This document shows positions 1 through 45,930 of a stretch of 45,930 nucleotides of DNA, piece after piece. Made by a program: the position numbers and the translations under genes. The notes under the pieces are model-generated. The model did not search any database. It saw only the letters and a list, made by a program, of their open reading frames with translations, and had not been told where the DNA came from. Location: assembly GCF_019749955.1 (NCBI RefSeq), contig NZ_JAIEPC010000019.1:1-45930 (forward strand), written 5' to 3'. This DNA comes from Sphingomonas sp. (GTDB lineage: Bacteria; Pseudomonadota; Alphaproteobacteria; Sphingomonadales; Sphingomonadaceae). Positions within the stretch are counted from its first letter, which is position 1. Every line of letters starts with the position of its first letter.

Positions 1-221
1 GTCGAATCCTGCTCGGCCTTCATCTTGATCAGCGCGTCGAGCACCATCGGGCCGCATTCGTCGAGATCGACTTCGAAATTGTCGTAATGCGGATTCTCGC
101 CGACATCGGGGTCATAGCGATAGACTTTGAACTTCTTGATCCGCGTGGCACCCCCGCCCGCCTTGTGGCTCTTGCCCTCGGGCTTGATCTTGCTGTTGGC
201 GGGGAGAAAAAACTCGGCCAT
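1..221 (-). CDS. sdhB: Succinate dehydrogenase iron-sulfur subunit, N-terminal part (runs off left edge)
   Basis: The minus strand reads [16 protein letters not shown], then a segment ending in [20 protein letters not shown] and [20 protein letters not shown], the start of the plant-type ferredoxin domain of SdhB. The cysteines that bind the three Fe-S clusters lie beyond the window edge, so only about 73 residues are seen. SdhB passes electrons from the FAD of SdhA to ubiquinone at the membrane anchor. An in-frame ATG four codons upstream (233) is possible, but the 221 start fits family N-termini and has an AGGA about 10 bases before it. The gene points the same way as sdhCDA at 7.9-10.5 kb but is separated from it by about 7.7 kb, so it probably has its own promoter in 222-516. 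Confidence 0.9.
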
Positions 222-516
222 CGCGTGCGTCATCCTGTCATGCACCGGGCGAACCGCGCCCGTATGCGAGGGCGATACATGAGGCGACGCGCGCTTTCAA
301 ACCCTGATGCCTGCAAATCATCGGCGCCACCGTCGGGCATGATACGGCCTTTGGGGCAGGAGGGAATCGCGGGAGTGCGCGGCGGCGCGGATGATTGTCC
401 CGCTACTGGTCATGCCCATCTCTCGCCAATCCGATCACCAGCGCGCTGATCGACATTGGCGGCGGCGTTTCGATCTGCACCTTGCCCAATCCGGTCGAGC
501 CGCCTAGCCAAGCGCG
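222..516. other. Divergent intergenic region between sdhB and the alpha-hydroxy-acid dehydrogenase
   Basis: About 295 bases separate two divergently read genes, so promoters for both are expected here. I could not pick convincing -35/-10 pairs. Short open frames in it have no recognisable product and no clear ribosome binding site. No repeat or RNA structure stands out. Confidence 0.5.
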
Positions 517-1665
517 ATGCGGCTCGACCAATGCCACAACATTGATGATTTCCGGCGACTGGCGCGCGCACGGCTGCCGGGACCGGTGTTCCACTACATC
601 GACGGTGCCGCCGACGACGAAGTGACGCGGCGACGCAACACCACCGCCTATGAAAGCTGCGATCTGGTCCCCAATGTGCTCGCGGGTGTCGCCGAGATCG
701 ACATGAGCGTCGAGGTGATGGGCAAGCGGATCGGCATGCCGTTGTTCCTGTCGCCGACCGCGCTGCAACGGCTGTTCCACTGGCGCGGCGAACGCGCGGT
801 CGCGGCGGCGGCGCAAAAGTTGGACACTTGGTTCGGCATTTCGTCGCTCGCCACCGTCAGTATCGAGGAAATCGGTCGGACCATCGCCTCGCCCAAACTG
901 TTCCAGCTCTATGTCCACAAGGACAAGGGACTCAACGCCGCCATGATCGCCGCGTGCAAGGCCGCGAAATTCGACGCAATCGCGCTGACGGTCGACACGA
1001 TTGTCGGCGGCAATCGCGAGCGCTGTCTGCGCACCGGCTTTACGTCGCCGCCGCGGCTCACGCCGTCATCGGCGCTGAGCTTCGCGCTGCACCCGCGCTG
1101 GACGCTCGATTACCTGTTCCGCGCGCCATTCGAGCTATCGAACCTCAAGGATCACCTCGACGAAGGATCGCGCAAGTCGATGTCGGTCGGCGACTATTTC
1201 ACCAAGATGCTCGACCAGTCGCTCGACTGGAAGACGGCGGAGGCGATCCGCGCCGATTGGGGCGGGGAGTTCTGCCTGAAGGGAATCATGTCGGTCGCGG
1301 ACGCCCGGCGCGCGGTCGATATCGGCGCCACCGCGATCATGGTGTCGAACCACGGTGGCCGCCAACTCGACGGATCACGCGCGCCGTTCGACCAGCTTGC
1401 GGAAATCGTCGACGCGGTTGGCGACCGGATCGACGTAATCTGCGACGGCGGGATCACGCGCGGCAGCCATGTGCTCAAGGCGCTGAGCGTCGGCGCCAAA
1501 GCCTGTTCGGGCGGGCGGATCTACCTCTATGCGCTGGCAGCGGCTGGGCAAGCCGGGGTCGAACGCGCGCTCGGCAACCTGCGCGCCGAAATCGAGCGCG
1601 ACATGAAACTGATGGGCGCGCGCTCGGTCGGCGATCTGAGCCGGGCGAATTTGCGCTGGCGGTAG
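517..1665 (+). CDS. FMN-dependent alpha-hydroxy-acid dehydrogenase (L-lactate dehydrogenase family)
   Basis: A 382-residue protein of the LldD/glycolate oxidase/flavocytochrome b2 family, which oxidises L-2-hydroxy acids (typically L-lactate to pyruvate) using FMN. The family pattern is complete: HYIDGAADDE near residue 26, the substrate/FMN segment with LTVDT (156-160), LKGI with its FMN-contacting lysine (K255), the catalytic histidine in SNHGGRQLDG (H279, R282) and the phosphate-binding DGG (310-312). No haem domain or signal peptide is present, so it is probably a peripheral membrane enzyme feeding quinones. The C-terminal segment SGGRIYLYALAAAG is a little divergent from the usual IGRPYLYGLAAGG. 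It lies convergent to the next gene, with only 3 bases between stops. The exact 2-hydroxy acid used cannot be read from sequence. Confidence 0.85.
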   Translation: MRLDQCHNIDDFRRLARARLPGPVFHYIDGAADDEVTRRRNTTAYESCDLVPNVLAGVAEIDMSVEVMGKRIGMPLFLSPTALQRLFHWRGERAVAAAAQKLDTWFGISSLATVSIEEIGRTIASPKLFQLYVHKDKGLNAAMIAACKAAKFDAIALTVDTIVGGNRERCLRTGFTSPPRLTPSSALSFALHPRWTLDYLFRAPFELSNLKDHLDEGSRKSMSVGDYFTKMLDQSLDWKTAEAIRADWGGEFCLKGIMSVADARRAVDIGATAIMVSNHGGRQLDGSRAPFDQLAEIVDAVGDRIDVICDGGITRGSHVLKALSVGAKACSGGRIYLYALAAAGQAGVERALGNLRAEIERDMKLMGARSVGDLSRANLRWR

Positions 1666-1668
1666 CGG

Positions 1669-2415
1669 TTAGGCGAGCGTCACCTTCGCCGTGCGCGTGG
1701 CGCATTGCAGGACGATTTGCGCCGCCATCATTGGGTCGAGGCTGTCGCGCCCGGCGTCCATCGCCTTTTGGATGGCGTAGCCAATCGCGCAGGCCCGGCG
1801 CATCGGCGGCACTTCGTACAGGTCGAGCGCTTCGGTGAGCTTTCCCCGGAACACGCGCGCCCATTCGGTGGGCCGGTCGGTCATATGCTCGGGTGGCAGG
1901 TCCAGCGTCTCAAAGTCGGGCCCGCCCACGCGCTTCGCGACCTTGGCCATTTCATCGCCGATCATCTCAACGGTCACGCGCGCGCCGAGCGCCTGCGCCG
2001 CCCCAAAAGCCAGGCTGATGACCGAGTCCGATGATTCCACCAGCAGACGGTTGGGCGGATCGCCAAAGAAATAGTAGCGCCCGTCGTTGCCCTTGACCAC
2101 CGTCAGTCCAAGCTGCTCGGGCGTGGCGCCCACCGCCAGGCGCGTCAGAAACGGCGCGATGCATGCATGCCCCGCCACCGACGCGAGCATTGCCAGCAGA
2201 TCCTCCATCCGCACGCCGCGTTCGCTGTTCAGCAATTGGCAGGCCAGATCGAAGATGACGGCGCCGGCAAGGCGTTCGCGAACACCCGGGTCCGCTTGTT
2301 CTTCCGCGCGCAAGTGGTGGAGGACGGCCGCATGGCCGGGGTGTTTGTCATTGTTGTTCGACGGATTTGACGGCCCGGCGGGCGCCGCCACTTTCTTGCG
2401 TCCGAAGATTGCCAT
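1669..2415 (-). CDS. Hypothetical protein, 248 aa
   Basis: Not recognised. The N-terminus is basic and low in complexity (MAIFGRKKVAAP, then a Pro/Ser/Asn stretch), followed by a mostly alpha-helical, soluble-looking body from about residue 25. There is no signal peptide or membrane segment. A short aromatic segment, NDGRYYFFGDPPNRLL, lies near residue 110. Codon use is typical of the window, which supports a real gene. It is separated from the GFA gene upstream by about 70 bases and ends 3 bases from the stop of the convergent hydroxy-acid dehydrogenase. Function is unknown; it lies inside the DNA separating sdhA from sdhB. Confidence 0.7.
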   Translation of the reverse strand: MAIFGRKKVAAPAGPSNPSNNNDKHPGHAAVLHHLRAEEQADPGVRERLAGAVIFDLACQLLNSERGVRMEDLLAMLASVAGHACIAPFLTRLAVGATPEQLGLTVVKGNDGRYYFFGDPPNRLLVESSDSVISLAFGAAQALGARVTVEMIGDEMAKVAKRVGGPDFETLDLPPEHMTDRPTEWARVFRGKLTEALDLYEVPPMRRACAIGYAIQKAMDAGRDSLDPMMAAQIVLQCATRTAKVTLA

Positions 2416-2487
2416 GCGAGACCTCGCTAAATTCAGCAGAGCGCCTGTAAATCCAAATGGTTAAGCTTGGGTGAGCGCACCCCTCTG

Positions 2488-2943
2488 CTATACGGCGGTC
2501 GGTCCGACCAGTGCCATCCATTCAGCCTGACTTCGGGGCTGTTCCATCACCGTCGGCACGCCATCTGGCAGCGTTACCCAAGGCTGTTTGCTGCCAACCC
2601 ATAGATGCGCCGCGAGGACGACCTCCGCACTGCGATCGAGCGTGCCGCAGCGCAACGAAGCAAAGCCGGGGCGTGTGCTGTTTTCGGCGAAGATGCGGAC
2701 TTTGCAGATCGCGCACCCCCAGAGGGACGAATCCGCGCCACTTGGTTGCCGATACGAGCCGCTGTCGAGTTCGCCTTCGATCTCGAGGTCGCTCCGCATG
2801 ACCAACATATGCTCGCTGAACGCGCTGCCCGTCCGCGTCTGGCAATCGGTGCAATGGCAGGCATAGGGCCGAAACCGAAAGCCGCTGCGCAAGGTGTAGC
2901 GCACGGCGCCGCAGAGGCAGCCTCCGGTCAGCGGTCCGTCCAT
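2488..2943 (-). CDS. GFA-family (glutathione-dependent formaldehyde-activating-like) zinc protein
   Basis: A 151-residue protein of the GFA/DUF636 fold. It shows the expected zinc-binding cysteines: GGCLCGAVRY (C9, C11), CHCTDCQ (C29, C31, C34) and a third pair in CAIC (C77, C80). The segment TGSAFSEHMLV is also typical. Family members bind zinc and some were proposed to condense formaldehyde with glutathione, but most paralogues have no proven reaction, so the substrate is open. The start is well supported: GGGAGAGAGG lies just upstream of the ATG. No clear operon partner is seen; the neighbours on the same strand are spaced by about 70-100 bases. Confidence 0.85.
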   Translation of the reverse strand: MDGPLTGGCLCGAVRYTLRSGFRFRPYACHCTDCQTRTGSAFSEHMLVMRSDLEIEGELDSGSYRQPSGADSSLWGCAICKVRIFAENSTRPGFASLRCGTLDRSAEVVLAAHLWVGSKQPWVTLPDGVPTVMEQPRSQAEWMALVGPTAV

Positions 2944-3040
2944 GGCCTCTCTCCCATCATCCGTTGCGCAAGCGGTTTAACAGCGACGACTTTAGGAGAA
3001 AATGGCGCGCGCACTGAAAGTCGACCGGCACGTCACCACG

Positions 3041-4051
3041 CTATCTCTTCTCCAGCAAGCTCACCGCCGGGACCCCGACCGGCATCGTCGGCGCTTTGGG
3101 CGTGCGCTTGTCGAGCGCGGCGAGCCAGAGCTTGGCACGATCGCCGATGAAGCTTTGCGGCAGCGACGGGGTGAGATTGCCCTTGGCTTCCCATTCGCTC
3201 ACCAGCCGCGCGGCTTCCCCGGCAGCCGCTTCGATCGGCTGGGCCTTGCGCAACGCATGGTTGATCAGCGCGTCGCCGAAAAAGGTCCAGTCGCTGTCGG
3301 CCTGACAGCCGAACGAGGTCCGATCGCCGACTGAGGCCGTCAGCACGGCGCTGTCGCCATTGGCGATGGCGGGCAGAAAGCTCCCCGAATAACAAGCGCT
3401 CACCATCACCAGCCGCCGCGTGATGCCGAGCCCGTCGAGCAGCGCCGCCAGTCGTGTCGGGCTGACGATGCCAAAGCCGTTGTCGCCATCGTTATAGACC
3501 ACGCCAATCCGTGCACCGTGGCTGGTGGTGTAAAGGATCAGCACATCCTCGCGCTTGTCCATCAGCTCGGCGATCCGCGCGAGGACGAGGCCGAGATGCG
3601 CGGGGCTGCCGCGCGGCAGATCGAGGCCGCCTTTGCCATCGGGTCCCGCCAGCGTGATCGTGCGGCCGAGAGCGTCATAGCGGCGCGTGAGCACCCGCCC
3701 CGCTTCACGCGCCTCCCGCGAGAATTCGCCGTCGCTGTCGAGCGCGACCGTCACGACATAGGCATCGACCACGCCTTTGCGCTGCGGCGCGAGCGATGCC
3801 AGCGCGCGGTCGAGGCGGCGGTGCTCCACGAGCTCATCAGCGGGATCGCGGTGATGCTCGACCTCGGTCCCGCCGTCCGAATAGCGGCCGACCTCTTCGG
3901 GCGTCATCGCGTTGAAGAACGGCACCGGCGGGCCGTGCTCAGGCGGCTTGCGCACTGCCTGCTGCGGGGTTGCGGGTACGACGGCAACGGTCACGAGGAA
4001 AGCGGTCGCGGCGATACGGATCGCTAGCTGGGACATTCTTTGACGGCGCAC
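3041..4051 (-). CDS. Exported C13-family (legumain/caspase-like) cysteine peptidase
   Basis: The 336-residue product has an N-terminal hydrophobic signal (residues about 8-28, ending near PATPQQ), a charged linker with histidine-rich EVEHHRDP, then a C13-peptidase domain from about residue 95. The catalytic dyad is visible as His178 in LYTTSHGAR and Cys220 in VMVSACYSGSF, each after a hydrophobic strand as in the clan CD fold. GCQADSDWTFFGDAL matches the conserved downstream block of bacterial members. Such proteins are probably periplasmic or secreted; substrates are unknown. It starts 30 bases after the membrane hydrolase, as third gene of a minus-strand unit. Residues 18-116 are nearly duplicated in the first gene of that unit. 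An internal ATG at codon 6 (MSQLAIR) is an equally good start. Confidence 0.85.
   Translation of the reverse strand: MRRQRMSQLAIRIAATAFLVTVAVVPATPQQAVRKPPEHGPPVPFFNAMTPEEVGRYSDGGTEVEHHRDPADELVEHRRLDRALASLAPQRKGVVDAYVVTVALDSDGEFSREAREAGRVLTRRYDALGRTITLAGPDGKGGLDLPRGSPAHLGLVLARIAELMDKREDVLILYTTSHGARIGVVYNDGDNGFGIVSPTRLAALLDGLGITRRLVMVSACYSGSFLPAIANGDSAVLTASVGDRTSFGCQADSDWTFFGDALINHALRKAQPIEAAAGEAARLVSEWEAKGNLTPSLPQSFIGDRAKLWLAALDKRTPKAPTMPVGVPAVSLLEKR
3704..4000 (-). repeat. Intragenic duplication, copy 1 (in the full-length C13 peptidase)
   Basis: This segment encodes residues 18-116 of the C13 peptidase and matches 6433-6729 without gaps. I count 11 differences over 99 aligned residues, and the DNA is clearly alike at the nucleotide level. 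Confidence 0.9.
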
Positions 4052-4081
4052 GCCCGCATAGTGAGGCGCATCGCGTGACCG

Positions 4082-6217
4082 TCAAGGCTTTTTGGTTTGG
4101 TCTTTCTGTTTCGAAAGCGGCTTGATTGACGCATTGATCCCGGTCTGGACGAACATGGTGATTGCATAGCACAGGGTGATCAACAGCAGCATCGGCACCC
4201 ATTGACCAATGGCCCAAAGGGTCTTGATGCTGGCCGGGGCCGTTAGGTCGGGGCCAATTCGGGCGATCAGCCAAAAGGCCCTTCCGCCCCACACTAGCGC
4301 TGCCACGCTCAACAAGCCTGTCAGTATCGCAGCCCAATATTGGAGCACGTGCAGTTTCCTGACTTTAGCCCAATAGCGCTGCTCCGCCAAGCTCTCGGCC
4401 ATCACCCTGCGAGCCGCTTGAAAAGCTGCTTCGGCTTTAACCTTCTCGACGCTTGAGGATCGATGGGCCCTCGCTTGGTTTAACTTCCCACAAATGTCAT
4501 CAGCCCTGTCATGTCGCGTGACAGCGCGCGCCGCTTCGCCCTCAGCAAGCTTGCGGTTCAGCTTGCTTTCCTGCACCCACCGCACCAGCCCCGCGAAGAG
4601 CACAGTCGCCGCTGCCGCCACGGTGACGGCCCCATAGGCTTGGAGAGTCGCCCAGCCAAAGTCGCATACTGACGCGAAGCTCGCAGCCTTGCCGCCCAGC
4701 ACAGCCTTCGCAAGCCCGCCCGCTGCCGTCACCATCCCCGACGTCACCAGCAGGAACAGTGCCAGGATGAACAGATAGGCACCGTACATGTGCAGCCAGC
4801 GCGCAACACATTTGAGCGCCTTGTCGTAAGGTTTGATCTCAACCGGTTGGTTGGCGGGGTCGAGCGGGTCGATCAGCCAGCGCACCACGCGGCGCCGCTG
4901 CTTGGCACCCGCCGAGCGATCGAAGCCCTCGGTTCCCGTGAAATAACGGATGTGCGCGAGCAGATAATCAAAGCCCCACACTGTTTCGACCGTCTCCAGC
5001 GGCGGCGTGTATTGGCCGGGCACTTGGGCCGTCGGATCGATCGGCCGCGCAAAGGCGCTGAGCGTCCCTGCAACCGGATCCTGCGGCGCTTGCAGGTTGA
5101 TCCACCGGCAATCCTTCGGGAAGGGATTGGTCGGCGCGTCTTCGGGGCCGACATCGGTTGCGGTCGCCACAACACGCGGCCACAGCCCCGCGAATTTGTT
5201 GAGTGGGCTGCCATAGGTAAGGAAGCCTTGCAGCTTGGCGAACAGCTTGGGACGGCTGATAATGTGGGTGTCTGCCAGCCATGGGGGCCGGGCCGGCATC
5301 ATCGCACCAATCTCGCCATTCGGTCGACGCCGCGTCACAAAATCGCTTTTCAGGTCCAGCGGCACAGCCTTCCACTGCGCCTCCGTCAGATAATTGGGCA
5401 GTGCATGACCAATCTCGGTCAGGCCATTATAGGCCAGCACGGTGCCCTGGCTATGCGCGACGACATACCAGCGATCGAGCTTGTCATTCGCGCCCATCGC
5501 TACCATTTCGGCGACCATCCGCCGCCGGATGCCCACACGCCGCGGATGGCCCGGATCGCTGAGCGCCGAGGCGCCCGGCACGGCCCGCTCCTCATAGGTG
5601 CGGACATCGCCGACGTAGCGGACGATCAGCACCGGCGACGGCGCTTGGGCAAGAAGCTTTTGCAGCAGCCGCTTGGCAAGGCTCCAGGTCGCGGCCGTCA
5701 GCATCGCGATCAGCCCGGCAACCGCCAATTGCAGTCGTGATACTGGCTCGACCCGTAAATCGCCTGCGACCGATTTTGGCAATTTGACCAGCGTCGAGGT
5801 GCGGTGTTTGTCGACATCGATTGCTTTTTCGAGACCCGATGGATCAAGCTCGCGATAGATGGGCGCGGCCCATTGGCCGAACCCCCAAATCCAAAAACCG
5901 ATCGCGTCGAAAATGCCCTCGCGCTCGGCCAGATCGGCCCACCAGACTTCGTGGCAATGAAACTCCACGTCGTGCTTGGGGCCAGTGACGCGGAGCGTGA
6001 TCGGACTCAAGCCGTGCGGGTGTGCGTCGCCCGGCGGCAGCTCCCAGCCCTTGGTGCGGTCAGTCACCGCGCAGCTAAATGGGCCGTCGTCGGCTTGGCG
6101 CATCAATTCGGCAAATTCGACCACCGACGCGCGAAGATGATCGAACCGCTTTTGCTCGCCAATGCCGTGGACGAACAGCAGGCCAACTTGTTTCGGCGAT
6201 TGGCTGGCGGTGGTCAT
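4082..6217 (-). CDS. Large membrane protein with an N-terminal alpha/beta-hydrolase (lipase-like) domain
   Basis: A 711-residue protein. The N-terminal half has hydrolase landmarks: LLFVHGIGEQ (13-22, oxyanion-hole region) and the nucleophile elbow VVAHSQGTVLAYN with Ser256 as likely nucleophile. Hydrophobic stretches predict about five membrane segments: one near 163-182, two near 475-545 and two in the last 120 residues, separated by a charged, probably coiled-coil stretch (RAHRSSSVEKVKAEAAFQ). The hydrolase domain is therefore probably cytoplasmic and membrane-tethered. The substrate is unknown; a lipid or acyl ester is a guess from the fold. Its ATG overlaps the stop of the upstream truncated C13-like gene (ATGA), implying coupled translation, and the C13 peptidase follows 30 bases downstream. 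Confidence 0.75.
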   Translation of the reverse strand: MTTASQSPKQVGLLFVHGIGEQKRFDHLRASVVEFAELMRQADDGPFSCAVTDRTKGWELPPGDAHPHGLSPITLRVTGPKHDVEFHCHEVWWADLAEREGIFDAIGFWIWGFGQWAAPIYRELDPSGLEKAIDVDKHRTSTLVKLPKSVAGDLRVEPVSRLQLAVAGLIAMLTAATWSLAKRLLQKLLAQAPSPVLIVRYVGDVRTYEERAVPGASALSDPGHPRRVGIRRRMVAEMVAMGANDKLDRWYVVAHSQGTVLAYNGLTEIGHALPNYLTEAQWKAVPLDLKSDFVTRRRPNGEIGAMMPARPPWLADTHIISRPKLFAKLQGFLTYGSPLNKFAGLWPRVVATATDVGPEDAPTNPFPKDCRWINLQAPQDPVAGTLSAFARPIDPTAQVPGQYTPPLETVETVWGFDYLLAHIRYFTGTEGFDRSAGAKQRRRVVRWLIDPLDPANQPVEIKPYDKALKCVARWLHMYGAYLFILALFLLVTSGMVTAAGGLAKAVLGGKAASFASVCDFGWATLQAYGAVTVAAAATVLFAGLVRWVQESKLNRKLAEGEAARAVTRHDRADDICGKLNQARAHRSSSVEKVKAEAAFQAARRVMAESLAEQRYWAKVRKLHVLQYWAAILTGLLSVAALVWGGRAFWLIARIGPDLTAPASIKTLWAIGQWVPMLLLITLCYAITMFVQTGINASIKPLSKQKDQTKKP

Positions 6218-6768
6218 GGTCCAGGCGGCGCGGCGGGTGCGGGCGCTGCCGCCGCTTCAAGATGGGGAACGCAGGTCTCGGCCTTTTCGCGCTTGGCGAC
6301 CGTTGCAAGCACACCGCAGGCACGGATCAGCGGCTCGTCCCACAATTTCCGTCCCGCGGTCGTCCAGTCGATCGCATAGGTGACGCTCCCCGCCCCGGCA
6401 AGGCTTGTCCCGGAACGGTGGCTCGACAGCGATTCGCGGGCATCGCGCGAAAATTCGCCATCGCTGTCGGGCGCGACGGTGACGACATGGTCATCGACCA
6501 CGCCCTTGCGCTGCGGCGCGAGCGACGCCAGCGCACGGTCGATGCGGCGGTGCTCCGCAAGTTCGTCAGCGGGATTGCGGTGATGCTCGACCTCGGTCCC
6601 GCCGTCCGAATAGCGGGTGACTTCTTCGGGCGTCATGGCGTTGAAGAATGGCGCGGGCGGGCCGTGCTCCGGCGGCTTGCGCACTGCCTGCTGCAGCGTC
6701 GCCGGGACAAGCGCGACGGTGACGAGGAAAGCGCTGAGGAAAATGCGCAAATACGGCAGTGCGGCCAA
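6214..6768 (-). CDS. Truncated C13-peptidase paralogue: signal and linker kept, catalytic domain lost
   Basis: A 184-residue frame. Residues 14-112 are about 89% identical to residues 18-116 of the C13 peptidase 2.7 kb away (signal peptide, linker, first strand ending DSDGEFSRDARE). The similarity then stops abruptly and neither the catalytic His nor Cys region follows. The remaining 70 residues (with SHRSGTSLAGAG at the junction and an Ala/Pro-rich tail) are unrelated to the peptidase. The product could be an exported non-catalytic protein, or the gene may be a remnant left by duplication and deletion. In its favour as a living gene, the frame is intact and its stop overlaps the start codon of the downstream hydrolase. 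Confidence 0.6.
   Translation of the reverse strand: MAALPYLRIFLSAFLVTVALVPATLQQAVRKPPEHGPPAPFFNAMTPEEVTRYSDGGTEVEHHRNPADELAEHRRIDRALASLAPQRKGVVDDHVVTVAPDSDGEFSRDARESLSSHRSGTSLAGAGSVTYAIDWTTAGRKLWDEPLIRACGVLATVAKREKAETCVPHLEAAAAPAPAAPPGP
6433..6729 (-). repeat. Intragenic duplication, copy 2 (in the truncated paralogue)
   Basis: Second copy of the segment at 3704-4000, in the same orientation, with the whole membrane-hydrolase gene between the copies. Recombination between the two would delete that gene and regenerate one peptidase gene. Confidence 0.9.
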
Positions 6769-6876
6769 GTGATGTCCCCTGGTTGTGGCGCCGAGTGTCG
6801 GGCGCGCGGCGAGGGTATGTCAACGGGGTTGCGGGAGAGTGGAAATTATACCGTTTTGGCGCTATATGGGGCCGCG

Positions 6877-7146
6877 ATGTTCGAATTCGATGCGGATAAG
6901 AGCGCGGCCAATCTGGCCAAGCATGGCATCGATTTCATCGAAGCGCAGGCGTTATGGGCGGACGACCGCCTGACCGATATCGGAGCGGTGGAATATGGCG
7001 GAGAAACGCGGCGGCTTTACGTCGGAGAATGGCGCGGCAAACGCTGGACAGCAGTCGTTACCGAACGCGGTGAGCACATCCGACTCATCTCGGTCCGTCG
7101 TGCGCGATCCAGCGAAGAAATGGCCTACGACCGCGCAGGAATTTGA
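6877..7146 (+). CDS. brnT: BrnT-family toxin (type II toxin-antitoxin)
   Basis: An 89-residue protein matching BrnT, a RelE-like ribonuclease fold: MFEFDADKSAANLAKHGIDF, then a glycine-containing strand with RRLYVGEWRGKRWTAVVTERG and the closing IRLISVRRARSSEEMAYD. The family's toxin cleaves RNA and is neutralised by BrnA, and the pair autoregulates. The open frame extends far upstream, but the family start is the ATG at 6877. The gene is read opposite to the surrounding sdh-locus genes. The end of brnT overlaps the start of brnA in another frame, the usual arrangement. Confidence 0.85.
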   Translation: MFEFDADKSAANLAKHGIDFIEAQALWADDRLTDIGAVEYGGETRRLYVGEWRGKRWTAVVTERGEHIRLISVRRARSSEEMAYDRAGI

Positions 7147-7348
7147 CGAGATGTTCGACAATGGCGAGGACATTGATCACCTGATCGACTGGTCGCTTGC
7201 GCGGCTGGCGTATCCGATGAAACGGGTCAATGTCGATTTCCCCACGCCAGTGGTTGCGCGGCTCGATCGGGAAGCCAAGCGACGCGGCGTGACGCGGCAG
7301 GCGCTGATCAAGATGTGGATCGCAGATCGGCTGGACGCGGCGGGTTAA
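7070..7348 (+). CDS. brnA: BrnA-family antitoxin (ribbon-helix-helix)
   Basis: The reading frame gives PAKKWPTTAQEFDEMFDNGE, then DIDHLIDWSLARL and the ribbon-helix-helix part VNVDFPTPVVARLDREA followed by RRGVTRQALIKMWIADRL, all typical of BrnA. The start is uncertain: GTG at 7070 or 7100 gives the expected length, while ATG at 7151 has AGGA about 10 bases upstream but would remove the conserved KKWP segment. It overlaps brnT by about 77 bases if 7070 is used. Its stop codon overlaps the stop of the convergent hicA by two bases. It should bind BrnT and repress the shared promoter. Confidence 0.75.
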   Translation: MSTSDSSRSVVRDPAKKWPTTAQEFDEMFDNGEDIDHLIDWSLARLAYPMKRVNVDFPTPVVARLDREAKRRGVTRQALIKMWIADRLDAAG

Positions 7349-7542
7349 AGCTTCGTCTTGATACCTGCCTGCTTGAGAATGGCATTGGCAGTGTAGAGTT
7401 TGCGCGTACCGGCATCGACCGTGAAAGTCAGGCCCGTAATCGGGCTGAACCAAATCTCATGGTCGCCTTTGCCCTGCCGCACAAAGTAACAGCCGTTCGC
7501 GGCAAGCGTCCGCTTCAATTCCCGCCCGTATTTTCCGCCCAT
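7345..7542 (-). CDS. hicA: HicA-family mRNA interferase toxin
   Basis: A 65-residue protein with the compact double-stranded-RNA-binding-like fold of HicA: GRELKRTLAANGCYFVRQ, then the glycine-rich turn and catalytic histidine in GKGDHEIWF (H28), then a closing helix AILKQAGI. HicA toxins cut mRNA. The start codon overlaps the stop of hicB by one base (TGATG), giving the order hicB then hicA. The usual order is hicA first, but the reverse is known in the family. Confidence 0.85.
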   Translation of the reverse strand: MGGKYGRELKRTLAANGCYFVRQGKGDHEIWFSPITGLTFTVDAGTRKLYTANAILKQAGIKTKL

Positions 7543-7787
7543 CAGGCAGCGACCGGGATCGTGCTTTCGTGGAACGCGACCAGCCGCAACGAATGCGGAC
7601 CGTGGCGTCGGTCTTCGGCGATGAGATGCGCGTTGTCCGCGATCAGCTCGGGCAAGACCGCGACTGCGCGGTCCCGCAGTCGTTCGAGCGTGTCGCCCTC
7701 GGTGATTAGTCCCGGTACATCGCAGTCGAGTGTGTACCAGACATGCGCTTCGGGATCATAAGCTGCGTGCAGGGTCCAAAGGGTCAT
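7542..7787 (-). CDS. hicB: HicB-like antitoxin (DUF1902-type)
   Basis: An 81-residue protein with the HicB partial RNase-H-like fold: a first strand MTLWTLHAAYDPEAHVWY, then DVPGLITEGDTLERLRDRA, which matches the family core (substrate-mimic strand, GL-TEGDTLEEL helix). No C-terminal DNA-binding domain is seen, fitting the short DUF1902 type. Located directly upstream of and coupled to hicA; about 100 bases separate it from the end of sdhA on the same strand, so readthrough from sdhCDA could reach it. Confidence 0.8.
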   Translation of the reverse strand: MTLWTLHAAYDPEAHVWYTLDCDVPGLITEGDTLERLRDRAVAVLPELIADNAHLIAEDRRHGPHSLRLVAFHESTIPVAA

Positions 7788-7884
7788 CGGTTGCTCCTTG
7801 GCCTAGCATAGCGTCTTGGGCGCCATTGCAAAAGCGTCTGATCGGGCAGAACGATCACGATCCGCCCTCAGGTCAGGGCTTGTC

Positions 7885-9687
7885 TCAATAAACCCGCTTC
7901 TTCGGCTTGATATACTCAATGTCGTCGGTGAGCGTATAGTCGTGCACCGGGCGGTAATCGATCGCGACCTGGCCGCCTTCGCCGCCCCAGCCGTTGAAGG
8001 TTGCGATGGAGTGCTTCATCCAATTAGCGTCGTCGCGCTCGGGGTAATCTTCGTTCACATGCGCGCCGCGTGATTCCTGGCGGTTGGCGGCGGAATTGAC
8101 AGTCACCACCGCCTGCGCGAGCAGATTGTCGAGCTCGAGCGTTTCGACCAGATCGGTGTTCCAGATCATCGATCGGTCATTGACCTTCACATCGGCCAGC
8201 CCCGCATAGGTCGCGGCGATCTTGGTCTGGCCTTCGCTCAGCAGCGCATTGTCGCGGAACACCGCGCAATGCTTCTGCATCGTGCGCTGCATGTCGAGCC
8301 GCAGCACCGCCGTCGGCGTGCCACCGCTCGCGTGGCGGAACTTGTCGAGCCGGGTGAGCGACAGCTCTTCTGATCCCTTGGGCAGCGGGTTGTGCGGGGT
8401 GCCGGGCTTCAAGGTTTCCTTGATCCGCAGGCCGGTCGCGCGGCCGAACACCACGAGATCGATCAGCGAATTCGAGCCCAGGCGGTTGGCGCCGTGCACC
8501 GACACGCAGGCGGCTTCGCCGACCGCGAACAGGCCAGGGACGACGCTGTCGGGGTTGCCATCCTTCAGCCGGACGACCTCGCCGTGGAAGTTACACGGGA
8601 TACCGCCCATGTTGTAATGCACCGTCGGTGTCACCGGCAGCGGTTGCCGGGTCAGATCGACACCGGCGAAAATCTTGCCGGTTTCGGTAATGCCGGGCAG
8701 CCGCTCGGCGAGCACCTTGGGATCGATATGGTCGAGGTGGAGGAAGATATGGTCCTTTTCCTTGCCCACACCGCGCCCTTCGCGGATTTCGATTGCCATG
8801 CAGCGCGACACGACGTCGCGGCTGGCGAGATCCTTGGCGGAGGGGGCGTAACGCTCCATGAACCGCTCGCCTTCGCTGTTGGTGAGGTAACCGCCCTCGC
8901 CGCGCGCGCCCTCGGTAATCAGCACGCCCGCGCCGTAAATGCCGGTCGGGTGAAACTGGACGAATTCCATGTCCTGCAGCGGCAGGCCTGCGCGCAGCAC
9001 CATCCCGCCGCCGTCGCCGGTGCAGGTATGCGCCGACGTCGCCGAGAAATAGCAGCGGCCATAGCCACCGGTCGCCAGCACCGTCTGGTGGGCGCGGAAG
9101 CGGTGGATCGATCCGTCATCCATGCACAAAGCGATCACGCCCCGGCACACGCCGTCTTCCATGATCAGGTCGAGCGCGAAATATTCGATGTAGAAGTCGG
9201 CGTCATACTTCAGGCTCTGCTGGTAGAGCGCGTGGAGCATCGCGTGGCCGGTGCGGTCGGCAGCGGCGGCGGTGCGCTGCACCGGGGGGCCTTCGCCCAT
9301 ATTCTGCATATGGCCGCCGAACGGGCGCTGATAGATGGTGCCATCGTCGTTGCGGCTGAACGGCACGCCGGCATGTTCGAGTTCGTACACGGCGGCAGGC
9401 GCCTCGCGCACCATATATTCGATCGCGTCCTGATCGCCGAGCCAGTCCGAGCCCTTGACGGTATCGTACATGTGCCAGGTCCAGTGATCGGGCGAATTAT
9501 TACCGAGCGATGCGGCGATTCCGCCTTGCGCCGCGACGGTGTGGCTGCGGGTGGGAAACACCTTGGTGATGCACGCGGTCTTCAGCCCCGCTTCGGCAAT
9601 GCCCATCGTCGCGCGCAGGCCGCTGCCGCCCGCGCCAACCACCACCGCGTCATAGGTGTGATCGATGATCTTATAGGCGGCGGTCAT
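7885..9687 (-). CDS. sdhA: Succinate dehydrogenase flavoprotein subunit
   Basis: A 600-residue SdhA, full length for the family. It shows the FAD dinucleotide fold [12 protein letters not shown] (15-26), the histidine that carries covalent FAD in [10 protein letters not shown] (H49), and the substrate and catalytic arginine regions ([22 protein letters not shown]). The C-terminus [15 protein letters not shown] is also characteristic. It oxidises succinate to fumarate at the cytoplasmic face of the membrane. ATG overlaps the sdhD stop by 4 bases. sdhB does not follow directly; it is found 7.7 kb further on. Confidence 0.97.
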
Positions 9688-10073
9688 GCGAGCGGTGCTC
9701 CGGTGAAGGCGATTTTCAGGATCGAAAAGATCGCGGTCGCGCCTGCGCCGACCACGAAGAAATTGAGCAGCAGCAGCGCGGCGACGCGGGTGTGGTCGTG
9801 CAGATAATCCTCGATCAGCACCTGCAAGCCGAGCCGGAAGTGGTAGAAGACGCTCAGCACCAGCAGCGCCATCGGCACCGCCGCGACCGGCGCCGACAGC
9901 CAGCGGCGCATCGCTTCATAATCATGCCCCGGCAGCAGCGCGATCGACGCGAGCAGCCACGCCATCAGGATCAGGTTGGCGGCGGCGGTCAGCCGCTGGT
10001 GCCACCAATGATGCGCGCCGGCTTTTGATGAGCCGAGGCCGCGGACGCGGCCGAGTTCGGTACCATTGCCCAT
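9684..10073 (-). CDS. sdhD: Succinate dehydrogenase hydrophobic membrane anchor subunit D
   Basis: A 129-residue protein with three predicted membrane helices (about 27-47, 62-84 and 98-122). The second carries [17 protein letters not shown], the SdhD block with the haem-b histidine and the quinone-site Asp/Tyr. With SdhC it anchors SdhAB and forms the ubiquinone site. It starts one base after the sdhC stop and overlaps sdhA by 4 bases. Confidence 0.92.
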
Positions 10074-10074
10074 G

Positions 10075-10488
10075 TTATTTCCCCGCCAGCAGATAGGCCC
10101 AATAGGCCATAGTCAGGATGATCGAGAGCGCGAGCGTCGCCTGCGCGAAGAGCTTGTTGCTGCGCAGCTCATAACCGGCACCGGTATCGAGCATCAGATG
10201 CCGAATCCCGCTCATCATGTGCTGGAAAAAGGCGAAGGTCAGCCCGATGCCGAACAGATAGCCAAGCGGGGTCAGCGGCCCGCCGTCGAGCGTGAAGAGC
10301 TTCAGGAACCAGCCATAGCTCTCCTTGCCGCCCGCGACCGCCGCGATCCACCAGACGAACAGCAGCGATCCGACCAAGGCCATCCCGTCACCGGTCACCC
10401 GGTGCAGGATCGAGACCAGCATATGCGGCCCCCATTTCCAGATGCTGAGATGCGGCGACAGCGGGCGGGCGGGTCGGGGTGAAGCCAA
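10075..10488 (-). CDS. sdhC: Succinate dehydrogenase cytochrome b556 subunit C
   Basis: Three membrane helices and the SdhC signature: RPLSPHLSIWKWGPHM, SILHRVTGDG, and HMMSGIRHLMLDTG with the haem ligand region. The frame is open up to an ATG at 10590, but that would add a 34-residue tail foreign to the family. I chose TTG at 10488, because AAGGAA sits 6 bases upstream and the protein then begins a few residues before RPLSPHL, as usual. First gene of sdhCDA. Confidence 0.88.
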   Translation of the reverse strand: MASPRPARPLSPHLSIWKWGPHMLVSILHRVTGDGMALVGSLLFVWWIAAVAGGKESYGWFLKLFTLDGGPLTPLGYLFGIGLTFAFFQHMMSGIRHLMLDTGAGYELRSNKLFAQATLALSIILTMAYWAYLLAGK

Positions 10489-10519
10489 GGCTGGTTCCTT
10501 CGGGACGACTGTGGCGCTC

Positions 10520-10547
10520 CTATTACCCCCGACGCACGCCGATGCAA
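10520..10547 (-). promoter_or_regulatory. Candidate sigma-70-type promoter for sdhCDA
   Basis: On the minus strand TTGCAT (10547-10542) is followed after 16 bases by TAATAG (10525-10520). Transcription would begin about 25 bases before the proposed TTG start of sdhC, leaving room for its AAGGAA site. A small inverted repeat, TTGGTCTTAACCAA, at 10577-10590 just upstream could be an operator. Both are pattern matches only. Confidence 0.4.
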
Positions 10548-10655
10548 CCACGGCCTTGGTCTGCGTGCTCCCTAACTTGGTCTTAACCAAATCACCTTAC
10601 GCGTTCGGATGGGACCCCGAGTTATCCTAACGTCGACATCTGGAAGGAATGCCCT

Positions 10656-12014
10656 TTGAGCAACAATGATTTGCCCGTCATCGGAACCGTTGCAGCAGCG
10701 GTCGATTTGTCGGCGCGGCTCAGGGTGTTCGATTTCGACGGGTCGCTGGCGCAATCCAGCCGCGAAGCCTGGGCCGTGCTCGAACCCGAAGTGCGCGAAG
10801 CGTCGGGCGCTTATTGGCAGCAATGGATGCGCTGCTTTGCCAACGAACGCCAATGGGCGCCGATGGAAACGCAGAAAATGATCGATGTCGGCTGCGACTT
10901 CTTGCGCAACCGCTTCCTCGACACCGCCGGACGCGCCTGGATCGAATCAATCGAGCGATCAGTCGCCGCCGCTTATGTTGGCGGCGTGACGCCGATGGCA
11001 TTGCTGTCGATGATCAACGCCAGCGATCGCGCCGCGCTCGACATTTTGATGCGCCGCATCGACCGCACCGATCAACGCCTGCCTGCGATGATCGATACCT
11101 TGCTCCGCCTATCGGCGCTCGAAGGCGAAATCACCGTCGCGATCTACAACGCCTATCGCGATCACAGCGCACAGGTCGCGCGTGACCGGCTCGCCGCCGA
11201 ATTCCGCGAAGGCATTGCCAAGATGGTCGAGAGCGTCAGCCAGGAAGGGAGCGCCTTGCGCACCCAGGCCAGCCGCACGTCAAGTTCGACGCGCGGCATG
11301 CTCGGCAAGACCAGCGAAGTCGCGGCTGCGGCCGAACAATCCGCCGTCGCGATGCGCGAAGCCGCCCAAACCGCCGCCGGACTGATCCGCGCGATTGAAG
11401 ACGCCCGCAGCGAAGTCGAGGCCGCCGCCGAAATCGCCACCCGCGCCGCGAGCCAGGCGGGTGCCGCCGTCGGCATGTCCGAAACGCTCAGCGATCACGC
11501 CAAGTCGATCGAATCGATCCTCGGCCTGATCCGCGACATTGCAGGGCAAACCAATTTGCTCGCGCTCAACGCGACGATCGAGGCGGCACGCGCAGGCGAC
11601 GCCGGACGCGGCTTCGCGGTCGTGGCGCAGGAAGTGAAGAGCCTCGCCAACCAGACCGCCCGCGCCACCGACGACATCGCTGCCAAAATCGCCGCGATCC
11701 AGTCGGCGACGCGCTCGACCGTCGAGACCAATGCGTCGATCCGCTCGACCGTTGCCGAAGTCCAGCTATCGGCGGAAAAAATCCGCTCGGCGATGGAAAT
11801 GCAGGCGCAGACGGTGACCGCGATCACCGCAAGCGTCGACGAAACCGCGCTTGCTGCCGATTCGATGTCGAACACGATCGCTGCGATCCGCGAAGACACC
11901 GAAAGCGTCGCGAGCGATATCGACCGCGTTGGCCAAGGCTTTGACGCTTTCGACTCGCGGCTCGGCACGCTCAAGACGACGGCGGGCGACTTCATCTCCA
12001 AAGTGGCGGCATAA
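10656..12014 (+). CDS. Soluble methyl-accepting chemotaxis-like protein with degenerate globin-like sensor (copy 1)
   Basis: A 452-residue protein without membrane helices. Residues about 20-180 look like the sensor of globin-coupled chemoreceptors ([10 protein letters not shown], helices, then [11 protein letters not shown]). Residues about 190-452 are the signalling coiled coil, with the conserved hairpin tip [18 protein letters not shown] and [17 protein letters not shown] that contacts CheA/CheW. Where family members have the proximal haem histidine (H-x-x-I-G-L-x-P), this protein has Ala106, and no histidine occurs before residue 170. Haem binding is therefore doubtful. Start is TTG with GGAAGGA 8 bases upstream. 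The paralogue follows 2 bases after the stop, so the two are an operon. Confidence 0.8.
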
Positions 12015-12016
12015 CC

Positions 12017-13381
12017 ATGATCGTTGTGGACCAATCTTCGTTCCAGCTCAAAGACCAACGGTCGGCCGTTGAGCGGTTGCGCTATTTTGATGCTGATGGC
12101 GCTATCCGCAGCCAACAGGCTGAACTGCATGCGATCCTTGCTCCCCATTTCGAAGCGCCTGCGCGCAACTTTTGGGCATTTCTGGCGCGCTGCCCCGACT
12201 GTAGCCAATTGACCCAGCTTCTGACGCCCGAAGTGGTGAACCGGCGCGTCGCGGCGGACATCGGGTATCTCAACGCCAAGTTCGGACGGACATTCGCCGA
12301 CGAATGGATCGTGCTGGCGTCGAGGCGTATGGCCGAGGCCGATGCCGTCGGCTTGACGCCAAATGTCGTGATTGCCGGGCTGACGATGCTCAACCACGAT
12401 TTGCTCGCCATCGTGCGCGCCGCCGTTGCCGGTGATCTTGATCGCTATGCCCGGCTTGCCGATGTGGTCCTGCGGTTGGCCACATTCGAGGCCAAGGTCG
12501 TGATGTCGTGGTGGGGCAATGCGCGGGCCGAAAACGCGCGTCAGGAGCGCCGCGAGCAATCCGAACGCTTCCGCGCGACGATGGCCGCCAGCGTCCAGCA
12601 GAGCGCCGCGCTGGGCGCCCAGCTGAAGGATCAAGCCAAGACCGTGTCCGCCTCCGCCCGCGGCATGCTCGATCAAACCAGCGAAGTCGCGATCGCCGCC
12701 GAGCAGTCGGCAACGGCGATGCGGCAGGCAGCGCAGACGGCAGGCGGCCTGATGCACGCGATCGAAACCGCGTGCGATGAAGTCGATGCGACCGGCGAAA
12801 TTGCCGCGCGCGCCTCCGATCAGGCCCGCGAGGCGATGGTCGCTTCGGCCGCCTTCAGCGATCACGCCAAGTCGATCGAATCGATCCTGGGTCTGATCCG
12901 CGACATTGCGGGGCAAACCAATTTGCTGGCTCTGAACGCCACGATTGAGGCCGCGCGCGCAGGTGATGCCGGACGGGGCTTCGCGGTCGTCGCGCAAGAA
13001 GTGAAGAGCCTCGCCAATCAGACCGCGCGGGCGACCGACGACATCGCGACCAAGATCGCCGCGATCCAGTCGGCCAGCCGGTCGACCGTCGACACCAATG
13101 CGCTGATCTTCAAGACCGTTGCCGAAGTCCGCGCCAGTGCCGAACGCATTCAGCAAGTAATCGGCGCGCAGGCCAAGACGGTGATGTCGATCACCGCCGC
13201 CGTCGATCAGACCGCGGTCGCCGCCGGTAATTCGGCGCGGACAATCGACGCGATCCGCAACGGCACCGAAAGCGTCGCCAACGAAATCGAGTGCGTCGGC
13301 CACGGCTTTGCGAAACTGCATCTCCAGCTCGACGAGCTCAGCGTAACGGCGGGGGACTTCATCGCCAAGATTGCCGACTGA
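12017..13381 (+). CDS. Soluble methyl-accepting chemotaxis-like protein with degenerate globin-like sensor (copy 2)
   Basis: A 454-residue tandem paralogue of the preceding gene with the same plan: sensor domain about 20-185 ([10 protein letters not shown] ... [11 protein letters not shown]) and cytoplasmic MCP signalling domain. The position matching the proximal haem histidine is Ala108; histidines occur elsewhere (38, 44, 127) but not in the motif. Sensor domains of the two copies are diverged, whereas the signalling core around the hairpin tip is almost residue-for-residue identical, so the copies may read different inputs into the same kinase array or form mixed dimers. No che genes are in the window. 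Confidence 0.8.
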
Positions 13382-13475
13382 ATTGACGCCCTGGCGGCGG
13401 GCAAAAGACGCGCATTAGCAATATCTTGGCGATTCTGCGCGATACGCTTGGCGCGACAACTTGCGGATGCAGCGC

Positions 13476-14165
13476 ATGACCTTTGGCAAACGAACGACTC
13501 CCTTCGGCGCAAGGCCGACGATACCGACGCCGCCACGCGATTCGGACGGCAAGCGCCGCATCTTCGGCGAGTCCATTTTTGCCGGCCCGCATGGCACGAT
13601 GCTGCGCGATATGGGCTTCGCGCTCGACGATCCGGCCAATGTCCTTCCTGACCCCGTCGACGTTGATCGTGCCGTGCAGGAATCGCTCAAGGAGCAGGAT
13701 CAGCTTCGCCGCGAGATCGAGGCCGAGCTGCTCGCGCGGCACGGCCATAATGCGATCCGCCCTTTCTTCATTCTCGCCGAACCCGTGTTCAACAGCGACT
13801 TGGGGCAGTGGCTGATCCGCGTGATGCGGCTGCGGCCTTATGACGCGTGGAACCTCGTCTATTTGCCGACCGATCGCGCGACGCAGCGGATCATGGGCGA
13901 TGTGCCGATGCACCCGCTCCAGTCGGTTGCGCCGATCGACGAGCTGATGGTCAAGCAGATCGGCCAGTTTCGCACGAAATGGGTCGAGGCGCGGCGCAAG
14001 GCCGAGGCGCATATCAACGAGGTCGGCGCGGACAAGGCGAGCCCGGTGATGGAAAAATTCGTCGCCTATAGCGATGCCATGCCGCAACAGATCATCGACC
14101 ATGTCACCAAGGTCAAACCCATGATCGTCGACCTGATCGCCGACGTCCAACGCCGCGCCGCTTGA
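13476..14165 (+). CDS. Hypothetical protein, about 229 aa
   Basis: Not recognised. The N-terminus is basic and proline-rich (MTFGKRTTPFGARPTIPTPP), possibly disordered. A charged helical segment follows (DRAVQESLKEQDQLRREIE, around residues 65-85) and then a mixed domain with AIRPFFILAEPVFNSDLGQW and aromatic residues. No signal peptide; one moderately hydrophobic stretch is too short for a clear membrane helix. Starts at 13461 (TTG), 13467 and 13476 (ATG) are all in frame; I chose 13476 without a strong ribosome site. It follows the chemoreceptor pair by about 95 bases on the same strand. Confidence 0.65.
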   Translation: MTFGKRTTPFGARPTIPTPPRDSDGKRRIFGESIFAGPHGTMLRDMGFALDDPANVLPDPVDVDRAVQESLKEQDQLRREIEAELLARHGHNAIRPFFILAEPVFNSDLGQWLIRVMRLRPYDAWNLVYLPTDRATQRIMGDVPMHPLQSVAPIDELMVKQIGQFRTKWVEARRKAEAHINEVGADKASPVMEKFVAYSDAMPQQIIDHVTKVKPMIVDLIADVQRRAA

Positions 14166-14223
14166 TCGTCGATCCGAGCGCGTCGACTTTACATCCGGGG
14201 CGTCTCCGCGCTTAAGTCGCGGT

Positions 14224-14922
14224 ATGATCCATGTTCTTCTGACCGGCAGCAGCCGTGGCATCGGGGCCGCCATCGCCGCCGCGCTTGATCGTCCCGATAT
14301 CCGGCTGATCGGCCACGGCACCGCGAGCGGCATTGCCGCGGATTTCGCCGATCCGGCAGCGCCCGCGCATCTCTGGGACGCTGCGCTCGATACGCTCGAC
14401 GGGCGCATCGACGTGCTGATCAACAATGCTGGGGTGTTCGAAGCCAATCCGATCGACCGCGACGATGCCGCTTGGGCTGCCGATTGGGCGCGCACGATGC
14501 AGATCAACCTGACCGCCTCGGCCGATCTGTGCCGCCGCGCGGTGCTGCACTGGCGCGGGCGCGAGTCGGGCGGGCGCATCGTCAACATCGCCAGCCGCGC
14601 CGCCTATCGCGGCGATTCGCCCGATCACTGGCATTATGCCGCCTCCAAGGCAGGCATGGTCGCAATGACCAAGTCGATCGCGCGCGGCTATGCCCGTGAC
14701 GGCATCTTGGCCTTCGCGATCTGCCCCGGTTTCACGATGACCGGCATGGCCGAGGATTATCTCGCGAGTCGCGGCGGCGACAAATTGCTCGCCGACATCC
14801 CGCTCGGTCGGGTCGCAGCGCCGGAAGAGGTCGCGGTCGCCGCGCGCTTTTGCGCGTTGGAGGCACCGCCGTCGATGACCGGCAGCGTGCTTGACGTGAA
14901 TGGAGCAAGCTATGTCCGCTAA
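14224..14922 (+). CDS. Short-chain dehydrogenase/reductase (SDR)
   Basis: A 232-residue classical SDR: nucleotide-binding TGSSRGIG (7-14), NNAG (67-70), and the catalytic Ser124, Tyr138 and Lys142 in IASRAAYRG and YAASK. PGFTMTGM and the C-terminal SMTGSVLDVNGA are also family features. It should reduce or oxidise a carbonyl/alcohol with NAD(P)H; the missing acidic residue after the second strand leaves cofactor choice open. Substrate unknown. Its 3' end overlaps the start of the next gene by 11 bases, so the two are probably co-transcribed with prmA. Confidence 0.88.
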   Translation: MIHVLLTGSSRGIGAAIAAALDRPDIRLIGHGTASGIAADFADPAAPAHLWDAALDTLDGRIDVLINNAGVFEANPIDRDDAAWAADWARTMQINLTASADLCRRAVLHWRGRESGGRIVNIASRAAYRGDSPDHWHYAASKAGMVAMTKSIARGYARDGILAFAICPGFTMTGMAEDYLASRGGDKLLADIPLGRVAAPEEVAVAARFCALEAPPSMTGSVLDVNGASYVR

Positions 14923-15568
14923 AGAACCCGTCGCCCAAAGCGCGTTTGCCAAATGGACCATCCGCCTGATGGCGGCAATCGGTGTGCTTGGCTGCGTGGC
15001 AGTCATAGCGATCGTCGTCATGATTTCCGGTAACTTTCGCCGACATGAGCCGACGGCGGTCGTGCAAGCTGGCGCAACCAAGCAGGTGTTCGAGATTGGC
15101 AGCGTCGAGAAAGTGCCGGGCACCTCGCTGATGAAAATCGCGATCTTTGCAACAAATGGTCAACGTTATGGTGGCAGCGCTTCCTACGATTCCGAGAAGG
15201 GCGATCTCCGCAACGTGCTGCTGCTCGATACCATTACGGGCAAGAGTCGGCGGCTGCTGCCGAACAATAGCCGCAGAATCGAGGCTTTCGATTTCCTTTC
15301 GGAAGATCGGGAAGATGCCACGGTCTGTTGCTATTATCTCTCCGTCGATCGGGCTGACAACACCCTTCACGAAGAAGTGATATTGGGCGTGCTCGCCACG
15401 GGCCAACAAGCAACCGTCTTACCCGAGGTCGACGGGTTCGATTCAGTTTCGATGCCCGATAAGGATCATGTCGCGCTGATCGTGCGCGATCGGCAGCGCC
15501 TCTCCATTCATTTTGTCGATTTGGCGACGCTCAAAGTGACCGCCACCCATCCGATTGCGATCAACTAA
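14912..15568 (+). CDS. Membrane-anchored hypothetical protein
   Basis: A 218-residue protein with one N-terminal membrane helix (about residues 18-40, RLMAAIGVLGCVAVIAIVVM) and a periplasmic body made of strand-like repeats (KQVFEIGSVEKVPGT, VLLLDTITGKSRRLLP, VIVRDRQRLS-like segments) that suggest a beta-propeller-like or beta-rich fold. I do not recognise a family. The start MSAKEP at 14912 is preferred over 14900 because GGAGC lies just upstream. Overlaps the SDR gene before it and prmA after it (TAATG), so it is translated as part of that cluster. Confidence 0.7.
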   Translation: MSAKEPVAQSAFAKWTIRLMAAIGVLGCVAVIAIVVMISGNFRRHEPTAVVQAGATKQVFEIGSVEKVPGTSLMKIAIFATNGQRYGGSASYDSEKGDLRNVLLLDTITGKSRRLLPNNSRRIEAFDFLSEDREDATVCCYYLSVDRADNTLHEEVILGVLATGQQATVLPEVDGFDSVSMPDKDHVALIVRDRQRLSIHFVDLATLKVTATHPIAIN

Positions 15569-16494
15569 TGCCCGCTAGCTGGAAGCTCTCCCTGCCGTGC
15601 ACGCGCGCGGAGGCCGAGGCGATCGATGCCGAGATGGCCGATCTGGGGATCGATCCGCCGCCGGTGCTGATGACAACCGAAGAAGTCGAGGACGATGCCG
15701 AGCGCTGGCGGCTCGATGCCTATTTCGAAGGCAAGCCCAGCGCGAAGGCAATCGCGGCCGTCCGCGCGCTGATCCCCTCTTCGGCCAAGGTCGCGGCCAA
15801 GCCGGTGCTGATCCCCGATGCCGACTGGATCGCGCTGAGCCAGGCCGATCTGACCCCGGTGCGCGCGGGACGGTTCTTCGTCCACACCAGCGCCTATGCC
15901 GATGCGGTGCCGCCCGATGTCCGCGCATATCGCATTGAAGCGAGCCGCGCGTTCGGCACCGGCCATCACGAAACGACGACCGGCTGCCTGATGATGCTCG
16001 ACGCGATCCGGCGCCGCGGCGTGCGGGTCGACAATCTGATCGATCTTGGCACCGGCACCGGGCTACTCGCCTTCGCCGCGCTGCATCTGTGGCCGCGCGC
16101 CTTTGCAGCCGCGACCGATATCGATCCTGTGTCGATCGAGGTCAGCGCCGAAAATGCCGTGATCAACGGCGTACCGACCGGGCTGGCCCGCGGTCGGCTC
16201 GCGCTGGGGGTCGCCAATGGTGTCGCGTCGCCGCTAGTGCTCGACCGTGCGCCCTATGATCTGGTGATTGCGAATATCCTCGCCGCGCCGTTGATCGAGA
16301 TGGCGGGCGATTTCACCGCGATTGCCGCCCCCGGCGCGCAGATTGTGCTCGCGGGATTGCTGACGCGGCAGGCCGACGCCGTCGCCGCAGCCTATCGCCG
16401 CCAGGGCTGCCGCGTCGCCGAGCGGTTGATCCTGGGCGACTGGACGATTCTGCGCTTGCGCAAGCGCCCCGATTTTCGCCTGCGCGGGCTATAG
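15568..16494 (+). CDS. prmA: Ribosomal protein L11 methyltransferase
   Basis: A 308-residue PrmA, which methylates lysines and the N-terminus of ribosomal protein L11 with S-adenosylmethionine. Visible family blocks are AFGTGHHETT (128-137), the SAM loop DLGTGTG (159-165), TDIDP for the acidic ribose contact, and the catalytic-site NILAAPL near residue 233. The N-terminal substrate-recognition domain (about 1-110) is somewhat divergent, as in other alphaproteobacteria. ATG overlaps the stop of the preceding gene by one base. Convergent with phhA. Confidence 0.92.
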   Translation: MPASWKLSLPCTRAEAEAIDAEMADLGIDPPPVLMTTEEVEDDAERWRLDAYFEGKPSAKAIAAVRALIPSSAKVAAKPVLIPDADWIALSQADLTPVRAGRFFVHTSAYADAVPPDVRAYRIEASRAFGTGHHETTTGCLMMLDAIRRRGVRVDNLIDLGTGTGLLAFAALHLWPRAFAAATDIDPVSIEVSAENAVINGVPTGLARGRLALGVANGVASPLVLDRAPYDLVIANILAAPLIEMAGDFTAIAAPGAQIVLAGLLTRQADAVAAAYRRQGCRVAERLILGDWTILRLRKRPDFRLRGL

Positions 16495-16533
16495 GAACGC
16501 GGCTCTGGCGATGCCGAGCGGTGGGAGCGCGGC

Positions 16534-17424
16534 TCAGACGAGCTTGGCTTGGGCGCGGGCGGCTGCATAGGCCTGTGTGCCAGCGGTGAAGACGCGATCG
16601 CCCTCGACGATTTCGGCGATGCGGATCGTGTCAGCCGCCTCAACCGCCGCATAAATGGGCGCGAAATCGGTTTCGACCGTCACCCGCAACAATTCGTCGA
16701 AGCTCGGAATCACGAAATAATTCTGCTGGAAATCGTCGATCCGGTACTCGGTGCGCATCACGCGTTCGAGGCCGAAGCCAATCCGGTTGGGGCTGGGATC
16801 GTCGAGCGCGAACACGCTTTCCGCCGCCGACGAGACGATACCCGAACCGTAGATGCGGAGCGCTCCCGCTTCCTCGACCAGCCCGAATTCGACCGTGTAC
16901 CAATAGAGTCGCGACAGATATTTGAGGTATTTCTCGCCACCAAGCCGCACCGCGCGCTGCCCGCCCCGCCCATAAGCCGCGAGATAATCGGCGAACACCG
17001 GATCGGCGAGCATCGGCACATGGCCGAACACGTCGTGAAACACATCGGGCTCTTCGAGATAATCGAGTTGATCGGCGCGCCGGATGAAATTGCCCGCGAC
17101 GAAGCGGCGATTGGCCATGTGATCGAAGAACACATCGTCGGGCACCAGGCCCGGCACCGCAACGACTTGCCACCCGGTCAGCTTCATCAGCCGTTCGGAA
17201 AGTTCCTCGAAATTGGGGATGCCCGCTTCGGAGAGTTTGAGCGCATCGAGCCCGGCGAGATAGGCTGAAGACGCGCGTCCCGGCAGCAACGCCACCTGCC
17301 GGGCATAGAGCGTGTCCCAGATCGCATGCGCATCCGCGCCATAGGCTTCCCACCCCTGCGGGATCGTCCAATCGGGACCTGAGCCCTCGGGCGGGCGAGT
17401 GAGCACATGCATATCGGTTGCCAT
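16534..17424 (-). CDS. phhA: Phenylalanine 4-monooxygenase
   Basis: A 296-residue monomeric-type bacterial phenylalanine hydroxylase, converting phenylalanine to tyrosine with tetrahydropterin and O2. The ferrous-iron facial triad is visible as H130 and H135 in FHDVFGHVPML and E179 in YWYTVEFGL. The pterin and substrate region (PGLVPDDVFFDHMANRRF) and SSAAESVFAL also match. No regulatory ACT domain is present, as expected for bacterial forms. No pterin-4a-carbinolamine dehydratase (phhB) lies next to it. Divergent from ndh with about 150 bases between starts. Confidence 0.95.
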   Translation of the reverse strand: MATDMHVLTRPPEGSGPDWTIPQGWEAYGADAHAIWDTLYARQVALLPGRASSAYLAGLDALKLSEAGIPNFEELSERLMKLTGWQVVAVPGLVPDDVFFDHMANRRFVAGNFIRRADQLDYLEEPDVFHDVFGHVPMLADPVFADYLAAYGRGGQRAVRLGGEKYLKYLSRLYWYTVEFGLVEEAGALRIYGSGIVSSAAESVFALDDPSPNRIGFGLERVMRTEYRIDDFQQNYFVIPSFDELLRVTVETDFAPIYAAVEAADTIRIAEIVEGDRVFTAGTQAYAAARAQAKLV

Positions 17425-17572
17425 GTCGCGATCCTATCATGCTTGTCCGCTGGGGAAAATGGCGACGGCCAAGAACGGGGCGGGCAATGGCCCATCGGTC
17501 GGCCCGCCCGCTTCTTGGTTGCACTGCACAAAACGCTGCCCACGCGCCCGACGATCTGTTATCGCCGCCGAC

Positions 17573-18898
17573 ATGGCGGATGCTCCCCACCCCCACTCCC
17601 ACCCCCACCCCCACATCGTGATTATCGGCGCGGGCTTTGGTGGACTCGCGGCAGCGCGGGGCCTGCGGCGGCTTGACGCGCAGGTGACGATCATTGATCG
17701 CCAGAACCACCATCTGTTCCAACCGCTGCTCTATCAAGTCGCAACCGCGGGCCTCAGTCCAGCGGAGATCGCGGCACCGATCCGCGCGATCGTGCGCCGC
17801 TATCGCAACACGCGCGTGTTGCTCGACACGGTGACGGGGGTCGATAGTGCCACGCGCACGATCGCGCTCGAAAGCGGCACGACGCTCGACTATGATGCCT
17901 TGATTATCGCCACTGGGGCGACCCACAGCTATTTCGGGCAGGATCACTGGGCCGAATTCGCGCCCGGCATCAAGACGATTGACGATGCGATTCAGGTGCG
18001 TGCGCGTATCCTCGTCGCGATGGAGCGCGCCGAAACCGAGCGCCAGCAGATGCCCGAGACGCGCGATCAGCAGCTGACATTCGTTGTCATCGGCGGCGGC
18101 CCGACCGGCGTCGAAATGGCCGGCGCGATCGCCGAATTGACCCGCCACGCCGCCGACATGGATTTTCGCTATATCAGCCGCCAGTGCATCCGGGTGATGC
18201 TCGTCGAGGCGGGGCCGCGCCTGCTCGGCGCGTTCCCCGAGGAGCTGTCGGCCGAGGCCCTGATCGCGCTCGAGCAATTGGGCGTCGAGGTGCGACTCAA
18301 CGGTCGTGTAACCGATATCGCGGCCGACGCCGTGATGGTCGGCGATGAGCGCGTTGCCGCCGCCGCGATCATTTGGGGCGCCGGCGTGCAAGCCTCTCCC
18401 GCCGCCAAATGGTTGGGGGTCGAGGCTGACCGCGCGGGCCGCGTGATCGTTGCGTCCGATATGCAGGTCGCGGACCGGCCCGGGGTCTATGTGATCGGCG
18501 ACACCGCATCGGTCGCCGACAAGGACGGGCGCCCGGTGCCCGGCGTCGCCCCCGCCGCCAAGCAACAAGGTGAGCATGTCGCGCGCGTGATCGCCGCATC
18601 AGTCAAAGGGACGAAGCATCCGGGGCCGTTTGCCTATAAGAGTTACGGGAATCTTGCGACGATCGGCAGGCGGCGTGCGGTGGCCGATTTCGGCTGGACC
18701 CGGTTGAGCGGTTGGCCGGCGTGGTTCGTCTGGTCGACCGCGCACATCTTCTACCTCACCGATTTTCGCAGCCGCCTGATCGTCGGCGCGCAGTGGATAT
18801 GGAGCTATGTCACCTTCGATCGCGGTGCCCGGCTGATCACCGGCATCAGCGCGGCCAAGATGCCGCATGCCGTGTGGAGCGAACGTCAGCCGAAATAA
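17573..18898 (+). CDS. ndh: Type II NADH:quinone oxidoreductase (NDH-2)
   Basis: A 441-residue two-dinucleotide-fold flavoprotein. FAD motif IVIIGAGFGGLAAARG follows an unusual histidine-rich N-terminus (PHPHSHPHPH). Next come NHHLFQPLLYQVATAGLSP, typical of NDH-2, the NADH motif VVIGGGPTGVEMAGAIAEL, and YVIGDTA near the second FAD contact. The C-terminus carries an amphipathic/hydrophobic segment (WPAWFVWSTAHIFYLTDF) that binds the membrane. It transfers electrons from NADH to quinone without proton pumping. The frame is open for 58 codons upstream; I chose the ATG at 17573 because it places the dinucleotide fold near the N-terminus. Ends at a strong hairpin. Confidence 0.9.
   Translation: MADAPHPHSHPHPHIVIIGAGFGGLAAARGLRRLDAQVTIIDRQNHHLFQPLLYQVATAGLSPAEIAAPIRAIVRRYRNTRVLLDTVTGVDSATRTIALESGTTLDYDALIIATGATHSYFGQDHWAEFAPGIKTIDDAIQVRARILVAMERAETERQQMPETRDQQLTFVVIGGGPTGVEMAGAIAELTRHAADMDFRYISRQCIRVMLVEAGPRLLGAFPEELSAEALIALEQLGVEVRLNGRVTDIAADAVMVGDERVAAAAIIWGAGVQASPAAKWLGVEADRAGRVIVASDMQVADRPGVYVIGDTASVADKDGRPVPGVAPAAKQQGEHVARVIAASVKGTKHPGPFAYKSYGNLATIGRRRAVADFGWTRLSGWPAWFVWSTAHIFYLTDFRSRLIVGAQWIWSYVTFDRGARLITGISAAKMPHAVWSERQPK
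17585..17614 (+). repeat. Five-unit hexamer tandem repeat at the ndh N-terminus
   Basis: Five consecutive 6-base units, four CCCCAC and one TCCCAC, encode alternating Pro(Ser)-His pairs. Because the unit is 6 bases, gain or loss of a unit keeps the frame and changes the number of His residues. Confidence 0.85.
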
Positions 18899-18916
18899 CG
18901 GCACGACCGATGTTAC

Positions 18917-18962
18917 CGCAACGATCGAGCGCGCGCATCGCGTGGCTCGCTCGATCGTTGCG
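18917..18962. terminator. Perfect 15-bp hairpin between convergent genes
   Basis: Arms 18917-18931 and 18948-18962 are exact reverse complements (CGCAACGATCGAGCG / CGCTCGATCGTTGCG) with a 16-base loop. It lies between the ends of ndh (+) and the cysteine-rich protein gene (-). No T-tract follows on either side, so it may act as a bidirectional terminator of the stem-only kind or as an mRNA-protecting stem. Confidence 0.6.
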
Positions 18963-18980
18963 ACTACCAACGCGATCAGA

Positions 18981-19337
18981 TCAGCACTTGCCGAAGACCT
19001 TGGTCACAATGACCTGGCCGTTGAAGCTGACGGTAATTTTTACACCGGTCGGGATAAACTTACCACAAATCGTCGCACATGCGGAAAGCTTAGCGCCGGT
19101 GGGAATCCACGAAGGAACATTAATACATTTATTTCCAAAGATCGGAACCTTTATGCAAGCCTTATGATCTTTAGTAATGACGACATCGACACAGCCTCCT
19201 AGAACCGACAATTCATTAGCGAGGTATGAATCTTCCGCGTTCACCAAGGAAAATTCATACATCATTTCGCCGTGTGCTTTGATTGTCGCAATTGCTGCGT
19301 CAATCTTGTCCTTATCGAACTCATGATACGTCGTCAT
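18981..19337 (-). CDS. Small cysteine-rich protein with a double-glycine-like leader
   Basis: A 118-residue protein of unknown family in DNA clearly lower in GC than its neighbours. The first 48 residues are acidic and helical and end in NELSVLGG, which looks like the leader cut by C39-type peptidases of ABC exporters. The remaining 70 residues are rich in Val/Ile/Lys and have six cysteines (49, 61, 71, 87, 91, 118), enough for three disulfides or thioether-type modification. A candidate secreted peptide (bacteriocin- or RiPP-like precursor) is an inference; no dedicated transporter or modification enzyme is adjacent. It could also be an ordinary cytoplasmic protein. The gene is convergent with ndh. 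The sequence just before its ATG (AAGGAGAGAGAGC) is a good ribosome binding site. Confidence 0.7.
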   Translation of the reverse strand: MTTYHEFDKDKIDAAIATIKAHGEMMYEFSLVNAEDSYLANELSVLGGCVDVVITKDHKACIKVPIFGNKCINVPSWIPTGAKLSACATICGKFIPTGVKITVSFNGQVIVTKVFGKC

Positions 19338-19652
19338 GCTCTCTCTCCTTCACGTGAATGCCTCTTCAGGCGCGGCAAAGATACATGAGCAAAATTGGGA
19401 TACAGTAATTGTTTGGGTCAAAATCGACGCATCTATATAACGTCGTCCGGTAGTGGCTCTGAGCCATGCTCAATCGTTTCAACGATGATTGTTACAGCGC
19501 AAAATCTACAATTATGTCCAAATTGGATTAAGGCGGGCCTTTTAGTATTGACACGTTTTGATCTTGGCAAACCTGCGTTCGCGCGATCGATTCCGCAATC
19601 TGCGGCGTTTTTGCGGAACTGCTGCGCGGCCTTGCGTGCCACGCGAGTCGCG
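19338..19652. other. AT-richer intergenic region upstream of the cysteine-rich protein
   Basis: About 315 bases with noticeably lower GC than the window average. On the minus strand there is a TTGACC box about 75-80 bases before the cysteine-rich gene, but no good -10 at normal spacing. Short inverted repeats are seen (TGGCTCTGAGCCA at about 19454-19466). The right part holds the hairpin listed separately. No gene-like frame is seen. Confidence 0.5.
19591..19618 (-). terminator. Possible terminator of glpQ
   Basis: TTCCGCAA and TTGCGGAA form an 8-bp stem with a 12-base loop, about 35 bases after the glpQ stop on the minus strand. There is no T-tract in the direction of glpQ transcription, so the call is tentative. 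Confidence 0.4.
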
Positions 19653-20711
19653 CTACCGCCGTGCAGCCTTGCGCGCGGCCACGCCGATCGCCGGGAAATC
19701 GGTGAAGAAGCCGTCGACGCCGAAGCCGATATAGGTGCGGATTTCCGCTTCGACTTGGCCATGCGCTGCCGGGTCGGTGCCGACCCGCAAACCCGCAGGC
19801 AGAAAGGCGTTTTCGGCGCGAAAGGTCCAGGGGTGGAGCTTCAGCCCCGCCGCATGCGCATCCGCCACCAGCGATGTCTGCGGCCCCGCGCCCGTCCAGA
19901 TCATGCTCTTGTTCGGGCCGATGCCATAGGCATAGGCAGCGATGGCCTTCAGCCCTTCGGGTGTCGCCATCGCGGCATAGCTGGGCGCGGCCTTGTCGGC
20001 GGGGCCGCCGCTCGCGTCCATCAGCTGGATCAACCGGACGCGCGTCATTTTGTGCAGCTCCTTCAGATTATCGACCTCGAACGACTGGATGAACACCGGC
20101 GCGCTCGCCGAATCCCAGCCCGCTGCCTTCAACTGCGCGACGAGCCGCGCTTCCATCGGGTGACCGATCAACGCGAAATAGCTCGGGTGCTTGGTTTCGG
20201 GATAAATCCCGACGCCGTGCAGCTTCGCCAGCGCGATCACTTCCGCCAGCGTCGGCACGTCGAACTGGCCATCGAACTTGGCACTGCCGGGGCGCAGTTG
20301 CGGCAGCCGTTCCTTGGCGCGCAGCGTCTTCAGCTCGGCGAGCGTGAAATCCTCGGTAAACCAGCCGGTGTGGCTTTCGCCGTCGATCAGCTTGGTCGCC
20401 TTGCGCGCCGCAAATTCGGGGTGGGCCGCGACATCGGTGGTGCCAGTGATGTCATTCTCATGCCGCGCGACGAACACGTTGTCCTTGGTCAACACCAGAT
20501 CGGGCTCGATGAAATCGGCGCCCTGTTCGATCGCGAGCGTGTAGGACGCCAGCGTATGTTCGGGCCGCAGCCCGCTCGCGCCGCGATGCGCGATGACAAT
20601 AGGCTTAGTGGCAGGCGGCTTGGCGGCGGGCGGCGATGACGACATGGCGGCACCTTGCCCGAGTGCCAGCGCGGCGACCAGTGCCCCGGGTGTTGCAAAA
20701 AACATCCGCAT
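19653..20711 (-). CDS. glpQ: Glycerophosphodiester phosphodiesterase, exported
   Basis: A 352-residue GDPD-family enzyme that hydrolyses deacylated phospholipids (glycerophosphodiesters) to glycerol-3-phosphate and an alcohol. Catalytic-site blocks are clear: IAHRGASGLRPEHTLASY with the two catalytic-region residues His and Arg, then ADFIEPDLVLTKDNVFVARHEN with the metal-binding Glu/Asp and second His. The C-terminal VDGFFTDFP also fits. An N-terminal hydrophobic signal (about residues 3-25, FFATPGALVAALALGQGA) sends it to the periplasm. The ATG at 20711 is chosen over the longer frame because GGAGGG lies just upstream and the signal peptide then begins the protein. Divergent from the paoABC cluster. 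Confidence 0.9.
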   Translation of the reverse strand: MRMFFATPGALVAALALGQGAAMSSSPPAAKPPATKPIVIAHRGASGLRPEHTLASYTLAIEQGADFIEPDLVLTKDNVFVARHENDITGTTDVAAHPEFAARKATKLIDGESHTGWFTEDFTLAELKTLRAKERLPQLRPGSAKFDGQFDVPTLAEVIALAKLHGVGIYPETKHPSYFALIGHPMEARLVAQLKAAGWDSASAPVFIQSFEVDNLKELHKMTRVRLIQLMDASGGPADKAAPSYAAMATPEGLKAIAAYAYGIGPNKSMIWTGAGPQTSLVADAHAAGLKLHPWTFRAENAFLPAGLRVGTDPAAHGQVEAEIRTYIGFGVDGFFTDFPAIGVAARKAARR

Positions 20712-20789
20712 GGCTTGCCCTCCGCGCTTTGGTGCCCCACCTTTAGGGTCCTTCCGATCGCATGTCTTCAGGCAAAAAAGGGGCGCCGC

Positions 20790-21281
20790 ATGCACTTCAC
20801 GATCAACGGCACGGTGCATCAGGCCGAGGCGGATATTCGAACGTCGCTGCTCGATCTGCTGCGCGACCACCTCGGGCTAAGCGGCACCAAAAAGGGGTGC
20901 GATCACGGCCAGTGCGGGGCGTGCACGGTGCTGGTGGGCGGACGGCGGATCAATGCCTGCCTGACGCTCGCGGTGATGCACGAAGGCGATGCGATCACCA
21001 CGATCGAGGGCCTCGCCGATGGCGACACGCTGCACCCGATGCAGGCGGCGTTCGTCAAGCATGACGGCTTCCAGTGCGGCTACTGCACGCCGGGCCAGAT
21101 CATGTCGGCGGTCGGCATGCTTGAGGAGATCAAGGCGGACATGCCGAGCCATGTCAGCGAGTCGCTCCACAGCTTCGAGCTGACCGACGCCGAGATTTCG
21201 GAGCGGATGAGCGGCAATCTGTGCCGTTGTTCGGCTTACCCCAATATCGTCGATGCGATTCGCGAGGTGGCCGGGGCATGA
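20790..21281 (+). CDS. paoA: Molybdenum hydroxylase [2Fe-2S] subunit (paoA type)
   Basis: A 163-residue small subunit of the xanthine dehydrogenase/aldehyde oxidoreductase family. All eight cluster cysteines are present: C37, C42, C45, C57 for the ferredoxin-like cluster and C96, C99, C145, C147 for the second cluster ([11 protein letters not shown] and NLCRCSAY). It relays electrons from the molybdenum centre to the FAD subunit. Unlike E. coli PaoA there is no twin-arginine signal: the protein starts directly at MHFTINGT, so this enzyme is probably cytoplasmic. Overlaps the next gene by ATGA. Confidence 0.9.
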
Positions 21282-22258
21282 AGACATTCAGCTACGCCCG
21301 CGCCGACAGCCCCGAAGCTGCCGTCGAGGCAATCGCGGACGGCGCCAAGTTCATCGCGGGCGGCACCAATTTGCTCGACTTGATGAAGCTCCAGATCGAG
21401 GCGCCCGACGCCCTCGTCGACATCAGCCGCCTCGATCTCGCGCAGGTCGAGGAGCACGATGGCGGCATGCGGATCGGCGCGCTGGTGCCCAACAGCGATC
21501 TCGCCGCGCACCCGCTGATCCGCGCGCGCTACCCGCTGCTCAGCCGCGCGCTGCTGTCGGGGGCGTCGGCGCAGCTCCGCAACAAGGCGACGACGGGGGG
21601 CAATCTGCTCCAGCGGACGCGCTGCTATTATTTCTACGACACCGCCGCCCCCTGCAACAAACGCGCGCCCGGATCAGGCTGCAATGCGCAGGGCGGCTAC
21701 AACCGCATCCACGCGATTCTGGGCGCGAGCGAGCATTGCATTGCGACGCACCCGAGCGACATGGCCGTTGCGATGCGCGCGCTCGACGCGGTGGTGGTGA
21801 CGCTCCAACCCGGCGGCGACCGGCGGCGGATTGCGCTCGGCGATCTCTACCGCTTGCCCGGCGACACCCCACAGATCGAGACCAGCCTCGCGCCCGGCGA
21901 GCTGATCACCCATATCGAACTGCCCGCATCGCCCGCGGGCAAGCAACTCTATCGCAAGGTCCGCGACCGCGCGTCCTATGCGTTCGCGGTCGTCTCGGTG
22001 GCGGCGGTGATTGCGGTCGAGGACGGCACGATCACCTCGGCGCACCTCGCGTTCGGGGGGCTTGCCCCGGTGCCGTGGCGCGATCCGGCGGTGGAGGCAG
22101 CGCTGGTCGGTCAACCGGCATCAACCGCAAGCTTCGAGGCTGCCGCCGATGCACTGCTCAACGATGCGCGCGGACAAGGGCATAACGACTTCAAGATCCC
22201 GCTGACGCGCCGCACGCTCGTCGCCGCGCTCCGCGATCTGACGGAGGCCGCACGATGA
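21278..22258 (+). CDS. paoB: Molybdenum hydroxylase FAD-binding subunit (paoB type)
   Basis: A 326-residue FAD subunit. The FAD pyrophosphate loop [15 protein letters not shown] and the second loop [16 protein letters not shown] are evident. The following segment has RCYYFYD, PCNKR, GCNAQGG and [12 protein letters not shown], giving four cysteines that match the extra [4Fe-4S] insertion of PaoB-type subunits. It passes electrons onward, to oxygen, ferredoxin or another acceptor. Start ATG at 21278 overlaps the paoA stop (ATGA), and the next gene begins 4 bases before its own stop, so the three subunits are translationally coupled. Confidence 0.9.
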
Positions 22259-24468
22259 CCGAATATGTGATGGATGCCGATTTCGGCCCCTCGGCGCTGT
22301 CACGCAGCGTGCAGGGGCTGCTCGGCAAGGGTATCGACCGGATCGACGGCGTCGCCAAGGTGACCGGCGCCGCACTCTACGCCGCCGAACATCGACCCAA
22401 GGGCGACATGGCCTATGGCTATGCGATCACCGCGACGGTTGCGGTCGGCGCGGTACGATCGATCGACACCAAGGCGGCCGAAGCGATGCCCGGCGTGCTC
22501 GCCGTGATTACCGACGATCCGCGCTTGCCGAGCGAATCGCACATCATCCGCGCGGCGCAGCATCCGCGCAACGACGGCACGCTCGAAAGCTATGGCCAGA
22601 TCATCGGCCTCGTCGTTGCCGACAGCTTCGAAGCCGCGCGCGCTGCCGCCCAAGCGGTGAGCGTCGATTATGTCCAGGTGAAGGGCCAATTCGACACGCT
22701 CGCCAACCAAGCCAGCGCGCAAGACCCGCACAAGGGCGCGATGCTGCCCAATATCGTGATCGGCGATGTCGACGCGGCGCTCGAAGCCGCTGAGGTGACG
22801 CTCGATGTCACTTATTCGACGCCCTATCAGGTCCATGCAGCGATGGAGCCCCACGCGGCGATCGCCGAATGGGACGGCGACAAGCTCACGCTCTACGGCT
22901 CGATTCAGATCATGCGCGGCTTCACGCCGGTGCTCGCCAATTCGCTCGGCATGCCGGTCGAGAATATCCACGTCCTCTCGCCCTATATCGGCGGCGGCTT
23001 CGGCGGGAAAATCGGCGGGCCGGAGACGGTGCTGGCGGCAATTGCTGCCCAGAAAGTCGGTCGGCCGGTGAAAGTCGCGCTGACCCGGCAGCAGTTGTTC
23101 CATTCAATCTATGGCCGCGCCGACACGCACCAGCGTATCCGCCTCGCCGCCGGGCCGGACGGCAAGCTGACCGCAATGGCGCAGGATAGCATTACCAGCC
23201 AGAAGACGGGGCTGAATTTCTTCGAACCCGTCGCGCTCGGCGCCCTGTCGCTCTACGCGGCGCCCGCGCGCAGCTTCACCACCAAGATCGTCAAGATCAA
23301 TGTGACGGCGGCGGGTGCGGTGCGCGCGCCGGGCGAAGCGGTCGGGATGATGGCGCTCGAAGCGGCGATGGACGAAATGGCCGAGCAGCTTGGCATGGAC
23401 CCGATCGACTTCCGCAAGGCCAATGAACCGAGCGTCGACCCGACCAGCGGCAAGCCCTTCTCCACCCGGCGCCTGATCGACTGCTACGACGAAGGCGCGC
23501 GGCGCTTTGGCTGGGACGCGCGCATTGCGACGCCGGGCCAACGCCGCGAAGGCGAATGGCTGATCGGGCTCGGCATGGCGACCGCCGCCCGCGTCAATTT
23601 CCTCGCCGACAGTTTCGCGCGGGTGCGGCTGACACCCGAAGGCGTGGCCGAAATCGAAACCGACATGACTGACATCGGCACCGGCACCTACACGATCCTC
23701 GCGCAGATCGCGGGTGAATCGCTGGGCCTGCCGATCGAGCGAATCCGCGTGGCGCTCGGCGACTCGAACCATCCCGACGGCGCCGGATCGGGCGGCTCGT
23801 TCGGCGCGGCATCGAGCGGATCGTCGGTGATGATCGCTTGCGAAGATATCGTCGCGGAGCTGGCAAAGCGGATGGGCGCCAATCCAGAAGACATGACGCT
23901 AAAGGACGGCTTCGCGATTGCGGGCAATCGTCAGGTGCCGCTCAGCGAACTGGTTGGCGACGCGCCGATCGAGGCGATTGGCGCAATCCACCCCGGCACC
24001 AACAGCCGCAGCTTCAGCCAGGGCACTTATGGCGCGCAATTCGCCGAAGTCGCGGTGCATGCGGTGACGGGCGAAGTGCGTGTCCGCCGCTTGCTCGGCA
24101 TCTTCGACTGCGGGCGCATCCTCAACGCCAAGACCGCGCGCAGCCAGGCGATCGGCGGGATGATCTGGGGCCTTGGCTATGCGCTCCACGAAGCCGCGAT
24201 CCTCGACCCGCGCACCGGGGCGTACGTCAACCGCGACCTCGCCGAATATCACATCCCGGTGAATGCCGATGTGCCGCAGATCGAGGCCTGGTTCGTCGAG
24301 GAAATCGACGAACATGCGAGCCCCGTTGGCGCGAAGGGGTTGGGCGAGCTCGGCATTTCGGGGCTGGGCGCGGCGGTGACCAATGCGGTGTACAACGCCT
24401 GCGGCGTGCGGGTGCGCGATTGGCCGATGACGCTCGACCAGATTTTGCCCGGGCTGCCACCGGTTTAG
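22255..24468 (+). CDS. paoC: Molybdenum hydroxylase molybdopterin-binding subunit (paoC type)
   Basis: A 737-residue catalytic subunit holding molybdopterin cytosine dinucleotide. Visible blocks: [19 protein letters not shown] at the start, [16 protein letters not shown] (cofactor and Mo region), [34 protein letters not shown], and the catalytic glutamate E698 in [12 protein letters not shown]. The family hydroxylates aldehydes (often aromatic) or N-heterocycles with water as oxygen source; the PaoABC-like composition favours aldehydes. Length is normal. Followed after a repeat element by its probable maturation factors. Confidence 0.9.
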
Positions 24469-24486
24469 TGCCAGAGGAAAAAAGTT

Positions 24487-24576
24487 CCGTTCGCCCTGAG
24501 CTTGTCGAAGGGCCGTCCTTCTTTTCCACCGGCCGACAGAAGGAGGACGGTGCTTCGACAAGCTCAGCACGAACGG
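24487..24576. repeat. Inverted repeat element of the TTCGACAAGCTCAG type
   Basis: Arms 24487-24520 and 24540-24576 are imperfect reverse complements around GAGCTTGTCGAAGGGCCGTCC and its partner. The element sits between paoC and the xdhC-like gene, where its stem could attenuate or protect the message. I associate this core with dispersed REP-like elements of sphingomonads. Confidence 0.8.
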
Positions 24577-24596
24577 GGATAGGGAAGTAGCTAAGC

Positions 24597-25517
24597 ATGG
24601 CCGATAACGATTCCGTCCTCACCGCCGCCGCGCAGTGGCAAGGCGCGCGGCTTGCGCTGGCGACGGTTGTATCGACCTGGGGATCGGCGCCGCGCCCGCG
24701 TGGCAGCCACATGATCGTGCATGAGGATGGTCGCTTCGAAGGCTCGGTCTCGGGCGGCTGTGTCGAGAGCGACATCCTTGCGACCGCTGCCGACGTAATC
24801 GCGGGCGCGCCGGCCCAGCTCAAGCATTACGGCGTCGCCGATGCGGCCGCCTGGGAAGTCGGGCTGCCATGCGGCGGCGAGATCGACGTGCTCGTCCAGC
24901 CGGTGAGCGACGCGGGGTTCGCGCCCGCCTTGTTCGATGCCATTGCCGAGGCGCGGGCTTCGGGCGCGCGGCTCAGTGTCGCCACCGACACCGCGACCGG
25001 CCAGTCGAGCATCGGCGAGCGCGAAGGCGCGTTCGTCAACCGCTATGATCCGCCGCGCCGCTTGCTGATCGTCGGCGCGGTGCAAATCGCGCAGGCGCTG
25101 AGCGGCCTCGCGCGCGAGCTCGGTATTGCCGTTACCGTCATCGACCCGCGCGCGCGCTTCCTGACCGAGGAGCGTTTTCCCGGCGTCACGCTCGACGATC
25201 ACTGGCCCGACGAGGCGATTACGGCGCTCAAGCCCGATCCCGCGACCGCAATCGTCACGCTCAGCCACGACATCAAGATCGACGATCCGGCGCTCACTGC
25301 GGCGCTCGCCAGCCCCGCCAGCTATGTCGGCGCGCTCGGATCGCGCCGCAGCCATGCGGCACGGCGCGAGCGGCTGGCGACAGCGGGACTGTCCCAAGCC
25401 GCGCTCGACCGGATCGATGCCCCCGTCGGCCTCGACATCGGCGCGGTTGGCCCCGCCGAAATCGCGCTGTCGATCGCCGCCGCGATGATCGCCGCCTTCA
25501 ATGCCAAGGTGGCATGA
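24597..25517 (+). CDS. XdhC/PaoD-family molybdenum cofactor insertion chaperone
   Basis: A 306-residue XdhC-family protein that binds the modified molybdenum cofactor and loads it into the hydroxylase. The N-terminal XdhC domain contains VVSTWGSAPRPRGSHM and the cysteine motif SGGCVES, with PCGGEIDVLVQ after it. The C-terminal XdhC_C Rossmann-like domain begins at LLIVGAVQIAQAL and contains YVGALGSRRSHAAR and VGLDIGAVGPAEIALSIAA. The stop overlaps the next gene by 4 bases (ATGA), linking it with the cytidylyltransferase. Confidence 0.9.
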   Translation: MADNDSVLTAAAQWQGARLALATVVSTWGSAPRPRGSHMIVHEDGRFEGSVSGGCVESDILATAADVIAGAPAQLKHYGVADAAAWEVGLPCGGEIDVLVQPVSDAGFAPALFDAIAEARASGARLSVATDTATGQSSIGEREGAFVNRYDPPRRLLIVGAVQIAQALSGLARELGIAVTVIDPRARFLTEERFPGVTLDDHWPDEAITALKPDPATAIVTLSHDIKIDDPALTAALASPASYVGALGSRRSHAARRERLATAGLSQAALDRIDAPVGLDIGAVGPAEIALSIAAAMIAAFNAKVA

Positions 25518-26089
25518 TCGCCCCTGATCGCACCCTGCTGGTGCTGCTGGCGGCCGGGCGATCGGTGCGCTTCGGGGATACCGACAAGCTCGCGGTCGAT
25601 TTTCTCGGTCGTCCGCTTGCGCTGCATGTCGTGACGGCGCTGGAGGACGTGCCCTTTGCTGGGCGGGTTGCGGTCACCTCCGGCACGGCGCTCGATTTCG
25701 CGGCGCACGGCTATGACGTGATCGCCAATCCAGCCCCGGAAACCGGGCTGTCGGGGTCGGTCCGCCTGGGCGTGGCGGCGGCGCAAGCGACTGGAGTCGC
25801 CGCCGTGATCTTCGCGCTAGCCGACATGCCGCGCGTTACCGCCGCGCAGATATTTCGGCTGCTCGAGGCGGCGGACGGCCCCGACGATGTGGTCGCGTCG
25901 AGCGACGGCACGCGCCCCTCGCCACCCGCGCTGTTCGCCGCCGGACAATTCGCCGCACTTGCTGCCAGTGTAGGCGACGAAGGCGGTCGCGCGCTGATCC
26001 GGGGCGGCCGCCATATCATCACCAGCCCCGCCGAGCTGATCGACATCGACACGCCCGAGGATTTGGAAAGGCTGCGCGCGCTGGTTTGA
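25514..26089 (+). CDS. MocA-like molybdenum cofactor nucleotidyltransferase
   Basis: A 191-residue MobA/MocA-type enzyme, likely attaching CMP to molybdopterin to make the dinucleotide form needed by PaoC. The nucleotide signature is LLVLLAAGRSVRFGDTDKL, followed by ETGLSGSVRLG, ALADMPRVT and a Gly-rich GGRALIRGG. The context next to paoABC and xdhC favours cytidylyltransferase (MocA) over guanylyltransferase (MobA). Last gene of the cluster. Confidence 0.85.
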   Translation: MIAPDRTLLVLLAAGRSVRFGDTDKLAVDFLGRPLALHVVTALEDVPFAGRVAVTSGTALDFAAHGYDVIANPAPETGLSGSVRLGVAAAQATGVAAVIFALADMPRVTAAQIFRLLEAADGPDDVVASSDGTRPSPPALFAAGQFAALAASVGDEGGRALIRGGRHIITSPAELIDIDTPEDLERLRALV

Positions 26090-26105
26090 TCAAACGCTAC
26101 CCCGT

Positions 26106-26183
26106 CCGTTCGTTTCGAGCGTAGTCGAGAAACGCTGCCGCGTCGCCCCTGGCCTGTTTCTCGACTTCGCTCGAAACGAACGG
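26106..26183. repeat. Inverted repeat element of the TCGAGCGAAGTCGAGA type
   Basis: Arms 26106-26133 and 26156-26183 match as reverse complements with one mismatch (core CGTTTCGAGCG-AGTCGAGAAAC) around a 22-base loop. It lies between the convergent mocA-like gene and the ABC permease and may serve as their shared terminator. The same core recurs at 33331-33413 and 39063-39137. Confidence 0.85.
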
Positions 26184-26218
26184 GTCGATAGAGGGAGGTA
26201 TTACCCGGAAAAGCGGCT

Positions 26219-27426
26219 CTATTCGTGCCGCAGTGCGTCGATCGGGTTCAGGCTCGCCGCACGCCGCGCCGGGAAGAAGCCGAACACCACGCCGATGATC
26301 GCCGAAATCGCAAAGGCGACAATGTTGATCTGCAAGTCGAACAGCCACGTCACCTTGAGCAGCGGCACCAATCCCAGAATCACCAGCTGGGCGACGACGA
26401 TACCGATCACCCCGCCGATGCACGACAGCGCAATCGCTTCGATCAGGAACTGCATCAGCACTTCGCGCGCAACCGCGCCGATCGCGAGGCGGATACCAAT
26501 CTCGCGCGTGCGTTCGGTTACTGAGACCAGCATGATGTTCATGATGCCGATGCCGCCGACGATCAGGCTGATCGCCGCAACGGCGGAGACGATGCCGGTC
26601 AGTAGCGATGTCGTCTTGGTCAGCGTATCGGTGAATTGCTTGGTGTCGAAGATGAAGAAGTCGTCGTCCTTGCCCTTGGTGATGTTGCGGCGTTCGCGGA
26701 GCAGAGCGGTGATCGACGCCTGCACCTGCGCAGTCGAATAATCGGCATTCACGCCCACCAGCATTACGCGGATATCGCGATTGCCGGTGATGCGCCGCTG
26801 CACTGCCTTGATCGGCATGACCACCAGATCGTCCTGATCACTGCCGAAGCCCGCCTGCCCCTTGGCCGTGAGCACACCGATCACTTCGCAACTGATGCCC
26901 GAAATCCGCATCTGCGTGCCGATCGGGTCGGCCTCACGGTACAGGTTTGTCTTGACGGTACTGCCGAGGATGCACACCGATTTGCCTGCGGAGAGTTCCT
27001 GCGGGGAGAATTCGCGCCCCGCCGTCAGCGGCCAGGGATTGACGCGGAAGAAGTCGTTGGTGGTGCCGTTGACGGTCGTCGACCAGTTGGCGCCTTCATA
27101 GATCACGGTGACCGTGGTCTGGGCTTCTTCGGCGACCGCGTTGATGCCCGCGATCTGCTTGCGCACTGCATCGACATCCTCGATCTTGAAGTCCGCCGGA
27201 CGCGGACCGCCGCCGCCACGGCCAAAGCCGGCACCGGGGCGCACTTGCAGAATGTTGGTGCCGAGCGACGAGATCGACGCCTGCACTGCCGCCGTCGTTG
27301 CCTTGCCGAGCGTGACCATCGTCACCACCGCCGCCACGCCGATGATGATGCCAAGCGTCGTCAGGAACGACCGCAGCTTGTGCCGTGCAATCGACCGGAT
27401 CGCGAGGCTGATCGTCGTGAAGAACA

Positions 27427-27427
<1 letters not shown>
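26219..27427 (-). CDS. MacB-type ABC transporter permease
   Basis: A 402-residue permease with four membrane helices: one near residues 18-42 ([20 protein letters not shown]) and three at about 275-390 in the FtsX domain. The large extracytoplasmic MacB periplasmic core domain lies between them. [27 protein letters not shown] is the classic FtsX-domain coupling block, and the C-terminus [19 protein letters not shown] is diagnostic. MacB-type pumps use ATP to drive export of substrates from the periplasm through an outer-membrane channel. Coupled by one-base overlap to the ATPase gene. Substrate unknown. Confidence 0.9.
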
Positions 27428-28201
<774 letters not shown>

Positions 28202-28212
<11 letters not shown>

Positions 28213-29554
28213 GCGTTGTCCCGACCGTCACCGCAGGCTTCGCAGCAGCAGCCGCCGCCGACAATTCGCCCGTCACGACTTTCTGCCCCGGCTTCAGATC
28301 GCCGCCGGTGATTTCCGTGAGCGTGCCATTGGTGTCACCGGTGCGGACCTCGACGGGCTTGATGTTGCCATCGGCGTCCAGGACATAAAGCGTCTGGGTC
28401 GCGCCACGCCCGGCATTGGCCGTGCGCGGCCCACCCCGGTTGAGGCGCGGCGGGCCGAACACGCTGGCAACGCCGCCTTGCGATCCGGCAGCGGGCGTCG
28501 TCGGGCGGAAGCGCAACGCGCCGTTCGGCACCAGCAGGACATTGGTCTTCTGCGTGGTCGTGATTTCAGCCGTTGCAGTCATGCCGGGCCGCAGCTGGAT
28601 ATCGGGGTTCGACACCGCCAGCGTCGCCGAATAGCTGACGACCTGGTTGGTCGTCGCTGTGCTGGTGGTGGTCGTCGATTGCGCCGACAGGTTCGAACCG
28701 AGATTGACGCGGGTGATATCCGCCGGGAAGGTCTCGCCCGGGAAGGCATCGACGGTAAAGCTTGCCTTTTGCCCTGCGCGCACTTCGCCGACATCGGCTT
28801 CGTCGATCGACACTTCGAGCTTCATCCGCGTCAGATCTTCGGCGATGACGAACAGGGTCGGCGTGTTGAACGACGCCGCGACGGTCTGCCCCGGCTCGAC
28901 TTGCCGCGCGAGCACGACCCCGTTGACGGGCGACCGGATCACGGCGCGGACGAAGTTATATTCGTTCGACGACAGGGTCGCGCGGGCGGCGGCGACATTG
29001 GCTTGCGCCGCACGGACATTGGCGATCGCGCGGTCGCGATCAGCAATTGCCTGCTCCATTTCGGTCTTGGCCGGTACCCGCCCGCCTGACAAGCGACTGA
29101 CTTCCTCAAGCCGCTTCAACTGCGCGCTCGACTGGGCGAGCGTTGCCTGCGCCTGCGCGACGGCGGCTTGCTGCGACGCGAGTTGCGCCTGGCTCTGGTT
29201 CACCGAATCACGGAAGCGCGACGGATCGATCAGCGCGATCGGCTGGCCCTTCACGACATGATCATTGACGTCGACCAGCACCTTCGACACCAGCCCCGAC
29301 ACTTCGGAGCCGACATCGACCCGGTTCGTCGGCGCGAGCTTACCCGTCGCCGAGACAGTGACCGTCAGCGTCCCCTTTTGGGCGACGTCGGTCGCGTAGC
29401 TTGCCTTGGGGGCAGGCTTGAAGAAGCTCGCGACGAGCAGGATCAGCAGCACCACGCCGATCGCGACCAGCACCCATTTGCCCCAGCGGCGCCACGCCGG
29501 GACCGGGCGAACGCCGAGAAAGTCGTTGAGATCGGATGCGGATGCGTCTGCCAT
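28202..29554 (-). CDS. Periplasmic adaptor (MacA/HlyD family) of an ABC efflux system
   Basis: A 450-residue membrane fusion protein with an N-terminal anchor helix (about 27-47, WVLVAIGVVLLILLVASF). A barrel-lipoyl half follows (GTLTVTVSATGKLAPTNRVDVG and ...VNDHVVKGQPIALID), then a long alpha-helical hairpin rich in Gln/Ala (SQAQLASQQAAVAQAQATL) and the second lipoyl half GVVLARQVEPGQTV. It links the inner-membrane MacB-type pump to the outer-membrane channel. Sits between the channel gene (11 bases upstream) and the ATPase gene. Confidence 0.92.
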
Positions 29555-29565
29555 TTAGGGTCCTG

Positions 29566-31041
29566 CTACTGGGTCGCGCGGGGAGTGGGCTGGCCGTCCC
29601 CCGCCTTCAAGGGTTCGGCGGTCGGCGGCGGGGCGCTGGCATTCCAGCCGCCGCCGAGCGCGAGATAGAGTTGCACCAGCGCCTGTGCCTGATCCGACCG
29701 CGCGGTGTTGAGCCCGCTCTGCGCCGACAGCAGCGACACTTCGGTATTGTTGAGCGTGGTGATGTCGGTCAGCCCGGCGCGATACTGGCTGCGCGCCAGA
29801 ATCGCGGCATTGCTTGAAGCATCGGCCGCGATTTCGAACTCGCGCTGCCGGGCCTGCGCGGTCGCCAGCGCGGTCAGCGCATTTTCGACATCCTCAAGCG
29901 CGCCGAGCACGCTCGCTTTATAGGCGGCAAACGCTTCCTCGGCCTGCGCGCGCCGCGCACGGACGACCGATCGGCCGCGCCCGGCATCGAAGATCGTCTG
30001 CGCGAGCTGGCCGAACACGCGCCCCGTGATGATGTCGGTCAGCGCGTTGATCGACGTCGCGTTGCTGCTGATGCTGCCCGCCAACGTGAGCTGCGGCAAA
30101 AGATTGGCCTTGGCGACGCCGATTTGCGCGGTCGCCGCCGCCAGATTGCGCTCGGCGGCGCGGACATCGGGGCGCAGGCGGATGACATCGGCGGGCAGGC
30201 CCACCGGCACGGCGCCCGGCCCCTGCGGGATCGGCGCGGTCGCGGCGAGCTGCGCCTTCAGCGCGCCCGGCGCCTGGCCCGTGAGCACGCCGAGCCGGTT
30301 GGTCGCCTGTTCATATTGCTGTTCGAGGCTCGGCACATTGGCCGCCGTTTGTGCCCGCTGCGCCCGCGCCTGCTCGGCATCGAGCGACGAGACGAGTCCG
30401 GCCTGGACACGGAAACCCGCAATCTCCAGATTGTCCTGCTGGATCGCGAGACTGCCGCGCGCAATCGACACGCCCGCCTGCGCCGCCCGCGCGAGGATGT
30501 AGTTGCGCGCGACTTCGGAAGCGATCGTCGCCTGCACCTGCGCAAGATTATAACCGCTCGATTCGTAGCTGGCGCGCCCCGCTTCGACCCCGCGCCGCAC
30601 ACCGCCGAAGATGTCCGCAGTATAGGACACGTCGCCCGACAGCGCGTAATTCTCGTTGACGATACCGGCGTTGGTAATCTGGCCGAAGGTGCGTCCGCGA
30701 ATATTGATATTGCGCGAGTAGCTGGCGTTGGCATTCACCGTCGGAAACAGTGAAGCGCGCGACTGGATCAGCGATTCGCGCGCCTGACGCAATCGCGACA
30801 CCGCCTGCGCAATGTCGAGATTGTCCTTGAGCGCCAGATCGACGATCAAATCGAGCTGCGGATCGTTGAAATTGACCCACCAGCGCTGAAGATCAGGCAC
30901 GGCACCATTGGGTGCCGGGGTGGTGTAGCCCGGCGGAACGGCCAACACCTTGGTCTCGGGAGGGCGGTAATTCGGCCCCACGGCGCACGATGCAAGCAGC
31001 AATGCAAAACCGGGAACTGTTAATCGGTGAGAACGCCACAT
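29566..31041 (-). CDS. Outer-membrane efflux lipoprotein, NodT/TolC family
   Basis: A 491-residue outer-membrane factor. The start MWRSHRLTVPGFALLLASCAVGPNY carries a lipobox (LLASC) and the family phrase AVGPNYRPPE, so a lipid-anchored channel is expected; the longer upstream frame is not used. The two repeated OEP domains are visible, with LRQARESLIQSRASLFP in the first and RARRAQAEEAFAAYKASVL...ALEDVENAL in the second. First gene of a four-gene unit encoding a complete tripartite exporter. Confidence 0.92.
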   Translation of the reverse strand: MWRSHRLTVPGFALLLASCAVGPNYRPPETKVLAVPPGYTTPAPNGAVPDLQRWWVNFNDPQLDLIVDLALKDNLDIAQAVSRLRQARESLIQSRASLFPTVNANASYSRNINIRGRTFGQITNAGIVNENYALSGDVSYTADIFGGVRRGVEAGRASYESSGYNLAQVQATIASEVARNYILARAAQAGVSIARGSLAIQQDNLEIAGFRVQAGLVSSLDAEQARAQRAQTAANVPSLEQQYEQATNRLGVLTGQAPGALKAQLAATAPIPQGPGAVPVGLPADVIRLRPDVRAAERNLAAATAQIGVAKANLLPQLTLAGSISSNATSINALTDIITGRVFGQLAQTIFDAGRGRSVVRARRAQAEEAFAAYKASVLGALEDVENALTALATAQARQREFEIAADASSNAAILARSQYRAGLTDITTLNNTEVSLLSAQSGLNTARSDQAQALVQLYLALGGGWNASAPPPTAEPLKAGDGQPTPRATQ

Positions 31042-31201
31042 AGCGCCTTCTAATGCCCTGTGGCGCGCGCAACGTCTACGGTGATTTGTTACTGAAGTGC
31101 GATGACCTCGCACGACAGGGGGCGATGCACTCTATTGCCATCTTCGCGCGTCCGCGCTTAGATATTGAAATAGAAGCAAGGGGCCGGGGTGGGCAAATAA
31201 G

Positions 31202-31882
31202 ATGTTGATGACAGTCGGTTGGCGCCTGCGGCGTCCGCTGTTGTGCTGCGCCGAAGCAGCGCTGCTGGTCGGGGCCGTTGCCGCTGCCAGCCCTTCGACC
31301 GCGCAGGATGTGCCGGCAGCACCTGCTGCCGTGACGCCGCAACCTCCTGCTGATCCGCCCGCCCCGCCCGCTCCCGCGCCATGCTGCACGGTATCGGGCG
31401 GAACGCTGGTCACGATATCGATCGACAAGGCGCTCGATTCGAAGACCGCGCGGGTCGGGCAGGCATTTCCCATCCACCTTGCCGAGCCGCTGGTGCAGGG
31501 CGACGCGACCCTGATCCCCGCCGGGACACCGGGCGTGGGGGAAGTCATCCATGTCGCGCACTCGGGCCTGATGGGGCGCCCGGGCGAGTTGAGCGTGGTC
31601 GTGCGTCACCTTACCCTGGATGGTCGCGAGATCCCGCTACGCGGCTTTCAACTCGGTGGCGCGGGCAAAAACAACACTGATCTGGCGTTAGCCGTCAACG
31701 CAGCAGTCGGCATCGTCGGCGTCTTCATCAGCGGCGGCAACAAATATGTCCCGCTCGGAACGCTCGGCACCGCCAAAATCGCGGTCGACACGACGCTGTC
31801 GCCCGTCGGCCCGGCACCGGCACCGGCACCGGCACCGGCACCGGCACCAACAACGAATCCCAAGCAGGAGGATGGCAAGTGA
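31202..31882 (+). CDS. Exported hypothetical protein with Pro/Ala-rich ends
   Basis: A 226-residue protein. The N-terminus is a signal peptide (RRPLLCCAEAALLVGAVAAASPSTAQ), then a Pro/Ala-rich linker, a compact domain (VSGGTLVTISIDKALDSKTARVG, VRHLTLDGREIPLRGFQLGG) and a (Pro-Ala)n tail. The core resembles beta-rich domains that sit in the periplasm, but I cannot name a family with confidence. GTGA overlap with the following gene shows the two are translated together. Divergent from the efflux operon. Confidence 0.7.
   Translation: MLMTVGWRLRRPLLCCAEAALLVGAVAAASPSTAQDVPAAPAAVTPQPPADPPAPPAPAPCCTVSGGTLVTISIDKALDSKTARVGQAFPIHLAEPLVQGDATLIPAGTPGVGEVIHVAHSGLMGRPGELSVVVRHLTLDGREIPLRGFQLGGAGKNNTDLALAVNAAVGIVGVFISGGNKYVPLGTLGTAKIAVDTTLSPVGPAPAPAPAPAPAPTTNPKQEDGK
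31811..31846 (+). repeat. CCGGCA tandem repeat, six units
   Basis: Six exact hexamers encode alternating Pro and Ala near the C-terminus of the exported protein. Slippage by one unit would keep the frame and only change tail length. Confidence 0.9.
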
Positions 31883-32373
31883 AATCTAAAAGCATATTGA
31901 CCTTGGCACTGCTCGTCGCAGCGCCCGCAACGGCACAAACGGCGCCGCCAGCACCGCCCGCGCCGATGGCGGATGGTAGCGACAAGATTGCGGGCCTGTT
32001 CGACAAGGCGCCCGCCGACAAGGGCCAGATCATTTTCTACCGCCCCGGCGGCGCCGGTGCCTTGATCGGCTGCCTCGTCCGCGAAGGTGACGGTGCCGAC
32101 GAAAAGCATCTGTCGAAGCTCACCGGCAACCGCTATTTTATTCACCTCGCGACGCCGGGCGTTCACAAATATTGGGTGAAGAGCGAAGCGACCGACCGCT
32201 TGACGATGGAAGTCGAGCCCGGCGAAACCTATTTCGTGAAGTGCACAATCGCGATGGGCATCATCGTTGGACGCCCCAATTTGTCGCCGTCCGACCTCGC
32301 CGAGTTCCAGAAAAAGGGCAAGAAGGTCAAACCGATGGCCCCCGCTGACGCCGTCGAAGACAAGAAGAATTGA
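31879..32373 (+). CDS. Exported DUF2846-like protein
   Basis: A 164-residue protein with GTG start overlapping the previous stop, a clear signal peptide (SILTLALLVAAPATAQ) and a domain reading KGQIIFYRPGGAGALIG, then RYFIHLATPGVHKYWVKSE and LTMEVEPGETYFVKC, which matches the DUF2846 pattern of short beta-sandwich lipoprotein-like proteins. No lipobox is seen. The C-terminus is lysine-rich and probably disordered. Periplasmic; function unknown. Ends at a perfect hairpin shared with pccA. Confidence 0.8.
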   Translation: MKSKSILTLALLVAAPATAQTAPPAPPAPMADGSDKIAGLFDKAPADKGQIIFYRPGGAGALIGCLVREGDGADEKHLSKLTGNRYFIHLATPGVHKYWVKSEATDRLTMEVEPGETYFVKCTIAMGIIVGRPNLSPSDLAEFQKKGKKVKPMAPADAVEDKKN

Positions 32374-32380
32374 CGGATCG

Positions 32381-32406
32381 GCGCCGCCCGCTCCGGCGGG
32401 CGGCGC
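32381..32406. terminator. GC-rich hairpin between convergent genes
   Basis: GCGCCGCCCGC and GCGGGCGGCGC are exact reverse complements with a TCCG loop. The stem directly follows the DUF2846-like gene and touches the last base of the pccA stop codon, so it can act on both transcripts. No T-tract. Confidence 0.65.
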
Positions 32407-34532
32407 TAATCGATTTCCAATATGATAGCGTCGACCGCCAGGCTATCGCCCGGCTTTGCACTGACCACCTTGACCAGCCCCGATTTTTCGGCGCGCAGGA
32501 TGTTTTCCATCTTCATCGCCTCGACCACCGCCAGCGGCTGGCCGATCTCGACCTTGTCGCCCTCGCCGACATCGAGCCGCATCAGCAGGCCCGGCATCGG
32601 GCACAGCAGGAAGCGCGACAGATCGGGCGGGATTTTCTCAATCAGATGCGCGGCATAGGGCGCGGCATAGGCTGGTAGCACGCGCGCGCGGTGGCTGGCG
32701 CCGCGGGTCGTCAGCACATAGCCCGACGGCGCCTTGGCGAGGCGGACGATCAGCCGGTCGACGACGACTTCCTCGTCCTCGGCGTCATAAAGCGTTGCTT
32801 CGATCAGCCGGTCGCCGGGGGTGTAGGCAATCTCCAGATCGAGCAGCTCGCCGTCGACGCTGATCTCGTCCTCGGCGAGTTCGACGTCGTGATCGGTATC
32901 GCCGATCCGTACCACCCAGTCGGCGGGCGGCAACAGCCGCTGGCCGAGCTGGCCATCAACGCGGCGCGCGCGATCGGCCTCCGCCGTCGCGACAAAGGCA
33001 GCGACGGCTGCGAGCGCGCGGACCAGATTGGGCGAGGCGGGCGCGCCGTGGAAGCCGTCGGGATATTCCTCCGCGATAAACCCTGTCGTGATGTTACCCG
33101 AGCGAAAACGCGGGTGCTGCATGATCGCCGACAGGAAATCGATGTTATGCCCCGGCCCGCTGATCTCGAACGCATCGAGCGCGGCGATCTGCTGGTCAAT
33201 CGCGCCAAGCCGCGTGGGCGCCCAGGTGATGAGCTTGGCGATCATCGGATCGTAGAAAATGCTGACCTCGCCGCCTTCGATCACGCCATCGTCGACGCGG
33301 GTGTAGGGTTGTGGAGAATCCACCACTTCCCCGTTAGTGTCGAGCGAAGTCGAGACACGGGAGCCAGGCGCATCGCCTGCGGCCCGCCCCTCGACTTCGC
33401 TCGGGACGAACGGTCGGTAGGGCGTACCGGTGGCCTCCGGCGGATCATAGCGCACCAGCCGCCCGATGCTCGGCAGGAAGCCGCGATAGGGGTCTTCGGC
33501 GTACACCCGGTTCTCGATCGCCCAGCCATTGATGCCGATGTCGGCCTGGCCGAACGGCAGCGGCTCGCCCGCAGCCACGCGGATCATTTGTTCGACCAGA
33601 TCGATGCCGGTGATCGCCTCGGTCACCGGATGCTCGACCTGGAGCCGGGTGTTCATTTCGAGGAAGTAGAACCCCTCGCCGGTCGTATCCGCGCCCGAAA
33701 CGATCAGCTCGACCGTGCCCGCTGAGTAATAGCCCACGGCGCGGGCCAGCGCGACCGCCTGCTCGCCCATTGCTTGGCGCATCTTGGGCGTGACGAAGGG
33801 CGACGGTGCTTCCTCGACGACCTTTTGGTGGCGGCGCTGGATGCTGCATTCGCGCTCGTTGAGGTAGAGGATGTTGCCGTGCTGGTCGCCGAGCAGCTGG
33901 ATTTCGATGTGGCGCGGGCTTTCGATGAATTTTTCGATGAACACGCGGTCATCGCCAAACGACGCCAGCCCCTCGCGCTTGGTCGCTTCAAAGCCCTCGC
34001 GCACGTCCTGCTCCGAGTACGCCAGCCGCATCCCCTTGCCGCCGCCGCCTGCCGAAGCCTTCATCATGACCGGAAAGCCGATGTCCTTGGCGATCTTCAC
34101 CGCTTCATCGGTATCGGCGATCTCCCCGAGGAAACCGGGGACGACATTGACCCCCGCCGCCTTGGCGAGCTTCTTCGATTCGATCTTGTCGCCCATCGCC
34201 GCAATCGCGCCCGGCGGCGGGCCGACGAACGCGATGCCCGCCTCGGCGCAGGCGCGTGCAAAACTCTCGCGCTCGGACAGGAAGCCATAGCCGGGGTGGA
34301 TGCAATCCGCGCCCGTCGCCTTGGCGGCAGCGAGGATCAGATCGGCCTTGAGATAGGATTCCGCTGCCGGTGCCGGGCCGAGTCGAACCGCCTCGTCCGC
34401 CATCAGTACGTGGGGAGAGCGCGCATCGGCATCGGAGTAGACCGCGACGGTGGCGAGCCCCATCCCCTTGGCCGTGCGGAACACGCGACAGGCGATTTCA
34501 CCACGATTGGCGACGAGGATTTTCTTGAGCAT
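32406..34532 (-). CDS. pccA: Propionyl-CoA carboxylase alpha subunit (biotin carboxylase plus biotin carrier), with repeat-encoded insert
   Basis: A 708-residue protein: biotin carboxylase domain (LKKILVANRGEIACRV, ATP-grasp glycine loop KASAGGGGKGMR, EMNTRLQVEHPVTE), the acyl-CoA carboxylase BT region, and a C-terminal biotinyl domain with K674 in VEAMKMENIL. It carboxylates biotin and, with PccB, turns propionyl-CoA into methylmalonyl-CoA. Between RLVRYDPPEATG and TRVDDGVIEGG there is an extra segment of roughly 40 residues, read from a repeat element (residues about 374-401). Family members normally join these two blocks directly. The gene remains in frame. The start at 34532 is preferred over the longer frame because it gives the standard MLKKILVANRGE. 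Its ATG overlaps the stop of a small membrane protein gene. Confidence 0.93.
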   Translation of the reverse strand: MLKKILVANRGEIACRVFRTAKGMGLATVAVYSDADARSPHVLMADEAVRLGPAPAAESYLKADLILAAAKATGADCIHPGYGFLSERESFARACAEAGIAFVGPPPGAIAAMGDKIESKKLAKAAGVNVVPGFLGEIADTDEAVKIAKDIGFPVMMKASAGGGGKGMRLAYSEQDVREGFEATKREGLASFGDDRVFIEKFIESPRHIEIQLLGDQHGNILYLNERECSIQRRHQKVVEEAPSPFVTPKMRQAMGEQAVALARAVGYYSAGTVELIVSGADTTGEGFYFLEMNTRLQVEHPVTEAITGIDLVEQMIRVAAGEPLPFGQADIGINGWAIENRVYAEDPYRGFLPSIGRLVRYDPPEATGTPYRPFVPSEVEGRAAGDAPGSRVSTSLDTNGEVVDSPQPYTRVDDGVIEGGEVSIFYDPMIAKLITWAPTRLGAIDQQIAALDAFEISGPGHNIDFLSAIMQHPRFRSGNITTGFIAEEYPDGFHGAPASPNLVRALAAVAAFVATAEADRARRVDGQLGQRLLPPADWVVRIGDTDHDVELAEDEISVDGELLDLEIAYTPGDRLIEATLYDAEDEEVVVDRLIVRLAKAPSGYVLTTRGASHRARVLPAYAAPYAAHLIEKIPPDLSRFLLCPMPGLLMRLDVGEGDKVEIGQPLAVVEAMKMENILRAEKSGLVKVVSAKPGDSLAVDAIILEID
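33331..33413. repeat. TCGAGCGAAGTCGAGA-type inverted repeat inside pccA
   Basis: Left arm CCGTTAGTGTCGAGCGAAGT and on to 33358; right arm from about 33388 to 33413. It nearly duplicates the intergenic element at 39063-39137. Read on the pccA strand it gives PFVPSEVEG followed later by VSTSLDTNG, without stop codons. Confidence 0.92.
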
Positions 34533-34726
34533 TACAATCTCTTTCGGTGACGGAATATAATCAGGCCGACACCATAGACGACCGCGCCGACCGCAGTGAC
34601 ATTTATCGTCGGCCAAACGTAGGTCGGCGTGCCCGACGGACCGGCAAAATTACTTCCTAGAAATGTTGCGACTGCCACAGCAGCGACCGACAGCCAAAAG
34701 CCCGCTGACACCAGTATGAACTTCAC
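34532..34726 (-). CDS. Small membrane protein with two predicted helices
   Basis: A 64-residue protein with helices at about residues 3-26 (FILVSAGFWLSVAAVAVATF) and 42-58 (NVTAVGAVVYGVGLIIF), ending in the basic tail RHRKRL. Not recognised. Its stop overlaps the ATG of pccA (TAATG), so pccA translation may depend on it. It could be a genuine small protein or a leader frame for pccA. Confidence 0.55.
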   Translation of the reverse strand: MKFILVSAGFWLSVAAVAVATFLGSNFAGPSGTPTYVWPTINVTAVGAVVYGVGLIIFRHRKRL

Positions 34727-34745
34727 TCATCCGCTCCCTGCGATG

Positions 34746-34836
34746 CGTCACCCCGGCCTTGTGCCGGGGCCCACCGCGCAACAAGCGACGGGGTTGCGAG
34801 TGGAGACGTAGGCCCCGGCACAAGGCCGGGGTGACG
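34746..34836. repeat. Inverted repeat with perfect 26-bp arms (CACCCCGGCCTTGTGCCGGGG type)
   Basis: Arms 34746-34771 and 34811-34836 are exact reverse complements; the 39-base loop carries no gene. It sits between the DUF2442 gene and the small membrane protein gene on the minus strand and could form a very stable stem that separates expression of pccA from upstream genes. Confidence 0.9.
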
Positions 34837-34853
34837 GAAGGGGTATTGGTTGG

Positions 34854-35114
34854 TCACGCCGCCTTTACCGCCGGTGCGCCGCGTAGCAGCCCCTCGGTGC
34901 TCAAATCCTCGTCGACCGCAGGCCAACGGATGCCATAACCAGCACCCGCCTTCGCCCAGCCCGCCCGCTGGACCGGCGTGGCGTGCAGCAAGCGCGGATA
35001 CCAGACGAGCGGCACCGAAATCGTTCGCCCGTCCATAAGATCGACGATCAGGCTCGCGTCGTCGAAGCGCACGTCGAGCACGCGCTCGTCGGCAGCTTTA
35101 GCTGAAATACTCAT
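34854..35114 (-). CDS. DUF2442-domain protein
   Basis: An 86-residue protein. The pattern VLDVRFDDASLIVDLMDGRTISVPLVWYPRLLHATPVQR, trimmed here in pieces, is the DUF2442 signature: a strand with D-x-x-x-x-V-x-L-x-D-G-R, then the V-x-x-x-W-[FY]-P-R-L turn. Members often lie next to toxin-antitoxin or DUF4160 genes and have been suggested to bind partners or DNA; none is proven here. The ATG at 35114 is chosen because GGGAGG lies 6 bases upstream; the frame is open for 16 more codons. It follows vapC by about 45 bases. Confidence 0.82.
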   Translation of the reverse strand: MSISAKAADERVLDVRFDDASLIVDLMDGRTISVPLVWYPRLLHATPVQRAGWAKAGAGYGIRWPAVDEDLSTEGLLRGAPAVKAA

Positions 35115-35158
35115 GCGACGCCTCCCGTCGACGCTGGTATCGCCTCCATACTCATCCG

Positions 35159-35551
35159 TCACCCCGCCCTCGCGACGCCCGCATGCACAAAATCCTCGCC
35201 CTTGAACAGCAACGGCTCGCCGCGCTCCATCGCCAGCGCATAGGCGAAGCAGTCGCCATAATTCAGCTGCGCCTTGTGCCCGCTCCCCTTGCCGAAATCG
35301 CGATAGGCTTGCCGGGCAATCCGCGCTTGGGCCTCAGTGACGGGGGCAATGTCGACGCCAAGTCGCTGGAGAATCATATCGAGCTCAGCGGTGAGCACCG
35401 GATCGCGGTCACTGTCGATGACAATGCCCGTTTCCAGATAATTGCCCGCCGAAATCGATGCGCCGCCCCGATCAAGGATCATCTGAGCAAAAGCCTCGCC
35501 TTCAGGCTCGACCCAAAGCATGGCAACGACCGCCGAGCTATCGACGATCAT
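35159..35551 (-). CDS. vapC: VapC-family PIN-domain ribonuclease toxin
   Basis: A 130-residue PIN-domain protein. The acidic metal-binding residues are seen: D4 in MIVDSSAVVAML, E40 in NYLETGIV, D100 in LNYGDCFAYALA and D120 near KGEDF. VapC toxins cut specific RNAs (often tRNAs or rRNA). Start overlaps the stop of the antitoxin gene by 4 bases. Confidence 0.92.
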   Translation of the reverse strand: MIVDSSAVVAMLWVEPEGEAFAQMILDRGGASISAGNYLETGIVIDSDRDPVLTAELDMILQRLGVDIAPVTEAQARIARQAYRDFGKGSGHKAQLNYGDCFAYALAMERGEPLLFKGEDFVHAGVARAG

Positions 35552-35799
35552 TTGGGCAATCCACGCTCGTCATAGAGATACTCGTCCATATCGAGCGCCA
35601 GCAGTTCTGGGCTCATGCGCGAACGAGCATCCCGGCAGATGGCCATGGCCTGCTCGAACCGTTCGTCCTTCGTCAACGCGCGCTGCCGCGCCCGCAGCGC
35701 CTCCAACACCACCTGCGTCAGCGTTTCGCCCGTGCGGCCCGCGATTTCGGTCGCCAATGCATAGGCTTCATCGCTCTTGATATTCATCTGCGCGCCCAT
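35548..35799 (-). CDS. vapB: VapB-family antitoxin
   Basis: An 83-residue protein with MNIKSDEAYALATEIAGRTG and ETLTQVVLEALRARQ, the DNA-binding part of the PSK/VapB antitoxin class, then a C-terminal toxin-wrapping region (MSPELLALDMDEYLYDERG). ATG at 35787 (MNIKSDEA) is an alternative start; 35799 has AAGG upstream. It should repress its own promoter, but lies only about 60 bases after bioB on the same strand, so it may also be read from there. Confidence 0.88.
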   Translation of the reverse strand: MGAQMNIKSDEAYALATEIAGRTGETLTQVVLEALRARQRALTKDERFEQAMAICRDARSRMSPELLALDMDEYLYDERGLPK

Positions 35800-35858
35800 C
35801 GGACTACCTTTCTACCAAGGGCCGCTATCATAGCAGAAAGGGCCAACGCGACCAACAT

Positions 35859-36890
35859 TCACGCCACCACCCGCATCGGCTCCTCGCCCACCATCGGCCG
35901 CAGCCCGAGCCGCTCGAACATTGCCCCATCCGCGCTATCGCCGCGATTGCCGGTGGTTAGCAGCTTGTCGCCGGTGAAGATCGAATTCGCCCCCGCCATG
36001 AAGCACAAGGCCTGCGTCGCCTCCGACATGCTCTCGCGCCCCGCGCTCAGCCGCACCATGCTCAGCGGCATCGTGATCCGCGCGACCGCGACGGTGCGCA
36101 CGAATTCGATATCGTCGATCTTCGCCATCGGCGTGTCGGCGAGCATGTTGCCGAGCACCGTCCCCTTCACTGGCACCAGCGCGTTGACCGGCACGCTTTC
36201 GGGATGGCGCGGCAAGGTCGCGAGCGCATGGACGAAGCCGACGCGGTCGGCGCGCGTCTCGCCCATGCCGACGATCCCGCCGCAGCACACGTTGATCCCC
36301 GCCGCACGGACATGCGCGAGCGTGTCGAGCCGATCCTCGAAGGTCCGCGTCGAGATGATGTTGCCGTAATTCTCCGGCGACGTGTCGATATTGTGGTTGT
36401 AGTAATCGAGCCCCGCCTCGGCGAGCCGCTCGGCCTGATGCGGCTCGAGCATGCCGAGCGTCATGCAGGTCTCCAGCCCCATTGCCTTCACGCCCTCGAC
36501 CATCTGCACAACCGCATCGAGATCGCGATCCTTGGGGTTGCGCCATGCCGCGCCCATGCAAAAACGCTGCGATCCGCTCGCCTTGGCCTCGGCCGCGGCG
36601 GCGAGCACGGCGTCGACATCCATCAGCTTTTCGGCCTTCAGCCCGGTGTCGGCGGAGGCGCTTTGCGAGCAATAGCCGCAATCCTCCGGGCAACCACCGG
36701 TCTTGATCGACAGCAAGGTGCACAGCTGCACTTCGCCCGCCGCATGGTGTGCGCGGTGGACCGTCTGCGCGCGGAACATCAGCTCGTCGAAAGGCAGGTC
36801 GAACAGCGCGGCGATTTCAGCGCGGGTCCAGTTTGCTCTCACTAACCCCTCTCCTTCAGGGGAGGGGCTTATCGTTGTCGACTCGTTCAT
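35859..36890 (-). CDS. bioB: Biotin synthase
   Basis: A 343-residue radical-SAM enzyme that inserts sulfur into dethiobiotin to make biotin. The [4Fe-4S] motif is CPEDCGYC (C67, C71, C74). [28 protein letters not shown] and [12 protein letters not shown] are conserved blocks, with the [2Fe-2S] ligands C111 and further cysteines. Placing bioB in line with propionyl-CoA carboxylase fits the biotin need of PccA. The ATG at 36890 overlaps the mutase stop (ATGA). The first 16 codons after it include a palindromic repeat giving SPSPEGEG, so GTG at 36842, with AAGGAG upstream, may be the true start. Confidence 0.95.
36846..36867. repeat. Short palindrome at the bioB 5' end
   Basis: CCCCTCTCCT and AGGGGAGGGG form a 10-bp stem with one mismatch and a 2-base loop. 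It is read as part of the bioB N-terminus if the ATG at 36890 is used, or supplies the ribosome binding site for the GTG at 36842. Confidence 0.7.
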
Positions 36891-39049
36891 TCCGCAGCCT
36901 CCTGTACGTCCGCCCCTTCCGGCGGCATATTATGCCCGAGCAGCCGCAGCACTTCCGCCGCTGCCTCCGTGAGATTGGTGCCCGGCCCGAAGATCGCCTG
37001 CACGCCGACCTCGCGCAAGAAATCATAGTCCTGCGCCGGGATGACCCCGCCCGCGATCACCTTGATATCGGCGCGACCGGCGTCCTTCAGATGGTCGATC
37101 AGCTCGGGGATTAGCGTTTTGTGCCCGGCCGCGAGGCTCGACGCGCCGACGACATCGACATCGCTCACAACCGCCAGCGCAGCCGCTTCTTGCGGCGTCT
37201 GGAACAAAGGCCCCGGCACGATCTCGAAGCCCAGATCGCCGAACATGCTGCTCACCAGATTGGCGCCGCGATCATGCCCGTCCTGCCCCATTTTGGCGAC
37301 GAGCATGCGGGGGCGGCGGCCCAGCCGCCGCTCGGTCGCGCTCACCCCGTCGCGGAGCTGGTCCCAGCGGGTATCGTCGGCATAGGCGCCGCCATAGATG
37401 CCGCTGACCGGCGTCGGCACGGTCGCGTGGCGGCCGAACACATCCTCCATCGCGGCGGAAATTTCGCCGAGCGTGGCGCGCGCGCGGGCAGCATCGACGG
37501 CGAGCGCGAGGAGATTGTCGGCGCCCCGCGCGCCGTCCCGAAGCGCATCGAGCGCCGCCCGGCACGCGGCCTCGTCGCGCGCCGCCTTCACCCGCGCGAT
37601 CCGCGCGATCTGGCCTTCGCGCACCGCGACATTGTCGATGTCGAGGATCTCGATCGGGTCCTGTTCGGCGAGGCGGTATTTGTTGACGCCGACGATCACA
37701 TCCTCGCCACGATCGACGCGCGCCTGGCGTGCCGTGGCGGCTTCCTCGATCATCGCCTTGGGCCAGCCCGCCGCGACCGCTTTCGCCATGCCGCCTTCGG
37801 CCTCGACCCGCTCGATGATTTCCCAGGCGCGGTCGACCAGCTCGCTCGTCAGCGCCTCGACATAGTAAGAGCCGCCCAAGGGATCGACGACCTTGGTGAC
37901 GCCGGTTTCTTCCTGCAGCACGATCTGCGTGTTGCGCGCGATGCGGGCGGAGAAATCGGTCGGCAGCGCGATCGCCTCATCAAGCGCATTGGTGTGGAGC
38001 GACTGCGTGCCGCCGAGTGCGGCCGCCAGTGCCTCGACCGTCGTGCGGATGACGTTGTTATAGGGGTCCTGCTCCTGCAAGCTGACGCCGCTCGTCTGGC
38101 AATGCGTGCGCAGCATCTTGCTGCGTTCGTCCTTCGCGCCCAGCCCGGTCATCACGCGGTGCCAGAGTGTACGGGCCGCGCGCAGCTTCGCCACTTCCAT
38201 GAAGAAATTCATGCCGATCGCAAAAAAGAAGCTCAGCCGACCGGCGAAGGCATCGATGTCCATCCCCGCCGCCATGGCTGCCTTGGCATACTCACGCCCA
38301 TCGGCAATCGTGAAGGCAAGCTCCTGCACCTGCGTCGCCCCGGCTTCCTGCATGTGATAGCCGCTGATCGAAATGCTGTTGAATTTCGGCATGTTGGCCG
38401 AAGTATAGGCAATGATGTCCGCGATGATCCGCATGCTCGGTGCGGGCGGGTAGATATAGGTATTGCGGACCATGAACTCCTTCAGGATATCGTTCTGGAT
38501 CGTGCCGTCGAGCTTGGCCAAGGCTACGCCCTGTTCCTCGCCCGCAACGATGAAGAAGGCGAGAATCGGAATCACCGCGCCGTTCATCGTCATCGACACC
38601 GACATCTGATCGAGCGGAATCCCGTCGAACAGGATCTTCATGTCCTCGACACTGTCGATCGCGACCCCCGCCTTGCCGACATCGCCGGTGACGCGGGGGT
38701 GGTCGCTGTCATAGCCGCGGTGGGTCGCAAGATCGAAGGCGACGCTCAGCCCCTTTTGCCCGGCGGCGAGATTGCGGCGGTAAAAAGCGTTGGAGGCTTC
38801 AGCGGTCGAGAACCCGGCATATTGCCGGATCGTCCACGCGCGTCCGGCGTACATCGATGCGCGCACCCCGCGGGTGAAGGGCGCGAACCCGGGCAGGCCC
38901 GGATCATCGCGCACGTCCGCCGCCGTGTAGAGCGGCTTGACGGCAATCCCCTCGGGCGTGTGCCAGCTGAGATCGGCGCCCTTCACTTCCTTGGCGGCAA
39001 GGGCGTCCCAGTCGGCGAGGGTGGGGCCGGCGGATGGTTTGTCGGTCAT
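36887..39049 (-). CDS. scpA: Methylmalonyl-CoA mutase (B12-dependent)
   Basis: A 720-residue single-chain mutase that isomerises methylmalonyl-CoA to succinyl-CoA. The catalytic barrel shows [37 protein letters not shown] and [12 protein letters not shown]. The B12-binding domain carries D-x-H-x-x-G as DGHDRG, with H592 as the cobalt ligand, then [16 protein letters not shown]. The GTG at 39055 is possible, but ATG at 39049 has AGGAAG 5 bases upstream and is preferred. Stop overlaps the bioB start. No B12 riboswitch was recognised upstream; the intervening DNA is a repeat element. Confidence 0.97.
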
Positions 39050-39062
39050 GCCCACTTCCTAG

Positions 39063-39137
39063 CCGTTCGTGTCGAGCGAAGTCGAGACACCGCGCATCGC
39101 TTGACGCCCGCCCCTCGACTTCGCTCGGGACGAACGG
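39063..39137. repeat. TCGAGCGAAGTCGAGA-type inverted repeat upstream of the mutase gene
   Basis: Arms start CCGTTCGTGTCGAGCG and end CTCGGGACGAACGG. It fills almost all of the 100-base gap between the enoyl-CoA hydratase gene and the mutase gene. This intergenic copy is the clean counterpart of the copy inside pccA. Confidence 0.92.
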
Positions 39138-39149
39138 TGGTTGGGAGGC

Positions 39150-39932
39150 TCAGGCCCCCTTGAACTGGGCCTTGCGCTTCTGCAGGAAGCTGATCGCGCC
39201 TTCGCGGGCGTCCTCGGTCTGCCCGGCGATCGACTGGCGCTCGGCCTCGCCCGCCATCGCCGCCGCATATTCGCTCTCAAGCGCGGCGGCCAGGCCTTGC
39301 CGCATCAACCCGAGCGCGACCGTCGGCCCCGCCGCGAGCCGCGTTGCCAGCGCCATCGCTTCCTCCATCAGCACCACATCGGGCACGCATTTATGGATCA
39401 GCCCCCATTCGGCTGCGCGGGGGCCATAAATGCGCTCGCCGAGCAGCATCATTTCGGTCGCGCGCGCCTTGCCGACCAGCCGCGCGAGCATCCAAGACGC
39501 GCCGCCATCAGGCACCAGCCCGATATTGACGAAGGCTTGCAGGAAATAGCCGCTCTCGCCCGCGATGCAGAAATCGGCGGCGAGCGCGAGGCTGCACCCG
39601 ATGCCCGCTGCCGGACCATTCACCGCGCTGACGATCGGCACCCGCGCGTGCGCGATTTTGAGCATCGTCGGGTTGTAGCTGTTAGTCAGCGAATTTTTCG
39701 CGCGTTCGGCCGGCGACACCTGCGCCTGATCGCGACCGGCGAGGTCCGCCCCCGAACAAAAGGCGCGCCCCTCACCGGTGATCAAGACCGCGCGCGCACC
39801 GTCGAGATTTTCGATCGCGTGGCCGATTTCCTCGAACATCTGTGGCGGCGCGGCGTTGAGCCGCTCGGGCCGATTGAGCGTGACGACGAGCACATCGCCC
39901 TGGCGCTCGGTGCGGATCATTTCGTAGGTCAT
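39150..39932 (-). CDS. Enoyl-CoA hydratase/isomerase family protein
   Basis: A 260-residue crotonase-fold protein. The oxyanion-hole loops are present: AFCSGADLAG (with G-A-D-L) and AVNGPAAGIGCSLALAAD. The second has the usual first glutamate position replaced, and VPDGGASWMLARLVG replaces the usual E..G..P..G pattern with D (as in PaaG-type isomerases). Hydration, isomerisation or another crotonase reaction on an acyl-CoA is possible; the substrate is not evident. It is coupled by a 4-base overlap to the upstream parE toxin gene. Confidence 0.88.
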   Translation of the reverse strand: MTYEMIRTERQGDVLVVTLNRPERLNAAPPQMFEEIGHAIENLDGARAVLITGEGRAFCSGADLAGRDQAQVSPAERAKNSLTNSYNPTMLKIAHARVPIVSAVNGPAAGIGCSLALAADFCIAGESGYFLQAFVNIGLVPDGGASWMLARLVGKARATEMMLLGERIYGPRAAEWGLIHKCVPDVVLMEEAMALATRLAAGPTVALGLMRQGLAAALESEYAAAMAGEAERQSIAGQTEDAREGAISFLQKRKAQFKGA

Positions 39933-40210
39933 GCCCTCTCCCCTTGTTCGCGCGTACTCCAGATTCTCAAAATCCGAATTTGGTCGTCGGCGATACGATA
40001 GACCATTCGATATTGGAAATCGGGCACTGACAATTCGCGTTCATGTTCCCCCCGAACCGGCCTGCCGATGCGCGGGTGGTCGACAAGTGACTCGGCACGC
40101 TCGCGCAACTTGGCTTCCGCCCGGTCGGCATAGGCGACGCTGCGCGCGGCAAGAAAACACCAGATGCGATGAACGTCACGTTCGGCCATCGCCGACCAGA
40201 ACAACCTCAC
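39929..40210 (-). CDS. parE: ParE/RelE-family toxin
   Basis: A 93-residue RelE-superfamily protein: AERDVHRIWCFLAARS, KLRERAESLVDHPRIGRPV, then LSVPDFQYRMVYRIADDQIRIL, the typical order of two helices and a four-stranded sheet. Conserved basic residues are kept. ParE toxins poison gyrase; RelE types cut mRNA, and the sequence alone does not settle which. Overlaps its antitoxin by 4 bases and the following enoyl-CoA hydratase by 4 bases. Confidence 0.88.
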   Translation of the reverse strand: MRLFWSAMAERDVHRIWCFLAARSVAYADRAEAKLRERAESLVDHPRIGRPVRGEHERELSVPDFQYRMVYRIADDQIRILRIWSTREQGERA

Positions 40211-40470
40211 GACGTGTGATTGGCAAGCCAGGCACGCCGACTTTCCGCGCGGCGTTCGAGGAATTGTTCATGGGTCCAAAAGCGCCCTGCCGCAAAATCG
40301 GCAAGCCCTTCGTCGATGGCCGCATGATAGTCCTGGAGTGTGGCCAGATGCTCGCGGATTGCTTCGGCGGCGATGTCGGCGACACTGCGCTGCTCAATGT
40401 CCGCGAGTGCCTCAATGCGGGCCAGCGTCGCGTCATCCACGTCAAAACTGATGCGACGACTCTCATCCAT
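40207..40470 (-). CDS. parD: Ribbon-helix-helix antitoxin of the ParD/CopG type
   Basis: An 87-residue protein with an N-terminal ribbon-helix-helix (ISFDVDDATLARIEALADIEQ, RSVADIAAEAIREHL) followed by an acidic helix and the toxin-binding tail ending WTHEQFLERRAESRR. Partner of the overlapping toxin gene. It starts 32 bases after the epimerase stop on the same strand. Confidence 0.87.
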   Translation of the reverse strand: MDESRRISFDVDDATLARIEALADIEQRSVADIAAEAIREHLATLQDYHAAIDEGLADFAAGRFWTHEQFLERRAESRRAWLANHTS

Positions 40471-40502
40471 CGCGCACCGCTAACCCAAAACAGGCGCTCA
40501 GG

Positions 40503-40925
40503 CTAGTCATGCGGTGCTTTCGGCGTCTCCATGATCTCGGTCAGCACGCCGCCCATATCCTTGGGGTGGACGAAGAAAATCGGGGTGCCGTGCGCGCCGA
40601 TGCGCGGCTTGCCGAGCACCTTGGCGCCCTTCGCCTCGAACCACGCCTTGGCTTCGTGGATGTCGGGAACTTCGTAGCAGACATGATGCTGCCCCCCCGC
40701 CGGGTTCTTGGCGAGGAAACCGTGGATCGGCGATGCGTCGCCGAGCGGTTCGATCAGCTCGATCTGGGTGTTGGGGGTGTCGACGAAACACACCTTCACC
40801 CCTTGCGCGGGCAAATCGAACGGCGCGTGGATCTTCGTCGCGCCCAGCACGTCACGGTACAGCGCGATCGACGCTTCGATCGACGGCGTTGCAACGCCGA
40901 TATGGTTGAGGCGGCCGAGTTTCAT
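40503..40925 (-). CDS. mce: Methylmalonyl-CoA epimerase
   Basis: A 140-residue vicinal-oxygen-chelate protein, close to the family's normal length. LNHIGVATPSIEASIALY with metal-binding H8, then TQIELIEPLGDASPIHGFLA, GGQHHVCYEV with a second metal histidine, and PIFFVHPKDMGGVLTEIME with the last ligand Glu. It interconverts the (S)- and (R)-methylmalonyl-CoA made by PccAB and used by the mutase. The start overlaps the end of the preceding small gene by 4 bases. Confidence 0.95.
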   Translation of the reverse strand: MKLGRLNHIGVATPSIEASIALYRDVLGATKIHAPFDLPAQGVKVCFVDTPNTQIELIEPLGDASPIHGFLAKNPAGGQHHVCYEVPDIHEAKAWFEAKGAKVLGKPRIGAHGTPIFFVHPKDMGGVLTEIMETPKAPHD

Positions 40926-41134
40926 TCGGTGATCCTTGGCGTGCGGGGGCCGCCGCGCGTCATTTCGATCATCGTCTCGATGCGGATCAGGCGTCGCTCA
41001 TGATCAAACAAATCGCGACCCTGCTCCTTCATTTCATCGACCAGCTTGCCGACGGATTTTTCCAGTGCCTCGACGCGGGAGCGAAGCAGGATGACGCTCT
41101 CGATTGCCTTATAGGCATCCCCGAACGCGCTCAC
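40922..41134 (-). CDS. Small coiled-coil hypothetical protein
   Basis: A 70-residue, highly charged helical protein (SVILLRSRVEALEKSVGK, then EQGRDLFDHERRLIRIETM) predicted to form a coiled coil. Not recognised. ATGA overlaps on both sides (with the preceding ribbon-helix-helix-like gene and with mce) make it part of one translation chain; possibly a partner of the protein before it. Confidence 0.65.
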   Translation of the reverse strand: MSAFGDAYKAIESVILLRSRVEALEKSVGKLVDEMKEQGRDLFDHERRLIRIETMIEMTRGGPRTPRITE

Positions 41135-41424
41135 TGCGTGCGCAACCCGGCACGCTCGGCCCGGAGTTGCCGCAATTCGTCGTGCGCGCTGTCGATCAAC
41201 GCGATCATACGGTCGAAACTCTCCGCGATGGCGGGCACCGCTTCGTTGAGTTCGGCGACCAGGATCGCCAGCTTCTCATCATCGCCCAGCGGCGCTTCGG
41301 CCATATACTGGCTCGACGCCTCGCGCAGCACATGCCCGACCGACATCCCGGTCCCCTTGGCAAAGGCATCGAGCGCGGCCTTCTGGTCGGCGCTGGTGAG
41401 AAAGGTGACCCGTTCGGTCTGCAT
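41131..41424 (-). CDS. Small ribbon-helix-helix-like protein with coiled coil
   Basis: A 97-residue protein. VTFLTSADQKAALDAFAKGTG and SVGHVLREASSQYM resemble a ribbon-helix-helix DNA-binding domain, and the C-terminal half is an acidic coiled coil (AELNEAVPAIAESFDRM, HDELRQLRAERA). It may regulate transcription, but no matching toxin is seen. Together with the next small gene it forms a two-gene insert between the SnoaL-like gene and mce. Confidence 0.68.
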   Translation of the reverse strand: MQTERVTFLTSADQKAALDAFAKGTGMSVGHVLREASSQYMAEAPLGDDEKLAILVAELNEAVPAIAESFDRMIALIDSAHDELRQLRAERAGLRTQ

Positions 41425-41517
41425 GGCAGGCTCCTTGGCATTATAAGGTCATTGTAATACCGGGCTTGGCGGCGTGCAACGTCGTTCAACGTGATGTTGG
41501 CTCGGCGACCCTAAAGT

Positions 41518-41940
41518 TCAGGTGCAGCGCCCCGAAAGGCATGAAGAGTGCGACGCGACGCGCTGCCACCGCCCGTCGCTGAGCGCATAGGTATCGGTAT
41601 ATTGCTCGCGCGCCTCCTCGACCGGCTTTCCCTTGGCCTGCCAGCGATAAAGCGCCTTGCCGTTGATGATTGCGACCGAGCCAATGACCCGGACCTGCTG
41701 CTCGCTATTCTCGACGGCCAAGGGACGCCACCAGGTGCGCATATCGGCCACAAAGCGGTCGCGGGTCACGATCTTCCCGTCGGGCAGGGTGAAGGTGTAG
41801 CCGGGGGCAAGCGATGCCTCAATCGTGGCTATGTCGTTCTTGACCTGCGCCTGCGCAATCGCGCGTTCGACGGCAAGCACATCGGCGCCGGGACTGGCAG
41901 CCGCCATCGCCGCCAGAAAAAATGCGGGGACAAGGCTCAT
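41518..41940 (-). CDS. Exported NTF2-like (DUF4440/SnoaL-type) protein
   Basis: A 140-residue protein with a signal peptide (LVPAFFLAAMAAASPG) and an NTF2-like cone fold: AIAQAQVKNDIATIEASLAPGY, TFTLPDGKIVTRDRFVADM, then strands ending SDGRWQRVASHSSCL. These proteins bind small molecules or act as minor enzymes; the ligand is unknown. Starts 12 bases after the pccB stop, so probably co-transcribed with it. Confidence 0.8.
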   Translation of the reverse strand: MSLVPAFFLAAMAAASPGADVLAVERAIAQAQVKNDIATIEASLAPGYTFTLPDGKIVTRDRFVADMRTWWRPLAVENSEQQVRVIGSVAIINGKALYRWQAKGKPVEEAREQYTDTYALSDGRWQRVASHSSCLSGRCT

Positions 41941-41952
41941 CCAATCATCTCC

Positions 41953-43479
41953 TCACAAGGGAATATTATCATGCTTCTTCCACGGGTTCTCCAGCACTTT
42001 CCCGCGCAGCTTGCGTAACCCCAAAGCCACCCGCCGCCGCGTCGAGTGCGGCTGGATTACTTCGTCGATGAAGCCTTTCGACGCCGCCACGAACGGGTTG
42101 GCGAACCGCGCTTCATATTCCGCGGTCCGCTCGGCAATCTCCTCGGGCGTCTTGCCGCGGAAGATGATCTCGACCGCGCCCTTCGCGCCCATCACCGCGA
42201 TTTCCGCCGTCGGCCAGGCATAGTTCAAATCGCCGCGCAGATGCTTCGACGCCATCACGTCATAGGCCCCGCCATAAGCCTTGCGCGTGATCACCGTGAT
42301 CTTGGGCACGGTCGCTTCGGCATAAGCGAACAGCAGTTTGGCGCCGTGCTTGATGATGCCGTTCAGCTCCTGCGCGGTGCCGGGCAGGAAGCCGGGGACG
42401 TCGACCAACGTCACGATCGGAATTTCGAACGCATCGCAGAAGCGCACGAACCGCGCGCCCTTCTTTGCCGAGTTGATGTCGAGCACGCCCGCCAGCACCA
42501 TCGGCTGGTTGGCGACCACGCCGATCGTCCGCCCCTCGATCCGCCCGAAGCCGACGATGATGTTGCACGCATGCGCGGGCTGCACTTCGAAGAAATCGCC
42601 TTCGTCGACCATCTTCCGGATCAATTCGTGCATGTCGTACGGCTGGTTGGCGCTCGCCGGGATCAACGTGTCGAGGCTGTCCTCGATCCGGTCCCACGGG
42701 TCAGCGGTCGGCCGCTCGGGCACGCCTTCGCGGTTCGACGCGGGCAGATAATCGATGAAATCGCGCGCGGCGAGCAGCGCGTCGATGTCATTGTCGAACG
42801 CGACATCGGCGACACCAGACTTGGTGGTGTGCGTGATCGCGCCGCCGAGTTCTTCCTGCGTCACGACTTCGTTGGTCACTGTCTTCACCACATCGGGGCC
42901 CGTGACGAACATGTAGCTCGAATCCTTCACCATGAAGATGAAGTCGGTCATCGCGGGAGAGTAAACCGCCCCGCCCGCGCACGGCCCCATGATCAGGCTG
43001 AGTTGCGGCACCACCCCGCTCGCCAACACATTGCGCTGGAACACCTCGGCATAGCCGCCGAGCGACGCCACGCCTTCCTGAATCCGCGCGCCGCCTGAGT
43101 CGTTCAACCCGATCACTGGCGCGCCGACCTTCATCGCCATGTCCATGATCTTGCAGATTTTCTGCGCATGCCGCTCGGACAGCGAGCCGCCGAACACGGT
43201 GAAGTCCTGCGAAAATACGAACACCAGCCGTCCGTTGATCGTGCCGCTGCCCGTCACCACGCCGTCACCGGGGATGATCTGGTCGGCCATGCCGAAATCG
43301 ACGCAGTTATGCTCGACATACATGTCGAGTTCCTCGAACGATCCGGCATCGAGCAGCACATCGAGCCGCTCGCGCGCGGTCAGCTTGCCCTTGGCGTGCT
43401 GCGCGTCGATCCGCTTCTGCCCGCCACCCAATCGCGCGCCTGCGCGTTTCGCTTCGAGCCGGTCGACGATCGTTTCCAT
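41953..43479 (-). CDS. pccB: Propionyl-CoA carboxylase beta subunit
   Basis: A 508-residue carboxyltransferase, normal length. Blocks: [60 protein letters not shown] (acyl-CoA site), [17 protein letters not shown], and in the second half [18 protein letters not shown] and [15 protein letters not shown]. It transfers CO2 from carboxybiotin on PccA to propionyl-CoA. First gene of the minus-strand propionate block, divergent from hipBA, with about 190 bases between starts. Confidence 0.96.
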
Positions 43480-43636
43480 GATTTTTCCTGCGCAGCCTAG
43501 CCTGCCCTTCCTTTTCCGCGCTTTCGCAGCGGATGCAAGCGCCGGGGCCGCGCCCCGCCCCTTGGTCAGCGCCGGGTTTGGCGACAGCGAACGATGCCAT
43601 CATTCATCATATAGCGTCCTTAATTGGGCAATATAA

Positions 43637-43673
43637 TTGACAAAAGCGCGTTTATTGGCCACATAAGGCCAAT
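43637..43673 (+). promoter_or_regulatory. Candidate hipBA promoter and autoregulatory operator
   Basis: TTGACA at 43637-43642 is followed about 18 bases later by ACATAA. The palindrome ATTGGCC-ACATAA-GGCCAAT (43654-43673) covers this -10-like box and ends on the hipB start codon. Binding of HipB there would block both transcription and early elongation. Another ATTGGCC half occurs just inside hipB. The DNA around it is AT-rich compared with the rest of the window. Confidence 0.55.
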
Positions 43674-43998
43674 GATAGAAACGCCGCGCGAATTGGCCTT
43701 TGCGCTGGGCCAGCGTATCAAGGCCCGGCGACTCGCGATGGGCTTCACCCAGGCTGACGCCGCCGCCCGGGCCGGCGTCGCCTATCGTACCTGGCGTCGA
43801 CTGGAGAGCGAAGGCAAGGCGTCGATCGAAGACCTGGTCCGTGCGGCGATCGCCCTGCGGTGCGAGCGCGACCTCGCCGCGCTGTTTCCTGAGCCTGCCG
43901 CCACGTCGATGGATGCCCTGCTGCAACAGCAGCGGGCGGCGCAGGTCGCAGCGCCGAAGCGGCGCTTGCGCGCACCACCATCGAAGGCATCGTCGTGA
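43672..43998 (+). CDS. hipB: HipB-type helix-turn-helix antitoxin/regulator
   Basis: A 108-residue protein with an XRE helix-turn-helix (LAFALGQRIKARRLAMGF, TQADAAARAGVAYRTWRRLE, GKASIEDLVRAAIAL) and a charged, basic C-terminal tail. Start ATG at 43672 sits at the end of the palindromic operator; the frame is open a further 16 codons but those overlap the promoter. It is followed by hipA with a GTGA overlap. Confidence 0.87.
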   Translation: MIETPRELAFALGQRIKARRLAMGFTQADAAARAGVAYRTWRRLESEGKASIEDLVRAAIALRCERDLAALFPEPAATSMDALLQQQRAAQVAAPKRRLRAPPSKASS

Positions 43999-45239
43999 AG
44001 CTCGCGCCCGGCACCCCCCTCGAGATCAGTCTGCTGTTGGACGAAGGCGCGCCTTCGTCGCCCATTGGTCGGCTCGCGGTGGCAGGCGGCTTGGCGCAGC
44101 TGGAATGGTCAGCCGAGGTGATCGCGACCCAATTGCGGATCGATCCCTTGCTCTACCCACCGGAAGCGGGCCTGCAAGCGGCGCGCGGCCGCGACTTTGA
44201 CGGGCTGCACGGCTTCCTCGCCGGCAGCCTGCCGGACGCCTGGGGGCGGTTGCTGATGAAGCGGCGGCTGGCGAAGCTGGGCGTCCGGCTGGAAACACTC
44301 TCCGCCGTCGATCGGCTCGCGCTCGTTGGCAATGGCGGGCGGGGCGCGCTGGTCTATCAGCCCGCGACGACACCGGCGGACGACCCGGGCGCGATCGATC
44401 TCGACGCGCTGGCCAAGCAATCGCAACTTCTGCTGCTGGGCGAGGACACCGACCTCATTGACACGCTGGCCCGGCTGGGCGGCGCATCCGGCGGCGCGCG
44501 GCCCAAGGTGAGCATCGGCATCGCCACCGACGGCACGCTTTGCCAGAACGCCGCTGCCGATGGCCATGACGAGTGGATCGTCAAGTTCCGCGCCACGGTC
44601 GATCCGGTCGACATTGGCCCCGTCGAAGAAGCCTATGCTCGAATGGCCCGCGCCGCCGGGATCGACATGGCGCCGTCGCGGCTGTTGTCGGCCAGAGACG
44701 GTTTCGGCTATTTCGCGACCCGCCGGTTCGATCGCCCGTCACCCGGCCGCCGCCTGCACATGGTGTCGCTGGCAGGCGCGCTGGAGGCGCTGCCCGACGT
44801 GCCGAGCATCGATTATGATGGACTGTTGCGCGCAACAAGAGCGATCACCCGCCACGCCGGCGACGTCGAGCAGGCCTTTCGCCGGATGGTGTTCAACATT
44901 CTCGCGCACAATCGCGATGATCATACGCGCCAGCACAGCTACCTGGTGGATGCCGACGGCGAATGGCGGCTCGCGCCTGCTTACGACCTGACCTTCTCGA
45001 ACGGCCCTCGCGGTGAACATTACCTCGCCGTCGAAGGCGAAGGCCGCACGCCGACCCGGGCGCAGGTCGTAACGCTGGGACGACGGCACGGCCTGTCAGA
45101 TCGGACGATCGCCGGGATCATCGACAGAGTGCGTGATGCGCTGGCCGACTGGCCGGTGATCGCCAAGCACCTCGGCGTGACGGCGTCGCGTGGCGAGATC
45201 GACGAACGGTTGGCGCACACGGCCGCGACGTTCGGCTGA
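43995..45239 (+). CDS. hipA: HipA-family serine/threonine kinase toxin
   Basis: A 414-residue protein, typical HipA size. N-terminal couple_hipA domain (RIDPLLYPPEAG, GLHGFLAGSLPDAWGRLLM), a GASGGARPKVSI loop which in HipA is the P-loop-like region with the autophosphorylated serine, WIVKFRA for ATP binding, and the kinase catalytic motif N-x-D-x-H in HNRDDH with the metal-binding APAYDLTFS. E. coli HipA phosphorylates glutamyl-tRNA synthetase; the target here is unknown. GTG start overlaps the hipB stop by 4 bases. Confidence 0.9.
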   Translation: MKLAPGTPLEISLLLDEGAPSSPIGRLAVAGGLAQLEWSAEVIATQLRIDPLLYPPEAGLQAARGRDFDGLHGFLAGSLPDAWGRLLMKRRLAKLGVRLETLSAVDRLALVGNGGRGALVYQPATTPADDPGAIDLDALAKQSQLLLLGEDTDLIDTLARLGGASGGARPKVSIGIATDGTLCQNAAADGHDEWIVKFRATVDPVDIGPVEEAYARMARAAGIDMAPSRLLSARDGFGYFATRRFDRPSPGRRLHMVSLAGALEALPDVPSIDYDGLLRATRAITRHAGDVEQAFRRMVFNILAHNRDDHTRQHSYLVDADGEWRLAPAYDLTFSNGPRGEHYLAVEGEGRTPTRAQVVTLGRRHGLSDRTIAGIIDRVRDALADWPVIAKHLGVTASRGEIDERLAHTAATFG

Positions 45240-45293
45240 GCGGACGTCGCGAGCACGGCGCCGCGCCTTTGAAATTGCGCTCGGCGGACACGA

Positions 45294-45329
45294 AAAAGCC
45301 CGCCGGATCGGGCGATCCGGCGGGCTTTT
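45294..45329. terminator. Strong Rho-independent terminator, usable in both directions
   Basis: Exact 17-bp arms (AAAAGCCCGCCGGATCG and CGATCCGGCGGGCTTTT) with a 2-base loop, flanked by A-tract and T-tract. It ends hipBA transcription on the plus strand and would originally have ended the tRNA(Val) transcript on the minus strand, since it begins 2 bases after the tRNA CCA end. Confidence 0.9.
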
Positions 45330-45331
45330 AA

Positions 45332-45381
45332 TGGTGGGCGTGGCAAGGATTGAACTTGCGACCCCTGCGATGTCAACACAG
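45332..45381 (-). pseudogene. 3' half of tRNA-Val(GAC), probable integration (att) scar
   Basis: On the minus strand the sequence gives an anticodon stem and loop (CTGTG-TTGACAT-CGCAG, anticodon GAC), variable loop, T-arm GCAAG-TTCAATC-CTTGC, 3' acceptor strand CACGCCC and ACCA. The D-arm and 5' acceptor strand (expected to start GGGCGTG) are missing: the bases before the anticodon stem do not fold into them. This is what remains when an integrative element inserts in a tRNA gene and carries or leaves a copy of its 3' end. It is not a working tRNA. Confidence 0.75.
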
Positions 45382-45716
45382 TGGCAGCGCCCGATTTACT
45401 TGAATTCTCTCATCTTTTCAGTTCTCCACGGCCGGATGGAATAGAGAACATAGAGGGAATACCTCCCGAATTCACCCGAGTTTCACCCGAGGATTCTAGG
45501 GGGCGGATTCCCACTGAGAGACAGAAACCGCCGGTCAGCAGTTGCGCATTTTAGATCGGTGTTCGAGCCAGTGTCAGCAATTGACTGACCCTTGCAGACT
45601 TAGACTGCAAAAAATCAAACCTGCTCTTCATCTCACGCCATGCGGCGACCTCATCGCCTGTCGTGCAAGGCAAGGTGCTGACACTGCCGCGCCTCGCCAT
45701 TGAACGCGATGGGTAG
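45382..45716. other. Lower-GC DNA beyond the tRNA scar
   Basis: From 45382 to about 45650 the base composition is visibly less GC-rich than the rest of the window and I see no gene with a credible start. There is a short direct repeat, TTCACCCGAG twice at about 45471-45490. From about 45663 a plus-strand frame (GKVLTLPRLAIERDG) begins to look coding but is cut by TAG at 45714. Confidence 0.5.
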
Positions 45717-45930
45717 ATCGAGATCGTGTTTCCCGAGACGCTGGTTGATGTCGGCGGCTGGGGCCTTCGCTGGGTCGACACGACGCTCCCGGGTTTCGCG
45801 CTGACTGAGCGCCCCGACACCTTCGAGATGGACGTCGATGGAGACCAGGTCGTCTATGGTTACGCTGACGCATTCGATCGCTATAATCGCGTCAATCTCC
45901 CATCACCTTGGAAGAAGGACGAGCAGATCA
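45717..45930 (+). CDS. Partial or interrupted reading frame at right edge
   Basis: The plus-strand frame after the TAG reads IEIVFPETLVDVGGWGLRWV, DTTLPGFALTERPDTFEMDV, then DQVVYGYADAFDRYNRVNLP and runs off the window. Its amino-acid make-up looks like a real protein. There is no ATG near the start; GTG at 45723 could serve. The same frame before the stop also looks coding, so this may be one gene broken by an in-frame TAG, or two frames. Family not recognised; position suggests it belongs to the inserted element. Confidence 0.4.
   Translation, partial: MEIVFPETLVDVGGWGLRWVDTTLPGFALTERPDTFEMDVDGDQVVYGYADAFDRYNRVNLPSPWKKDEQI

Follow-up and report, generated by a model that had tools for sequence, protein, structure and literature searches.

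The window, by which we mean the whole stretch of 45,930 nucleotides of Sphingomonas DNA analysed here, contains pccA, a gene predicted to encode the alpha subunit of propionyl-CoA carboxylase (PCC). A palindromic repeat, which we call type A, lies within this gene, and two further copies are intergenic. The features are the following:

32406–34532, minus strand: pccA, predicted propionyl-CoA carboxylase alpha subunit, with an intact frame of 708 codons
33300–33446, minus strand: whole variable loop of PccA (residues 363–411), which holds other repeats in relatives; residues 373–405 are predicted to be unstructured
33331–33413, minus strand: type A palindromic repeat of two inverted REP-like half units, read as PFVPSEVEG...VSTSLDTNG
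39063–39137, no strand assigned: intergenic copy of the repeat, aligned to the pccA copy with 70 identical positions in 83 columns and eight gaps
about 26106–26185, no strand assigned: a third and more diverged copy, also intergenic, with 75% identity to the repeat in pccA

The type A repeat within pccA

PccA has the make-up of a PCC alpha subunit. A single chain joins the biotin carboxylase part (Biotin_carb_N and Biotin_carb_C in Pfam) to PCC_BT and to a biotin carrier (Biotin_lipoyl), the protein matches the solved PCC alpha structure 3n6r_A over its full length (E-value 3.8e-242), and 3n6r is also the best fold match for the predicted structure of PccA. A preliminary description of this DNA, made from the sequence, placed the repeat at the junction of the biotin carboxylase and BT domains. 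The site is in fact within the Biotin_carb_C domain, which is matched in two stretches (the better one being 408–487), and PCC_BT begins only at residue 507. The same description was right that the repeat leaves the reading frame unbroken. Long runs of invariant columns are present in the 59-row alignment of close PccA homologues.

The AlphaFold2 model built on a diverse alignment of 75 rows has a mean pLDDT of 85.9, and values below 50 are confined to residues 54–57 and 373–405; an earlier model, which drew on the 59 close homologues, was of low quality, at a mean pLDDT of 60.6, and was set aside. Residues 373–405 are predicted to be the only long low-confidence stretch in an otherwise well-folded enzyme. 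The insert, already proposed to be a loop, is modelled as a disordered one between strands 361–363 and 410–415. Arg412 is invariant in the 75-row alignment, and the residues encoded by the repeat end eleven positions before it. Arg412 presumably corresponds to Arg338, a catalytic residue in the biotin carboxylase of E. coli.

The repeat itself is narrower than the span of 33281–33440 initially assigned to it. The 83 bases at 33331–33413 form an imperfect palindrome, in which 62 bases are equal to those of the reverse complement without gaps, and bases 33330–33413 encode residues 374–401 of PccA (28 residues) in frame. That an 83-base inverted repeat lies inside pccA was thus verified, and it is beyond chance: type A is present in at least 40 distinct places of the window's own genome (G000, a draft of 125 contigs), a lower bound derived from 66 match rows, 26 of which repeat a place already matched on the other strand, with 40 of 152 candidates scored. 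The intergenic copy at 39063–39137 had been called nearly identical to the one in pccA; their identity is only 84%. The diverged copy at 26106–26185 sits between two ORFs, 25514–26089 on the plus strand and 26219–27427 on the minus strand. A PccA homologue from another source (P0002, 96% identical) carries the same insert with few differences, which argues against the assembly error considered in the preliminary description.

The loop of the window is 49 residues long, compared with 22 residues in its sister row in the tree described below (G146), which has no repeat. The gain is therefore 27 residues, and the figure of roughly 40 added residues proposed at first is true solely against the shortest loops, of nine residues. 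By eye, no clear target-site duplication could be recognised around the pccA inserts in the aligned loops, because the short direct repeat flanking the insert of the window is also present in repeat-free relatives.

REPINs consist of two REP units in inverted orientation, are dispersed in genomes and are associated with RAYT transposases. Type A likewise has a short palindromic unit and many dispersed copies, and its two inverted halves form one long hairpin, as in a head-to-head REP dimer. The CGTC superfamily of REPs is characterised by a CGTC tag (or TGTC/CCTC), a stem of 8–9 bp, a loop of 4–5 bases and a CCA-like tail. The halves of type A read CGTC and TGTC by eye, and each half folds imperfectly alone. 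Two other repeat types of the PccA loop, D and H (see below), match the tag, stem and loop of this superfamily, also by eye on the DNA. The window's genome encodes two neighbouring Y1_Tnp (RAYT-like) genes (L041 and L042, G000:C121:9645-11254). Mobilisation of type A by these genes was considered on the grounds of proximity and rejected on those grounds, as no type A copy is present in their 3.3-kb loci; action at a distance is possible. The CGTC families are listed without transposase association in Table 1 of PMC3733652.

Occupants of the PccA loop across the genus

Among the 120 best of 7999 scored PccA homologues, the loop bounded by FLPSIGRLVRY and RVDDG varies strongly in both length and sequence. 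When these proteins are compared with the short-loop row P0096, this loop is the sole internal site with insertions of at least nine residues; the other internal sites with insertions of at least four residues have 7–8 (28 rows) or 5 residues (one row). Homologues with the same residues encoded by DNA that is not repeat-like were not found, and many hold different palindromic repeats. Since a set of best homologues is biased towards the query, we performed a census across the genus. It covered 131 genomes, of which G007, G075, G108 and G131 had no clear pccA match among those listed and were left out. The others yielded 129 loops from 127 genomes, two of which have two copies, and one loop (G139, 13 residues) was unparsed, leaving 128 loops.

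Repeat types were defined as peptide patterns written after the loops had been seen, and for the tree, dN/dS and clustering analyses two loops were relabelled manually, G152 as E and G003 as A. Nine peptide types were distinguished, and repeat-like peptides are present in 49 of the 128 loops: type C in 14, A in nine, E in seven, D in five, B and H in four each, and G, I and J in two each. Such peptides are recognisable in 44 of the 48 loops of at least 30 residues and in five of the 80 shorter ones. The 79 loops with no recognised repeat comprise four long ones of other sequence and 75 short ones, which span 9–27 residues, so that the blocks flanking the loop are not normally adjacent, as had been supposed. 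The number 49 is conservative, since at least two short loops classed as repeat-free (L136 of G019 and L203 of G061) have a single E-like hairpin. Single hairpins of family E or C are found in four short loops, these two and L149 (G024) and L211 (G082), and it is possible that they are remnants of dimers. A pccA loop of 52 residues in G071 (L162) is non-repetitive and has no strong hairpin (z −0.6). Among wider named relatives, 75 of 80 loci could be parsed, and the loops of four (L043, L044, L072, L073) appear repeat-like by eye.

At the DNA level, 41 of the 44 typed loops of at least 30 residues fold with z below −3 relative to shuffles (median −5.7; the exceptions are G152, G130 and G032), compared with none of the 44 control stretches of equal length just downstream. 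Seven families, A, B, C, D, E, G and H, are dispersed in their host genomes; I and J were outside the search. Apart from type A, further copies beside that in pccA were found for family B in G129, G084, G078 and G022, for C in G031, G029 and G068, for D in G009, G091 and G110, for E in G097, G138 and G017, for G in G020 and G144, and for H in G098, G086, G010 and G148. The smallest match counts in a host are at least nine for G in G144 and at least 16 for B in G129; these are lower bounds that include both strands of each palindrome and are not copy numbers. In one part of G022 (C44:224813-225875), copies of family B are spaced by about 240 bases and resemble an array rather than single insertions. 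Four genomes rich in repeats of the loop types (G028, G135, G005 and G083) have a short pccA loop of their own. With many loops empty, some of them in repeat-rich genomes, tolerance together with supply does not predict occupancy.

The flanks of the loop are under purifying selection whether or not the loop holds a repeat. Their median pairwise dN/dS is 0.186 for repeat loops (1080 pairs) versus 0.218 for repeat-free loops (2318 pairs), the pairs being non-independent. In paralogous acyl-CoA carboxylases, the same loop is short in 19 of 20 proteins. Exactly 39 residues separate FLPS from the FYDPMIAK-like block in 17 of them, and two others (L267 and L268) begin slightly differently and lack a long insert. 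In L252, a paralogue encoded by the window's genome, this loop is longer by 22 residues, which did not qualify as a dispersed repeat under the threshold applied.

Type A also enters other genes of the window's genome. From the 40 type A places, 22 ORF readings that span copies other than that of pccA were scanned with Pfam. Three of these readings have the copy inside a recognised domain or between two of them: a sulfite reductase (L012), a DNA polymerase III alpha subunit/dnaE2 (L013) and an ORF of the phosphorylase superfamily (L030). A further candidate, L015, was not counted, as its copy is well before the domain. Homologues were compared for sulfite reductase and dnaE2, chosen because of the inserts there in the window's genome. 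An insert of at least eight residues is found at one site in 23 of the 120 best sulfite reductase homologues. In DnaE2 (the set P0241–P0360), inserts of at least 12 residues concentrate at two internal positions: 29 of 114 homologues have one after residue 142 (numbering of P0353) and 14 have one after residue 804, many of them repeat-like and of more than one type. Many of the inserts in both proteins, but not all, look repeat-derived. Thus pccA is not unique, and a few permissive sites seem to exist.

Turnover and reading phase of the inserts

To follow the occupants of the loop, we used a tree of the 128 flank sequences with the loop excluded, the bootstrap of which had not settled. On this tree, a minimum of 40 changes of loop type is required, and 21 changes are counted if only occupied versus empty is considered. 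The well-supported branches alone force at least nine changes for C and six for A. The types are nonetheless clustered on the tree: none of 200 shuffles was as low as 40 changes, and the shuffled mean was 51.4. Flanks that are about 94% identical may enclose different families, as with B in G084 and G in G020, D in G009 and E in G017, or A in G116 and C in G095. Conversely, near-identical inserts with a shared spacer are present in rows that are not adjacent in the tree (G095, G117 and G151; G018, G034, G094 and G116). Given the clustering, and because some shared inserts appear to go back to one event and to have been inherited or exchanged, 40 changes overstates the number of insertions. Some of the changes of loop type may represent allelic exchange. 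Clustering of the inserts within families yields 24 groups when the cut-off is 70% identity (16 for 60%, 38 for 80%), and the similarity between loops of different families reaches 0.64 at the 95th percentile. With seven dispersed families in the loop, at least seven insertion events must have taken place, and we estimate that there were about 24.

An open frame in a type A repeat is unremarkable, since 210 of the 240 frame readings of the 40 genomic copies are stop-free; the three phases are stop-free in 76, 62 and 72 of 80 readings. Nevertheless, all nine type A loops of pccA are read in one codon phase, and the window's genome shows that phase again where type A lies in its ORFs for sulfite reductase, dnaE2 and a nucleosidase-like protein. 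The phase in use gives a peptide rich in Ser, Thr and Glu, whereas the other phases are arginine-rich. Were the six clusters that type A forms at 70% identity independent of one another and free of filtering, a single shared phase would be expected by chance in about 0.4% of cases (hand calculation). A single phase is likewise kept by B (4/4 loops), H (4/4) and G (2/2), and by D in four of five loops, the fifth being off-phase. The cores of E are in phase 0 in eight loops, and one more match, off this phase, lies in a C loop; family C uses all three phases. A phase that is nearly fixed in most families, though the others are mostly open, points to filtering at the protein level, and we take it that the peptide is under selection; part of the bias is explained by shared ancestry and by exchange.

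Origin and meaning of the loop inserts

We consider it likely that a permissive, predicted-disordered loop of PccA has been recurrently colonised by REP-like repeats. We infer that an insert of this kind is translated and that, when in frame and stop-free, it is probably near-neutral. Repeats of many families would land throughout the genome; insertions that hit genes would nearly always be lost, and those at a few sites would survive. The survivors would combine a length that keeps the frame with a tolerated peptide phase, for type A that of PFVPSEVEG...STSLDTN and not the arginine-rich alternatives. Thereafter, the occupants would be trimmed to single hairpins, eroded or replaced, and the single-hairpin loops of G024 and G082 fit the trimming of dimers.

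A different cause would be a preferred DNA or RNA target, with palindromes being inserted or swapped for a sequence, for the resident hairpin or for a useful hairpin in the mRNA, and permissiveness being secondary. Different families do replace one another in the same slot, a strong hairpin is kept in 41 of the 44 long typed loops, and insertion sequences are described as targeting REPs (PMC1525189). We regard such a target as unlikely, as 75 of the 128 loops are short and have no recognised repeat, and the phase bias would place the filter at the protein level. Moreover, the recurrent sites of sulfite reductase and dnaE2 suggest that no single target sequence is needed, and target duplication is not definable by eye. 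Another possibility is that few insertions took place and that recombination between pccA alleles then carried them from species to species, most changes of loop type being transfers. The near-identical inserts that share a spacer in non-adjacent rows are what this would produce, but at least seven dispersed families and 24 clusters at 70% identity are too many for a few events, and the account appears improbable. The preliminary description also raised a partly impaired PccA, and the gene could be decaying, the insert being just upstream of the invariant Arg412, the presumed counterpart of Arg338. Judging from the intact frame, the conserved domains with their invariant columns in homologues, the purifying selection on the flanks and the presence of such inserts in 49 of 128 loops, a pseudogene or an impaired enzyme is very improbable and was rejected. 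Finally, an assembly error or a chance palindrome, conceivable in a draft of 125 contigs, can be dismissed given the same insert in the independent protein, the 40 or more genomic copies and the repeats in other loops of the genus.

Repeats read as protein are better documented than the preliminary description, which called them rare, would suggest. Rickettsia RPEs are dispersed palindromes that are read in frame in conserved genes, and a guanylate kinase with an RPE is reported to be translated and active, with a changed affinity for its substrate (PMC2229807). The pccA repeat is similar in being a dispersed palindrome, in frame in a conserved gene and missing from close relatives. Unlike the RPEs, several unrelated families occupy one loop across a genus, replace one another and show a phase bias, and translation of the insert is presumed. 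CGTC/GTAG REP dimers are found in alpha-proteobacteria, with S. wittichii and S. alaskensis among them; copies inside genes are described in S. alaskensis and other genomes, with DnaE2 among the genes, and neutral insertion in flexible linkers or loops has already been suggested for them (PMC3733652). Type A resembles these REPs as a head-to-head dimer located inside ORFs of an alpha-proteobacterium. According to the same report, REPs in genes of the same category are at different sites, except for recB of X. campestris and X. oryzae, where the site is about the same. The name pccA does not occur in its main text, and the reuse of one PccA site by at least seven families sets the present case apart from the REPs described there. 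Thus, in-frame palindromic repeats as such are already known, and what is new is one loop reused by many families. We found no report of an enzyme loop reused in this way in the open-access collection searched, which lacks most subscription papers.

Recurrent colonisation of a permissive loop leaves room for a bolder proposal, which we put forward tentatively. The loop might be a standing landing pad, in which unrelated palindromes are repeatedly installed in a fixed slot and a preferred phase, trimmed and swapped. Dispersed repeats would then regularly provide new disordered protein sequence, and the presence of a palindrome might itself be selected.

In-frame palindromic repeats have so far been treated as scattered accidents. 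In this genus, at least seven dispersed families fill one loop of a housekeeping enzyme, the flanks of which are under purifying selection. Dozens of inserts together with insert-free related forms make up a natural series, in which the cost of a repeat and the origin of disordered sequence could be gauged. The phase bias, in turn, would be a sign, available from sequence, that the inserts are filtered as protein.
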